A stretch of DNA of 47,920 bases, taken from positions 1 through 47,920 of the forward strand of contig JAFGNZ010000036.1 of the NCBI GenBank assembly GCA_016926755.1, read 5' to 3'. Within the stretch, counting starts at the first letter, position 1. Each line of letters begins with the position of its first letter. The stretch comes from Myxococcaceae bacterium. Lineage in GTDB: Bacteria; Myxococcota; Myxococcia; Myxococcales; Myxococcaceae. Positions 1-47,920 of this stretch are shown one piece after another. The notes under the pieces were generated by a model. It was not told where the DNA came from, ran no database searches, and worked only from the letters and a program-made list of their open reading frames with translations. The translations under genes and the position numbers were made by a program.

Positions 1-2
1 AC

Positions 3-233
3 CTGGTGGAAGGGGGGATCGCAGCCGGTCAAGCGGCGGTGCGGGACTACAATGTGAACCGCTACCACAAGGTCACCGACGAGTTCCGTGCCAGCTGGGA
101 CCTGACGGGGATGGCGGAGGACGTGCGCCTGTTCTTCGAGATGGGCCGCCGCCTGGCCAACTCGCATGAATGGCCCAACTGGCGAGAGGGCAACGAGTTC
201 CGGCCGATCCGCGACGCCAGTCGCGGCGAGTGA
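3..233 (+). CDS. M28-family zinc peptidase, C-terminal fragment
   Basis: Only the last 76 or so codons lie in the window; the gene enters from the left in the frame beginning at base 3 and stops at 231-233. The visible text, with RYHKVTDEF, a segment reading WDLTGMAEDVRLFFEMG and the closing WPNWREGNEFR, resembles the C-terminal helix region of exported M28 zinc aminopeptidases, where a 'YHxxxDEF...WDLxGxxEDxxLxxxxG' block follows the last metal-binding residues. No catalytic residues are inside the window, so the family call rests on this tail alone. The GTG at base 6 is not a credible start because the reading frame is open to the window edge. A GC-rich hairpin follows 21 bases after the stop. 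Confidence 0.62.
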   Translation: MVEGGIAAGQAAVRDYNVNRYHKVTDEFRASWDLTGMAEDVRLFFEMGRRLANSHEWPNWREGNEFRPIRDASRGE

Positions 234-254
234 GGTCAGCCCGCGCAGCCCGAG

Positions 255-279
255 CCCCCAGGCGTTGACGTGCTGGGGG
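255..279 (+). terminator. Hairpin after the peptidase gene
   Basis: CCCCCAG (255-261) can pair with CTGGGGG (273-279) around an 11-base loop. It lies 21 bases past the peptidase stop. No U-tract follows, so it is a candidate GC-rich terminator or mRNA-end stabiliser, not a textbook intrinsic terminator. The rest of 234-462, between two convergent genes, shows nothing else recognisable. Confidence 0.4.
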
Positions 280-462
280 GCAGGGTCTCGTCCTGACAGC
301 AGGTCATTGCCTGTGCGCCAGACGAGAGCTGGACTCCACCGAAGCCCGAGAGGGAGCCCTCATCGACGGTGCGGCATGCGCGAAGCACGCACAGGTGACC
401 GGCATTCTCAGCACGCCAGTCGAGCGGTTGCAGGAAACAGCAAGCCTGTGAGCTGAAACGCC

Positions 463-2760
463 TTACAGCGTGAGGATGAAGGCGATCAGGTCGTCCTGCT
501 CCTGTGGCGTGAGCGCCTGGGCGTTGCCGTGCGTGGGCCCGGAGCTCTCGAGGACCTTCCTCAGCGGGAAGCGCGTCCCCACCGTGAGCCGAGCTCCCTT
601 CACCTCGTAGCCCGCCGTCGCGCTGGTGAGCATGGGCCACACGTCCCACGCCCCCACGAGCGCGGGCGGCGCCGCTCCCGGGACCAGATCCTGCTGATCC
701 ATCCGCAGCGGCAGCGCGAGCGGCGTGCCCACCTCGAGGTAGCGGCCACGCGTCTCCGGCGACTGGTCCAGCGTGTAGAGCGGCGCCGGGTGACACGCGA
801 CACACCCACCCTTGCCCTCGAAGAGCGCCCTGCCCTCCGCCGACCGCCCCGTCCGTCCGTCCGGCAGCGCCAGCGTCTCCGGCGGCGCCCCATCCTCCCC
901 CAGGAACGGGTTGGGCAGCGTGGGGATCAACGAGGTGAACAGCGTCAGCGCCTCCACCTCCGTGGCCGTGAGCCGCGGGTTCTGGAAGCGGTTGCGGCTA
1001 CCCACCGTCTCGATCGTCTCAGCGATGCTGTGCGTGCTCGCCGGCGTGAAGTACGGCGGCGTGTCCCGGCTGCCCCGCACCGTCGTGGAGCGGTAGATGC
1101 GCATCGGTCGCGTCTTCTCGAAGAAGATGCCCCCCGTGTGCCCCTCCAGGTGGCAAGCGTCGCAGCTCATCGCCGTGCGCCCCATGTCCGCGTAGTACAG
1201 CACCTGCCCCAGCCGGCGCTTGGGCTGCGTGCGCATCTCCGTCACCGGAAGCTGGCGCACCACGCGCGCCTGCCCCGCTCGCGCCCGCGACACGTCCACC
1301 ACCGCCACCGTGCCGGTGAAGCGGTTCAACACGTAGAGCGTGCGCCCATCCGGCGCCAGGGCCAGCGCCCTCGGCCCCGAGTGCAGCTCCACCCCCGCAC
1401 GGCCCTCCTTCCCGTAGTCCTCCTCCGGGCGCGCCCGCGGCGTCTTCTCCGGCAGCGGCATGGGCAGCTCCTGGAGCAGCGCCTTGCGCGCCCCCGCCTC
1501 GCTCTCCACCAGCCGCCGCGCGTCCAGCACCCGCACCTGCCCCAGCCCGATGTCCGCCGCGTAGAGCAGCCCCGCGGCCTCGTCCAGCGCCACCCCCTCC
1601 GTCACCCCCGCGCCGAAGCCCCGGTGCCGCACCACCTCGCCCCGCGCCGGATCCAGCACCGCCACCCCGCCGTTGGCGCTCACCTCCATGCGCTCGGCGT
1701 TGGGCCCCACGTTCGGCCCCAGGCTGGACATGAAGAGGCGCCCCAGCCGCTCGCTCGCCACCAGCCCGCGCGGCGCCTTGCCGCTCATCACCTGCCTCGA
1801 GAAACGCTCCGTCCCGCCCCCCACGATGGGAACCCCGGGCCCCGGCACCAGCGTCGCCACGCGCCCCCCGTTCGACTGCCGCAGCAGCTCCACCTGCCCC
1901 GTCTGCAGGCTGCCCACCGCGATCAGCTCCTTCCACGGCGCCAGCGCCTGGGGATTCGGATCCACCGCCGCCGACCAGCGCTCCTTCCCATCCCCCAGCG
2001 ACACCGCGCGCACCGTGTCCCGCACCTGCTCCGCGATGAACGCCACCTCTCCCCGCCTGTCCACCGCCAGCCCCATGGCCCCCGCCGGCGCGGGCAGCAC
2101 TCGCGGAGCGCTCCCGGGGGCGTCCAGCGCGTACAAGCGCAGCTCCGGACTGAACCGGTGGGCCACCGCGAGCCACGGCCGGCCTCCCGCGTCCTGATAG
2201 GTGGTGATCGCGCTCGGCCCATCCGCCGTCGCCAGCGCCGTCACCTTCCCCGAGGCCACCTCCAGCGCGAACACCGTGTCCGTGGGCGGCGAGGCGATGA
2301 AGGCCGTGCCTCCATCCGGCGCGAGCGCCAGCGCGAACAGATCCGGGAACGCGGTGTCATTCACCACGTCCAGGCGCGCCTCTCCCTCGGTCGCGGAGCC
2401 TGCCTGGGCGGCGACCAGCCGTGCCGTCACGCTCACCTGCGGCTGCTCCGGCGGGAGCGCCACGTCCGCGGGCAGCCGCGTGTACGCGTGCCGCGCGTCC
2501 ACCACCCTCAACGGCAGCTCGCGCGACACCGGCGGCCCCAGCGCCAGGCGCATCCCCTGCTCCAACCCCTCGCCGTACACCGCCAGCGGCTCCGAGGTCT
2601 GGTTGCTCGTCTGCCGAGGCCCCACTGCCAGCAGCCTCGCCGCGGGCCGTGCTGGCTCCGGGGGAGGAGGCGCCAGCGGCTTCTCAGATCTCAAGACGAA
2701 GAGGGCCACGCCGCCCACGCAGAGGGCCAGCACCGCCAGCATGGCGAAGGAGTGTTTCAT
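463..2760 (-). CDS. Beta-propeller / di-heme cytochrome c fusion protein
   Basis: Exported redox protein of 765 residues. An N-terminal hydrophobic segment (about residues 5-24) is followed by a Pro-rich linker. A YncE/NHL-like beta-propeller occupies roughly residues 130-500, with repeated 'LALAPDGGTAFIAS' and 'LALAPDGRTLYVLNRF' type strands. The C-terminal third carries two heme c attachment motifs, CDACH (C533-H537) and CVACH (C653-H657), arranged as in the bacterial cytochrome c peroxidase/MauG superfamily, including a 'RDTPPYFTPAST' type segment between them. Such fusions are thought to act in the periplasm or at the outer surface in electron transfer or peroxide chemistry; the substrate here is unknown. 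ATG at 2760 is chosen for the clean signal peptide, although no strong ribosome binding site precedes it. The gene diverges from the envelope operon starting at 2962. Confidence 0.82.
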   Translation of the reverse strand: MKHSFAMLAVLALCVGGVALFVLRSEKPLAPPPPEPARPAARLLAVGPRQTSNQTSEPLAVYGEGLEQGMRLALGPPVSRELPLRVVDARHAYTRLPADVALPPEQPQVSVTARLVAAQAGSATEGEARLDVVNDTAFPDLFALALAPDGGTAFIASPPTDTVFALEVASGKVTALATADGPSAITTYQDAGGRPWLAVAHRFSPELRLYALDAPGSAPRVLPAPAGAMGLAVDRRGEVAFIAEQVRDTVRAVSLGDGKERWSAAVDPNPQALAPWKELIAVGSLQTGQVELLRQSNGGRVATLVPGPGVPIVGGGTERFSRQVMSGKAPRGLVASERLGRLFMSSLGPNVGPNAERMEVSANGGVAVLDPARGEVVRHRGFGAGVTEGVALDEAAGLLYAADIGLGQVRVLDARRLVESEAGARKALLQELPMPLPEKTPRARPEEDYGKEGRAGVELHSGPRALALAPDGRTLYVLNRFTGTVAVVDVSRARAGQARVVRQLPVTEMRTQPKRRLGQVLYYADMGRTAMSCDACHLEGHTGGIFFEKTRPMRIYRSTTVRGSRDTPPYFTPASTHSIAETIETVGSRNRFQNPRLTATEVEALTLFTSLIPTLPNPFLGEDGAPPETLALPDGRTGRSAEGRALFEGKGGCVACHPAPLYTLDQSPETRGRYLEVGTPLALPLRMDQQDLVPGAAPPALVGAWDVWPMLTSATAGYEVKGARLTVGTRFPLRKVLESSGPTHGNAQALTPQEQDDLIAFILTL

Positions 2761-2793
2761 GGATGTTGCGCCCCAGATGAGGAACAGGACTCT

Positions 2794-2830
2794 ACCTTTT
2801 CAGTGGGCCGGTCGCGTGTGACTGAAAGGT
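2794..2830. promoter_or_regulatory. Inverted repeat in the divergent cytochrome/envelope-operon promoter region
   Basis: ACCTTTTCAGT (2794-2804) and ACTGAAAGGT (2821-2830) are inverted copies differing by one inserted T, with 16 bases between. It lies 34 bases upstream of the cytochrome start, so it would overlap that gene's promoter. This is a candidate operator; no regulator gene is adjacent. Confidence 0.4.
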
Positions 2831-2844
2831 CAGCACAGGTAGGG

Positions 2845-2870
2845 AGTCCATCCCCCACCTGGGGTGGACT
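2845..2870. promoter_or_regulatory. Strong hairpin/dyad upstream of the envelope operon
   Basis: AGTCCA-T-CCCC (2845-2855) pairs with GGGGTGGACT (2861-2870): a ten-base-pair stem with one bulged T and a five-base loop. It is about 50 bases upstream of the proposed -35 box at 2922, so it is more likely a protein-binding dyad or an end for cytochrome-region antisense transcripts than a leader element of the operon. Confidence 0.4.
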
Positions 2871-2921
2871 GCCCCCCACACTGCCTGCCTGCTCTTCCTG
2901 CGGAACCCCTGAGAGCGTGCG

Positions 2922-2950
2922 TTGACAGAGCGGTACAAACTTCGCTTAAC
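2922..2950 (+). promoter_or_regulatory. Candidate sigma-70-type promoter of the envelope operon
   Basis: A consensus -35 box TTGACA (2922-2927) is followed after 17 bases by a weak -10 box CTTAAC (2945-2950). Transcription would start only a few bases before the ATG at 2962, giving a very short leader. The -35 match is perfect; the -10 is poor, which would fit an activated or growth-phase-dependent promoter. Confidence 0.4.
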
Positions 2951-2961
2951 CTGGAACTCCG

Positions 2962-3387
2962 ATGCGACGCTCCCTCCTGTTCTTTCTCGTCGCCAGCCTC
3001 TTTGGCCTTTCCCCCCTCCCGCTCCTCGGCTCCGAGGCGTGGGCGCAACGCGCGCGCTCGACTCGTGGCTCGAAGGGCAAGGCCAGGAAGCCAGCGGCCT
3101 CCAAGTCCGTCCCCAAGCCCGCCCCCAAGGCGGAGCCCCATGCGGAGCCGACTCCCGCGGCGGCGGATCCCATCACGGGAGAGGCCTCGTCCAGCGCCAG
3201 CGCCTCGGCGCCACCGCCCAGCCGCGGCCCCTCACGCATCGACTTCGATGATCGCCTCATCCAGGGCCAGACGAACAAGTCCGGCGCGGTATACCTGTAC
3301 GACCGCAAGGAGCTGAAGACACGGTCGATGATCAAGGAGCGGGAGAGCTTCCGCTCCGAAACCCTCTCCACCGTCTACGACCAGTAG
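2962..3387 (+). CDS. Small exported protein, GltF-like position in the envelope operon
   Basis: Protein of 141 residues with a clear signal peptide (hydrophobic core at residues 5-22, cleavage near AWA-Q at about 28-29). A Lys/Ala/Pro-rich low-complexity stretch (about 30-80) leads to a charged C-terminal module containing 'SRIDFDDRLIQGQTNKSGAVYLYDRKELKTR'-like text, shown here in part: DDRLIQGQ and VYLYDRKELK. It is first in an operon with FHA/TonB-like, beta-barrel and TPR genes. In the M. xanthus glt cluster the small GltF protein immediately precedes GltG, and size and position fit. Sequence alone does not prove the family, and function is unknown beyond a presumed periplasmic part of the complex. 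Starts 12 bases after a candidate -10 box. Confidence 0.68.
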   Translation: MRRSLLFFLVASLFGLSPLPLLGSEAWAQRARSTRGSKGKARKPAASKSVPKPAPKAEPHAEPTPAAADPITGEASSSASASAPPPSRGPSRIDFDDRLIQGQTNKSGAVYLYDRKELKTRSMIKERESFRSETLSTVYDQ

Positions 3388-3422
3388 GGCTCGGCCCCAC
3401 CCCCCTGAAAGGGACTGTCTCC

Positions 3423-5825
3423 GTGAGCGCTCAGCCCTCCGTCCTCCAGGTCGTCATCCTCCGCGATGGGTTGCTCGTCGGCACGGAGGTGTTCGTCCCC
3501 GGCACGTACGCCATTGGCTCCGATCCGTCCTCGGATCTGCTGCTGGATGATGCGTCCATCGATCCGCGCCACGCCGTGCTGTACTTCCAGAACGGGCGCT
3601 CGGCCATCCAGGACGCGGGCTCCGCCCAGGGCGTCTACGTCAACGGCCACCGCATCTCCGCGTGCGAGATCCGCCCGGTGGACGAGGTGCTCTGCGGTCC
3701 CTTCGTCCTGAAGACGCGCGTGCTCTCGCAGCGGCCCGCCGACAAGCCCCTGCCGCCGCCCGAGGTGGCCGCCCTGCTCGGGGGCGCGCCGCAGCCCGCC
3801 GCGCCGCAGGCCGCCGTCCGTCCGCTCCGGCCCGCGCCCATGGCCGCGACAACGCCCGCGCGCCCCTCCGCGGCGCCACCGCCGGAGGAGCCTGCCCCGC
3901 CACCCTCGCAGTTGGCGGCCGCCACCGTCCCCATCGGCTATGCGCCCCCGAGCGCGGCCCGGCTCCAGGACGCCCAGGCCACCGTCGTTCCGCTGGGCCA
4001 GCCCGCGCCAGGCCCGGCTCCCATGGCGCAGGCACAGCACCGGGGGCCGCCCGCCGCTGGCCGCGGAGGGCCCGCGGTCGCCCACGCGCCTCGGCACCTG
4101 TCCAACCCCGCGGTGGTGCCGCTCCAGCCCGCGCCGGCCGCGCCCGTGCCCGCCAACACGGTGCCCTCCGCGCGCCGCCGCGCCACCCAGGATCTCCTGC
4201 CGACGCAGGAGCCCGCGCCGGCCACCCTGGCGGATGATCTCTTCGGGGACCTCCTGCCCTCGCCGCAGGCGCCGAGCGAGGAGTGGCCCCCCGCCCCGCA
4301 GGACGAGCCGATCGAGCAGCACGCCCCTGTCCCGCAGCGGAGGATGAGCTCGCCCGCCGTGCACCCGCAGGGCCGGATGAGCTCGCCCGCCGTGCACCCG
4401 CAGGGCCGGATGAGCTCGCCCGCCGCGCACGCCCTGCCTCCACAGGATCCGGATCGCCCGACGAACGCCCCGCAGATGGGCCCCGGCAAGGGTCCGGCCC
4501 GGCTCTACCTGGAGCTGTACTGGGGCGGCGTCCGCCGGGAGGCTCGCAGCTACAAGCCGGGCAAGGAGCCCCTGGTGGCCTCCACGGAGGACAAGCCCAC
4601 CGCCATGCCGCTCTGGGGCTTCGCGCTCCCGGAGGAGGGCTTCACGCTCGCCGAGCCGCTCAACGGCGCCTTCCGCCTCTACGTGCCCGCCGGCTCCACG
4701 GTGGAGAAGGCCAACGCGGGCGCGCGCTACCAGGCGGTGCCGCTCACCGCGCTCGAGGCCGACGGCACCCGCCGCTTCATCACCCTGAGGGATGGCACCG
4801 CCGCCCGGCTGAGCCAGGGGCAGATGTCGCTGGTGGCCTACGCCGCGCCCAAGCCCGAGCGGGTGTGGGTCAACCCGCTGGCGGGCCTGCCCTGGCTGGC
4901 GCTGTTCTTCTACGCCCTCTTCGGTGCCGGCTTCGGCGCCTTCATCGCGCTGCGGCCCCAGTCGCCCGAGTCTCCGGACTTCACGCAGAAGAACCTCCCC
5001 CCCGTCGCCCTGCGCCTGCTGGCGCCGGAGGCGAAGAAGAAGGAGGAGGCGAAGAAGAAGCTGGAGGCCATCAAGGAGAAGGCCAAGAAGCCCGAGAAGA
5101 AGGTGGCGGAGAAGCCCACGCCCAAGCCGGTGGAGAAGAAGCCTCCTCCTCCCAAGAAGGAGGTGGCCCCGCCTCCTCCGGAGTCCAAGGCCCTCAAGGC
5201 CCTGGCCAAGCTGTCGGCCGCCGGCCCCGCCACCAATGACGTGCTGGCGGCGGTGGACAAGCTGGGCAGCGGCCCCGGCAGCAAGAACGTGAAGACGTCC
5301 AATTACAAGCTGTCCGGCCTGATCGGCAAGGCGCCCATCGCCAACGCGGGCCTGGGCACCTTCGGCCTGGGCGGCGGCGGCAAGGGCGGCGGCGCCACGC
5401 TGGGCGCGGAGCTGCTGCGCGGCAAGGGCGCGGGCGGCATCGGCGCGCTGGGCGCGGGCGGCGTCGGCAAGGGCAAGGTGGGCGGCACCGTGACGCGCGC
5501 CACCACGCGCAGCATCTCCGCCACGCAGGGCACCATCGACCGTGAGGGCGTGGCCCGGGTCATCAACAGCCACCTCCAGGAGGTGCACGCCTGCTATGAG
5601 CGCGCCCTGCTCAAGGATCCCGGCCTGGCCGGCAAGGTGGTGCTGGAGTGGACCATTGGCCTGAGCGGCAGCGTGACGGCGGCCAAGACCAAGTCCTCCA
5701 CCCTGCGCAACAGCGCCGTCGAGGCCTGCATCCTCAGCAGCCTCAAGAAGTGGACCTTCCCCGCCCCCAAGGGCGGCCTCGTGATCATCACCTACCCGTT
5801 CATCTTCAACTCGGTCGGCTACTGA
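3423..5825 (+). CDS. GltG/PglI-like FHA and TonB-like envelope-spanning protein
   Basis: Protein of 800 residues. Residues about 7-98 form an FHA domain (GTYAIGSDPSSDLLLDD, then DPRHAVLYF and NGHRI), which binds phosphothreonine peptides in the cytoplasm. A Pro/Ala-rich linker follows with three tandem RMSSPA(V/A)H units (about 308-336). One membrane span lies at about 485-506 (WLALFFYALFGAGFGAFIAL). A TonB-like periplasmic stem comes next, first Lys/Glu-rich then Pro/Lys-rich (about 535-590), then a Gly-rich stretch. The last 100 residues match the AgmX/PglI C-terminal domain: GxIDREGVARVI, then CYERALLKDPGLAGKV and WTFPAPKGG. In the Glt and Nfs machines this protein links the inner-membrane motor to periplasmic and outer-membrane parts. 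GTG at 3423 has AAGGGA upstream. Family confidence is high; whether it is a motility, sporulation or third paralogue is not decided. Confidence 0.88.
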   Translation: MSAQPSVLQVVILRDGLLVGTEVFVPGTYAIGSDPSSDLLLDDASIDPRHAVLYFQNGRSAIQDAGSAQGVYVNGHRISACEIRPVDEVLCGPFVLKTRVLSQRPADKPLPPPEVAALLGGAPQPAAPQAAVRPLRPAPMAATTPARPSAAPPPEEPAPPPSQLAAATVPIGYAPPSAARLQDAQATVVPLGQPAPGPAPMAQAQHRGPPAAGRGGPAVAHAPRHLSNPAVVPLQPAPAAPVPANTVPSARRRATQDLLPTQEPAPATLADDLFGDLLPSPQAPSEEWPPAPQDEPIEQHAPVPQRRMSSPAVHPQGRMSSPAVHPQGRMSSPAAHALPPQDPDRPTNAPQMGPGKGPARLYLELYWGGVRREARSYKPGKEPLVASTEDKPTAMPLWGFALPEEGFTLAEPLNGAFRLYVPAGSTVEKANAGARYQAVPLTALEADGTRRFITLRDGTAARLSQGQMSLVAYAAPKPERVWVNPLAGLPWLALFFYALFGAGFGAFIALRPQSPESPDFTQKNLPPVALRLLAPEAKKKEEAKKKLEAIKEKAKKPEKKVAEKPTPKPVEKKPPPPKKEVAPPPPESKALKALAKLSAAGPATNDVLAAVDKLGSGPGSKNVKTSNYKLSGLIGKAPIANAGLGTFGLGGGGKGGGATLGAELLRGKGAGGIGALGAGGVGKGKVGGTVTRATTRSISATQGTIDREGVARVINSHLQEVHACYERALLKDPGLAGKVVLEWTIGLSGSVTAAKTKSSTLRNSAVEACILSSLKKWTFPAPKGGLVIITYPFIFNSVGY
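4344..4430 (+). repeat. 33-bp in-frame tandem repeat in the FHA protein linker
   Basis: Two exact copies of a 33-base unit (4344-4376, 4377-4409) and a partial diverged third copy (from 4410) encode (M/R)SSPAVHPQGR-type peptides in the cytoplasmic linker between FHA domain and membrane span. Copy number could vary by slippage without breaking the frame. Confidence 0.85.
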
Positions 5826-5874
5826 CGTGGGTCTCCCCTTCGTCCCGCCGACCTCCCGACCGGACAGCCCCATC

Positions 5875-6510
5875 GTGCGAAACGCCCTGCTTCTCCTCCT
5901 GTCCCTGGTGCCTGGCCTCGCCTTCGCGCAGACCGAAGCGCTCGAGAACCCCGGCACCACCTCCGCCGTCCAGGACCGGCTCTACCAGATGAACCACGAG
6001 CTGCTGCTCGGCATCGGGGTGCTGCCCGCGGACGCCTTCTACAAGGGCTACTTCGCCGGGCTCAGCTACACCTACCACTTCAGCGACAACTTCGCGTGGC
6101 AGGTGGGCCGCGGCGCCTACAGCTACAACGTGAAGACGAGCCTGCGCAGCCAGCTCGAGCGTGACTTCGGCGTGGCCCCCACCGCCACCGCCTTCGAGGA
6201 CGAGGTGCAGTGGATGGTGGGCTCGGACCTGCTGTGGAGCCCCTTCTACGGGAAGACGGCCATCCTCAACAGCAAGGTGATCCACTTCGAGGCCTTCCTC
6301 ATCGGCGGGGCCACCGTCTTCAAGCTCAACCGCGACGCCGGCTTCCGGCCCGGCGCCAACGTGGGCCTCGGCCTGCGCGTGTTCCGCAGTGACACCCTCT
6401 CCTTCCGGCTGGACGTGACCAACAACTTCGTCTTCGCCGGCGCCTCGCGAATCATCAACGTCCCCACCCTCCAGCTCGCGACCGCACTCAACTTCGGCGC
6501 CACGGAATGA
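5875..6510 (+). CDS. Outer-membrane beta-barrel protein, GltH-like
   Basis: Protein of 211 residues from the GTG at 5875, chosen because it begins a clean signal peptide (about residues 1-19, ending AFA-Q); an in-frame GTG at 5827 would add a signal-disrupting extension. The mature part has alternating-residue amphipathic strands and aromatic belts, for example LSYTYHFSDNFAWQVG and LSFRLDVTNNFVF, and fits the myxobacterial 'outer membrane beta-barrel domain' family found beside GltG in glt and nfs clusters. It would form a small 8- to 10-strand barrel serving as the outer-membrane part of the complex. Its stop overlaps the start of the next gene, so translation is likely coupled. Confidence 0.8.
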   Translation: MRNALLLLLSLVPGLAFAQTEALENPGTTSAVQDRLYQMNHELLLGIGVLPADAFYKGYFAGLSYTYHFSDNFAWQVGRGAYSYNVKTSLRSQLERDFGVAPTATAFEDEVQWMVGSDLLWSPFYGKTAILNSKVIHFEAFLIGGATVFKLNRDAGFRPGANVGLGLRVFRSDTLSFRLDVTNNFVFAGASRIINVPTLQLATALNFGATE

Positions 6511-8072
6511 TGCCCCGCTCACTGCTCGCCGCGCTCACCAGCGCCGCGCTCCTCGCCCTCCCCGCGGCCGCCCAGTCGCCTCAAGGCGGCACGCCCTCCG
6601 CTCCACCTCCCGCCCCCAAGGCCGGCGCCAGCGCACCCGAGGCCGGGCAGGCCCAGGCCGAGGCCCCCCCAGCCGAGGATGCCTCGCCCGCGGCCATCCC
6701 GGAGAAGGTGGATCCGAAGATCTTCGACGAGGCCCTGGCGGAGTACTTCGACGGGGACCCTCGCGCCGCCGCCGAGCCGCTGTACGCCTGGCTGGCCGCC
6801 ACGCCGAAGACGGACGACAACTACGCCTGGGGGCAGTACTTCCTGGCGCGCAGCCTGATCGATCTCGGGCTCACCCACGCGGGCGCCTCGTACCTGGCCC
6901 GCATCGCCCGCGAGCGCTCCAACCCCAACGTGCTGCCCCGCGCCCTGGAGCTGCTGCGCGAGCTGACGGACAAGCCGCACGACGAGGTGATGATCGACGA
7001 GCAGATCTTCGGCGCGCTGGATCTGGGCTTCCTGGAGCAGGAGGCCGGCGCGTACGCGCACTACCAGCAGGGCCTGGTGGATCTGCGCGTGGGCAACGAG
7101 CGCTGGGCCAACACCCACTTCTCCAGGCTGGAGGAGGGCACCGCCGCAGCCAGCCACGCGAAGTTCGCCCTGCTCGTCACCCGCCTGCGCACGGTGAAGG
7201 CGCCCACGGACGAGCTCATCGCGGACTTCCTCACCCTCTCCAAGGACGAGAAGCTCACCCGCGAGGCGCGCAACGAGGCGGCGCTCGCGGTGGCCCGCCT
7301 GCGCTACGAGCGCACGGACTACAAGGGCGCGCTGGAGGCCTACGCCCTGGTGGAGCTGCCGGAGCTGGATCCAGGCCGCGCCACGCTCTACCTGGAGGAG
7401 GCGTGGACGCGCTACAAGCTGGGCGAGCTGCGCGCCTCGCTGGGCATCCTCACCACCCTGGACGCGCCCTCCTTCCGGGACGAGTTCCTCCCGGACAAGT
7501 ACCTGCTGCGTGCCCTCATCTTCAGGGACTTGTGCCACTACCTGCCGGCCAAGCGCGCCGCCAAGGAGCTGACGCGCCGGTTCGCGGACTCGCTGGAGTC
7601 CATCGCCGAGCGGGACGATCTCACGCAGGACCTGCGCCTGCGCCGGGCCGCCGAGGCGCACGGCGCCACCAAGAGGGCCGCGCGCTTCAAGGAGCTGCTG
7701 GAGCTGGAGTCCGAGCGGCTGGGCCGCTACGCCGGCAGCTTCGGTGACGAGCTCCAGTCCCACCTCACCAAGCTCTACGCCCTGTCGCTGGGCGAGGCCG
7801 AGCGCGTGTACCAGGCGCGGCTGGCCGAGGCCGTGCGGCAAGAGGCCGACACGCTGCTGCGCGCCGCCGAGCAGGTCCGCCTCATGGAGTACGAGGTGGG
7901 CCTCAAGCTCTACGAGCGCGTGAAGAAGGGCTCGAAGATCGTGCTCCCGCAGGAAGAAGAGCCGCTGCAGCCGAGGCAGGTCGCCTTCCGCTTCAACGGG
8001 GAGTACTGGAACGACGAGCTGAAGTCCTACCGGGTCCGCATCGACAGTCGCTGCATCGAGGAAAATCCATGA
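6507..8072 (+). CDS. Periplasmic TPR protein, GltE-like
   Basis: Protein of 521 residues. Signal peptide at about 1-22 (cleavage after AAA-Q), then a Pro/Ala-rich linker to about residue 60, then helical repeats of TPR type through most of the protein, such as 'AWGQYFLARSLIDLGLTHAGASYLARIARE' and 'RYKLGELRASLGILTTLD' (given in part: YFLARSLIDLGL, YKLGELRASLGIL). There is no lipobox cysteine, unlike the lipoprotein GltE (AglT) of M. xanthus. The last 90 residues are charged and helical. Start ATG overlaps the preceding stop in an ATGA junction and the stop overlaps the next start likewise. Length and its place next to a GltD-sized TPR protein support the GltE-like call. Role inferred: periplasmic scaffold. 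Confidence 0.75.
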   Translation: MMPRSLLAALTSAALLALPAAAQSPQGGTPSAPPPAPKAGASAPEAGQAQAEAPPAEDASPAAIPEKVDPKIFDEALAEYFDGDPRAAAEPLYAWLAATPKTDDNYAWGQYFLARSLIDLGLTHAGASYLARIARERSNPNVLPRALELLRELTDKPHDEVMIDEQIFGALDLGFLEQEAGAYAHYQQGLVDLRVGNERWANTHFSRLEEGTAAASHAKFALLVTRLRTVKAPTDELIADFLTLSKDEKLTREARNEAALAVARLRYERTDYKGALEAYALVELPELDPGRATLYLEEAWTRYKLGELRASLGILTTLDAPSFRDEFLPDKYLLRALIFRDLCHYLPAKRAAKELTRRFADSLESIAERDDLTQDLRLRRAAEAHGATKRAARFKELLELESERLGRYAGSFGDELQSHLTKLYALSLGEAERVYQARLAEAVRQEADTLLRAAEQVRLMEYEVGLKLYERVKKGSKIVLPQEEEPLQPRQVAFRFNGEYWNDELKSYRVRIDSRCIEENP

Positions 8073-11000
8073 CCGGCCAGTTGACCGGGATCATCACCGC
8101 GGCGCTGCTGGCCGCGAGCTCTCCGGGGCCCTCCGCCCGCCTGGATCGGAGCCTCAACCCCATCGTCTCCAAGGCGAAGGAGCGCGAGGAGCTCATCACC
8201 AGGCTCAAGCGCGACATCTTCAAGGTGGATCGCGCCACCGGCGAGACGGAGCGCCTCATCTCCAAGAGCCGCAACGCCCCGTACCTGCCGGATCTGCAGT
8301 TCCGGCTGGCCGAGCTCTACGTGGAGAAGAGCCGCTACGTGTACTACCTGCAGGCCGAGCAGCGGCCGGAGGGGGCCTCGGGCGCCATCGTCTCCCCGGA
8401 GACGCGGCTGCTGAAGAACAAGGCCGTGCAGATGTACCTGCGCCTGCAGCGCGAGTACCCGGACTTCCACGACGGCGACAAGGTGATGTTCTACCTGGCG
8501 CACGAGCAGCGCGAGCTGGGCAGCTTCGACGAGATGCTCAAGACGCTGGGGGAGCTGGCGCGCAAGTACCCCACCAGCCCGCTGCGCCTGGAGGCCGAGC
8601 AGATCATCGGCGACTACTTCTTCGACAAGGCGGACCTGGTGGAGGCGGAGAAGCACTACACCGCCATCCTCGCGCAGCCGCCCTCGCCGGTGCACGATCT
8701 GGCCCGCTACAAGATGGGCTGGATCCGGGTGAACCAGGCCAAGCACGGCGAGGCCGTGGTCTTCTTCGAGGCCGCCGCCGCCAGCGAGCCCCTGCCGGGC
8801 GTGGACGCCAAGAAGGCGCTCAACGTCAAGCGCGAGGCGCTGTTGGACCTGGTCTACAGCTACACCGAGGCCAAGCCGGCCCGGGGCGCGCTCAACTACT
8901 TCGAGAAGCTCAGCGAGAGCCGGGCCACCTTCGCCCTGGCGCTGGACAAGCTGGGCAACCGCTACTTCATCAAGGCGCAGTACGAGTACGCCATCCCCGC
9001 GCTGCGCAAGCTGATGCAGATCCAGTTCGATCCGGAGCTGGACCTGGAGCGCGGCCAGAAGCTCTATGACGCGCTCAAGGCCTCCAAGGGCAAGGTGATG
9101 CCGGAGCCGACGGACATCCGCTTCCTGGTGCGCGCCGCGGTGCAGAGCAAGACGGATCCGGAGCTGGACGGGAGCACCCGCAAGAAGCAGCTGGCGGAGC
9201 TGGAGGAGATGGCGCGTGACTTGTCCACGCAGCTGCACCTGGCGGCGCAGAAGAAGAACGACAAGGCCCTGTACATCACGGCGGCCACGGCCTACCACGA
9301 GTACCTGAGCCTGTTCCGCCCGGAGCAGTACGTGCGGCCCATCATGAAGAACCGCGCGGACGCGCTCTTCGCGGCGGGCTCCTTCCCGGACGCCGCGCGC
9401 CAGTTCGAGGAGCTGGCCCGCTACGAGGAGAAGGGGAAGCAGCGGGACGAGAAGGCCATCGACGCCGCCATGTACGGCGCCCTCCTGTCCCACTTCTCCA
9501 CCGTCAAGCCGGAGGAGGCGGCCAGGCGCAACACCTTCGAGGTGGCGGACGCGCGCCAGGCCCTCAAGGTGCTGGGCTCCAACTACATCACCCGCTTCCC
9601 GCAGAGCCCCAACATGCTGGAGGTGAAGTTCAACATCGCCCGCGCCTACTACGAGGACGGCGACTACCCGAAGGCCGCCGAGCTCTTCACCGCCTTCGCC
9701 CTGACGCACTCCTCGCACAAGGACGCCACCGTCGCCGGCAACCTGGCGCTGGACAGCCTGCGGCAGATCAACGACTTCAAGGGCCTGGAGGAGACGGGCA
9801 AGAAGTTCCTGAACACCTCGCTGCCGGCGAAGTTCCAGGATGACGTGCGGAAGATCCTCACGCAGAGCAAGGCCGAGGCGCTGGACGAGCTGGCCCTCAA
9901 GAGCGCCCAGGAGACGGGCGACGTCATCCAGGGCCTGCTCAAGGTGGCCGACGAGAACAAGGGCACGGAGATCGGCGAGAAGGCCCTCTACGGCGCCTTC
10001 ACCGCCGCGCGCGAGAAGCGGGATCTCACCAGCGCGCGCGAGCTGGCCACCAAGCTGTCCGCGGACTACCCCAAGAGCCAGTACCTCTCGGACGTGCTGC
10101 TGACGCTGGGCCGCTACTCGGCGGAGGCGGGCGCCTTCGGCGAGGCGGCGCAGTGGTTCGAGCAGGTGGGCCAGAAGCTGGGCGGGGACGTGACGGGGCT
10201 GGACGGCTACCTGTCCGCCGCGCGGCTGCGCCTGGCCATGGGCGACTACAAGGAGGCCGCGCGCAACCTGGAGACGGCGGCCGAGGCGGCCGGCGCGCGC
10301 AAGGGCGAGGTGCTGGTGCTGCTGGCCGAGGCGCGCCTGAAGCAGAAGGACTACGCCGCCGCGCGGCGCGCCGCGGAGAGCGCGCTGGCGCTGAACAAGA
10401 CGAGCACCGGGGCGGCCGCGGTCCTCGCGGAGGTGCAGGCCACCACCGCCCCCAACGACGCGCCGGACAAGCTCATCTCCACCCTCACCGCCGCGGTGCA
10501 GGGCCCGGACGGGCAGACGGAGGAGGCGGCCAAGGGCCTCTGGTACCTGGGAGAGATCCTCTACCGCGGCTACAAGGGCCTGCCGGCGGACAAGGTGGAG
10601 GAGAAGGTGGCGGCGCTGCAGGGCATGGAGGGCATCTACTCGCAGGCCGCCTCGCTGGGCTACCCGGAGTGGGCGGTGGCCTCGCTGTGGAAGCTGGCGC
10701 TGGCCTACAACCACCTGGCGGACGTGGTGGACGCGACGCCGGCCCCGGCGGGCGCCTCCGCGGCTGACGTGAAGGCCTTCCAGGCCGCCGTGAAGGAGCA
10801 GGTGGCGCCGCTGCGGCAGCGCGCGGACGAGGCCTTCAAGGCCTGTCTGACGCGCGCCGAGCAGCTGGAGGTGTTCAGCGCCGCGGTGGTGGGCTGCCGC
10901 TCGCGCACGGAGACGGCCTCGCTGCCGGTGCCCAACCCCGGCTCGCCCACGCGCAACGCCGCGCTGGAGGAGATGCGCAAGAAGGCGGAGGCCACGCTCA

Positions 11001-11347
11001 CCGCGGAGGCCCTGGAGGCGCTGGGCATGGCCTACCTGGAGAACCGCCAGTTCGGCATGGCGCAGCTCACCTTCGGCCGCGTGACGGAGCTGCAGGACAC
11101 GCGCGCCGCCTCGCACAACGCGCTGGGCTGGGCGGCGCTCAACCAGGGTGATGCGATGAGCGCGCGCGCCGCGTACGCCAAGGCGCTGGAGGCGGACCCG
11201 ACGTACGGCAAGGCCCGCCTCAACCTGGCCGCCCTCAAGTGCCGCTTCGGCGACGCCGAGGGCGCCCGGCGCGAGCTGTCCGTCCTCAAGGACATGGGCG
11301 CGCTGAACGGACCGGACGTGGACGGAGGGTGGAAGGCGTGCAAGTAA
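8069..11347 (+). CDS. Large TPR protein, GltD/AgmU-like
   Basis: Protein of 1092 residues made almost entirely of TPR-like helix pairs, for example YLPDLQFRLAELYVEKSRY near residue 70, LARYKMGWIRVNQAKHGEA near 210 and ASHNALGWAALNQGDAMSA near 1010. The N-terminus has a short hydrophobic segment (residues 5-20) without a cysteine, compatible with export. The M. xanthus GltD (AgmU) is of similar size and TPR composition and interacts with other Glt proteins in the periplasm. Here it directly follows the GltE-like gene with a four-base ATGA overlap, whereas in M. xanthus (from memory) the order is D-E-F-G-H. It is likely the main periplasmic scaffold of this complex. No frameshift is visible over 3.3 kb. 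Confidence 0.8.
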   Translation: MTGQLTGIITAALLAASSPGPSARLDRSLNPIVSKAKEREELITRLKRDIFKVDRATGETERLISKSRNAPYLPDLQFRLAELYVEKSRYVYYLQAEQRPEGASGAIVSPETRLLKNKAVQMYLRLQREYPDFHDGDKVMFYLAHEQRELGSFDEMLKTLGELARKYPTSPLRLEAEQIIGDYFFDKADLVEAEKHYTAILAQPPSPVHDLARYKMGWIRVNQAKHGEAVVFFEAAAASEPLPGVDAKKALNVKREALLDLVYSYTEAKPARGALNYFEKLSESRATFALALDKLGNRYFIKAQYEYAIPALRKLMQIQFDPELDLERGQKLYDALKASKGKVMPEPTDIRFLVRAAVQSKTDPELDGSTRKKQLAELEEMARDLSTQLHLAAQKKNDKALYITAATAYHEYLSLFRPEQYVRPIMKNRADALFAAGSFPDAARQFEELARYEEKGKQRDEKAIDAAMYGALLSHFSTVKPEEAARRNTFEVADARQALKVLGSNYITRFPQSPNMLEVKFNIARAYYEDGDYPKAAELFTAFALTHSSHKDATVAGNLALDSLRQINDFKGLEETGKKFLNTSLPAKFQDDVRKILTQSKAEALDELALKSAQETGDVIQGLLKVADENKGTEIGEKALYGAFTAAREKRDLTSARELATKLSADYPKSQYLSDVLLTLGRYSAEAGAFGEAAQWFEQVGQKLGGDVTGLDGYLSAARLRLAMGDYKEAARNLETAAEAAGARKGEVLVLLAEARLKQKDYAAARRAAESALALNKTSTGAAAVLAEVQATTAPNDAPDKLISTLTAAVQGPDGQTEEAAKGLWYLGEILYRGYKGLPADKVEEKVAALQGMEGIYSQAASLGYPEWAVASLWKLALAYNHLADVVDATPAPAGASAADVKAFQAAVKEQVAPLRQRADEAFKACLTRAEQLEVFSAAVVGCRSRTETASLPVPNPGSPTRNAALEEMRKKAEATLTAEALEALGMAYLENRQFGMAQLTFGRVTELQDTRAASHNALGWAALNQGDAMSARAAYAKALEADPTYGKARLNLAALKCRFGDAEGARRELSVLKDMGALNGPDVDGGWKACK

Positions 11348-11820
11348 GCCCGCACATCCTCCCGGCCCTCCTCCTGCTGGGCCTGCTCACCGGCTGCGGC
11401 GAGGGCCTGCGGCTGGAGGGCAGCGTCACCTCGCTGCTGGACCTGCACTACGAGCGCGCCGAGGCCCTGGCCACCGAGGATGAGGCCTCCGTGAGCTTCC
11501 TCAACCACCAGGGCGCCGGGGAGAACACCATCCTCAAGGTGTCCGCGGTGCTGGACGGGCTCGTGCTCACGCCCGGGGTGCCCGTCGATCTGGCGGAGCT
11601 CCTGGGCGAAGAGGAGGACGCGCCGCAGCGCGGCTCGGTGAGCCGCAACGTGAAGCCCACGCGCGAGTTCCCGCGCATCCTCCGCGGCACCCTCACCTTC
11701 GACAAGGCCCTCTCCCCCACCGCCAAGGTGCCGGGCAACTTCCACGTCACCTTCGTCAACGGCACCGACGTCTACTCCGGCCGCACCATCTTCGGCCGCT
11801 TCGAGGCCATCGTTCCATGA
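11338..11820 (+). CDS. Envelope-operon lipoprotein, unknown family
   Basis: Protein of 160 residues. I start it at GTG 11338, inside the end of the TPR gene, because GGAGGG (11324-11329) sits eight bases upstream and the resulting N-terminus is a lipoprotein signal with lipobox LTGC (cysteine at about residue 20). The mature part is a compact beta-rich domain with pieces such as VSFLNHQGAGENTILKVSAV and FHVTFVNGTDVYSGRTIFG. I do not recognise a family. Placement in the middle of the operon, with overlaps on both sides, implies a dedicated outer-membrane-anchored component of the same complex. Confidence 0.75.
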   Translation: MQVSPHILPALLLLGLLTGCGEGLRLEGSVTSLLDLHYERAEALATEDEASVSFLNHQGAGENTILKVSAVLDGLVLTPGVPVDLAELLGEEEDAPQRGSVSRNVKPTREFPRILRGTLTFDKALSPTAKVPGNFHVTFVNGTDVYSGRTIFGRFEAIVP

Positions 11821-12452
11821 AGCGCATCCTCCTGCTCACCCTCCCCCTGCTCGCCGCCTGTGGCTCGCGCTACGGCATGCGCGTGCCGGACGACATGGTG
11901 AAGAAGCTGCCCTACGAGACGCGCATCGAGCTGCTGGAGGCGGAGAACGATCTGGCGCTCGCCGTCGACAGGCGGGATCAAGCCGCCAGCGAGATCCTCC
12001 GCGCCCGCGACAACATCCGCCGGGCCCGCTCCCGCGCGGCGGCGGCCGAGGACGAGCTGGACCGCGCCGAGGACGACGTGTCTCGCGAGGTGGCCCAGCT
12101 CACCATCGACGAGGCGGAGGCGCGCGTGGACTACCTGCGCGCCCGCCAGGACCTCAACGTGGCCCTGCTGGAGGTGGAGGAGCTGGCGCTGCAATGCGCC
12201 CTCGCCCGCTTCGAGCTGGCGCGGGTGATGGCGGCCCGCAAGGCGAAGGTGGAGGGCAGCGAGGAGCTGGAGCCCCCGGAGTACGAAGAGCAGGTGAAGG
12301 AGTGTGAGGAGGAGGTGAAGGAGGAGCGGGCGGAGCTGGGCTCGGACACCGCCGATGAGAAGGCGGCGCGAGAGGCCTGGGAGGCCAAGAAGACGGCGCT
12401 CGCCAAGAAGACCTTCGACGCGCGAACCAGCCCTTACGTGGAGAACCTGTGA
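11817..12452 (+). CDS. Coiled-coil lipoprotein of the envelope operon
   Basis: Protein of 211 residues with a short lipoprotein signal (lipobox LAAC, cysteine at about residue 15) followed by long uninterrupted charged helices from about residue 30 to the end, rich in Ala, Glu, Arg and Lys, with heptad-like spacing (LEAENDLALAVDRRDQAASE). It is predicted to be a long coiled coil projecting from the outer membrane into the periplasm. No family recognised. The start overlaps the previous stop (ATGA) and its stop overlaps the next gene, so it belongs to the envelope operon. Confidence 0.76.
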   Translation: MKRILLLTLPLLAACGSRYGMRVPDDMVKKLPYETRIELLEAENDLALAVDRRDQAASEILRARDNIRRARSRAAAAEDELDRAEDDVSREVAQLTIDEAEARVDYLRARQDLNVALLEVEELALQCALARFELARVMAARKAKVEGSEELEPPEYEEQVKECEEEVKEERAELGSDTADEKAAREAWEAKKTALAKKTFDARTSPYVENL

Positions 12453-14371
12453 TGACCCGAGCCGGTGCCCTCGTCCTCCAGCTCCTCACGGCGCAGGTCC
12501 CCGCGCCGGCCACTCCCCCCGCCGAGCCCGCCGCGGCCACGGAGGCCGCGCCGCTGCCTCCGGAGGTGGACGCCCTGTACAGGCTGGGCGTGGCCTTCCT
12601 GGGCCAGGGCCAACCGAAGAAGGCCGTGCCGCCGCTGAAGAAGCTGCTGGAGAAGGCGCCGGAGGTGGTGGCGGCGCGGGTGGCGCTGGCCCGGGCGCTG
12701 CGCCTGTCCGGGGAGACGGAGGAGGCGAGGACGCTGCTGGATGGCTCCATCGCCATGTACCCGGAGGAGTCCACGCTGCGCGCCGAGCGCGGCCTGCTGG
12801 CGCGGGTGATGGACGAGACGGACGTGGCCATCAGCCAGTACTCGGTGGCGGCGGAGCTCTCCCCCAAGGACGCGGAGCTGCAGTTCAACCTGGGCGAAGC
12901 GCTCCACCGCGCGGGCCGGACGGATGACGCGATCGGCGCATACCAGGACGCGCTCCAGCTGGACGAGAAGCTGACGGTGGCGCGGGTGAACCTGGCCAAG
13001 GCCCTGGCGGAGAAGGGGCTGATGGGCGAGGCCAAGGAGACGCTCAAGGAGGCCATGCAGCTGGCGCCCAATGACGCGGAGACCCACTACAACATGGGCG
13101 TGCTGCTGATGCGGGAGAATGATCTCGCCGGCGCCATGTCCGCGTACCAGAAGGCCCTGGAGCTGCAGCCGAAGCACGCCATGGCGCACAACAACGTGGG
13201 CGTGGTGTACGACGGGCTGGGGCAGCACCAGAAGGCGACGGAGGCCTTCAAGAAGGCCATCACGGCGGATCCGAAGTACGCGGAGGCGCACTTCAACCTG
13301 GGGCTGGCGTACTTCTGGCTCGGCGAGAACCTGCTCGCCACGAAGTCCTTCGAGAAGGCGCTGCTGCTGGAGCCGCGGCGCTCCAGCGGCCCGTACACGC
13401 AGCTGGGCCACCTCTACCTGCAGCAGGGCAAGAAGGACCGAGCGGTGGAGGCCTTCAAGAAGGCCATCGAGGTCAGCGCCGAGGACGGGAAGAAGACGAC
13501 CGAGGCGTACCAGGGGCTGGCGCGCGCGTACCTGGCCCAGGGCAAGGTGGAGGAGGCGGTGGCCACGCTGAAGAAGGTGGTGGAGGACTTCCCCAAGGAC
13601 GCGGCCGCGCGCTCGGCGTACGGTGACGCGCTGAAGGCCAAGGGGGAGCTGGACGGCGCCATCACCCAGTACGAGGAGGGCGTGGCCCTCTCGCCCACCA
13701 CCGAGGCGCGACTGGCGCTGGCGGACGCGTACGCGAAGAAGCGCGTGGGCGCCAAGGCCCAGCCGATCCTCGAGGCGATCCTGAAGGAGGAGCCGGGCCA
13801 CCGCGCGGCGAAGCTGGCGCTGGCCGATCTGATGCTCTCCATGGGCCGCTACGTGGAGATGGAGCAGCTGCTCAAGCCCAAGGAGGGCGAGCAGCCGGAG
13901 GTGGCGGCGCTGGCGCGGCTGGGCATCATGCACTCGCGCATGCAGCGCCCGGACAAGGCCCTGGAGCTGCTGGAGCAGGCGGTGAAGCGGGATCCCTCGC
14001 AGCTCGACGCGCGGGCGGAGCTGGGGCAGATCTACCTGCGCGGCGGAGACGCGGAGAAGGCGGTACGGCTGCTCGGGGACGTGCTGGTGATCGAGCCGCG
14101 GCACGCGCTGGCGCTGCTCTACACGGGGCAGGCGCTCTACCGGCTGGGCAAGGCGAAGGAGTCGGAGCAGTCGTTCCGGGCGGCGGCGAAGGTGGATCCG
14201 AACTTCGCCGAGCCGCACAACGCGCTCGGGCAGCTGCTGGAGGCGACGGGGCGCAAGGAGGAGGCGAAGGCCGCGTTCGCCAAGGCCGTGGAGCTCCAGT
14301 CGAACCACGAGGACGCGAAGGCGGCGCTCAAGCGCCTGGGCGGCGCGGCGGCCTCGGCGAAGACGCCCTGA
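12452..14371 (+). CDS. TPR-repeat protein closing the envelope operon
   Basis: Protein of 639 residues from the ATG at 12452, which overlaps the previous stop in TGATG; a GTG at 12449 is an equal alternative adding one residue. A short hydrophobic N-terminus (residues 4-16) and Pro/Ala linker precede about 15 canonical 34-residue TPRs from about residue 40 to the end, for example 'DAETHYNMGVLLMRENDLAGAMSAYQKALELQP' in part: HYNMGVLLMRENDLAGAMSAY. Repeats are more regular than in the two TPR proteins upstream. Glt systems include further TPR proteins (GltC, GltI/AgmK), but I cannot say this is an orthologue. It is the last gene before a hairpin. Confidence 0.78.
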   Translation: MTRAGALVLQLLTAQVPAPATPPAEPAAATEAAPLPPEVDALYRLGVAFLGQGQPKKAVPPLKKLLEKAPEVVAARVALARALRLSGETEEARTLLDGSIAMYPEESTLRAERGLLARVMDETDVAISQYSVAAELSPKDAELQFNLGEALHRAGRTDDAIGAYQDALQLDEKLTVARVNLAKALAEKGLMGEAKETLKEAMQLAPNDAETHYNMGVLLMRENDLAGAMSAYQKALELQPKHAMAHNNVGVVYDGLGQHQKATEAFKKAITADPKYAEAHFNLGLAYFWLGENLLATKSFEKALLLEPRRSSGPYTQLGHLYLQQGKKDRAVEAFKKAIEVSAEDGKKTTEAYQGLARAYLAQGKVEEAVATLKKVVEDFPKDAAARSAYGDALKAKGELDGAITQYEEGVALSPTTEARLALADAYAKKRVGAKAQPILEAILKEEPGHRAAKLALADLMLSMGRYVEMEQLLKPKEGEQPEVAALARLGIMHSRMQRPDKALELLEQAVKRDPSQLDARAELGQIYLRGGDAEKAVRLLGDVLVIEPRHALALLYTGQALYRLGKAKESEQSFRAAAKVDPNFAEPHNALGQLLEATGRKEEAKAAFAKAVELQSNHEDAKAALKRLGGAAASAKTP

Positions 14372-14391
14372 GTCTGTTCAGCGCGGCATGA

Positions 14392-14414
14392 GGGCGCCGC
14401 TTTCTTCGGCGCCC
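14392..14414 (+). terminator. Hairpin terminator of the envelope operon
   Basis: GGGCGCCG (14392-14399) and CGGCGCCC (14407-14414) form a perfect eight-base-pair stem with a seven-base CTTTCTT loop, 20 bases after the last stop of the operon. There is no following T-run. The rest of 14415-14532 holds only the upstream region of the desaturase gene. Confidence 0.5.
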
Positions 14415-14532
14415 GGGCTTGCACCCACGGCGCGCGAGACACACCGTACCCCCCAGGTTGGCGGGCGTGGGCGCTCCGGGCCATGGGCGTATTCCCTACG
14501 GGGTCCGGATTTACCCGACTATTGTGTGATTC

Positions 14533-15459
14533 ATGAACCACGCCGACTCCCATGCCCCGCGGCTGGATGTACCGAACCTCGCGGTCCACGCGCTCTGGGC
14601 GGCGTGGTTCGCGGCAGTGCTGCTGGGGTGGAGCGCGTGGTCCGTGGGCGCGCGGGTCGCGGCCATGGCCGTCGGGTGGGCGGTGCTGTTCTGGAACTAC
14701 GCGGTGCTGCACAACCACATGCACGTGCCCATCGCCAGGCCTCGGGCGCTCAGGTGGCTGGTGTCACGGACGCTGGGGCTGGCGTGCGGCTTCGCGTATC
14801 GCGGCTACTCCATCCACCACTTCAACCATCACAAGTACAACGATGGGCCAGGGGACTGGGGGCGTCCGCGGGAGGGAGAGGGCGCGCTGCGCTACTGCGT
14901 GCGCTGGGCGCTCACGCCGTGGCTCTGGCCGTGGGAGGTGGTCGGCCAGGTGTGGAAGGCGTGCAAGACACGAGGCCAGAAGGTGGAGCTGCTGCTGGAC
15001 TTCGCGGTGGTGGACGGCACGCTCGTGGCGCTGCTGGCCTGGCAGCCGTCCCTGGGCCTCTCCCTGTTCGCCCTGTTCCTGGTGGGGCAGGTGGGCATCC
15101 ACTACCTCAACCTGGCGGCGCACGTGGGCTCGGACTCCACGGATCGCACGGCCCTGGCGGTGACGTCCTCCTCGCGCTTCTACAACCGCTACTTCTTCAA
15201 CGCGGGCTACCACCAGGCGCACCACCACAAGCCCCAGGTGCCCTGGCGAGCCCTGCCCGCGCTCACCGAGGAGCTGGTCCGCGCAGGACTGCACCGCCCC
15301 GCCCTCCTGGCCGAGCACGCCCCCATCCACCCCGCGTGGATCGCCCGCGTCGCCGCCTTCCGGAAAGCCCTCGGCGGCCACCCGGCCCCCTCCGTGCCGA
15401 GCGCCGCCCCGGAGGCCTCGGGCCCGCCCTCCTGCATCGCCGAGCCGAGCCAGCCCTGA
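14533..15459 (+). CDS. Membrane fatty acid desaturase
   Basis: Integral-membrane di-iron desaturase of 308 residues that would introduce double bonds into membrane acyl chains. Three histidine boxes are visible: HNHMH (60-64), HFNHH (96-100) and HQAHHH (about 227-232), matching the HX3H, HX2HH and HX2HH pattern of the FA_desaturase family, with hydrophobic spans at about 20-52, 78-90 and 160-190. The last 30 residues are Pro/Ala/Ser-rich and look disordered. A possible -10 box TATTGT at 14520-14525 sits just seven bases before the ATG and no ribosome binding site is seen, so a leaderless transcript is possible. The gene converges on a metallopeptidase-like gene seven bases downstream. Acyl position and substrate cannot be read from sequence. 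Confidence 0.9.
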   Translation: MNHADSHAPRLDVPNLAVHALWAAWFAAVLLGWSAWSVGARVAAMAVGWAVLFWNYAVLHNHMHVPIARPRALRWLVSRTLGLACGFAYRGYSIHHFNHHKYNDGPGDWGRPREGEGALRYCVRWALTPWLWPWEVVGQVWKACKTRGQKVELLLDFAVVDGTLVALLAWQPSLGLSLFALFLVGQVGIHYLNLAAHVGSDSTDRTALAVTSSSRFYNRYFFNAGYHQAHHHKPQVPWRALPALTEELVRAGLHRPALLAEHAPIHPAWIARVAAFRKALGGHPAPSVPSAAPEASGPPSCIAEPSQP

Positions 15460-15466
15460 GGCGGCG

Positions 15467-16105
15467 TCAGTGCAGCTTGGAGGAGCGTGCCCCGGCCTCG
15501 CGCACCACGCGAGGCTTGGGCGTCACCATGCGGGCGATGCCGTAGAAGAGCTGGTCCTCCGTGTACACTTTGCGCACGCGCGAGGTACCCGGGATGCAGG
15601 CGTGGCCGGGCCGCTCCAGCCACTGCAGCACGCGCACCTCGCCGCTGTGGGCGAAGGCGGCCTTCAGCTCCGGGGGACAGGCCTTGAGGTAGCGGCGCAC
15701 CAGCGGCCGCAGGCGCCGGGTGAACTCCCGGCCCAGCACCTCGTGCCGGCGCCCGGCGTGCAGCGATCCGTCGAAGCGGCGCGAGCAGTGGAACAGCTCG
15801 TGGATCACCGTCTCGATGCGCGCCCTGGCGGTGGAGCCGCGGAAGAAGAGCGGGCGCAGCGTGATGCAGTAGAGCATCCGCCGGCCGCGGACGCGGATGA
15901 TGGGCTTGCGCCGCCCGGTCCGGTCCGTGCTCTTGCCGCCCCGGAAGCACAGGGGCTTCACCGTGCCACGCGAGGCCCGGCGCGCCTCGCCCGCCACCAC
16001 GAGGATGCGGCTGGCCCTCACGTGGCCGAACTCCGGCATGCGCGTGGAGATGTCCCGGATGAGGGCGCGGAGCGCCTTGTTGAAGTTGGGGCGGCGTTGG
16101 GCCAC
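15467..16105 (-). CDS. Putative zinc metallopeptidase (HExxH zincin)
   Basis: Protein of about 212 residues from the GTG at 16105. A single zincin signature HELFH lies in the middle (about residue 108-112), preceded by the helix ARIETVI and followed at ten residues by another histidine (GSLHAGRRHE), a possible third ligand. The protein is otherwise Arg/Lys-rich with no signal peptide or membrane span, so cytoplasmic. It recalls small SprT-like or phage-type putative metallopeptidases, but I cannot place it in a named family. Start choice is uncertain: the open frame continues upstream for 1.5 kb antisense to other genes, and no clear ribosome binding site precedes the GTG. The substrate is unknown. 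Confidence 0.7.
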   Translation of the reverse strand: MAQRRPNFNKALRALIRDISTRMPEFGHVRASRILVVAGEARRASRGTVKPLCFRGGKSTDRTGRRKPIIRVRGRRMLYCITLRPLFFRGSTARARIETVIHELFHCSRRFDGSLHAGRRHEVLGREFTRRLRPLVRRYLKACPPELKAAFAHSGEVRVLQWLERPGHACIPGTSRVRKVYTEDQLFYGIARMVTPKPRVVREAGARSSKLH

Positions 16106-16171
16106 GTGTGGTGGACAGTGTAGCGGAAAAGCGCTTGGGCGCCGCCGGCCTGCCCTCCACAATGTCACCCC

Positions 16172-17011
16172 GTGAAGACCGCGACACTCCCGACGACCCT
16201 TGCCCCCGCCCTGCTCGCCTCCCTGTGGCTCGGGTGCGCCTCGGCGCCCGCCCGGCCCGAGAGCCCCCCGACCCTCGCCCTCCAGGAGGCCACCCTCCCC
16301 ACCCAGGGCCTGACGGACGCCACGGTCCGCTACTCCGGCCAGGTGGTGAGCCCCAGCCCCGGCGTGCTGGAGAAGGCGGACTACGAGCTCGTCTCCGACG
16401 GGCAGGTGGTGAAGACGGGGACGGCCACGCTGAACGTCCCCCTCTCCCCCAACCAGCCCACCTCCTTCTCCTTCGAGGAGCGCGCCGCCTACGTGCGCGG
16501 CCCGGAGGACCTGAAGGCGCTCAGCGAGCGGGGCGGCACGCTGCTGCTGGCGCTGCGCGGCACGCTGACGGTGCGCTCGGGGCAGTATGTGGAGACGCTC
16601 CCCTTCGCCGCCTCGCGGGCGGCGCGCGTGCCCCGGCTCCCCGAGGTGGTGATGGAGAGCCTGGATGGGGCGCGCTACTCGGCCACCGAGGTGAACCTCA
16701 TCTTCCGGCTGGGCGTGCGCAACCCCAACCCCTTCCCCCTGCGGGTGGACCAGCTCACCTACGCCCTCGAGGTCGGCGGCAAGGGGATGGAGGAGGGCAC
16801 GCTGGCGAAGGCCGACACGGTGGAGGCCTCGGCCACGGGGGTGTACCCCCTGGAGGTGTCCGTGTCGCCGGCCACCTGGGGCCCGGAGGTGAAGGCGCTC
16901 GTCTCCAAGGGGGTGATCCCCTACGTGGTGAAGGGCGAGCTGACGGGCGGCCCCCTGCTGCGCGTCCCCTACACGCTGGAGGGGCGTGTGCTGCTCAAGG
17001 TGGGCAAGTAG
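16172..17011 (+). CDS. WHy/LEA14-type lipoprotein
   Basis: Protein of 279 residues starting at GTG 16172 with a lipoprotein signal (lipobox WLGC, cysteine at about residue 22). Two similar beta-sandwich halves are visible. The second contains VNLIFRLGVRNPNPFPLRVDQ with the VxNPNxxPL core typical of the water-stress and hypersensitive-response (WHy/LEA14) domain. Such proteins are common in myxobacterial envelopes and are thought to stabilise proteins or membranes under stress; no specific role is known here. A second, shorter protein of this type is encoded at 20488-20964. It is followed 27 bases later by aat. Confidence 0.78.
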   Translation: MKTATLPTTLAPALLASLWLGCASAPARPESPPTLALQEATLPTQGLTDATVRYSGQVVSPSPGVLEKADYELVSDGQVVKTGTATLNVPLSPNQPTSFSFEERAAYVRGPEDLKALSERGGTLLLALRGTLTVRSGQYVETLPFAASRAARVPRLPEVVMESLDGARYSATEVNLIFRLGVRNPNPFPLRVDQLTYALEVGGKGMEEGTLAKADTVEASATGVYPLEVSVSPATWGPEVKALVSKGVIPYVVKGELTGGPLLRVPYTLEGRVLLKVGK

Positions 17012-17038
17012 GGCCTGGCTCCCGTTAGTCTTCTGGCC

Positions 17039-17722
17039 GTGCCCATCTACCTGTTGGATCCCGATGACCCGGAGGCCTTCCCTCCGCCCGAGAAGGCGGA
17101 TCGCTCCGGCCTGCTGGCGGTGGGCGGGGACCTGAGCCCGGAGCGCCTGCTGTCGGCGTACTCGCGCGGCATCTTCCCCTGGCCCGTCGAGGGCCAGCCG
17201 CTGCTCTGGCACTCGCCCAACCCGCGCTTCGTGCTGGAGCCAAGCAAGCTCCACGTGGGCCGCAGCCTGCGCAAGACGATCAAGGCCGGCACCTACGAGG
17301 TGCGCTGGGACACGGCCTTCGCGGACGTCATCGCCGCGTGCTCCGAGGCGCCCCGGCCCGGGCAGCGAGGCACGTGGATCATCGACGACATGCGCGAGGC
17401 GTACACCACGCTGCACCGGCTGGGCTTCGCGCACTCCATCGAGGCGTGGGCGGGGGGCGAGCTGAAGGGGGGCCTGTACGGCGTCTCCCTGGGCGCGGCC
17501 TTCTTCGGCGAGAGCATGTTCGCGCATGGGCCGGACGCCTCGAAGGTGGCGTTCGTCACGGCGGTGGAGCGCTTCCGGGAGTGGGGCTTCCACTTCGTGG
17601 ACTGCCAGGTGGAGACGGAGCACCTGGCCCGCTTCGGAGCCGAGCACTGGCCGCGCCGCCGCTTCCTGGCCGCGCTGGCCGAGGCGCTGAAGGAGCCCAC
17701 CCGCCGCGGCCCGTGGACTTGA
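17039..17722 (+). CDS. aat: Leucyl/phenylalanyl-tRNA--protein transferase
   Basis: Cytoplasmic enzyme of 227 residues that transfers Leu or Phe from tRNA to N-terminal Arg or Lys, marking proteins for ClpAP (bacterial N-degron pathway). Diagnostic blocks are present in order: LLAVGGDLSPERLLSAYSRG and IFPWP near residues 24-50, WHSPNPRFVL near 57-66, and GLYGVSLGAAFFGESMF near 148-164. Length matches the family (about 230). The GTG start at 17039 gives the usual N-terminus (MPIYLLDPD). No clp gene is adjacent in this window. It converges on the methyltransferase gene. Confidence 0.97.
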   Translation: MPIYLLDPDDPEAFPPPEKADRSGLLAVGGDLSPERLLSAYSRGIFPWPVEGQPLLWHSPNPRFVLEPSKLHVGRSLRKTIKAGTYEVRWDTAFADVIAACSEAPRPGQRGTWIIDDMREAYTTLHRLGFAHSIEAWAGGELKGGLYGVSLGAAFFGESMFAHGPDASKVAFVTAVERFREWGFHFVDCQVETEHLARFGAEHWPRRRFLAALAEALKEPTRRGPWT

Positions 17723-17728
17723 GCCAGC

Positions 17729-17748
17729 GGCCGCTCACGTCAGCGGCC
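17729..17748. terminator. Bidirectional hairpin between aat and the methyltransferase gene
   Basis: GGCCGCT (17729-17735) pairs with AGCGGCC (17742-17748) around CACGTC. It overlaps the end of the convergent methyltransferase gene (stop complement at 17740-17742), so it could end transcripts from both sides. No T-tract. Confidence 0.4.
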
Positions 17749-18288
17749 TCGCGGCGGCAGCTCGTAGAGGTAGATGGGGGTGCGGTACAGATCGTCGACC
17801 ACGAGCGTGCGCAGGGGCTGCCAGCCCCGGAGGGCGAAGGTGTGGCTGAGGACGCGCGCCCCCTGGGGTAGCTCCGCGAGCAGCTTGGGCGCCAGCCGCG
17901 CCATGGCGCCTGGGAAGAGGTAGCAGACGACGACGGCCGCGTCCGAGAAGGAGGCGCGGAAGAAGTCCTGGCGCCGGAGCTCGAGGTTGGGGCGGGGGGC
18001 GAGGCGCTGGCGGAGCCAACCGCAGGCGAACGGGAGCGGGGACAGCTCGAAGGCCACCACCTTCGCCCGAGGGCAGCGGTCCGCCAGGGCAAAGGCCAGC
18101 GTCCCCCACCCGGAGCCGAGCTCGAAGACGGTGCCCTGGAGCTCCGGCTCCAGCAGGGGCAGCAGCTGGCGGCGGACCTTCCCCAGCGTCGGCATGGGGG
18201 AGATGCCGGTCCTCAGCGTGTAGAAGACGATGGACAGCATCCCCGCGAGGAGGGTGCCCAGCAGGAGCAGGACGAGTGCCCCTGTCAC
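17740..18288 (-). CDS. Membrane-anchored class I SAM-dependent methyltransferase
   Basis: Protein of 182 residues. An N-terminal membrane span (about residues 3-22, ALVLLLLGTLLAGMLSIVFY) is followed by a Rossmann-type methyltransferase domain: motif I as VFELGSGWGTLAFAL, then the acidic-loop strand VVAFELSPLPFACG and DFFRASF. The start GTG at 18288 overlaps the upstream stop in GTGA, so it is translated with the pilus-N-domain protein gene 18285-19091. The substrate is unknown; anchoring suggests a lipid, polyprenyl or membrane-protein acceptor. Such 'anchored' methyltransferases without a substrate domain are common and poorly characterised. Confidence 0.83.
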   Translation of the reverse strand: MTGALVLLLLGTLLAGMLSIVFYTLRTGISPMPTLGKVRRQLLPLLEPELQGTVFELGSGWGTLAFALADRCPRAKVVAFELSPLPFACGWLRQRLAPRPNLELRRQDFFRASFSDAAVVVCYLFPGAMARLAPKLLAELPQGARVLSHTFALRGWQPLRTLVVDDLYRTPIYLYELPPRGR

Positions 18289-19091
18289 TTCGAAGGCGCC
18301 CCGCGCTTGCGCTTGCCCGGCTTCTCCAGCACCTCCACCGGCGCGACCCCCGCGTCCACCGGCCCCGGCCCCGCCTCGGGCGCGGCCGCCGGGGCCTCGA
18401 CCTTGACGCGATCCTCCAGGGGCACGCGGCCCACGGACTGACGGAACAGCGCCCACAGCGCGTGCCGATGGGCCTCGGCCGTGGCCGTCCCCTGGAGCAC
18501 CACACCCGCGCCGCTGTAGCGCGCCTCCAGCCCCAGCTCCTTCAGGCCCGGCGCCATCGCGGAGAGCTGCTCCTGGAGCGCCGCCAGCTCGAAGGTGAGC
18601 TCCAGCTCCCGCGCCAGCCAGGCATCCGTCTGGAACAGGGACAGGAGCGCGCTCCGACACGCGGCGTCCTTCACGGTGACGACAAGCGAGCGCTCGGCGC
18701 CCTCGCTCGCCTGGAGCCCCGGACACGCCCGCCGCGCGGCGGAGAGCTGCTCGGAGGCCGCCTCGGGCGCGGGGGGCCGGGCTCCCGGCGCGGAGACGGC
18801 GAGGCGCCACACGGCGAACTTCCCCTCGGCGTAGAGGAGCATGAGCGTGCGCCCCGGGCGCTTGCCGGTGATGAGCAGCTCATTGCTGCCGGGCAGCACC
18901 TCCACGGTGGCCACGGAGGGGTCCTCCACCTCCACCCAGTCCACGGCGGTGAGCTTGTGGAAGCGGTCCGTCCCGCTCTCCAGGGAGAAGACCAGGTCCA
19001 CCGGCCACGCGAGGGCCTTCACGGGCAGCAGCAGGAGGCAGGCGAGCAGGACGCCCCCCAGCCCCACCTTCAGGGGCGCAGGTGTGGACAT
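18285..19091 (-). CDS. Pilus assembly (T2SS/T3SS pil_N) domain protein without a secretin domain
   Basis: Protein of 268 residues. Signal peptide at about 1-29 (VLLACLLLLPVKALA). Residues about 30-98 match the T2SS/T3SS pilus N-terminal domain found at the front of CpaC/RcpA secretins, with the typical ending VEVLPGSNELLITGKRPGRT and LMLLYAEGKFAVWRL. The middle region has two BON-like alternating alpha-beta stretches with a cysteine pair (ACPGLQ and DAACRSALL). The C-terminus is a Pro/Ala tail ending in basic residues. The secretin channel domain is absent. GGAGG lies four to five bases upstream of the ATG at 19091. Proposed role: periplasmic adaptor, perhaps for a secretin encoded elsewhere. 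Confidence 0.76.
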   Translation of the reverse strand: MSTPAPLKVGLGGVLLACLLLLPVKALAWPVDLVFSLESGTDRFHKLTAVDWVEVEDPSVATVEVLPGSNELLITGKRPGRTLMLLYAEGKFAVWRLAVSAPGARPPAPEAASEQLSAARRACPGLQASEGAERSLVVTVKDAACRSALLSLFQTDAWLARELELTFELAALQEQLSAMAPGLKELGLEARYSGAGVVLQGTATAEAHRHALWALFRQSVGRVPLEDRVKVEAPAAAPEAGPGPVDAGVAPVEVLEKPGKRKRGAPSK

Positions 19092-19145
19092 GGGGCCTCC
19101 ATCGAAGTGGTGCGCCCCCTTAGCACAGGTTAAGAAGGAGGCTCC

Positions 19146-20483
19146 ATGCCTACCTGGGCCCTCTGGGCCGCCTGCCTGGCCCTCTGCTTCCTGAGGTCGC
19201 TCGTCGCCGCCGCCGAGTCCGCGCTCTACGGTACGTCCGACCTGCGCGCCCAGGAGCTCGTGGAGACGAACGGCGCGGCGGGCCGGCGGGTGCTGCGCCA
19301 CAAGATCGAGCGAGAGGCCACCGCCACCGCGCTGCGCCTGGGCATGGTGCTCAGCGGCTTCCTGGCCGCCGCCATCGGCGCCCTGGCCCCCCCGCGGATG
19401 CTGGACTTCAACCGCCTGGGGGACGAGGCCTGGCTGCCCGTGGCCACGGTGACGGCGGGAGCCCTCTTCGTGGGCGTGCTGGCCAGCCTCATGGAGGTGA
19501 CGATGCGCGGCCTGGCCAACGCCGGGCCCGAGCGCTGGGCCCTGCGCCTGTCCGGGCTCGTCTCCAGCCTGGTCTTCCTCTTCTACCCGCCCATGCGCGT
19601 GCTGCTGGGGGTACTCAATGTCGTGGTGCGCACCTTCGGCCGCACGCTGCGCTTCGAGCCCCCGCCTCCGCCCCTGGAGGAGCTGGAAAAGCTGCTGGCC
19701 GCGCAGGCCGCCAACAACGAGGTGGACAAGAGCGCCCCCCAGCTCATCCGCTCCATCTTCGAGCTGTCCGACAAGCGCTGTCGGGACGTGATGGTGCCTC
19801 GCACGGAGGTCGTCACGGTGGACATCTCCACCCCGCCCACCGAGGTGCTGCGCCTGCTGGCCGAGGAGAACCACTCGCGCATCCCCGTCTACCGGGACGA
19901 CGTGGACCACATCGTCGGCATCCTCCACGCCAGGGACTTGATCCCCCTGCTCCAGCACCCGGAGCTCATCGTCCTGCTGGACGTCATCCGCCCGGCCAAC
20001 TTCGTGCCGTGGATGAAGCCCATCGGCGACCTGCTGCGCGAGATGCAGAAGAAGCGCATCCACATGGCGATGGTGGTGGACGAGTACGGCGGCTTCATGG
20101 GCATCGTCACCCTGGAGGACATCCTCCGCGAGATCGTCGGCGACATCGCCGACGAGTTCGAGGTGGAGGAGAAGCAGGTGGAGAAGCAGCCAGACGGCAG
20201 CTTCCTGGTGGACGCCTCGCTGGAGGTGGAGCGGTTCACGCAGACCTTCGGCGTGGAGCTGCCGGAGGGAGACTTCGACACGCTGGGCGGCTTCCTCTCC
20301 TCGCTGGCCGGCCACCTGCCGGACGTGGGCGAGCGCTTCACCTACGACAGCTGGCAGTTCATCGTCGCGGGGAAGGAGGGCGCGCGCATCGACCGGGTGC
20401 GCGTGAACCGGCTCAAGGGCCCCCCCGCCAAGGAAGGCCGCGGAGACGGGCGCTCCGAGCCGACGCCTCCCGCGAAGGCCTGA
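19146..20483 (+). CDS. CorC/HlyC-type CNNM-CBS membrane protein
   Basis: Protein of 445 residues of the 'hemolysin C/CorC' family linked to Mg2+ or Co2+ transport. N-terminal CNNM (DUF21) domain with about four hydrophobic segments (2-20, 60-80, 95-120, 135-160); a CBS pair at about 215-335 ([33 protein letters not shown] and [20 protein letters not shown]); and a C-terminal CorC_HlyC domain at about 350-430 ([29 protein letters not shown]). The last 20 residues are a disordered charged tail. ATG 19146 is preceded by GGAGG at good spacing. The gene diverges from the pilus-N-domain gene over 54 bases and converges on 20488. A transport function is inferred from the family; the name hemolysin is historical. 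Confidence 0.93.
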
Positions 20484-20487
20484 GGCC

Positions 20488-20964
20488 TCACTCCAGCGGG
20501 GGCTCGGCGGGGGGCAGCCAGGGCAGCGCCATCACCCGCTCTGCCCGGAAGGTGGCCCGGCGCTCCGTGCCCACGCCGAACCGCAGCAGCGCTCCGCCCT
20601 CCAGCCGTACCTGGTGGGAGACGAGGGAGGCGCTCCCCGCGGCGCCCTCGCTGACGAGCGGGAAGCTCAGCTCCACCGCGTGCGCGAGCCCATCCTCGCC
20701 CAGCGGCACCTCCACCTGCTGGAGCCCCGCGGCCAGCCGCCGCCCGTCCACCGCGAGCTCGAAGTCCACCCCGGTGAGCGTGGCGGCGTCCGAGGTGGGG
20801 TTGCGCACCTCCAGCTTCAGCGTGAGCAGGCCCGTGCCATCCGGGGCGAAGCGCAGCTCCAGCGCCTCCACGCGCACCGCCGCGTCATACGCCTCCGGCC
20901 GCCACGGCACCCCGCGGCACCCGGCCAGCAGCAGCAAGCCCAGGGCGGCCCAGTGCGCGCGCAT
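20488..20964 (-). CDS. Small WHy/LEA14-type lipoprotein
   Basis: Protein of 158 residues: lipoprotein signal with lipobox LAGC (cysteine at about 17), then one beta-sandwich containing LTLKLEVRNPTSDAATLTGV and FELAVDGRRLAAGL, the LEA14/WHy pattern of a conserved V(R)NP core. The start ATG shares one base with the upstream kinase stop (TGATG), so the two are co-translated: glgA, kinase, lipoprotein appear to form one minus-strand operon. It is a shorter relative of the lipoprotein at 16172-17011. Function is unknown; generic stress or envelope stabilisation is only a family-level guess. Confidence 0.76.
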   Translation of the reverse strand: MRAHWAALGLLLLAGCRGVPWRPEAYDAAVRVEALELRFAPDGTGLLTLKLEVRNPTSDAATLTGVDFELAVDGRRLAAGLQQVEVPLGEDGLAHAVELSFPLVSEGAAGSASLVSHQVRLEGGALLRFGVGTERRATFRAERVMALPWLPPAEPPLE

Positions 20965-21887
20965 CACCCGCCCAACAGGGGCCGCAGCGCCTCCACCGTG
21001 AGCGGCCAGCCGGCGCGCTGGGCCACCACCTCCAGCGCCTTGATGAACTCCGCGGCCGTCTGGAACCGGCGCGCCCTGTCCGCGAACAGCGCCTTGCGCA
21101 CCACCTGGACGGCGGGGTCCGGCAGCCCCAGGTTGAGCGAGGACAGCAGCGGCGCCCGCGCGTCGCGCACCCGGTGCATCAGCTCCGCCTCGCCCACCCC
21201 CTCCGTGCCGTAGAGGCGCCGGTTGGCGAACAGCTCCCAGAGGATGACGCCCACCGCGTACAGATCGCTGCGGGCGTCCACCTGCTGCCCCAGCACCTGC
21301 TCCGGGCTCATGTAGGCCAGCGTGCCGCGCAGCGCGCCCGCCTCGCCCTGCATCACGCCCTCCACCTCGGCCACGCCGAAGTCGGTGAGCTTCACGTCTC
21401 CCTGCACGCTGAGCAGGACGTTGGTGGGGTTGACGTCCCGGTGGACGATGTTGGCGCCGTTCTCCCCCAGCTTCGCGCGGTGGATGTAGTCCAGCGCCTT
21501 GAGGAGACACCAGGCGATGTAGCAGGAGGCGTCCGGCGGCATCGCCGTGCCCACCTTCATCAGCAGGCCCTGCATGAACCCCAGCGTCCGGCCGCTCACC
21601 AGCTCCTGCACCATCAGGTAGTCCTGCCCCGCCCGGAAGAGGCGGAAGGTGCGGACGATGTTCGGGTGGCGCAGGCGCACGGTGAGCTTCGCCTCGTCCA
21701 CGAAGGCCTTCACGTAGTTGGCGTCCGCCCGGAACGAGGGGTGGAGGCGCTTGAGCACCACCTCCTCGGGCTCTCCGGGGGAGCGCTGCGTCGTGGGGCG
21801 GGCGCGAGCCTGGTACACCTCGGCCATCCCGCCTACCGCCAGGCGACCGATGACCTCATACCCTCCCATCTCCAACGCTTCAGCCAC
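20964..21887 (-). CDS. Hanks-type Ser/Thr protein kinase
   Basis: Kinase-only protein of 307 residues with all catalytic elements: glycine-rich loop IGRLAVGGMAEVY (13-25), ATP-anchoring lysine in VVLKRLHP (K46), HRDVNPTN (149-156), DFG (169-171) and SPE in place of APE near 195. It has no transmembrane segment, PASTA or PEGA repeats, so it is likely cytoplasmic. It sits 33 bases downstream of glgA and overlaps the WHy lipoprotein gene. In M. xanthus some Hanks kinases regulate glycogen metabolism through phosphofructokinase; a similar link to glycogen is suggested only by position here. Targets cannot be read from sequence. Confidence 0.95.
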   Translation of the reverse strand: MAEALEMGGYEVIGRLAVGGMAEVYQARARPTTQRSPGEPEEVVLKRLHPSFRADANYVKAFVDEAKLTVRLRHPNIVRTFRLFRAGQDYLMVQELVSGRTLGFMQGLLMKVGTAMPPDASCYIAWCLLKALDYIHRAKLGENGANIVHRDVNPTNVLLSVQGDVKLTDFGVAEVEGVMQGEAGALRGTLAYMSPEQVLGQQVDARSDLYAVGVILWELFANRRLYGTEGVGEAELMHRVRDARAPLLSSLNLGLPDPAVQVVRKALFADRARRFQTAAEFIKALEVVAQRAGWPLTVEALRPLLGG

Positions 21888-21920
21888 GGCGCCCAGCCTA
21901 CTCCTCCTCCCCCCGCCCTT

Positions 21921-23348
21921 CTATTCCTTGCGCACGGAGGCGAACAGACTCTCGTACCGGCGCGCGGAGGTGGCCCAGGAGAAGTCCCGCTCCATGCCCC
22001 GGCGCCGGAACGCCTCCAGGCGCGGGGGATCCGCGTAGAGGGCCAGCCCCCGGCGCATGGCCGCCAGCAGGGCCGCCGGGTGGAACGCCTCGAAGAGGAT
22101 GCCGTTGCCGTCCAGGCCCCCCTCCACCGTGTCGACCAGCCCGCCCGTGGCCCGGACGATGGGCACCGTGCCGTACCGCAGGGAGTACATCTGGTTGAGG
22201 CCGCACGGCTCGTAGCGGCTGGGCATGAGGAAGTAGTCCGCGCCGGCCTCCACCTGGTGGGACAGCTCCCGGTCGAACCCGATGTAGGCCGCCACCTGTT
22301 TCGGGAAGCGCGCCTGCAGCGCCTTGAGGCCCTCCTCGTAGTGCCCCTCGCCGCTGGCCACGACCACCAGGCGGATGTCCGCCTGGAGCGCGGTGGGCAT
22401 CGCCTCCAGCAGCAGGTCCACCCCCTTCTGCCACGCCAGCCGGGTGACGACGCCGAACACCGGCGCGTCCCCCGCCGGCAGGCCCGCGCGCTTGAGCAGC
22501 TCTCGCTTGCACACCGCCTTGCCGGAGAGATCTCCCACCCCGTAGCGCGCCGGCAGCGCCAGGTCCGCCATCGGATCCCACTCGCGCGTGTCGATGCCGT
22601 TGAGGATGCCCGTCAGCCGGCCGTGGTGGCGGCGCAGCAGCCCGTCCAGGTCGCAGCCCTGCTCCGGCGTCTGGATCTCCCGGGCGTAGGTGGGCGAGAC
22701 GGTGGTGACGGCGTCCGAGAAGGTGATGCCCGCCTTGAGGAAGTTCACCGTGTCGTAGAACTCCACGCCGTCATGGGAGGTGAACAGCTCCCAGGGCAGC
22801 CCCAGCTCCCCCATGATGTCCTTACTGAACTGCCCCTGGTAGGCCAGGTTGTGGATGGTGAACACCGTGCGGGCGCGCGCCAGCGGCGAGCCCTGGAAGC
22901 CGCGCCGCAGCGCCACCGCCGCCAGCCCCGTCTGCCAGTCGTTGAGGTGGACGATGTCCGGGATGAACCGCAGCCGCTGGGCCGCCTGGAGCGCGCCCAT
23001 GCTCAGGTAGGCGAAGCGCCGGTGGTTGTCGCCGTAGTCGCCGAACGCATCCTTGTAGATGCCGCCGCGCCCGAAGAAGTGCGTGTTCTCCAGGAAGAGC
23101 ACCTCGTGGCGCTCCGAGAGCCGGAGGGAGAGGATCGGCCCGCCCTCCTCCCCGAAGGGGAAGCGCAGGTGGAGCGAGTGCCCGGTAGGGCTCAGGTGTG
23201 GCTCCTTCACCTGCGCGTAGCGCGGCGTGACGACCTTGACCTCATGGCCGAGCGCGGCGAGCGCCGCGGGCAGAGCTCCGGCCACGTCCCCGAGGCCACC
23301 CGTCTTGGAGAAGGGGGCGACCTCCGAGGCAATGAACAGAATCTTCAT
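21921..23348 (-). CDS. glgA: Glycogen synthase (ADP-glucose, GT5)
   Basis: Cytoplasmic GT5 glycosyltransferase of 475 residues, the normal family length. It extends alpha-1,4-glucan from ADP-glucose. The N-terminal ADP-glucose motif KTGGLGDV (15-22) follows IASEVAPFS; the domain-linking HNLAYQGQF segment lies near 165; the C-terminal nucleotide site shows VVTRLAWQKGVDLLLEA near 300 and MPSRYEPCGLNQMYSLRYG near 375. All are canonical for bacterial GlgA. ATG 23348 is preceded by a short divergent intergenic region shared with pdxH. Glycogen accumulation matters in myxobacterial development, and a kinase gene follows in the same operon. Confidence 0.97.
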   Translation of the reverse strand: MKILFIASEVAPFSKTGGLGDVAGALPAALAALGHEVKVVTPRYAQVKEPHLSPTGHSLHLRFPFGEEGGPILSLRLSERHEVLFLENTHFFGRGGIYKDAFGDYGDNHRRFAYLSMGALQAAQRLRFIPDIVHLNDWQTGLAAVALRRGFQGSPLARARTVFTIHNLAYQGQFSKDIMGELGLPWELFTSHDGVEFYDTVNFLKAGITFSDAVTTVSPTYAREIQTPEQGCDLDGLLRRHHGRLTGILNGIDTREWDPMADLALPARYGVGDLSGKAVCKRELLKRAGLPAGDAPVFGVVTRLAWQKGVDLLLEAMPTALQADIRLVVVASGEGHYEEGLKALQARFPKQVAAYIGFDRELSHQVEAGADYFLMPSRYEPCGLNQMYSLRYGTVPIVRATGGLVDTVEGGLDGNGILFEAFHPAALLAAMRRGLALYADPPRLEAFRRRGMERDFSWATSARRYESLFASVRKE

Positions 23349-23443
23349 GCCCGAAAGATGACGTGTAGGGCCCGTGAGTCAACCTTAAGAAGATGCGCGC
23401 GGGCGCACTTCCCCCGGCGAGCGGGATTGTTAGGGTGGAGGCC

Positions 23444-24028
23444 ATGGAACTGCCCCAGGACCCCATCGAGCGCTTCGCCATCCTCTATGAGGAGGCGAAG
23501 AAGGCCATCCCCGTGGATCCCAACGCGATGGTCGTCGCCACGGTGGGAGACGACGGCCGCCCCTCCGCGCGGGTGTTGCTGCTCAAGGACTTCGATCAGC
23601 GCGGCTTCGTCTTCTTCACCAACTACGAGAGCCGCAAGGGGCGGGAGCTGCTCGGCCACCCCACCGCGGCGCTCGTCTTCTACTGGCCAACGCTGGAGCG
23701 GCAGATCCGGGTGGAGGGGCGCGTGGAGCAGGCCTCGGCGGAGGAGTCGGACGCGTACTTCCAGAGCCGGGCGCGGGGCAGCCAGATCGGCGCCTGGGCG
23801 AGCCTCCAGAGCCAGCCGCTGCCCTCGCGCCAGCTGCTGGAGGCCCGGGTGGACGCGCTCACCCGCCAGCATGAGGGCAAGCCGGTCCCCCGGCCGCCCC
23901 ACTGGGCCGGCTTCCGGGTCGTCCCGGATCGCATCGAGTTCTGGCACGCCCGCCCGAGCCGCCTGCACGAGCGGCTCCTCTACGTGCGCGAGGGCACCGG
24001 CTGGCGCACCGAGTTCCTCTATCCGTGA
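23444..24028 (+). CDS. pdxH: Pyridoxamine 5'-phosphate oxidase
   Basis: FMN enzyme of 194 residues that oxidises pyridoxine- or pyridoxamine-5'-phosphate to PLP. Visible FMN/substrate blocks: [20 protein letters not shown] (about 36-55), [26 protein letters not shown] (about 79-95), [14 protein letters not shown] and the C-terminal dimerisation domain beginning [17 protein letters not shown] and ending [11 protein letters not shown] 23444 is chosen over the longer upstream extension because GGAGG sits three to four bases ahead and the N-terminus then matches the family. It converges on the SDR gene. Confidence 0.96.
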
Positions 24029-24042
24029 GCGCCCGCCGCGCC

Positions 24043-24753
24043 CTACCAGGGCACTTCCTGGCCCTCATGATCGAAGAAGCTGCCGCTGTTGATCAGGGTG
24101 AGCTCGTCGATCACGCGCAGCATGCCCCGGACGGAGTCCTCCGCGCGCATGGGGGCCATCTTTCCGCCGATATCGGTCTGCACCCAGCCCGGGTTGATCA
24201 CGGCGGTGATGAGCCCCTGCTCGCGGAAGTCCACGGCCATGGTCCGCATCCCCGCGTTCAGCGCGGCCTTGGACATGCGGTAGGCGTAGGAGCCCCCCGC
24301 GAAGCCGTACACGCCCGCGGGCGTGTTTTCGGCCATGGAGGCCATCCGCGTCGTCAGGTGGACGATCTTGCGGGTGGTCCCCTTGAGCACGGCCGGCATG
24401 AGCGCTTCGGACAGGCGCAAGGGCCCCAGCGCGTTGACATCCATGACCTGGGCGATGTCCTCGTAGTCCAGCTCCGAGAAGACCTTCCACTTGCCGAGGA
24501 CGCCCGCGTTGTTGATGAGCACGTCCACCGGCGCCTGGCTGACGGCCTCGGCGAAGGCGCGGACGCTGGCGTCGTCCGTCACATCGAGTGGATGGATACG
24601 CAGGCGATCACCGGCGTCCCGCGCCAGGGAGGCGAGCGACCTGGCCTCCGAAGGAGCGCGGGCTCCAGCTTCAACGGTGTCGCCACGAGCGAGGAGCTGT
24701 CGGACGAATTCGAGGCCGAGGCCGCGACTGGTCCCTGAGATGGCGTAGCGCAT
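24043..24753 (-). CDS. C-factor (CsgA)-like short-chain dehydrogenase
   Basis: SDR protein of 236 residues. Nucleotide motif GTSRGLG (7-13), NNAG near 88-91, and catalytic YRMSK (Tyr and Lys) near 165-169 are present, so it should be enzymatically competent. The C-terminal segment DSVRGMLRVIDELTLINSGS and ending FFDHEGQEVPW closely resembles, from memory, the end of M. xanthus CsgA (C-factor), the developmental C-signal protein and cardiolipin-acting SDR. No signal peptide. ATG 24753 is the only sensible start; it lies six bases past a putative -10 box, so the mRNA may be leaderless. A perfect palindrome overlaps the -35 box. Possible C-signal paralogue or general carbonyl reductase; family sure, role not. 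Confidence 0.88.
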   Translation of the reverse strand: MRYAISGTSRGLGLEFVRQLLARGDTVEAGARAPSEARSLASLARDAGDRLRIHPLDVTDDASVRAFAEAVSQAPVDVLINNAGVLGKWKVFSELDYEDIAQVMDVNALGPLRLSEALMPAVLKGTTRKIVHLTTRMASMAENTPAGVYGFAGGSYAYRMSKAALNAGMRTMAVDFREQGLITAVINPGWVQTDIGGKMAPMRAEDSVRGMLRVIDELTLINSGSFFDHEGQEVPW

Positions 24754-24759
24754 GGGGGC

Positions 24760-26228
<1,469 letters not shown>

Positions 26229-26332
26229 GAGAGGCTCCCCCAGAGGGCCATGGCCGTGGCGGAAAGCGTCGCCGGGGCGACCGCTCACCCGCCGCCCTCG
26301 ACCGTTCGGCCTCATCCGGGCCGCGTCGGGGT

Positions 26333-26355
26333 GGGGAGGCATCATCCTCCTCCCC
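26333..26355 (+). terminator. GC-rich hairpin between hemG and the sugar transferase operon
   Basis: GGGGAGG (26333-26339) pairs with CCTCCCC (26349-26355) over a nine-base loop, 24 bases before the start of the small membrane protein gene. It could end hemG transcripts or act as an attenuator for the downstream operon. Nothing else is seen in 26229-26378. Confidence 0.35.
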
Positions 26356-26378
26356 GTCACGCCGTCTCGGAGTGCGCC

Positions 26379-26489
26379 ATGACCTCGATCTCGACGCCTG
26401 TGCTGATCCTCTGCGCCGTCCTCCTCTTTCCGCTGGTGCTCGCGGGCTCCATCGTCCTGGACCTGACCGAGGCGGAGGTGGAGCCGTGA
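26379..26489 (+). CDS. 36-residue single-span membrane protein
   Basis: Short protein with one hydrophobic helix (about residues 6-27: TPVLILCAVLLFPLVLAGSI) and an acidic tail ending TEAEVEP. Support for coding: GGAG (26369-26372) six bases from the ATG, a stop codon that overlaps the GTG of the sugar transferase gene in GTGA, and continuous same-strand coupling through the next three genes. No homologue is recognised. Likely an inner-membrane partner or translational leader of the priming transferase. Confidence 0.6.
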   Translation: MTSISTPVLILCAVLLFPLVLAGSIVLDLTEAEVEP

Positions 26490-27058
26490 AGGGCAAGCGC
26501 CTGCTGGATCTCGCCCTGCTGCTGCCGCTCGTGCCCTTCTTCGGGCTGGCCGTGGGGGTGCTCGCCCTGGCCGTGCTCCTCCTGGACGGCCGGCCCGTGT
26601 TCTTCACCCAGCCCCGCCTGGGCCAGGGGCGCCGCGTGTTCCGCATCCTCAAGCTGCGCACCATGACGTGCGAGCCGGACATGCGCGCCCGGCGCCCTAC
26701 CCGGCTCGGCCACCTGCTGCGCCACCACGGGCTGGACGAGCTGCCCCAGCTCTTCAACGTCCTCCTCGGGGACATGAGCCTCGTGGGCCCCCGTCCCCTC
26801 ACCCCTGAGGACGCTGAGCGCCTGATCGCCGCCCACCCGCCCCTGGCCGCCCGCTTCGAGGTGCCCCCGGGCATCACCGGGCTGGCGCAGGTGTGCCAGG
26901 CGCGCGGGGCCGCCCTCACCGCGCAGCTGGATGCCGAGTATGCTCGAACCCGGAGCGCCTCCGTGGACATCCGCATCCTCCTCCGCACCACCTGGATCAA
27001 CCTCGTCGGCAAGCGCCGGGGCGCGCGACCGCTGCCGCCACACCTCGTGCCGAGATGA
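26486..27058 (+). CDS. Priming sugar transferase (bacterial sugar transferase family)
   Basis: Polyisoprenyl-phosphate hexose-1-phosphate transferase of 190 residues, the minimal length for the WcaJ/PglC-type catalytic unit. One N-terminal membrane span (about 4-32) is followed by PVFFTQPRLGQGRRVFRILK, LRTM, the catalytic HGLDELPQLFNVLLGDMSLV (Asp-Glu pair) and GPRP, PPGITGLAQV. It would transfer a sugar phosphate to undecaprenyl phosphate to start an exopolysaccharide, capsule or O-antigen repeat. No other glycan genes are in the window; instead it is coupled to a sensor kinase and a LytTR regulator. GGAGGTGGAG lies just upstream of GTG 26486. Confidence 0.9.
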   Translation: MKGKRLLDLALLLPLVPFFGLAVGVLALAVLLLDGRPVFFTQPRLGQGRRVFRILKLRTMTCEPDMRARRPTRLGHLLRHHGLDELPQLFNVLLGDMSLVGPRPLTPEDAERLIAAHPPLAARFEVPPGITGLAQVCQARGAALTAQLDAEYARTRSASVDIRILLRTTWINLVGKRRGARPLPPHLVPR

Positions 27059-28113
27059 TCACGAGCTCCCAGGAAGGCTCCATCGTCCGCGCCACCCTGC
27101 GCGCGCTCATGGCCCCCAAGCGGCTGCTGCCCATCCTGCTGGTCTCCGCTTCGCTGGTGTTCGCCCAGGGCCGCTTCAGCCGCGATCCGCTGGCCATCCC
27201 CCTGGGCGTGATGCTGTGCCTGCTCTTCGTGGCGGTGGCGCCCGTCTCCTACCGCTTCCTCTTCCCGGAAGGCCTCGACCTGAGCCACGGCGGCCTGCGG
27301 CTGCTGTTGTATGGCGCGGTGGGCAGCGGCGTGGTGCTCTCCTCCGGCTACATTCTGCCGAAGCTCCTGCGCATGGGGCCCACCTTCCTCACCCAGCCGG
27401 TGAACCTGGCCGTCTGCGGGGCCCTGTTCCTGGTGGGCGGGTGGGGCCTGGGGCGGGACATCGGCTTCGAGGAGTCGCTGGCGCGGGAGCGCGCACGAGC
27501 CGCCCGGCTCCAGCTGGAGGCCGAACAGGCGCAGCTCCTGGCGCTGCGCAGCCACCTGGATCCGCACTTCCTCTTCAACACGCTGAACGCCATCGCCGAG
27601 TGGTGCCGCACCGACGGCGCCGTGGCCGAGGCCGCCGTGCTGAAGCTCTCGGCCATGCTGCGCAGCGTGCTGGCCGGGGTGCGCAGCGCGACGTGGCCGC
27701 TGGAGCGCGAGCTGGAGCTGCTCCGCACCCTGTTCGATCTCCACCTGCTGCGGGATCCGGAGCTGTTCCAGCTCTCCTTCGAGGTGGCGCCCGAGCTGGG
27801 CGAGGTGCCGGTGCCGCCGCTCATGCTGTTGCCGCTGGCGGAGAACTCGGTGAAGCACGGGCCCGCCGCGGGGCACCGCGGGCCCATCACGCTCGCGCTG
27901 TCGGCCCGGGAGGGCGAGCTCGTCTTCACCCTGGAGAACCCGGGAGCCTCCAAAGGTCCGCGGCCGGGCAGCACGGGCGTGCCCACCGTGGAGCGTCGGC
28001 TCGCGCTGGCCTACGGTGGGGCGGCGCGGTTCTCACTGGAGAGCGCCGAGGGCCGTACCCGTGTCACCATCACCCTGCCCCGCTCGGGTCCACTTCTGGG
28101 AGTCATCACGTGA
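27055..28113 (+). CDS. LytS/YehU-type sensor histidine kinase
   Basis: Membrane kinase of 352 residues. Four hydrophobic segments are seen at about 20-40, 45-65, 80-98 and 112-130. A short coiled linker follows, then the His_kinase domain with HLDPHFLFNTLNAIAEWC (phosphoacceptor H171) and an ATPase domain with LLPLAENSVKHG (N box) and GSTGVPTVERRLALAYGG. No periplasmic sensor domain is evident, so the signal may be sensed within the membrane. ATG 27055 overlaps the sugar transferase stop (ATGA), and its stop overlaps the regulator start (GTGA), giving a strict one-operon arrangement. Confidence 0.93.
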   Translation: MITSSQEGSIVRATLRALMAPKRLLPILLVSASLVFAQGRFSRDPLAIPLGVMLCLLFVAVAPVSYRFLFPEGLDLSHGGLRLLLYGAVGSGVVLSSGYILPKLLRMGPTFLTQPVNLAVCGALFLVGGWGLGRDIGFEESLARERARAARLQLEAEQAQLLALRSHLDPHFLFNTLNAIAEWCRTDGAVAEAAVLKLSAMLRSVLAGVRSATWPLERELELLRTLFDLHLLRDPELFQLSFEVAPELGEVPVPPLMLLPLAENSVKHGPAAGHRGPITLALSAREGELVFTLENPGASKGPRPGSTGVPTVERRLALAYGGAARFSLESAEGRTRVTITLPRSGPLLGVIT

Positions 28114-28886
28114 GCCAGTCCCTGCGTGTCCTGATCGCCGATGACGAGCTGCTGGCGCGCAAGCGCCTGGCGCGCCTGTTGGGAGCCTTCCCGGACGTGG
28201 AGCTCTGCGGCGAGGCCGCGGATGGGGACGCCGTGCTCGCCGCGGCGCGGGCGGGCGGAGTGGACGTGATCCTCCTGGACATCCACATGCCGGGGTTGAA
28301 CGGCCTGGAGGCGCTGTCCCTGCTGCCCGAGGACGGGCCTCGCGTCATCCTCTGCACGGCGCACGCCGAGCACGCGGTGGATGCCTTCGAGTACGGCGCG
28401 GTGGACTACGTGCTCAAGCCGGTGGAGGCCGCGCGGCTGCAGAAGGCGCTGGAGCGGGCGCGGGCCCGGCTGGGAACGAAGGAAGAGCCGGCGAGCGCGC
28501 GAGGGCCGGCGGCGGCGGGCTCGAAGGGGCTGGCGCGGCTGCCCATCCCGACGCGGCAGGGCATCGTCCTGGTGGATCCGGCCACCATCTCCCACGCGAC
28601 GCTGGAGGGGGAGCTGGTGACGGTGTTCACCACGCAGGGCGAGTTCCTCACGGACTTCACGCTGAACGAGCTGACGGACAAGCTGCCGGTGGAGGGGTTC
28701 CAGCGGGTGCACCGGCGGGCGCTGCTGAACCTGGCGCACGTGGTGCGGCTGGAGCCGCTGGAGACGGGGGGCTACATCGCACGGACGACGCGCGGGCACT
28801 CGGTGGAGGTGAGCCGCCAGTCCGCGCGAGAGCTGCGGCGGATGCTCGGCCTGCGCCGCGGGCCCGAGGAAGACTCCGGCGCCTGA
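28110..28886 (+). CDS. LytTR-family response regulator
   Basis: Response regulator of 258 residues. Receiver domain at about 5-125 with acidic pocket DDE, phosphoacceptor D57 in ILLDIHMPGLNGLEAL, and KPVEAARLQKAL near 110. After an Ala/Gly-rich linker comes a LytTR DNA-binding domain (about 145-250: IVLVDPATISHATLEGELVT, FQRVHRRALLNLAHVVRLEP, VSRQSARELRRMLG). It is the partner of the LytS-type kinase. LytTR regulators usually bind direct repeats near -35 of target promoters and often control envelope polysaccharide or secreted products. The stop codon lies inside the shared terminator stem. Confidence 0.94.
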   Translation: MSQSLRVLIADDELLARKRLARLLGAFPDVELCGEAADGDAVLAAARAGGVDVILLDIHMPGLNGLEALSLLPEDGPRVILCTAHAEHAVDAFEYGAVDYVLKPVEAARLQKALERARARLGTKEEPASARGPAAAGSKGLARLPIPTRQGIVLVDPATISHATLEGELVTVFTTQGEFLTDFTLNELTDKLPVEGFQRVHRRALLNLAHVVRLEPLETGGYIARTTRGHSVEVSRQSARELRRMLGLRRGPEEDSGA

Positions 28887-28928
28887 GCCATGAGCCCGCG
28901 TCGCCTCCCTCCAGGGCTCCTGGCTCAG
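28883..28928. terminator. Bidirectional terminator overlapping both convergent stop codons
   Basis: CTGAGCCATGAGCCC (28883-28897) and GGGCTCCTGGCTCAG (28914-28928) are inverted copies with 14 of 15 matches and a 16-base loop. The left arm includes the TGA of the LytTR gene and the right arm the TGA of the ligase gene on the other strand. Confidence 0.65.
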
Positions 28929-30412
28929 TCCATGGGCCACTCGTGCACGGGGGCGCCGGACTCGGCGTGCTCGCGGTAGCGCTCCAGCAACGCGGTGAGC
29001 GCCTCCGGCCTCGGCAGCCGCGCCTCCAGCCGCGCCAGCACCTGACGCTGCCAGCGCGCCCCCGAGCGCCGCGCCGCCACGCGAGCCTCGATGATGCCCA
29101 GCATCGCATCCGCCTCGTGCGGGTCCACGCCCGCGCTCACCAGCCCTCGCCGTGCCACGGGCAGCAGCTTCGGCACCAGCTCCGTCACCAGCACGGGCCT
29201 CGGAGAGGGCGCCCTCTCCGAGGGCCATAAGAGCACCGCGTCCATCCCCTGCCTCGCCGCCCGGAGGAAGTTCCCTCGCGCGCAGGGGAAGGGCATCGCC
29301 GGGAGGAGCCCTTCCATCTGCTCGGCCATCCCCAGCGACAGCCCGAGCAGCAGCGCCCCGTTGGCTACCATGTCCACCACCGTGGGCCCCGCCGGCAGCG
29401 CGCGGAACTCGATGCGCAGGTGGCCCCCGGCCTTCGGATCATAGATGGCGCGGTTCCAGCTCCACACGGTGCTCTGGTGCAGCCGCAGCTCGTCCAGCCC
29501 CGGGAGCTGTCCCCGCGCCACGCACTCGAGCGGTGACTCCCTGCCCACCACGGGCAGCAGCGGCGCGTGCAGCGCCACCGCCTCCGAGAACAACTCGAGC
29601 GCCCCCTCCCTCGCCCAGCCGTGGCCAAACGTCACCCGCGCGTGGTGCCGGAAGCCACCGTCGTCGGGCTCGCCCCGGTCGTCCACCGCCTGCCGGAAGA
29701 GCGCCACCCGCGTCTCGTCCCACAGCCGCCGCCCGAGGAAGAGCGGCGAGTTGGCCGACACCGCCAGCACCGGCGCCGTCACGAGCTGCGCCGCGTTGTA
29801 GACACGGGCGAACTCAGCCGGCGCGACCCGCAGGTGGAACTGGAGCGAGGTGTTGGCCCCCTCCAGCGTCACGTCGTCCCAGCTGAGCGCCAGCGTGTCC
29901 TCCCCCGTGATGGCCACCTTGATGGGTGCATCCCTCCGGCGCAGGATGGCCGCCGAGAGCGCCCGGTAGCGAGGCATTCCCGTCAGCGCCTGGCTGCCGA
30001 GATCCTCCTCTCGGAGCGTGGGGAGGATGCCCGTCACCACCACCCGAGCGCCCTGCGTGCCTGCCGCGCGGCGCACCTCGGCCAGGGTGTCCTCGAACTC
30101 CGCGCGCAGCGCCGTGAAGGGCCGGCCGGCCAGCAGAGAGGGGCGCAGGTTGCACTCCAGGTTGAACCGATCGAGCTCCAGCGTCACCCGCGGATCGACC
30201 GTCTGCCCCAGCACCTGGCGGTTCACCGGCAGGGGGAAGCCGGCAGCATCCACGAGGAACAGCTCCAGCTCCGCGCCCACCGTGCGCGGGCCCTCGCCGA
30301 ACCCCGGCCGCTGGAGCAGCAAGCGCAGCGCCTCCAGGTTCTCGGAGAGCCGCTGGGAGAACTGCCAGTAGTCCTCGGGCGAGAATTCCTCGCGGTCGAT
30401 GGCCAGCCCCAT
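28925..30412 (-). CDS. GCS2-type carboxylate-amine ligase (glutamate-cysteine ligase family)
   Basis: Protein of 495 residues from ATG 30412. It carries the GCS2 hallmarks: TVGAELELFLVD near 40, the DRFNLECNLRPS block, GILPTLREED, VTLEGANTSLQFHLRV near 190 and LRIEFRALPAGPTVVDMVAN near 340. The family ligates glutamate (or another carboxylate) to cysteine or an amine using ATP. The exact substrate cannot be told from sequence; glutathione-like thiol synthesis is the default guess, and no gshB lies nearby. The frame is open upstream to 30643, but similarity to the family begins at the chosen Met and no clear ribosome site separates the alternatives. Confidence 0.85.
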   Translation of the reverse strand: MGLAIDREEFSPEDYWQFSQRLSENLEALRLLLQRPGFGEGPRTVGAELELFLVDAAGFPLPVNRQVLGQTVDPRVTLELDRFNLECNLRPSLLAGRPFTALRAEFEDTLAEVRRAAGTQGARVVVTGILPTLREEDLGSQALTGMPRYRALSAAILRRRDAPIKVAITGEDTLALSWDDVTLEGANTSLQFHLRVAPAEFARVYNAAQLVTAPVLAVSANSPLFLGRRLWDETRVALFRQAVDDRGEPDDGGFRHHARVTFGHGWAREGALELFSEAVALHAPLLPVVGRESPLECVARGQLPGLDELRLHQSTVWSWNRAIYDPKAGGHLRIEFRALPAGPTVVDMVANGALLLGLSLGMAEQMEGLLPAMPFPCARGNFLRAARQGMDAVLLWPSERAPSPRPVLVTELVPKLLPVARRGLVSAGVDPHEADAMLGIIEARVAARRSGARWQRQVLARLEARLPRPEALTALLERYREHAESGAPVHEWPMD

Positions 30413-30568
30413 GCAGGAAAAATGGCCACGCCCCCCATTCCCGGCAGGCTGGCCACCGCGCGCCGCTCCTGGCTGCCCGCTCCTGGGCCCGTCGGGGATT
30501 GAGCGCCTCGCTGGCTCCGAGCCCGCCACGCTGTCCGGCCCGCCCGCCCGACTCCTGGACGACCGTCC

Positions 30569-30597
30569 TTGGCAAGTTCCCCGCCTCGGTGTGTTAT
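30569..30597 (+). promoter_or_regulatory. Candidate rlmN promoter
   Basis: TTGGCA (30569-30574), 17 bases, then TGTTAT (30592-30597); the start codon follows 14 bases later. A small palindrome TATCG-CT-CGATA (30595-30606) overlaps the -10/start site. The same stretch can also be read as a weak sigma-54 site (GG and GC ten bases apart, at 30571 and 30583), which I consider less likely. Confidence 0.45.
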
Positions 30598-30611
30598 CGC
30601 TCGATAGCGCC

Positions 30612-31700
30612 ATGCAGCCTGCCTCCTCCCCCTCCTTGATCAACCTGTACGATCTGCCGCGAGCCGCCCTGGGCGAGCTGCTCGCCGGCTGGGGCTACAG
30701 CGCCTTCCACCGGGACGCGCTGTGGGAGGCGCTCTACCGCCAGCAGCTGGAGTCGATCGAGGCGCTGGACGGCCTGCTCCGCCCGGAGCTGGTGACGCTG
30801 CTGCGCGAGCGGGCCTGCCTGCGCCGTCCCTCCGTGCACCACGAGGCCTTCAGCAGCGACGGCTACACCCACAAGCTGCTGCTGCGGCTGCATGACGGGC
30901 AGACCATCGAAACGGTGCTGATGCGGTTCAAGGGCCGCGCCACGGTGTGCGTCAGCACGCAGGCGGGCTGCGCCATGGGCTGTGTCTTCTGCGCCACCGG
31001 GCAGATGGGGCTGGTGCGCCACCTGAGCCCGGGGGAGATCGTCGCCCAGGTGCTCCACGTCACCCGCCTCCTGCGCGAGTCCGGCGAGTCCCTGCGCAAC
31101 ATCGTCCTCATGGGCATGGGCGAGCCCCTGCACAACTACGACGGCACCCTGTCCGCGGTGGACATCCTGGTGGACCAGACGGGCCTGGCCATTGGCCCGC
31201 GCTTCATCACCTTGAGCACCGTGGGCGTGGTGCCTGGCATCCGCCGGCTGGCGGACGAGGAGCGCCCGGTGCAGCTCGCCGTCAGCCTCCACGGCGCCAC
31301 CGACGCGGAGCGCGCCGCGCTGGTGCCGGTGGGCAGGCGCTGGCCGCTCGACGAGCTGATGGAGGCGTGCCGCTACTACAGCGAGAGACGCAAGCGCCGC
31401 ATCTTCTTCGAGTGGACCCTCATCGCCGGCAGGAACGACACGCCGGAGCAGGCGCACGCGCTGGGGCAGCTGCTGCGAGGCATGGACGCCCACGTCAACG
31501 TCATCCCGCTCAACCCCACCGTGGGCTACGGCGGCGCGCCCAGCTCCACGGAGGCGGTGCGCGCGTTCCAGGACGTGCTGGCCTCCTATGGGCTGCCCAG
31601 CACCGTGCGCCAGCGCCGCGGCATCGACATCGACGCGGGGTGTGGCCAGCTCAAGGCCGCGGTGGAGCGCCCCCGCCGTCCACTTCCGGCAACTCCCTGA
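30612..31700 (+). CDS. rlmN: Dual-specificity 23S rRNA/tRNA adenine-2 methyltransferase (radical SAM)
   Basis: Radical-SAM enzyme of 362 residues that methylates C2 of A2503 in 23S rRNA and A37 in some tRNAs. The iron-sulfur motif CAMGCVFC is present (about 114-121) within STQAGCAMGCVFCATGQMGL. GMGEPLHNY lies near 171, STVGVVPGI near 201, LAVSLHG near 225, and the methyl-carrying cysteine is in GIDIDAGCGQL near 340-350. Length matches the family. ATG 30612 is chosen by homology start and the promoter just upstream; the open frame extends further without support. It diverges from the GCS2-type gene. Confidence 0.95.
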   Translation: MQPASSPSLINLYDLPRAALGELLAGWGYSAFHRDALWEALYRQQLESIEALDGLLRPELVTLLRERACLRRPSVHHEAFSSDGYTHKLLLRLHDGQTIETVLMRFKGRATVCVSTQAGCAMGCVFCATGQMGLVRHLSPGEIVAQVLHVTRLLRESGESLRNIVLMGMGEPLHNYDGTLSAVDILVDQTGLAIGPRFITLSTVGVVPGIRRLADEERPVQLAVSLHGATDAERAALVPVGRRWPLDELMEACRYYSERRKRRIFFEWTLIAGRNDTPEQAHALGQLLRGMDAHVNVIPLNPTVGYGGAPSSTEAVRAFQDVLASYGLPSTVRQRRGIDIDAGCGQLKAAVERPRRPLPATP

Positions 31701-31765
31701 ACGACAGCCGAGCGCCGGAGCGGGGCCCTCGTTAATCTGCGCGACCCCACCCTTGGAGATCCGCC

Positions 31766-32626
31766 ATGACCGCTGCCGCCCCGCTCCCCGCCGCCGCCGC
31801 TGGTACGTTCCGGCTCGGTGACATGACCGTCCACCGCATGGGCTTTGGCGCCATGCGCATCACCGGCCCGGGCATCTGGGGCGAGCCCAAGGATCCCGAT
31901 GGCGCCCGGCGCGTCCTGCGCCGCGCGGTGGAGCTGGGCATCAACCTCATCGACACGGCGGACTCCTACGGGCCGGACGTGTCCGAGCGCATCATCGGCG
32001 AGACGCTCCACCCCTACGCCAAAGGCCTCGTCATCGCCACCAAGGGCGGCCTCACCCGCACCGGCCCGGGCGGCTGGCCCCCCAACTGCCACCCGGATCA
32101 CCTCACGAAGGCCCTGGAGGGCAGCCTGCGCCGGCTGCGCGTCGAGCGGATCGATCTGTACCAGCTCCACACGATTGATCCGAAGGTGCCCCTGGAGGAC
32201 TCGGTGGGCACGCTCGCGCGCCTGCGCGAGCAGGGGAAGATCCGCCACGTGGGCCTGTCGAACGTCACCGTGGAGCAGCTTCGCAAGGCGCGGAAGATCG
32301 TCCCCATCGTCTCGGTCCAGAACCGCTACAACCTCTCGGATCGGCACCACGAGGACGTGCTGGTGGAGTGCGAGAAGGAGGGCCTCGGCTTCCTGCCGTG
32401 GTATCCGCTCGCCGCCAGCTCCCTGGCCACGGACGCCAGCCCGCTGGCGCAGGCCGCGAAGCGCCACGGCGTCACCCCGGGACAGCTCGCGCTCGCGTGG
32501 CTGCTGCACCGCTCACCCGTGATGCTGCCCATCCCCGGCACCTCCTCTGTCCAGCACCTGGAGGAGAACACCGCCGCCGCCGCCGTGAAGCTGTCGCCCG
32601 AAGAGGTCCGCGAGCTGGGGAGCTAG
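31766..32626 (+). CDS. Aldo/keto reductase
   Basis: NADPH-dependent oxidoreductase of 286 residues with a TIM-barrel fold. The catalytic tetrad of the family can be placed: Asp and Tyr in NLIDTADSYG, Lys in IATKGG and His in LYQLHTID. The phosphate-binding C-terminal segment MLPIPGTSSVQHLEENTAA is present. It acts on aldehydes or ketones; the physiological substrate is unknown. TTGGAGATC shortly upstream of ATG 31766 gives a ribosome binding site, and a -10-like TTAATC near 31732 suggests its own promoter. It converges on the lipoprotein gene ten bases downstream. Confidence 0.93.
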   Translation: MTAAAPLPAAAAGTFRLGDMTVHRMGFGAMRITGPGIWGEPKDPDGARRVLRRAVELGINLIDTADSYGPDVSERIIGETLHPYAKGLVIATKGGLTRTGPGGWPPNCHPDHLTKALEGSLRRLRVERIDLYQLHTIDPKVPLEDSVGTLARLREQGKIRHVGLSNVTVEQLRKARKIVPIVSVQNRYNLSDRHHEDVLVECEKEGLGFLPWYPLAASSLATDASPLAQAAKRHGVTPGQLALAWLLHRSPVMLPIPGTSSVQHLEENTAAAAVKLSPEEVRELGS

Positions 32627-32636
32627 GCCGCGCGCC

Positions 32637-33023
32637 TCAGCTCTTCACGATCCGCAGCGTGACCGTGGCCTCCTGCTGCCGCGTGATGGGCACCACCGCC
32701 GCGGCATCTCCCACCAGCTCCTCCCCCTTGAAGGCCCTCACCTCCACGCGGATGCGCTCGCCCGTCTGAGGCCCTGGCTCCAGCCCCAGGGTCAGCGGGA
32801 AGCGCTGCTCCGGCGTGAGCGGATACTCCTTCTCGAGCAGCACGTTCGCGCCGTCGGCATCCGTCACCCGCACCGCCACCTTGTCCACGTCATCGGGGAT
32901 GCGCAGCGTCCCCTCGGGCCCCAGCGCCTCGATGGTGAGGAACACCGCGCCCCGCCCGCACGCCATGAGCAGCAGCACCCCGAGCGCCAGGCCCGCCCAG
33001 CCAACCCACGAGGAGCGCCTCAC
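32637..33023 (-). CDS. Small lipoprotein coupled to the giant surface protein gene
   Basis: Protein of 128 residues with a lipoprotein signal (lipobox LMAC, cysteine at about 22) and a single beta-sandwich-like domain (AVFLTIEALGPEGTLRIPDD, VRVTDADGANVLLEKEYPL). No named family. The GTG start at 33023 overlaps the stop of the giant frame in GTGA, so it is translated directly after the TPR part of that frame. Such coupling suggests a small accessory that works with the C-terminal TPR protein. Confidence 0.7.
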   Translation of the reverse strand: MRRSSWVGWAGLALGVLLLMACGRGAVFLTIEALGPEGTLRIPDDVDKVAVRVTDADGANVLLEKEYPLTPEQRFPLTLGLEPGPQTGERIRVEVRAFKGEELVGDAAAVVPITRQQEATVTLRIVKS

Positions 33024-34138
33024 TTGAGTGGCTCCAGTCCCAGCGTCCCGGGCCGGACCGGCGCGCTCCGGTTGATCAGCACCGGGGTGGCGATCGCCGC
33101 CGCGGCTCCGACGCCTACCGCTGTCCAGAACACCCAGCTCTTGTAGAGCGGCTGAGAGGCTGTCAGCTCCACGGTCTCCATCGTCAGCTCCAGCGGCGTC
33201 TCCTCCGCGCCCACCGAGGCCAGCAGGGCCCCGCTCTCATCACGCGCTCGGAGGAAGTACTCGATGGTCCGCTTCCCCGCCGGTCCGGGGAAGGTGTTGG
33301 GGACGTTGCCCGAGAAGGCTCCGCTCTCACCCCGCGCCATCGCCAGCTGCGAGTAGCCGCTCGTGCTCCCACGAGGCCGGTAGTGCAGCGTCATCGCCGA
33401 GACCCGGTCCGCGCCGGCGACCACGGCCACGTCCACCGTCGTCGTCTCCCCGAGCACGCTCGGCTTGGGCGGCGCGTGCTGCAGCTTCACCGCCTGCCGC
33501 GCTCGGTACGTCTTCTGCGCGCTCGCGAAGTAGGAGCGGATCTTCGGCGAGGCGCCGCCGGTCAGCTCGTAGTCCGGCTTCAGCTCCAGGATGTGCAGGA
33601 AGGACTCCTCCGCCCGGGCGGCATCGTCGAAGGCGGAGTGGGTCAGGGCCATCAGCTTGTAGATCTCGAGCTTCTGCGCCGCGGTCACGCCCTTCACCGC
33701 GAGCGCGAACTCCAGCTTCGGGAGGATCCCCTCGAACTCGAAGCCCAGGTACAGCTGCCGCGCCTCATCCAGGTACGGGTTGGGCGGCCCCTCGGTCGGA
33801 GCCTCTTCCTGGGCGGGCGGCGGCGCCGCGGGCGTATCGGGGGTCACCGTGGGCTCCTCGAAAGCCTGTGCGGGCTCAGGGATCACCTCTTCGACAGGTG
33901 CTGGCGCCTCTACGGGCACTTCCGGCACGGGCTTCTTCTTCTTCTTCCTCTTCCCGGACGAGAGCTTTCCGGAGCTGGACTTGCCACCGGCAGCCTTGCC
34001 AAGAGTGGGCTTCTTCTTCCGTGACTTGCCCTGCGCCCGCTCGACCTCGGCCCCCGCGGGCCCTGGCACCCCGGCCACTCCCAACGCGAGGAGCATGGCC
34101 AGGGCCCGTGCCGCGATCCTCCGTGCGCCCCAAGCCAC
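33020..34138 (-). CDS. Possible separate gene: TPR membrane protein inside the giant frame
   Basis: Alternative reading of the last 372 codons of the giant frame, starting at GTG 34138. It gives a good signal peptide (RRIAARALAMLLALGVAGV then GPAGA-E), a Lys-rich basic region (about 35-65), a Pro/Glu-rich linker, TPR-like helices (LDEARQLYLGFEFEGILPKL, ARAEESFLHILELKPDYEL), a beta-domain (VSAMTLHYRPRGSTSGYS) and a C-terminal membrane span. The architecture of an independent exported protein is complete. No strong ribosome binding site is seen before the GTG, so this remains an alternative to a true fusion. Confidence 0.45.
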   Translation of the reverse strand: MAWGARRIAARALAMLLALGVAGVPGPAGAEVERAQGKSRKKKPTLGKAAGGKSSSGKLSSGKRKKKKKPVPEVPVEAPAPVEEVIPEPAQAFEEPTVTPDTPAAPPPAQEEAPTEGPPNPYLDEARQLYLGFEFEGILPKLEFALAVKGVTAAQKLEIYKLMALTHSAFDDAARAEESFLHILELKPDYELTGGASPKIRSYFASAQKTYRARQAVKLQHAPPKPSVLGETTTVDVAVVAGADRVSAMTLHYRPRGSTSGYSQLAMARGESGAFSGNVPNTFPGPAGKRTIEYFLRARDESGALLASVGAEETPLELTMETVELTASQPLYKSWVFWTAVGVGAAAAIATPVLINRSAPVRPGTLGLEPLK

Positions 34139-37100
34139 CCCGGCTCGCCGCCATCCGCCTCGCACGAGCAGGAGCAGCAGCGCCGCCAGCGGCAGCGGCG
34201 CACCGCCCCCGGCTCCGCAGCCGAGGCCGCCCTTCTGGTCCGACTTGACGATCACCGTCACGTAGGCGGGCGCGCTGGTCAGGTCCCCATCCGAGACGCG
34301 GAGCCGAGCCGTGTACGCCCCCGGCACCGTCGGCGTGAACGACGGCGTCGCGGTGGCCGCATCCGTGAGCTGGGGCTCGCTGCCGGTGGGGAAGCCCGAC
34401 ACCGTCCACTCATACGTGAGCTTGTCGAGCGGATCCGGATCGCTGCTCCCCGAGCCGTCCAGCTGCACGCTCGCGCCCACGGCCACCTCCACGTCGCTGC
34501 CCGTGGCGGCCACGGGCGCCTTGTTGTCCGCCCCGTGCGTGCTCACGATCACCTCCGCCTCATCTGGCACGCTGGGAGTCTCCCCGTCCCAGACGGTGAG
34601 GCGGAAGCGGTAGCGCCCCTGGCCGGGCGGCCTGAACGTCGGGCGATCGCCAGGGCTGCCCAGCACCACCGGGCTGCCCCAGAGCTGCTCCCAGACGTAC
34701 CGCAGCGCGTCCCCGTCCGGATCCGAAGACGCCGAGCCATCGAGCGTCACGACGCCACCGATGATCACCTGCTGATCCGGCCCGGCGCTGGCGAGCGGCG
34801 GCTGGTTGCCCTCGGCCGTGATCTGGATGAGCACGCTGGAGGGCGCGGAGGCCGCCTTGCCGTCCGACACGGTGAGCCCGAAGCGGACGAAGCCCGTCCG
34901 CGTCGGCGAGAAGGTGGGCCGCGGCGAGCGGTTGTCGTCGAGCGTCACCCGAGACCCCGCGAGCTGGGTCCACTGGTAGGTGAGCACGTCGCCATCCGGA
35001 TCCGCGCTGCGGGTCCCATCGAGCTGGACCTCCGTGCCCAGCACCACCGCGAGGTCCGCGCCGGCTCGGGCGATGGGGCGGCGGTTCACCGCCGGATCGT
35101 CGATCTCGAAGGTGACGGTGTCCTCGGAGCTGGTGACCCTGCCATCGCTCACGGTCAGCCCCATCACCACCGTCCCCGCGCCGGTGGCCCGGAAGGTCGG
35201 CGTGGGCGAGTTGGCGGGCAAGGGCGAGTCCGCCGGGCCCGAGATCCTCCTCCAGCTGTAGGTGATGGCATCGCCGTCCACGTCGTAGCTGCCGCGCCCC
35301 TCGAGGGTGCTCGGCTTGCCCAGCTCTCCCACCCCGTCCGGGCCGGCGTTGGCGACCGGCGGGTGGGTCGTCACCTGGGGGTTGATGGCGATCACCTCGA
35401 CGAAGGCGGGAGGGCTGTCCTCCACGCCATCGTTCACCACCAGGGTGAGGCCGTAGCGGCCGTCGGCCAGGGGCGTGAGGCGCGCCGTGGCCTTGTCCTC
35501 GTCGGCCAGCGTGGCGCCCGTGGCGCCGAGCTCCACCGTCCAGCGCCAGGTGAGCGCGTCCCCATTGGGATCGTCACTGCCGCTGCCGTCCAGCACCCGC
35601 TCCTGCCCGGCCTCCACCACCAGCCGCTCCGGCGCCGAGGCCCACGGCGGCAGGTTGTGGATCGTCACCGTGGTCTGCACCGGATCGCTCGGAGTGGAGT
35701 CGGAGGTGGCGACGAGCTCGAAGGTGTACGCGCCCGCGCGAGTCCCCAGGAACCAGGCGGTGGCCTTGTCCGCGTCGCGCAGCTCCACCGGGGCACCGGC
35801 CACCTGCGTCCACTGGTGGTCCGGCGTGCGGCCCAGCGGATCCGTCGACGAGCCCGCGAGCACGATCCGGCCCGGGGGCGCCGAGAAGTCCGCGGGCGCG
35901 GTGGCGGTAGGCTTCGGGTCCGGGATGTCGATGAGCACCTCGTCGGTGGAGGAGGCCTCGCCGTCGCCCACGGTGAGCGTGAGGGTGTGCTGGCCCACGG
36001 GCAAATCCACGCTGACGCTGGCGCCCCGGCTGAGCACCGTGCCACCCTCGGACCAGGTGTAGTCGAGCACGTCCCCATCCGGATCCTGCGAGCCCGTGCC
36101 ATCGAGTGCCACCCGCATCACGCGCTGGGTGGGGGGGATCACCTGGTCCGGGCCCGCGCTGGCCACCGGCGGCGAGTTCTCGATGAAGACCGGGCTGGAC
36201 ACCTCGGCGGGGCCGTAGTCGGTGCCATCCTTCGGCCGCACCCGGTAGTACCAGACCTCGCGCTTGCGGGTGGCCGAGGCGGGGACGACGGACTGATCGA
36301 TCAGGGAGGGCTGCTCGAGGCCGTTGCGGTACCAGCGGATCTCCGAGCCGGACTGCGGATCCCCGTCCGCGTCGGCATAGGTGAAGGTGGCCGTGAGCAC
36401 GTCCTCCGTGCGCGGCTGTGCCGGGCTGATGGTGGTGCTGGAGACGGACGGCGGCGTGTTGCCGATGATCACCGGCGCGGACGTCTGCTGCGCGCCGAAG
36501 GAGACGCCGTCCTTGGGGCGCACGCTGAAGCTCCAGGCCTCGCCCTTCTGCGCCGTGCCAGCCGGCACCGTCCTGCTCCCGCTCAGGGAGGGCACCAGCG
36601 CGCCGTCGCGGCGCCACTCCAGCTCGCTGCCGGACTCGGGCTCTCCGTCTGGATCGCTGTAGAGGTAGTTGGCCACCAGCGCGTCCTGCGTCGTCGGAGC
36701 AAACGGGGTGATCTGCAGCGCGGTGGCCACCGGGGCGGAGCTGCCCACGATGACCGAGGTGGAGGTCACCAGCGCGCCGAAGGCCACGCCGTCCCTGGGC
36801 CGCACGGTGAAGTACCAGGTCTCTCCGGCCTTGGCGGTGCCCGCGGGGACGGTGGACTGGTTGAAGAGCGAGGCCACCTCCACGCCGTTCCTGTACCAGC
36901 GCAGCTCGGTGCCCTGCTGGGCGTCCTCATCCGGGTCCACGTAGGTGTAGCTGGCCACCAGGGCATCCGTGGCCTTGGGGGACAGCGGGGACAGGTTCAC
37001 GTTCGTCGCCCGAGGCGGCGTGTTGAGGATGAGCGCGGGCGCGCTGGTGGCCAGCTGCCCGAAGTCCGTGCCGTCCCTCGGCTTCACCGTGACGTACCAG

Positions 37101-40100
37101 CTCTCGCCCTTGGCGGTGGCGCTGGCCGGCAGGGTCTTCAGGCCGAAGTACGCCGAGGCCTCCACCCCGTTGCGGAACCAGCGGAGCTCGGTGCCCGACT
37201 CGACGTCCCCGTCCTCATCCAGGTACGTGTACGCGGCCACCAGGTTGTCATCCGTGCCCGGCTGCGTGGGCTGGATGGCGAGGCTGCTCGCCAGCGGCGC
37301 GCTGTTGGCGATGGAGACCTCCGGCGAGGTGAGCGGCGTGCCGAAGTCCGCGCCATCTCTCGGGCGGACGGAGAAGGTCCAGCGCTCGCCCTTGGCGGTG
37401 ACGTCCGCCGGCACGGTGACGGCCCCCGCGAGCGCGGTCTGCTCCACGCCATTCTTGAACCAGCGCAGCTCGCTGCCCGCCTCCGCGTCCCCATCCGCGT
37501 CCGCGTAGGAGTACGAGGCGGTGAGCGCATCCCCCGCGTTAGGCGTGGCGGGGGTGATGGCCAGGCCGGTGGCCACCGGCGGCGAGTTCAGGATCATCAC
37601 CGTGTTCGAGGTCACCGTCGTCCCGGAGGTGGTGCCGTCCGAGGGCTCCACGGTGAACTTCCAGCTCTGCCCCTTGCCCAGCTTGGAGGGGGGCACGGAG
37701 AGCAGGTTGCGCAGCGAGCTGTCCTCGACGTTGTCCTTGAACCACCTCACCGTGGAGCCGGTCTGCGCATCTCCATCTGGATCCGAGTACGTGTAGGTGG
37801 CGGTCAGCGTGTCCGTGGCGCGCGGGCTGGCGGGCGCGAGGAGGGCCTGGGTGGCCGAGGGCGCGGTGTTGACGATCGTCACCGGGGTGGAGTTGACGGC
37901 CGTGCCGAAGTCCACGCCGTCCCTCGGGCGCACGGTGAAGTACCAGGTCTGCCCCTTGGCCGTGCTGCCCGCGGGCACGGTGCGCAGGTTGGCCAGGGCC
38001 GTCTGCTCCACGCCGTTCTTGAACCAGCGGATCTCGCTCCCGCTCTCGGCGTCTGCGTCCGCGTCGGCGAAGGTGTAGCTGACGGTGAGCGCGTCCGTGG
38101 ACTTCGGAGCGGCCGGCACCACCGCGGCCGCGCTCACGGAGGGCGCCGTGTTGAGCACCGTCGCGCCCGGCGCGGTCTGCGGCACGCCGCACACCGGGGT
38201 GTTGTCGCAGGGGATGACGGTGAAGTGCCAGACATCACCCTTGGTGGTGGCGCTGGCCGGCACCGTCTTGAGGTTGAGGAAGGCCGCCTGCTCCACGCCG
38301 TTCTTGAACCAGTGGACCCGGCTGCTGGTCTCCGGCTGGCTGTCCGGATCCGAGTACGTGTAGCTGGCCGTCAGCACGTCAGCGGTGCGCGGCGGGCTGG
38401 GGGTGATCCGGACGTTGGTGGCGGTGGGGGCGGAGCTGCCCACCACCACCGTGGTGGACGTCACCCATTCCCCCAGATCCGAGCCGTCCCTGGGCCTGAG
38501 CGTGTAGCGCCACTGATCGTTCAGCGTGAGCGCCATCGACACCGTCCGCTGGTTGTCCAGGGCGGGCTGGAGCACGCCATTGCGGTACCAGCGGATCTCC
38601 GAGCCCAGCTCCGGGTCGCCGTCCGCGTCCAGGTACACGTACGAGACGCTGAGGGTGGAGGTGGAGCTGGGCGAGGCGGGGGTGATCTGCACGCTGCTCG
38701 CCGTGGGCGGCGTGTTGACGATCGTCACCACCGGGGACGTCACCGGGGTGCCCAGGCTCGCCCCATCCCCCGGGCGCAAGGTGAAGTACCAGAGCTGTCC
38801 CTTGGCCGTGGCGGAGGCGGGCACGGTGAGCTGGTTGAGCAGCGCGGGCTGCTCCACGTTGTTCAGGAACCAGCGGATCTCGCTGCCGCTCTCGGTGTCG
38901 CTGTCCGCGTCGGAGTAGCTGTAGCTCGCGGTGAGGGTGTCCTCCGTCCTGGGCGGCGAGGGGGAGATCGCGGCGGCGGCGGCGACCGGCTCCGTGTTGA
39001 GGATTGTCACCGTGGGCGAGGTCTCCAGCCGGCCGAACTCCTGGCCGTCGCGCACGCGCACCGTGAAGTACCACTGCTCGCCCCGGCTGGTGGCCGAGGC
39101 GGGCACCCGCAGCAGCCCGAAGAACGCCGCCTGCTCCTGGCCGTCGCGGTACCAGCGCACCTCGGTGCCGCTCTGCGCATCTCCATCCCCGTCCTGGTAC
39201 GTGTAGGTGCCGACCAGCTCCTCCATCGTCCTCGGGGATGCCGGGGTCAGCGTGAGCTGGGTGGCCGTGGGGCGGTTGTTCGCCAGGTGGACGACGACGC
39301 GGTGGTTGTCCGTGTCCGCCACGTAGAGGCTGCCCACCGCGTCCAGCGCCAGGCCTCGAGGGCCACACAGGGACGAGGGGCCCAGGCCACCCGCGTTGCA
39401 CGAGCTGCCGGTGGAAGAAGACTGGCCGAAGATCCGGTCCGCGCTCGCATCCGTCGTCCGCGGCGAGTTGTGTTGGACGACCCGGTCCCCGTTCTCGTCC
39501 GCGATGAAGAGGTTGCCGGTCGCGTCTACCGCGATGCCCTTGGGATCACACAGGCCCGTCTGGCTCGTGGAGCACACCGCGCTGGTCATCCCCGCCTGGC
39601 CCAGCACGAAGTCCGCGGTGGTGTCCGAGGAGCGGGGCGCGTCGTACTCGAGCACGCGGTTGTTGTTGCTGTCCGCCACGTACAGCCTCAGGGCGGCCAC
39701 GCTGGTGTCCAGCGCCAGCTGGTAGGGCCCGCACAGCGAGTTCCCCGAGCGCCCTCCCCTGTTGCAGGTGCTCGTGGAGAAGCTCCCCGCCTGCCCGAAG
39801 ACGGCATCCGCCGTCGCATCGGTGCCCCACGGATCGGAGTACACGAGGACGCGGTTGTTGTCGTAGTCGCTGACGAAGAGGTCCATCGCCGGGCTCATCA
39901 CCACGCCATAGGGATCGCACAGCGTGGTGGCGTTCGGGGAGGACAGGCCACGGTTGCACGAGCTGCCGGTGAAGTCCGCCTGGCCGATGACCTTGTCCGC
40001 CGCGGTGTCCGTGGTGAAAGGCGGCTCGTAGAGCAGGACGCGATCGTTGGCGGAGTCGGCCACGGAGACTCGGCCGCTGGCGTCCACGGAGACCGCGGTG

Positions 40101-42766
40101 GGGCCGCAGAGGCTGGAGGCGGAGACGCCCTCGCTGTTGCAGCCGGACGTCAGCAGATCCGGCTGGCCCAGGACCAGGTCCGCGGGCGAGCCGTTCTGGA
40201 AGGCGGTGACATCCGCCCACGCGAGCACCCGGCTGTTGGCGGTGTCCGCCACGTAGAGCCGGTTGGGTGTCACCGAGGTGTCGATCGCCACGGAGTAGGG
40301 AGAGGACAGGCCCGCGCCATCCACCAGGTTGGAGCCGATGTAGCGGAAGCCGATCTGCCCCAGCACCGCGTCCGCCACGAAGTCCGTGGAGAGCGGGGTG
40401 TCGTAGCGCAGCAGCCGGTGGTTGCCGCTGTCCACCACATACACGTTGCCGGAGGCACTCGCGGTGAGCCCCCGCGGGTTGCAGAGGGTGAGCGCGGAGT
40501 AGCCGCCGCTGTTGCAGGTGTTGCTGGTGAAGAGCGTCTGCCCGAAGACGCGATCCGCCGTCGCGTCCCCTCCCGTGGCGAACGGGGCGTCGTACTCCAG
40601 CACCCGGGCGTTGGTGTCGGCGATGTAGACATTGCCCGCCGCGTCGGTCGTCACGTCCGCGGGGGTGCAGAGGCTGTTCGCGCTCAGCCCGCCCCCGTTG
40701 CACACGCCCCGGGTGAAGGCCACCTGGCCGAAGAGCCGGGTCGCGGGCTGCCCGTTGGTGAAGTCCACCGAGCTCCACGCCAGCACGCGGCTGTTCTGCG
40801 CATCCGCCACATAGAGCCGGTTGGGCGAGGAGGAGCGATCCACGTGGACGCCCGCCGGCCCGCTGAGGCCCACCTGGTCAATGGAGTTGCGCGCGGTGTT
40901 GAAGAAGTCCGTCTGCCCGAGGACGCGATCCGCGGCGGTGTTGTTCCCAGTAACGAAGGGCGCGTCGTAGGCGAGCACCCGGTGGGCGGAGGTGTCCGAG
41001 ACGTAGAGGTTGTTGGAGGCGTCCACCGCCACCGAGGGCGCGGCGGTGACGAGGCAGGTGGCGGAGATGGGCGAGCACGAGCTGGACGTGTAGCTGTTCT
41101 TCCCCACGAGCTTGTCCGCGACCATGTTGGTGGTGAGCGGCGTGAGGTAGCCCAGCACGCGCGAGTTGCCCTCGTCCCCCACCCACACGTTGGACGCGCC
41201 GTCCACCGCCACCGAGCCCGGGTTGCAAAGCGAGGAGCCGCTGAGGCCCGCCGCGTTGCACGCGCCCGCCGTCATGCTCGCCTGGCCGAACACCCTGTCC
41301 GCCACGAAGTCCGGGACCGAGGACAGGTAGACCAGCACGCGCGAGTTGCCATGGTCGGCCACGTAGAGGTTGCCGCTCGCGTCGAAGGACAGGCCCCGCG
41401 GGTTGCACAGCGTCTGCGCGGAGATGCTGCCCGTGTTGCAGGTGGTGACGGTGAAGCTGCTCTGGCCGAACAGCTCGTCCGCGGTGGTGTCCCCCGTCCG
41501 GCCTCCCCAGAAGATGAGCACCCGGCTGTTGCCGGTGTCCGCCACGAAGAGCTCTCCCCCCGCGTCCAATCCCACTCCCCAGGGGCTGCACAGCGTGCCG
41601 GCCCCCGCGCCGCCGCTGTTGCAGGTGGCTCCGGTGAAGGACGTCTGCCCCCACACCTTGTCGGCCAGGGCGTCGCTGGCGAAGGGCGTGTCGAAGACGA
41701 GCACCCGGTTGTTGTTGGTGTCCGCCACGTAGAGGTTGCCCGCGGCGTCCACCGCCAGGCCTCGCGGGAAGCACAGCGTCCCCGGCCCCACGCCGCCATT
41801 GTTGCACCCGGTGGAGCTCGCGCTCGGCTGCCCGAGGATCCTGTCCGCGGGGGCCCCGTTGGCGAACCCCGTGGCGCTGCTCCACGCCAGCACCCGGTGG
41901 TTGTCCGTGTCCGAGACATAGATGCGGTTGGGCGTGACGCCGCGATCGATGGCCAGCCGAGAGGGGTTGGACAGGCCCCGCGCGTCCACCCCGTTGGCCA
42001 GGTTCCCCGTCATCCCCGTCTGCCCGAGCACCGTGTCCGCGACCGTGTCCGTCAGCGGCGCGTTGAAGCGCAGGACGCGGTGGTTGCCCTGATCCGACAC
42101 GTAGAGGTTGCCCGCGCTGTCCAGCGAGAGCCCCGCCGGCGTGCACAGCGTGGAGGCGCCCGGCGTCCCCCCCAGGTTGCAGGTGTTCGAGAGGAAGTTG
42201 CCGCCCTGGCCAAAGACGCGATCCGCGACGAGATCCGTGGTGAAGGGGGCCTCGAACGCGAGGATGCGGTGGTTGCCGCTGTCCGCCACATAGAGGGTGC
42301 CCGAGGGATCCACCTCGACGGCCCTCGGAGCGCACAGCGAGGAGGCGTTCAACCCCGTGCCGTTGCAGGCGCCGCGGTACGGATCGATCTGGCCGAGGAT
42401 CTTGTCCGCCGGGGCGCCGTTGGCGTAGGCGGTGGCGTCCGCCCAGGCCAGCACGCGGCTGTTGGAGGTGTCCGCCACGTATACGCGCGGCGGGCTGACG
42501 CTGGTGTCCAGCGCAACCCCGTCCGGCGCGTTCAGCCCCCGCCCATCGAGCAGGTTGACCGCGTTGAAGGTGGGCGTCGTCTGCCCGAGGATGAGATCCC
42601 CCACGGTATCCAGGGGCAGACCCAGCTCCTGGCGGGTGCTCGCCAGCTCAGGAGGCGGCGGCGCAGGTTCCGCGCGTTCGGGCTGCTGGCACGCGGCGCT
42701 CAGCAGGAGGACGACAGAGAGAAGCTGGCACACCCGGGGGGGGGTGGAACGGGGGGAGGGGGCCAT
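33020..42766 (-). CDS. Giant NHL / Ig-like / PKD surface lipoprotein fused in frame to a TPR membrane protein
   Basis: Single frame of 3248 residues from ATG 42766; a TTG at 42799 is less likely. Lipoprotein-type signal with cysteine 26 (LLSAAC). Residues about 52-1162 hold some 18 NHL-like repeats (consensus LYVADTxNxRVLxY), most preceded by a CN-x(8-11)-LC cysteine pair. About 1164-2200 hold 11 repeats of about 94 residues with a DxDGDxxxGSExRWxxNG core. About 2201-2845 hold seven PKD-like domains (SSDPDGDxLxYxW). About 2846-2876 form a MYXO-CTERM-like tail: GCGAGGG, hydrophobic run LPLAALLLLLV, then RGGWRR. Without a stop the frame then continues into a second export signal and a TPR protein ending in a membrane span (WVFWTAVGVGAAAAIATPVL). 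Likely an adhesin or contact protein at the surface. Whether the product is one chain or two is open. Confidence 0.8.
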   Translation of the reverse strand: MAPSPRSTPPRVCQLLSVVLLLSAACQQPERAEPAPPPPELASTRQELGLPLDTVGDLILGQTTPTFNAVNLLDGRGLNAPDGVALDTSVSPPRVYVADTSNSRVLAWADATAYANGAPADKILGQIDPYRGACNGTGLNASSLCAPRAVEVDPSGTLYVADSGNHRILAFEAPFTTDLVADRVFGQGGNFLSNTCNLGGTPGASTLCTPAGLSLDSAGNLYVSDQGNHRVLRFNAPLTDTVADTVLGQTGMTGNLANGVDARGLSNPSRLAIDRGVTPNRIYVSDTDNHRVLAWSSATGFANGAPADRILGQPSASSTGCNNGGVGPGTLCFPRGLAVDAAGNLYVADTNNNRVLVFDTPFASDALADKVWGQTSFTGATCNSGGAGAGTLCSPWGVGLDAGGELFVADTGNSRVLIFWGGRTGDTTADELFGQSSFTVTTCNTGSISAQTLCNPRGLSFDASGNLYVADHGNSRVLVYLSSVPDFVADRVFGQASMTAGACNAAGLSGSSLCNPGSVAVDGASNVWVGDEGNSRVLGYLTPLTTNMVADKLVGKNSYTSSSCSPISATCLVTAAPSVAVDASNNLYVSDTSAHRVLAYDAPFVTGNNTAADRVLGQTDFFNTARNSIDQVGLSGPAGVHVDRSSSPNRLYVADAQNSRVLAWSSVDFTNGQPATRLFGQVAFTRGVCNGGGLSANSLCTPADVTTDAAGNVYIADTNARVLEYDAPFATGGDATADRVFGQTLFTSNTCNSGGYSALTLCNPRGLTASASGNVYVVDSGNHRLLRYDTPLSTDFVADAVLGQIGFRYIGSNLVDGAGLSSPYSVAIDTSVTPNRLYVADTANSRVLAWADVTAFQNGSPADLVLGQPDLLTSGCNSEGVSASSLCGPTAVSVDASGRVSVADSANDRVLLYEPPFTTDTAADKVIGQADFTGSSCNRGLSSPNATTLCDPYGVVMSPAMDLFVSDYDNNRVLVYSDPWGTDATADAVFGQAGSFSTSTCNRGGRSGNSLCGPYQLALDTSVAALRLYVADSNNNRVLEYDAPRSSDTTADFVLGQAGMTSAVCSTSQTGLCDPKGIAVDATGNLFIADENGDRVVQHNSPRTTDASADRIFGQSSSTGSSCNAGGLGPSSLCGPRGLALDAVGSLYVADTDNHRVVVHLANNRPTATQLTLTPASPRTMEELVGTYTYQDGDGDAQSGTEVRWYRDGQEQAAFFGLLRVPASATSRGEQWYFTVRVRDGQEFGRLETSPTVTILNTEPVAAAAAISPSPPRTEDTLTASYSYSDADSDTESGSEIRWFLNNVEQPALLNQLTVPASATAKGQLWYFTLRPGDGASLGTPVTSPVVTIVNTPPTASSVQITPASPSSTSTLSVSYVYLDADGDPELGSEIRWYRNGVLQPALDNQRTVSMALTLNDQWRYTLRPRDGSDLGEWVTSTTVVVGSSAPTATNVRITPSPPRTADVLTASYTYSDPDSQPETSSRVHWFKNGVEQAAFLNLKTVPASATTKGDVWHFTVIPCDNTPVCGVPQTAPGATVLNTAPSVSAAAVVPAAPKSTDALTVSYTFADADADAESGSEIRWFKNGVEQTALANLRTVPAGSTAKGQTWYFTVRPRDGVDFGTAVNSTPVTIVNTAPSATQALLAPASPRATDTLTATYTYSDPDGDAQTGSTVRWFKDNVEDSSLRNLLSVPPSKLGKGQSWKFTVEPSDGTTSGTTVTSNTVMILNSPPVATGLAITPATPNAGDALTASYSYADADGDAEAGSELRWFKNGVEQTALAGAVTVPADVTAKGERWTFSVRPRDGADFGTPLTSPEVSIANSAPLASSLAIQPTQPGTDDNLVAAYTYLDEDGDVESGTELRWFRNGVEASAYFGLKTLPASATAKGESWYVTVKPRDGTDFGQLATSAPALILNTPPRATNVNLSPLSPKATDALVASYTYVDPDEDAQQGTELRWYRNGVEVASLFNQSTVPAGTAKAGETWYFTVRPRDGVAFGALVTSTSVIVGSSAPVATALQITPFAPTTQDALVANYLYSDPDGEPESGSELEWRRDGALVPSLSGSRTVPAGTAQKGEAWSFSVRPKDGVSFGAQQTSAPVIIGNTPPSVSSTTISPAQPRTEDVLTATFTYADADGDPQSGSEIRWYRNGLEQPSLIDQSVVPASATRKREVWYYRVRPKDGTDYGPAEVSSPVFIENSPPVASAGPDQVIPPTQRVMRVALDGTGSQDPDGDVLDYTWSEGGTVLSRGASVSVDLPVGQHTLTLTVGDGEASSTDEVLIDIPDPKPTATAPADFSAPPGRIVLAGSSTDPLGRTPDHQWTQVAGAPVELRDADKATAWFLGTRAGAYTFELVATSDSTPSDPVQTTVTIHNLPPWASAPERLVVEAGQERVLDGSGSDDPNGDALTWRWTVELGATGATLADEDKATARLTPLADGRYGLTLVVNDGVEDSPPAFVEVIAINPQVTTHPPVANAGPDGVGELGKPSTLEGRGSYDVDGDAITYSWRRISGPADSPLPANSPTPTFRATGAGTVVMGLTVSDGRVTSSEDTVTFEIDDPAVNRRPIARAGADLAVVLGTEVQLDGTRSADPDGDVLTYQWTQLAGSRVTLDDNRSPRPTFSPTRTGFVRFGLTVSDGKAASAPSSVLIQITAEGNQPPLASAGPDQQVIIGGVVTLDGSASSDPDGDALRYVWEQLWGSPVVLGSPGDRPTFRPPGQGRYRFRLTVWDGETPSVPDEAEVIVSTHGADNKAPVAATGSDVEVAVGASVQLDGSGSSDPDPLDKLTYEWTVSGFPTGSEPQLTDAATATPSFTPTVPGAYTARLRVSDGDLTSAPAYVTVIVKSDQKGGLGCGAGGGAPLPLAALLLLLVRGGWRRAGVAWGARRIAARALAMLLALGVAGVPGPAGAEVERAQGKSRKKKPTLGKAAGGKSSSGKLSSGKRKKKKKPVPEVPVEAPAPVEEVIPEPAQAFEEPTVTPDTPAAPPPAQEEAPTEGPPNPYLDEARQLYLGFEFEGILPKLEFALAVKGVTAAQKLEIYKLMALTHSAFDDAARAEESFLHILELKPDYELTGGASPKIRSYFASAQKTYRARQAVKLQHAPPKPSVLGETTTVDVAVVAGADRVSAMTLHYRPRGSTSGYSQLAMARGESGAFSGNVPNTFPGPAGKRTIEYFLRARDESGALLASVGAEETPLELTMETVELTASQPLYKSWVFWTAVGVGAAAAIATPVLINRSAPVRPGTLGLEPLK
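34240..36166 (-). repeat. Seven PKD-like domains in the giant protein
   Basis: About 92 residues each, with the pattern AGPDQ..G..V.LDG..S.DPDGD.L.Y.W and LTVSDG. They form an extended beta-rod that would hold the propellers away from the cell. The second unit has lost the DPDGD acidic motif (TDPLGRTPDHQW). Confidence 0.8.
36167..39280 (-). repeat. Eleven 94-residue Ig-like repeats
   Basis: Period of about 283 bases. Each unit carries a D(A/P)DGD-type acidic turn, a RW(Y/F)(K/R)NG strand and a W.FTVRPRDG strand. Unit 4 alone has an extra cysteine pair (VIPCDNTPVCGVP). DNA identity between units is visibly high, so recombination could change copy number in frame. Confidence 0.82.
39281..42613 (-). 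repeat. About 18 NHL-like repeats with paired cysteines
   Basis: Repeats of about 60 residues ending LYVADxxNxRVL. Units 1, 4, 10 and 13 are of a second kind that lacks the cysteines and reads AIDxSVTPNRxYVADTxNSR. Eighteen blades would suit three six-bladed propellers. Confidence 0.8.
42736..42744. repeat. G9/C9 homopolymer at codons 8-11 of the giant gene
   Basis: Nine consecutive G on the given strand (C on the coding strand) within the first dozen codons of the 3248-residue frame, followed by further G6 and G5 runs up to the start codon. Slippage here would switch the whole protein off. Confidence 0.75.
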
Positions 42767-42879
42767 GAACGACTCTTGGGTAGGGCGGATACGCCTCAAC
42801 CTACCTCAGTTGGGCGGTGCCGCGCCTTCGGGGGGCAAAAGTGCTCCCCTCGCCGCGTTCCGCTACACTGGGGGTCCTC

Positions 42880-45003
42880 ATGACCCAGCAGTTTGGAAAG
42901 TACCTCCTGCTCAAGCGCCTTGCACTGGGAGGCATGGCGGAGATCTGGCTGGCCAAGCAGCTCGGGGTCCAGGGCTTCGAGAAGCTCGTGGTCGTCAAGC
43001 GGATCCTCGAGCAGTTCGCGGCCGAGAAGGAGTTCGTCCAGATGTTCCTGGACGAGGCGCGGCTGGCGGCCACCCTCAACCACCCCAACGTGGTGCAGAT
43101 CTACGATCTGGGGCAGGAGGAGGCCTCCTTCTACATCGCGATGGAGTTCATCGCCGGGCATGACCTGCTGGCCATCCTGCGCAAGTGCAAGCGCGCCCAG
43201 ATCAAGCTGCCGCCGCACATCGCCGCCCGCCTGATCGCCGGCGCCTGCGAGGGGCTCCACTACGCGCACACCCGGAAGGACAACCTCGGCAACCCGCTGA
43301 ACATCGTCCACCGGGACGTGTCCCCCTCCAACATCCTCGTCACCTACGAGGGCGGCGTGAAGGTGGTGGACTTCGGCATCGCCAAGGCCGAGTCGCACAG
43401 CACCAAGACGGAGGCCGGCAAGCTCAAGGGGAAGTTCAGCTACATGTCCCCGGAGCAGATCCGGGCGATGCCGCTGGATGCCCGCAGCGACGTGTTCGCG
43501 CTGGGCATCGTCCTGTACGAGATCCTCGTGGGGCGCCGGCTGTTCAAGCGCGACAACGAGCTGGCCATCATGCAGGACATCCTGGAGGGCGAGGTGCGGC
43601 CGGCCTCCGAGCTGCGCCCGGACGTGCCTCCGGCGCTGGACGAGATCCTCGACAAGGCGCTGCAGAAGGATCGCCGCAAGCGCTACGGCAGCGCGCAGGA
43701 GATGCAGCTGGCGCTGGAGAAGTACCTGGCCAGCACGCCCGAGCCGCCCACCAGCATCCACGTCTCGAACTTCATGCTGGAGCTGTTCGTGGAGGAGCAC
43801 GTCGCCTACCGGGCACTGCTCCGGGAGCTGCCCACCGCCCGGCCGGAGCAGCTGGTCCAGATCATCGAGCAGGGGCACCGCACCGGTACCGGCAACTCGC
43901 ACGTCTCCGGCTTCACCGGCCCCGGGGCCCGGCCGGAGGGCGAGCGCTCCGAGTCGGAGGTGGTGGAGGCGGTGCGCCGCCCCACGGGCCGCAAGAAGGT
44001 GGTGGCCGCGGTAGGCGCGCTCTTCGGAGTGGCGTTGGTGGGGCTGCTCTCCTTCGCGCTGACCCGCTCCTCCGCCCCGCCCGTGGAGGGCGAGGTGACG
44101 GTGGAGAGTGATCCGCCGGGCGCCACCCTGGTGGTGGATGGCCTGCAGTCCAAGGTGACGACACCGGGCACGTTGCGGATGCTGGCGCTCGATCAGGACG
44201 TCCGCGTGCGGATCGCGAAGGAGGGCCACGAGCCGCGAGAGGTGACGGTGCGGCTCACCCGCCAGGACCCTAAAAAGACCGTGTCGGTGCTGCTGCCCAG
44301 GGAGCAGGCGAAGCCCGGCGCGATCATGCTGGTGACCGAGCCGCCCGGGGCCACGGTGGTGCTCGATGGGAAGCCCCAGGAGGGCACGACGCCGCTGACG
44401 CTGTCCGAGGTGGCCTCGGGAGTGGAGCACCTGCTGCGGGTGAGCCTCGCCGGCCACCAGGAGGAGGCCGCCACGGTGGAGGTGACGCCCGGTGAGACCC
44501 GGTCGGTGACGATCTCGCTGAAGGCCCTGGCACCGCCAGAGCCGGAGCCGCTCTCGGAGGTGCGCGGCGCGAAGAAGGGCAAGAAGGAGGGCCTCACCGG
44601 CGAAGTGGAGATCTCCAGCACCCCGCCCGCGGACATCTTCCTGGGCGCGAAGAAGCTGGGGCGCACGCCGACGACGGTGAAGCTGCCCGCGGGGAACGTG
44701 AAGCTGACGTTCGTCAACACCGAGCTGGATCTGCGCCAGACGGCCTCGGTGAACGTGGAGGCCAGGGGGAAGACGCGGAGCGCCGTGGCGTTCCGGAAGG
44801 GGAAGATCGCCGCGGACGCGAAGCCCTGGGCGGACGTGTACATCGGCGAGAAGAAGCTGGGCACCACGCCGCTGGCGCCGCGCGAGGTCTACGAGGGCAG
44901 CTACACGCTGCGCCTGGTGAACAGCGAGCTGGGCGCCATCAAGGCCATCAAGGTGGTGGTGGTGCCGGGCAAGACCACCGTGGTGCGCGAGCAGCTCCAG
45001 TAG
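42880..45003 (+). CDS. Membrane Ser/Thr protein kinase with PEGA repeats
   Basis: Protein of 707 residues. Cytoplasmic Hanks kinase domain at about 7-285 with glycine loop RLALGGMAEIW (13-23), K40, HRDVSPSN (144-151), DFG (164-166) and SPEQ near 191. A linker leads to one membrane span at about 372-395 (VVAAVGALFGVALVGLLSFA), so the C-terminal half is periplasmic. That half has four PEGA-like units: DPPGATLVVDG, EPPGATVVLDG, TPPADIFLGAK and KPWADVYIGEK, the last two having lost the PGA core. PEGA domains are thought to bind carbohydrate or surface structures, so it may be a transmembrane sensor kinase. ATG 42880 follows a GGGGGT tract; the gene diverges from the giant surface protein over 113 bases. 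Confidence 0.94.
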   Translation: MTQQFGKYLLLKRLALGGMAEIWLAKQLGVQGFEKLVVVKRILEQFAAEKEFVQMFLDEARLAATLNHPNVVQIYDLGQEEASFYIAMEFIAGHDLLAILRKCKRAQIKLPPHIAARLIAGACEGLHYAHTRKDNLGNPLNIVHRDVSPSNILVTYEGGVKVVDFGIAKAESHSTKTEAGKLKGKFSYMSPEQIRAMPLDARSDVFALGIVLYEILVGRRLFKRDNELAIMQDILEGEVRPASELRPDVPPALDEILDKALQKDRRKRYGSAQEMQLALEKYLASTPEPPTSIHVSNFMLELFVEEHVAYRALLRELPTARPEQLVQIIEQGHRTGTGNSHVSGFTGPGARPEGERSESEVVEAVRRPTGRKKVVAAVGALFGVALVGLLSFALTRSSAPPVEGEVTVESDPPGATLVVDGLQSKVTTPGTLRMLALDQDVRVRIAKEGHEPREVTVRLTRQDPKKTVSVLLPREQAKPGAIMLVTEPPGATVVLDGKPQEGTTPLTLSEVASGVEHLLRVSLAGHQEEAATVEVTPGETRSVTISLKALAPPEPEPLSEVRGAKKGKKEGLTGEVEISSTPPADIFLGAKKLGRTPTTVKLPAGNVKLTFVNTELDLRQTASVNVEARGKTRSAVAFRKGKIAADAKPWADVYIGEKKLGTTPLAPREVYEGSYTLRLVNSELGAIKAIKVVVVPGKTTVVREQLQ

Positions 45004-45017
45004 CTGGAACGCAACGA

Positions 45018-45043
45018 GGGCGCTCCCCGCGAGGAGAGCGCCC
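45018..45043. terminator. Hairpin terminator between convergent kinase and small-protein genes
   Basis: GGGCGCTC (45018-45025) pairs perfectly with GAGCGCCC (45036-45043) across a ten-base loop, 15 bases after the kinase stop. A second small stem TCCGCG/CGCGGA (45053-45058, 45065-45070) lies next to it, close to the end of the opposing gene. Either strand could use them. Confidence 0.55.
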
Positions 45044-45071
45044 CCGTGTGGCTCCGCGAGGGAGCGCGGAA

Positions 45072-45314
45072 CTACTTGGTCTCCGCCGCGGTGGCCTCGG
45101 CCTTCTTGGCGGCCTTCTTGGCGGCCTTCTTGGTCTTCTTGGCGGGCTTCTCGGCGGCAGGAGCCTCGGCGGCAGGAGCCTCGGCGGCAGGAGCCTCGGC
45201 GGCAGGAGCCTCGGCGGCGGGAGCCTCGGCGGCAGGAGCCTCGGCCGGCTTGACGGCGTCGGAGGCAAACGCGGAGGTGGCAACGAAGGCAACAGCGATG
45301 AAGAGCTTCTTCAT
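45072..45314 (-). CDS. 80-residue secreted repeat protein with a Lys-rich tail
   Basis: Signal peptide at about 1-18 (KKLFIAVAFVATSAFA-S), then six PAAEA units (about 24-54), then a Lys/Ala tail resembling bacterial histone-H1-like C-termini (KKTKKAAKKAAKKAE, about 58-72). The mature protein would be about 62 residues, disordered, acidic in the repeat half and strongly basic at the end. GGAG lies eight bases before ATG 45314. A near-consensus sigma-54 promoter lies 65-80 bases upstream of the ATG. Function unknown; a secreted or periplasmic polyelectrolyte that could bind DNA, polysaccharide or peptidoglycan is a reasonable guess. Clean signal, ribosome site and promoter make it a real gene. 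Confidence 0.8.
   Translation of the reverse strand: MKKLFIAVAFVATSAFASDAVKPAEAPAAEAPAAEAPAAEAPAAEAPAAEAPAAEKPAKKTKKAAKKAAKKAEATAAETK
45151..45240. repeat. Six 15-bp tandem repeats
   Basis: Six consecutive copies of TCGGCGGCAGGAGCC (unit five has one A-to-G change), encoding the PAAEA repeats of the 80-residue protein on the minus strand. Unit length is a multiple of three, so copy-number change keeps the frame. Confidence 0.95.
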
Positions 45315-45378
45315 GACGGGGATCTCCAGGTTGGAGCAGCAACGGCGCGAGATGCGACCGTTTGCGCCAGGCCCTCAG

Positions 45379-45394
45379 AGCAGGGGCCGTGCCA
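45379..45394 (-). promoter_or_regulatory. Sigma-54 promoter of the 80-residue repeat protein
   Basis: On the minus strand the sequence is TGGCACGGCCCCTGCT, matching TGGCACG-N4-TTGCW at 11 of 12 defined positions, with the required GG and GC ten bases apart. Transcription would start near 45368, leaving a leader of about 54 bases before ATG 45314. Confidence 0.7.
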
Positions 45395-45436
45395 CGGGCG
45401 CTTTCCTGGGAAACCCAAGCTCACATGGCTCGAAGG

Positions 45437-45486
45437 TGGGGAGATTCTCCTCATTTTGGACTCAAACAATGGGGAGCGTTTCCCCA
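45437..45486. promoter_or_regulatory. Two phased dyads, candidate sigma-54 activator sites
   Basis: TGGGGAG occurs at 45437-45443 and again at 45470-45476, exactly 33 bases (about three helical turns) apart. Each begins a dyad: GGAGA-T-TCTCC (45440-45450) and TGGGGA-GCGTT-TCCCCA (45470-45486). Their centres are about 77 and 110 bases upstream of the predicted sigma-54 start, the usual place for NtrC-type enhancer sites. Confidence 0.5.
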
Positions 45487-45542
45487 GGCGCTGCCCGTGA
45501 GACCTTTGACGGCACCCCCTGTCTTCTGCGATTTGAAGGGAT

Positions 45543-45986
45543 ATGCGGCACCTCTTCATCGCGATGGCCACCGCTTGGTGGGCGCTTGGGTGCGCTGCGG
45601 GCATACCTCCTGCGCTCCTCCAGGCGCGAACCCAGGAAGCGGAGCGGTGGCAGCGCCAGTACGAGGAGGAGCGAGTCCGCTCCGAGGAGCTGGCGGAGCG
45701 GCTGTCGGCGGTGGAGTCCGAGCTGGAGCGCGTGGCGAATGAGCACGCGGAGGCCAACCAGGCCCTGCAGGTGCTGAGCGAGGAGGTGGCGCGGCTGGCG
45801 GCGGAGCGAGACTCCCTGGAGGAGCACAACGCTCAGCTCCAGGCCCGGCAGCGCGAGCTGGCCAGGCTGCAGGAGCAGCTGTCCGACAAGTGGTTCGAGT
45901 CGGCGCTCTCCCGCGCGCGGCGACACAGCCCGCCGCCAGCGCCGGCGGCCACCAGCCCGGGCGGTGGACAGGGCGCCTCACCCTGA
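45543..45986 (+). CDS. Coiled-coil lipoprotein upstream of the sensor kinase
   Basis: Protein of 147 residues. Lipoprotein signal with lipobox ALGC (cysteine at about 17), then a long coiled coil from about 28 to 118 rich in Glu, Arg, Leu and Gln (RQYEEERVRSEELAERLSAV), then a Pro/Ala/Gly-rich tail. No named family. It is eight bases upstream of the GTG I use for the histidine kinase gene, so co-transcription is likely. A periplasmic coiled-coil lipoprotein next to a kinase with a long periplasmic helical domain suggests a signal-input partner, by inference only. A TTGACG box at 45506-45511 may be its -35; the -10 is poor. Confidence 0.78.
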   Translation: MRHLFIAMATAWWALGCAAGIPPALLQARTQEAERWQRQYEEERVRSEELAERLSAVESELERVANEHAEANQALQVLSEEVARLAAERDSLEEHNAQLQARQRELARLQEQLSDKWFESALSRARRHSPPPAPAATSPGGGQGASP

Positions 45987-45993
45987 GCGTCTC

Positions 45994-47385
45994 GTGAACT
46001 CTCGCGCGCCCATCCGCGGCTACCGGGCAGGCTTCCTCTTCTCGGTGGCCCTCCTGTCCGCCGTCGCGGCCTTCACCCTGTGGACGGAGGTGCGCACGGG
46101 CGAGCGGGTGGACGCGCTGGTGCGCGAGGCCCTGGAGCGCGCCAGCCTGATCGGCCGCATCCGCGTGGACACGCTCTCGCTGGAGAGCGCCATCGAGGCG
46201 CACATTCGCGCCACGGATGACGAGGAGCGCCATGCGGCCAACGCGGTGATGGAGGACATCCTCGGAAGCATCCGCCGCTCCACCGAGGCCTACACGCGCA
46301 ACCTGCCGCTGGGGGAGGAGGTGGGGTGGCAACGCTTCAATGGGGCCTGTCAGAAGCTGGCGGATCAGGTGCGCGCCACCGCCGTCTTCTCCCGCCGCCA
46401 CCAGGCCGAGCGGGCCCGGCATCAGCTGGCCGAGCGCATCCGCCCGCTCGTGATGGAGGTGGACGCGCTGGCCACCCAGCTGGCCCAGGAGAACACGGAC
46501 GAGGCGCGGGAGCTCGTCGGCCACCTGGCCCGCATGCGGGTGCGCAACACCGCGCTGGGCACGGGGGCCACGCTGGTGGCCGTGCTCGTCTCGCTGCTGG
46601 TGGGCTGGCACATCACCTCCGTGCTGCGGCGCCAGGAGGCCACCATCCAGCGGCAGCTCGAGGAGGTGGGCCGGGCCAACCGGGAGCTGGACGCCTTCAC
46701 GAGCCGGGTGGCGCATGATCTGATGGGGCCGCTGGCGCCGCTGAAGGGCTACCTCACCCTCATCCGCCGCACGGGTGGGGTGCGGGACACAGGGGCAGTG
46801 GAGATGCTGGCCCAGTGCGAGTCGAGCGCGGTGCGCATGGGCGAGCTCATCGAGGCGCTGCTGCGCTTCTGCCGGGCGGGGACGCGGGGCGAGCGCACCT
46901 CGGCGGAGCTGGACACCGCGGTGAGCACGGTGCTGCTGGAGCTGGGGCAGACGGCCACCGCCCAGGGGGTGGAGCTGGAGCGAGAGCTGGAGCAGGGGGT
47001 GCGGGTGGACTGCCCCAACCAGCTCCTCCAGGTGGTGGCGCGCAACCTCGTGTCCAACGCGGTGAAGTACACGGCGGGCCGCCCCTCGCCACGCGTCTCC
47101 GTGCGGGCCTCCCGGGCGGGCGCCGAGGCGGTGCTGGAGGTGAGGGACAATGGCCTCGGCATGAGCGCGGCCACGCGAGCCTCGCTCTTCCAGCCCTTCT
47201 TCCGCGCGCCCGAGGCCCGGGGGCTGCCGGGCCATGGGCTGGGGCTGGCCACCGCGAAGCGGTTGGTGGAGGCGCACGGGGGGAGCCTGGCCGTGGAGTC
47301 CCAGGAGGGCGTGGGGACGACGATGACGGTCCGCCTCCCGCTCCTGACGGCGCCGGAGGTGGCGGCTGGCAGGGTGGCGCCATGA
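45994..47385 (+). CDS. Transmembrane sensor histidine kinase
   Basis: Protein of about 463 residues from GTG 45994; an in-frame GTG at 45964 would overlap the lipoprotein gene. Two membrane spans (about 11-30 and 190-210) flank an all-helical periplasmic sensor of about 160 residues. HisKA follows with FTSRVAHDLMGPLAPLKGYL (phosphoacceptor H241), then HATPase_c with NLVSNAVKYT (N box), DNGLGM and GHGLGLATAK. All catalytic boxes are intact. The stop overlaps the next start (ATGA), pairing it with the sigma-54 response regulator. No HAMP or PAS domain is obvious. Confidence 0.93.
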   Translation: MNSRAPIRGYRAGFLFSVALLSAVAAFTLWTEVRTGERVDALVREALERASLIGRIRVDTLSLESAIEAHIRATDDEERHAANAVMEDILGSIRRSTEAYTRNLPLGEEVGWQRFNGACQKLADQVRATAVFSRRHQAERARHQLAERIRPLVMEVDALATQLAQENTDEARELVGHLARMRVRNTALGTGATLVAVLVSLLVGWHITSVLRRQEATIQRQLEEVGRANRELDAFTSRVAHDLMGPLAPLKGYLTLIRRTGGVRDTGAVEMLAQCESSAVRMGELIEALLRFCRAGTRGERTSAELDTAVSTVLLELGQTATAQGVELERELEQGVRVDCPNQLLQVVARNLVSNAVKYTAGRPSPRVSVRASRAGAEAVLEVRDNGLGMSAATRASLFQPFFRAPEARGLPGHGLGLATAKRLVEAHGGSLAVESQEGVGTTMTVRLPLLTAPEVAAGRVAP

Positions 47386-47920
47386 CTTCCATTCGAATCC
47401 TCGCCGTCGATGATGATCCTCACGCGAGGGATCTGCTCCAGCGGCTCCTCGGCACACTGGGCGAGGTGGTGCTGGCGGCGGATCCGAAGAGCGCCGCCGA
47501 GCGGCTGGCCGAGGACGGGCCGTTCGATCTGGTGCTCACGGACATGGCCATGCCCAACCCGGGGGATGGGCTCGAGGTGCTCCAGGCGGTGAGGGCGCGG
47601 CTGGCGGACACGCCCGTCATCGTGGTGACGGCGTTCGGCAACATCGAGGGCGCGCTGGACAGCATCCAGCAAGGGGCCTTCGACTACCTGGCCAAGCCCT
47701 TCGACGTGGACGCCATCCTCCGGGTGTCGCGGCGGGCGCTGGAGCAGAAGCGGCTGGTGGAGGAGAACCGCTCGCTGCGCAAGCAGGTGGAGCGCAGCAC
47801 GCTGGTGGGCCGCAGCCCGGCGCTGCTGGAGGTCTACAAGCAGGTGGCGCGGGCGGCGGCGACGCAGGTGCCGGTGCTGATCACGGGCGAGACGGGGACG
47901 GGCAAGGAGATGGTGGCGCG
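47382..47920 (+). CDS. NtrC-type sigma-54-dependent response regulator, N-terminal part
   Basis: The first 179 residues are in the window; the gene runs off the right edge. Receiver domain at about 4-120 with acidic residues in AVDDDPH, phosphoacceptor D54 in LVLTDMAMP, VTAFGNIEGAL and the conserved lysine in YLAKPFDVDAI. A linker follows, then the start of an AAA+ sigma-54 activation domain: LVGRSPALLEVYKQVARAAA and the Walker A sequence GETGTGKE near 169-176. The DNA-binding domain is beyond the window. Overlap with the kinase stop makes a cognate pair. The sigma-54 promoter 2 kb upstream is a natural candidate target. Confidence 0.95.
   Translation, partial: MTSIRILAVDDDPHARDLLQRLLGTLGEVVLAADPKSAAERLAEDGPFDLVLTDMAMPNPGDGLEVLQAVRARLADTPVIVVTAFGNIEGALDSIQQGAFDYLAKPFDVDAILRVSRRALEQKRLVEENRSLRKQVERSTLVGRSPALLEVYKQVARAAATQVPVLITGETGTGKEMVA

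Follow-up and report, generated by a model that had tools for sequence, protein, structure and literature searches.

In a genome of the Myxococcaceae, a gene for a small, probably exported protein lies divergent from a regulator operon whose kinase and NtrC-type activator appear by gene order and sequence to be orthologs of the Nla28S/Nla28 pair of Myxococcus xanthus, and between them stand a strongly conserved sigma-54 promoter, facing the small gene, and two inverted repeats with phased spacing. The most probable reading is that phosphorylated Nla28 (Nla28~P), bound to both dyads, activates this promoter and hence the gene for the secreted disordered protein, in an arrangement resembling zraP-zraSR. 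Comparative genomics gives good support to the promoter logic; that the small gene is activated in this way, that its product is exported and what this product does are parts of the model that we infer. The window (the whole stretch of DNA analysed, 47,920 nucleotides) is one contig within a 9.6-Mb genome, and the genome-wide counts given below come from pattern searches of this genome. The small gene is encoded on the minus strand, and the coiled-coil, kinase and NtrC-type regulator genes run divergently from it on the plus strand, as listed here:

45018..45043, minus strand: G+C-rich hairpin past the stop codon, where a single-gene transcript probably ends (read from sequence)
45072..45314, minus strand: gene for the small secreted protein (ORF, 80 aa; mature part about 63 aa)
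45264..45314, minus strand: predicted signal peptide MKKLFIAVAFVATSAFA with AxA cleavage site (read from sequence; pattern repeated in orthologs)
45324..45327, minus strand: GGAG ribosome-binding site (columns 98-100% conserved)
45342..45361, minus strand: inverted repeat in the 5' leader, between the predicted start site and the ribosome-binding site (base-pair covariation)
45379..45394, minus strand: sigma-54 promoter, -24/-12, TGGCACGGCCCCTGCT (11/12 to consensus)
45437..45453, no strand: proximal activator dyad TGAGGAG-AAT-CTCCCCA (TGAGGAGAATCTCCCCA; arms 93% conserved)
45470..45486, no strand: distal activator dyad TGGGGAAACGCTCCCCA (arms 96% conserved; 33 bp from the proximal dyad)
45504..45534, plus strand: CTTTGACG, then CGATTT 17 bp on, probable sigma-70-family promoter of the regulator operon (CGTCAAAG columns 99% conserved)
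45543..45986, plus strand: gene for a coiled-coil protein that opens the divergent operon; deep branches lack it (ORF, synteny)
45964..47385, plus strand: histidine kinase, Nla28S ortholog (Pfam HisKA, HATPase_c, 4HB_MCP_1); its start may be the ATG at 45994
47388..47918, plus strand: ortholog of Nla28, an NtrC-family response regulator, truncated where the contig ends (Pfam Response_reg and Sigma54_activat)

Because most hits of a DNA similarity search, with the entire small gene as query, were low-complexity coding repeats for Ala, Pro and Lys, orthologous loci were collected by synteny via the kinase, which gave a comparison set of kinase neighbourhoods from 60 genomes of the family. The kinase is present in 76 of the 96 family genomes, and a genome search detected it in none of the other 49 genomes of the order; a scan of genome contigs returned one true ortholog, in Hyalangium versicolor, the other matches being distant kinases. 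This species is the closest relative with a name that the searches gave, and it suggests the genus. Of the 57 loci with a coiled-coil gene, 53 have at the same position a small secreted ORF with its own start and signal peptide.

The 80-residue protein in the window starts with the signal peptide followed by SDAV..., and its mature part is made of Ala/Glu/Pro (AEAP) repeats and then a Lys-rich tail. Mature orthologs have a mean of 67 residues (Ala 36%, Lys 18%, Glu 14%, Pro 13%, Thr 10%) and a net charge of 0 to +5, contain no Cys, Trp or Tyr and very few His, and nearly lack Phe, Leu and Ile; the four proteins examined for charge distribution each have an acidic N-terminal half and a basic C-terminal half. 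No family in Pfam or NCBIfam matches the protein. Its sequence drifts, but its composition, export signal and promoter are kept, a pattern suggesting that it acts physically in the envelope or has a partner of low specificity. As read from signal peptide and composition, the product would be a disordered, exported Ala/Lys/Glu/Pro polyampholyte, in keeping with the secreted polyelectrolyte peptide of the original prediction. The hairpin past its stop codon has a T-poor tail and was not called by a terminator scan.

On the far side of this hairpin, a Ser/Thr kinase gene with PEGA domains (42817-45003, plus strand) is convergent with the small gene; it was rejected as a member of the module, since it is not syntenic in relatives, which have a different kinase nearby in the opposite orientation. 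A very long ORF (33020-42799, minus strand; 3259 aa as listed, with a TTG start) contains NHL-like and PKD-like repeats and then a separate C-terminal part.

The sigma-54 promoter predicted to match 11 of 12 consensus positions was found upstream of the small gene: TGGCACG-GCCC-CTGCT scores 11/12 against TGGCACG-N4-TTGCW and has GG at -24 and GC at -12 at the fixed spacing. Its core columns are 99.5% conserved over the 53 loci, in which the site stands 73-81 nt from the ATG; the genome also encodes sigma-54 itself. Transcription is predicted to start near 45368. The two related dyads, of 17 bp each, are centred at 45445 (proximal) and 45478 (distal) and so lie exactly 33 bp apart as claimed, a spacing retained in 52 of the 53 loci and shortened to 32 bp in one. 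The centres fall 77 and 110 bases upstream of the predicted transcription start, so that the distances originally given hold for that start and not for the ATG, from which they are about 131 and 164 bases. Arm conservation in the 53 loci amounts to 0.959 for the distal and 0.931 for the proximal dyad, compared with 0.52-0.65 for the surrounding DNA; the stretches between the elements reach 52-64%. The conserved sigma-54 element of the small gene lies about 60 bp from the dyads; the distance between dyads and promoter, measured from start to start, varies from 48 to 71 bp in lineage-specific steps, and such shifts by lineage fit the behaviour of an enhancer.

Taken singly, these elements do not exceed chance in the genome. 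The exact string TGGCACGN5TGCT occurs 16 times versus 20 times for its reversed control and was therefore rejected as stand-alone evidence. The genome scan for a TGGGGAG-based dyad that had been proposed gave a divided outcome: the single strict dyad occurs once, at the level of the control (also 1 per strand), whereas paired dyads at 33-bp spacing with 0 mismatches are found at this locus only. A dyad with a sigma-54 site within the measured distance range also occurs once in the genome and never in the controls. These results show that a single sigma-54 string or a single dyad is near chance while their combination is beyond it, with conservation being decisive; conservation likewise backs the original picture of phased activator dyads and a real sigma-54 promoter beside a likely NtrC-type activator. 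Since other strict dyads in three genomes (G040-G042) mostly lack a good sigma-54 neighbour, we do not claim a wider regulon.

The NtrC-type activator and kinase that had been predicted on the other strand are both borne out by Pfam. The two genes are adjacent, the kinase is membrane-bound, and a full-length ortholog of the regulator (L084) has a receiver, an AAA+ sigma-54 domain and a Fis-type HTH_8 domain; the activator loop reads GSFTGA instead of GAFTGA in the two orthologs read. A structure model of the kinase's sensor (pLDDT 82) shows a periplasmic four-helix bundle whose fold is similar to that of chemoreceptor domains with amino acids and small acids as ligands (Foldseek best E 0.009, probability 1.0; E up to about 0.05). 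This agrees with the suggestion that A-signal is what Nla28S senses.

For the nla28 gene of M. xanthus (MXAN_1167), the promoter half-sites have been published as GTGGGGAG-N3-CTCCGCAG-N25-CTCCCCAG (PMC9765219). This string is found exactly, on the opposite strand and at the dyads, in genomes G062, G065, G066, G075, G076 and G078 (L112-L115, L119, L122), and in diverged but still recognisable form in the window. The exact strings, together with the gene order, provide the species link to M. xanthus nla28, and on this basis the kinase/regulator pair is taken as orthologous to Nla28S/Nla28. Hence the regulatory side of the switch, which the original prediction had called undescribed, belongs to a known system, and binding to these sites has already been published from M. 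xanthus EMSA (PMC9765219). Further inputs may act on the small gene, so that the switch may be less complete than originally predicted. In those assays with the DNA-binding domain (Nla28-DBD), HS1 and HS2 were both essential and HS3 was dispensable, a result unexpected by the authors, who model the Nla28 site as an 8-bp direct repeat (PMC9765219). In M. xanthus-type genomes HS2 and HS1 together make up the proximal dyad, one half-site per arm, and HS3 corresponds to a single arm of the distal dyad; the other arm of that dyad is left unnoted in the published list of half-sites. The requirement for HS1 and HS2 but not HS3 would then follow from both arms of one dyad plus a single arm of another. 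Inverted-repeat sites are usual for Fis-type HTH dimers, and the conservation pattern supports the reading of the Nla28 sites as two inverted repeats rather than direct repeats. The published Nla28 regulon has looser half-sites at many promoters, so that exclusivity does not follow.

The published nla28 sigma-54 element, TGGAGCG-N4-CTGCT, was placed in the upstream gene by mutational analysis (PMC9765219). It lies inside the coiled-coil gene, is absent from the window, and among the Myxococcus-type loci compared was found only in L115 (G076); close relatives that keep the binding sites do not conserve it, so it is no defining feature of the Nla28S/Nla28 system. The regulator operon has another candidate promoter adjoining the distal dyad. 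The second hexamer there is weak and the CTTTGACG region fails a strict sigma-70 consensus scan, and CGTCAAAG is retained where the small gene is lost; CTTTGACG with the weak hexamer is, as judged from sequence, probably the best candidate for the promoter of the coiled-coil/kinase/regulator operon.

The association of the sites with the small gene was further examined in deep branches, copies and losses. Deep branches, where kinase identity is only 50-59%, lack the coiled-coil gene; there the small gene and the kinase are direct divergent neighbours, and in most cases paired dyads (33 or 31 bp apart) and a 10-11/12 sigma-54 site lie between the two. Tandem copies of the small gene in G040 and G041 have their own sigma-54 site and dyads, and a dispersed copy of the module (L211, G041:C29:95000-97200) comprises the small gene, the sigma-54 site and paired dyads without adjoining regulator genes. 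The small ORF has been lost in four members of the genus (L087-L090, corresponding to G037, G039, G038 and G036). Neither G037 nor G039 has a small gene, a proximal dyad or a sigma-54 site any longer, while CGTCAAAG and a remnant of the distal dyad persist next to the regulator operon. In G036 and G038 an intact small ORF is missing but the sigma-54 site is still there together with a terminator-like hairpin, possibly as a decaying gene or a leftover short RNA; this state counts against the model. Because copies carry the sites and losses remove them together, the proximal dyad is linked to the small gene, and the distal dyad may act in either direction. As these loci read, the unit is the small gene with its own promoter, beside the regulators. 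Second tandem small genes without a sigma-54 site were seen in G030, G029, G018 and G031 and were excluded from this support. A second, similar secreted small ORF in tandem, without a sigma-54 site, lies about 840-870 bases from the coiled-coil start in L104, L106, L107 and L109, and a common GTGAATAAA motif upstream of it suggests another type of promoter.

The leader of the small gene contains an inverted repeat of the ACGGCGC-N6-GCGCCGT type that is well conserved in the family. In an alignment of 25 distinct sequences, 92% of cells are paired and 3 of 7 pairs show changes on both sides, giving a covariation score of 0.219 compared with 0.096 for shuffles and at most 0.116 for slid controls; no Rfam family fits it. 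It may act as a hairpin in the RNA or as an operator in the DNA, and both readings stand given its conserved loop bases and the C-A mismatches in one lineage.

We propose that phosphorylated Nla28 would bind both inverted-repeat sites on the same face of the DNA (33 bp is about three helical turns) and, from 77-110 bp upstream, loop to sigma-54 polymerase at TGGCACG-N4-CTGCT, which would switch on a single gene for a small exported protein; the kinase operon would be transcribed in the opposite direction from the sigma-70-like promoter adjoining the distal dyad. By analogy with ZraP and ZraSR, the exported protein would act in the envelope as an accessory or feedback part of the starvation response, and it may have a protective effect on the envelope and dampen the activity of its own kinase. 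In the enterobacterial zraP-zraSR system, a kinase and an NtrC-family regulator are divergent from a sigma-54-driven gene for a small periplasmic protein (PMC4987338). The locus described here likewise has a divergent gene for a small exported protein, a sigma-54 promoter and an adjoining kinase/NtrC pair. However, ZraP is a zinc-binding folded chaperone, whereas the present protein is a low-complexity polyampholyte without Cys, with very few His and without a family match; moreover, zraSR itself has a sigma-54 promoter, whereas the conserved promoter of the regulator operon here looks sigma-70-like. The module may therefore work like ZraPSR but would not be a member of it. A gene for a small periplasmic protein is also divergent from, and under the control of, a neighbouring two-component system in cpxP-cpxRA, as proposed here; unlike here, CpxR is an OmpR-type, sigma-70 regulator and CpxP is a folded protein.

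Other explanations of the locus were weighed against this model. The dyads could serve autoregulation of the nla28 operon alone, through the intragenic sigma-54 site, with the small gene a bystander that has an independent promoter; the published mutational evidence for nla28 sigma-54 elements within the upstream gene (PMC9765219) and the survival of a distal-dyad remnant after loss of the small gene in G037 and G039 agree with this. It is nonetheless highly improbable, as the published sigma-54 string occurs in one Myxococcus-type locus while that of the small gene is near-invariant, and the dyads accompany duplicated small genes with no regulator operon beside them. Alternatively, the sigma-54 promoter could be real and answer mainly to another NtrC-like protein, Nla28 binding only for autoregulation. 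M. xanthus has 53 NtrC-like activators with documented cross-regulation (PMC9765219), but the small gene is divergently adjacent to the kinase/regulator pair throughout the family, even where the coiled-coil gene is missing, and Nla28-DBD of M. xanthus is published to bind these arms in vitro; we regard this option as very unlikely.

Two further readings concern the product. The exported protein could itself be the signal, either as a ligand that feeds back on Nla28S or as a substrate whose proteolysis yields A-signal amino acids. In the literature Nla28 is connected with the making of A-signal, and a response of Nla28S to that signal has been proposed (PMC9765219). In favour are also the shortness, the predicted export and the Pro- and Ala-rich composition of the protein, as well as the sensor model, a four-helix bundle of chemoreceptor type that resembles receptors for amino acids, but this fold match is of low significance (E about 0.01-0.05). 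Tyr, Trp, Phe, Leu and Ile are among the most active A-signal amino acids, and the mature proteins contain almost none of them, which makes this reading quite unlikely. That the transcript, as leader hairpin or small RNA, is the product in place of the peptide would agree with the covarying leader repeat and with the promoter and terminator-like hairpin kept without an ORF in G036 and G038; this is extremely improbable, since signal peptide, ribosome-binding site and reading frame are kept in the 53 loci and in deep branches, and the loss in G036-G039 resembles decay. Activation of the small gene by Nla28~P from both dyads thus remains the preferred reading.

What is known of this system is the regulator and the DNA that it binds; its conserved divergent target has apparently been overlooked. 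In the Nla28 literature, the sites are credited to the nla28 operon as 8-bp direct repeats with an intragenic sigma-54 site, whereas here the same gene pair (by synteny, with half-sites and spacing exact in related loci) is accompanied by two inverted repeats 33 bp apart and a stronger, conserved sigma-54 promoter on the opposite strand for a small secreted protein. Three things are new with respect to the papers covered: a small gene on the divergent side, a sigma-54 promoter of that gene which is both better and conserved, and the recognition that the sites are inverted repeats. These papers do not name the small gene among the targets of Nla28. The inverted-repeat reading of the EMSA data would alter the prediction of the Nla28 regulon, and the data suggest that the reference nla28 promoter region contains a second, stronger promoter facing the opposite way.

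In M. xanthus, Nla28 has a key part in the early regulation of multicellular development, but for its link to A-signal there has so far been no conserved direct output at the nla28 locus, for which the small exported protein, kept beside the kinase in most of the family together with the best paired sites of this genome, is a candidate. A more far-reaching and rather unlikely idea, offered tentatively, is that the small secreted polyampholyte represents the ancestral output dedicated to Nla28S/Nla28 and, in addition, feeds back on the periplasmic sensor of the kinase. If this were true, a developmental regulator of starvation and density would read the level of a protein of its own making.
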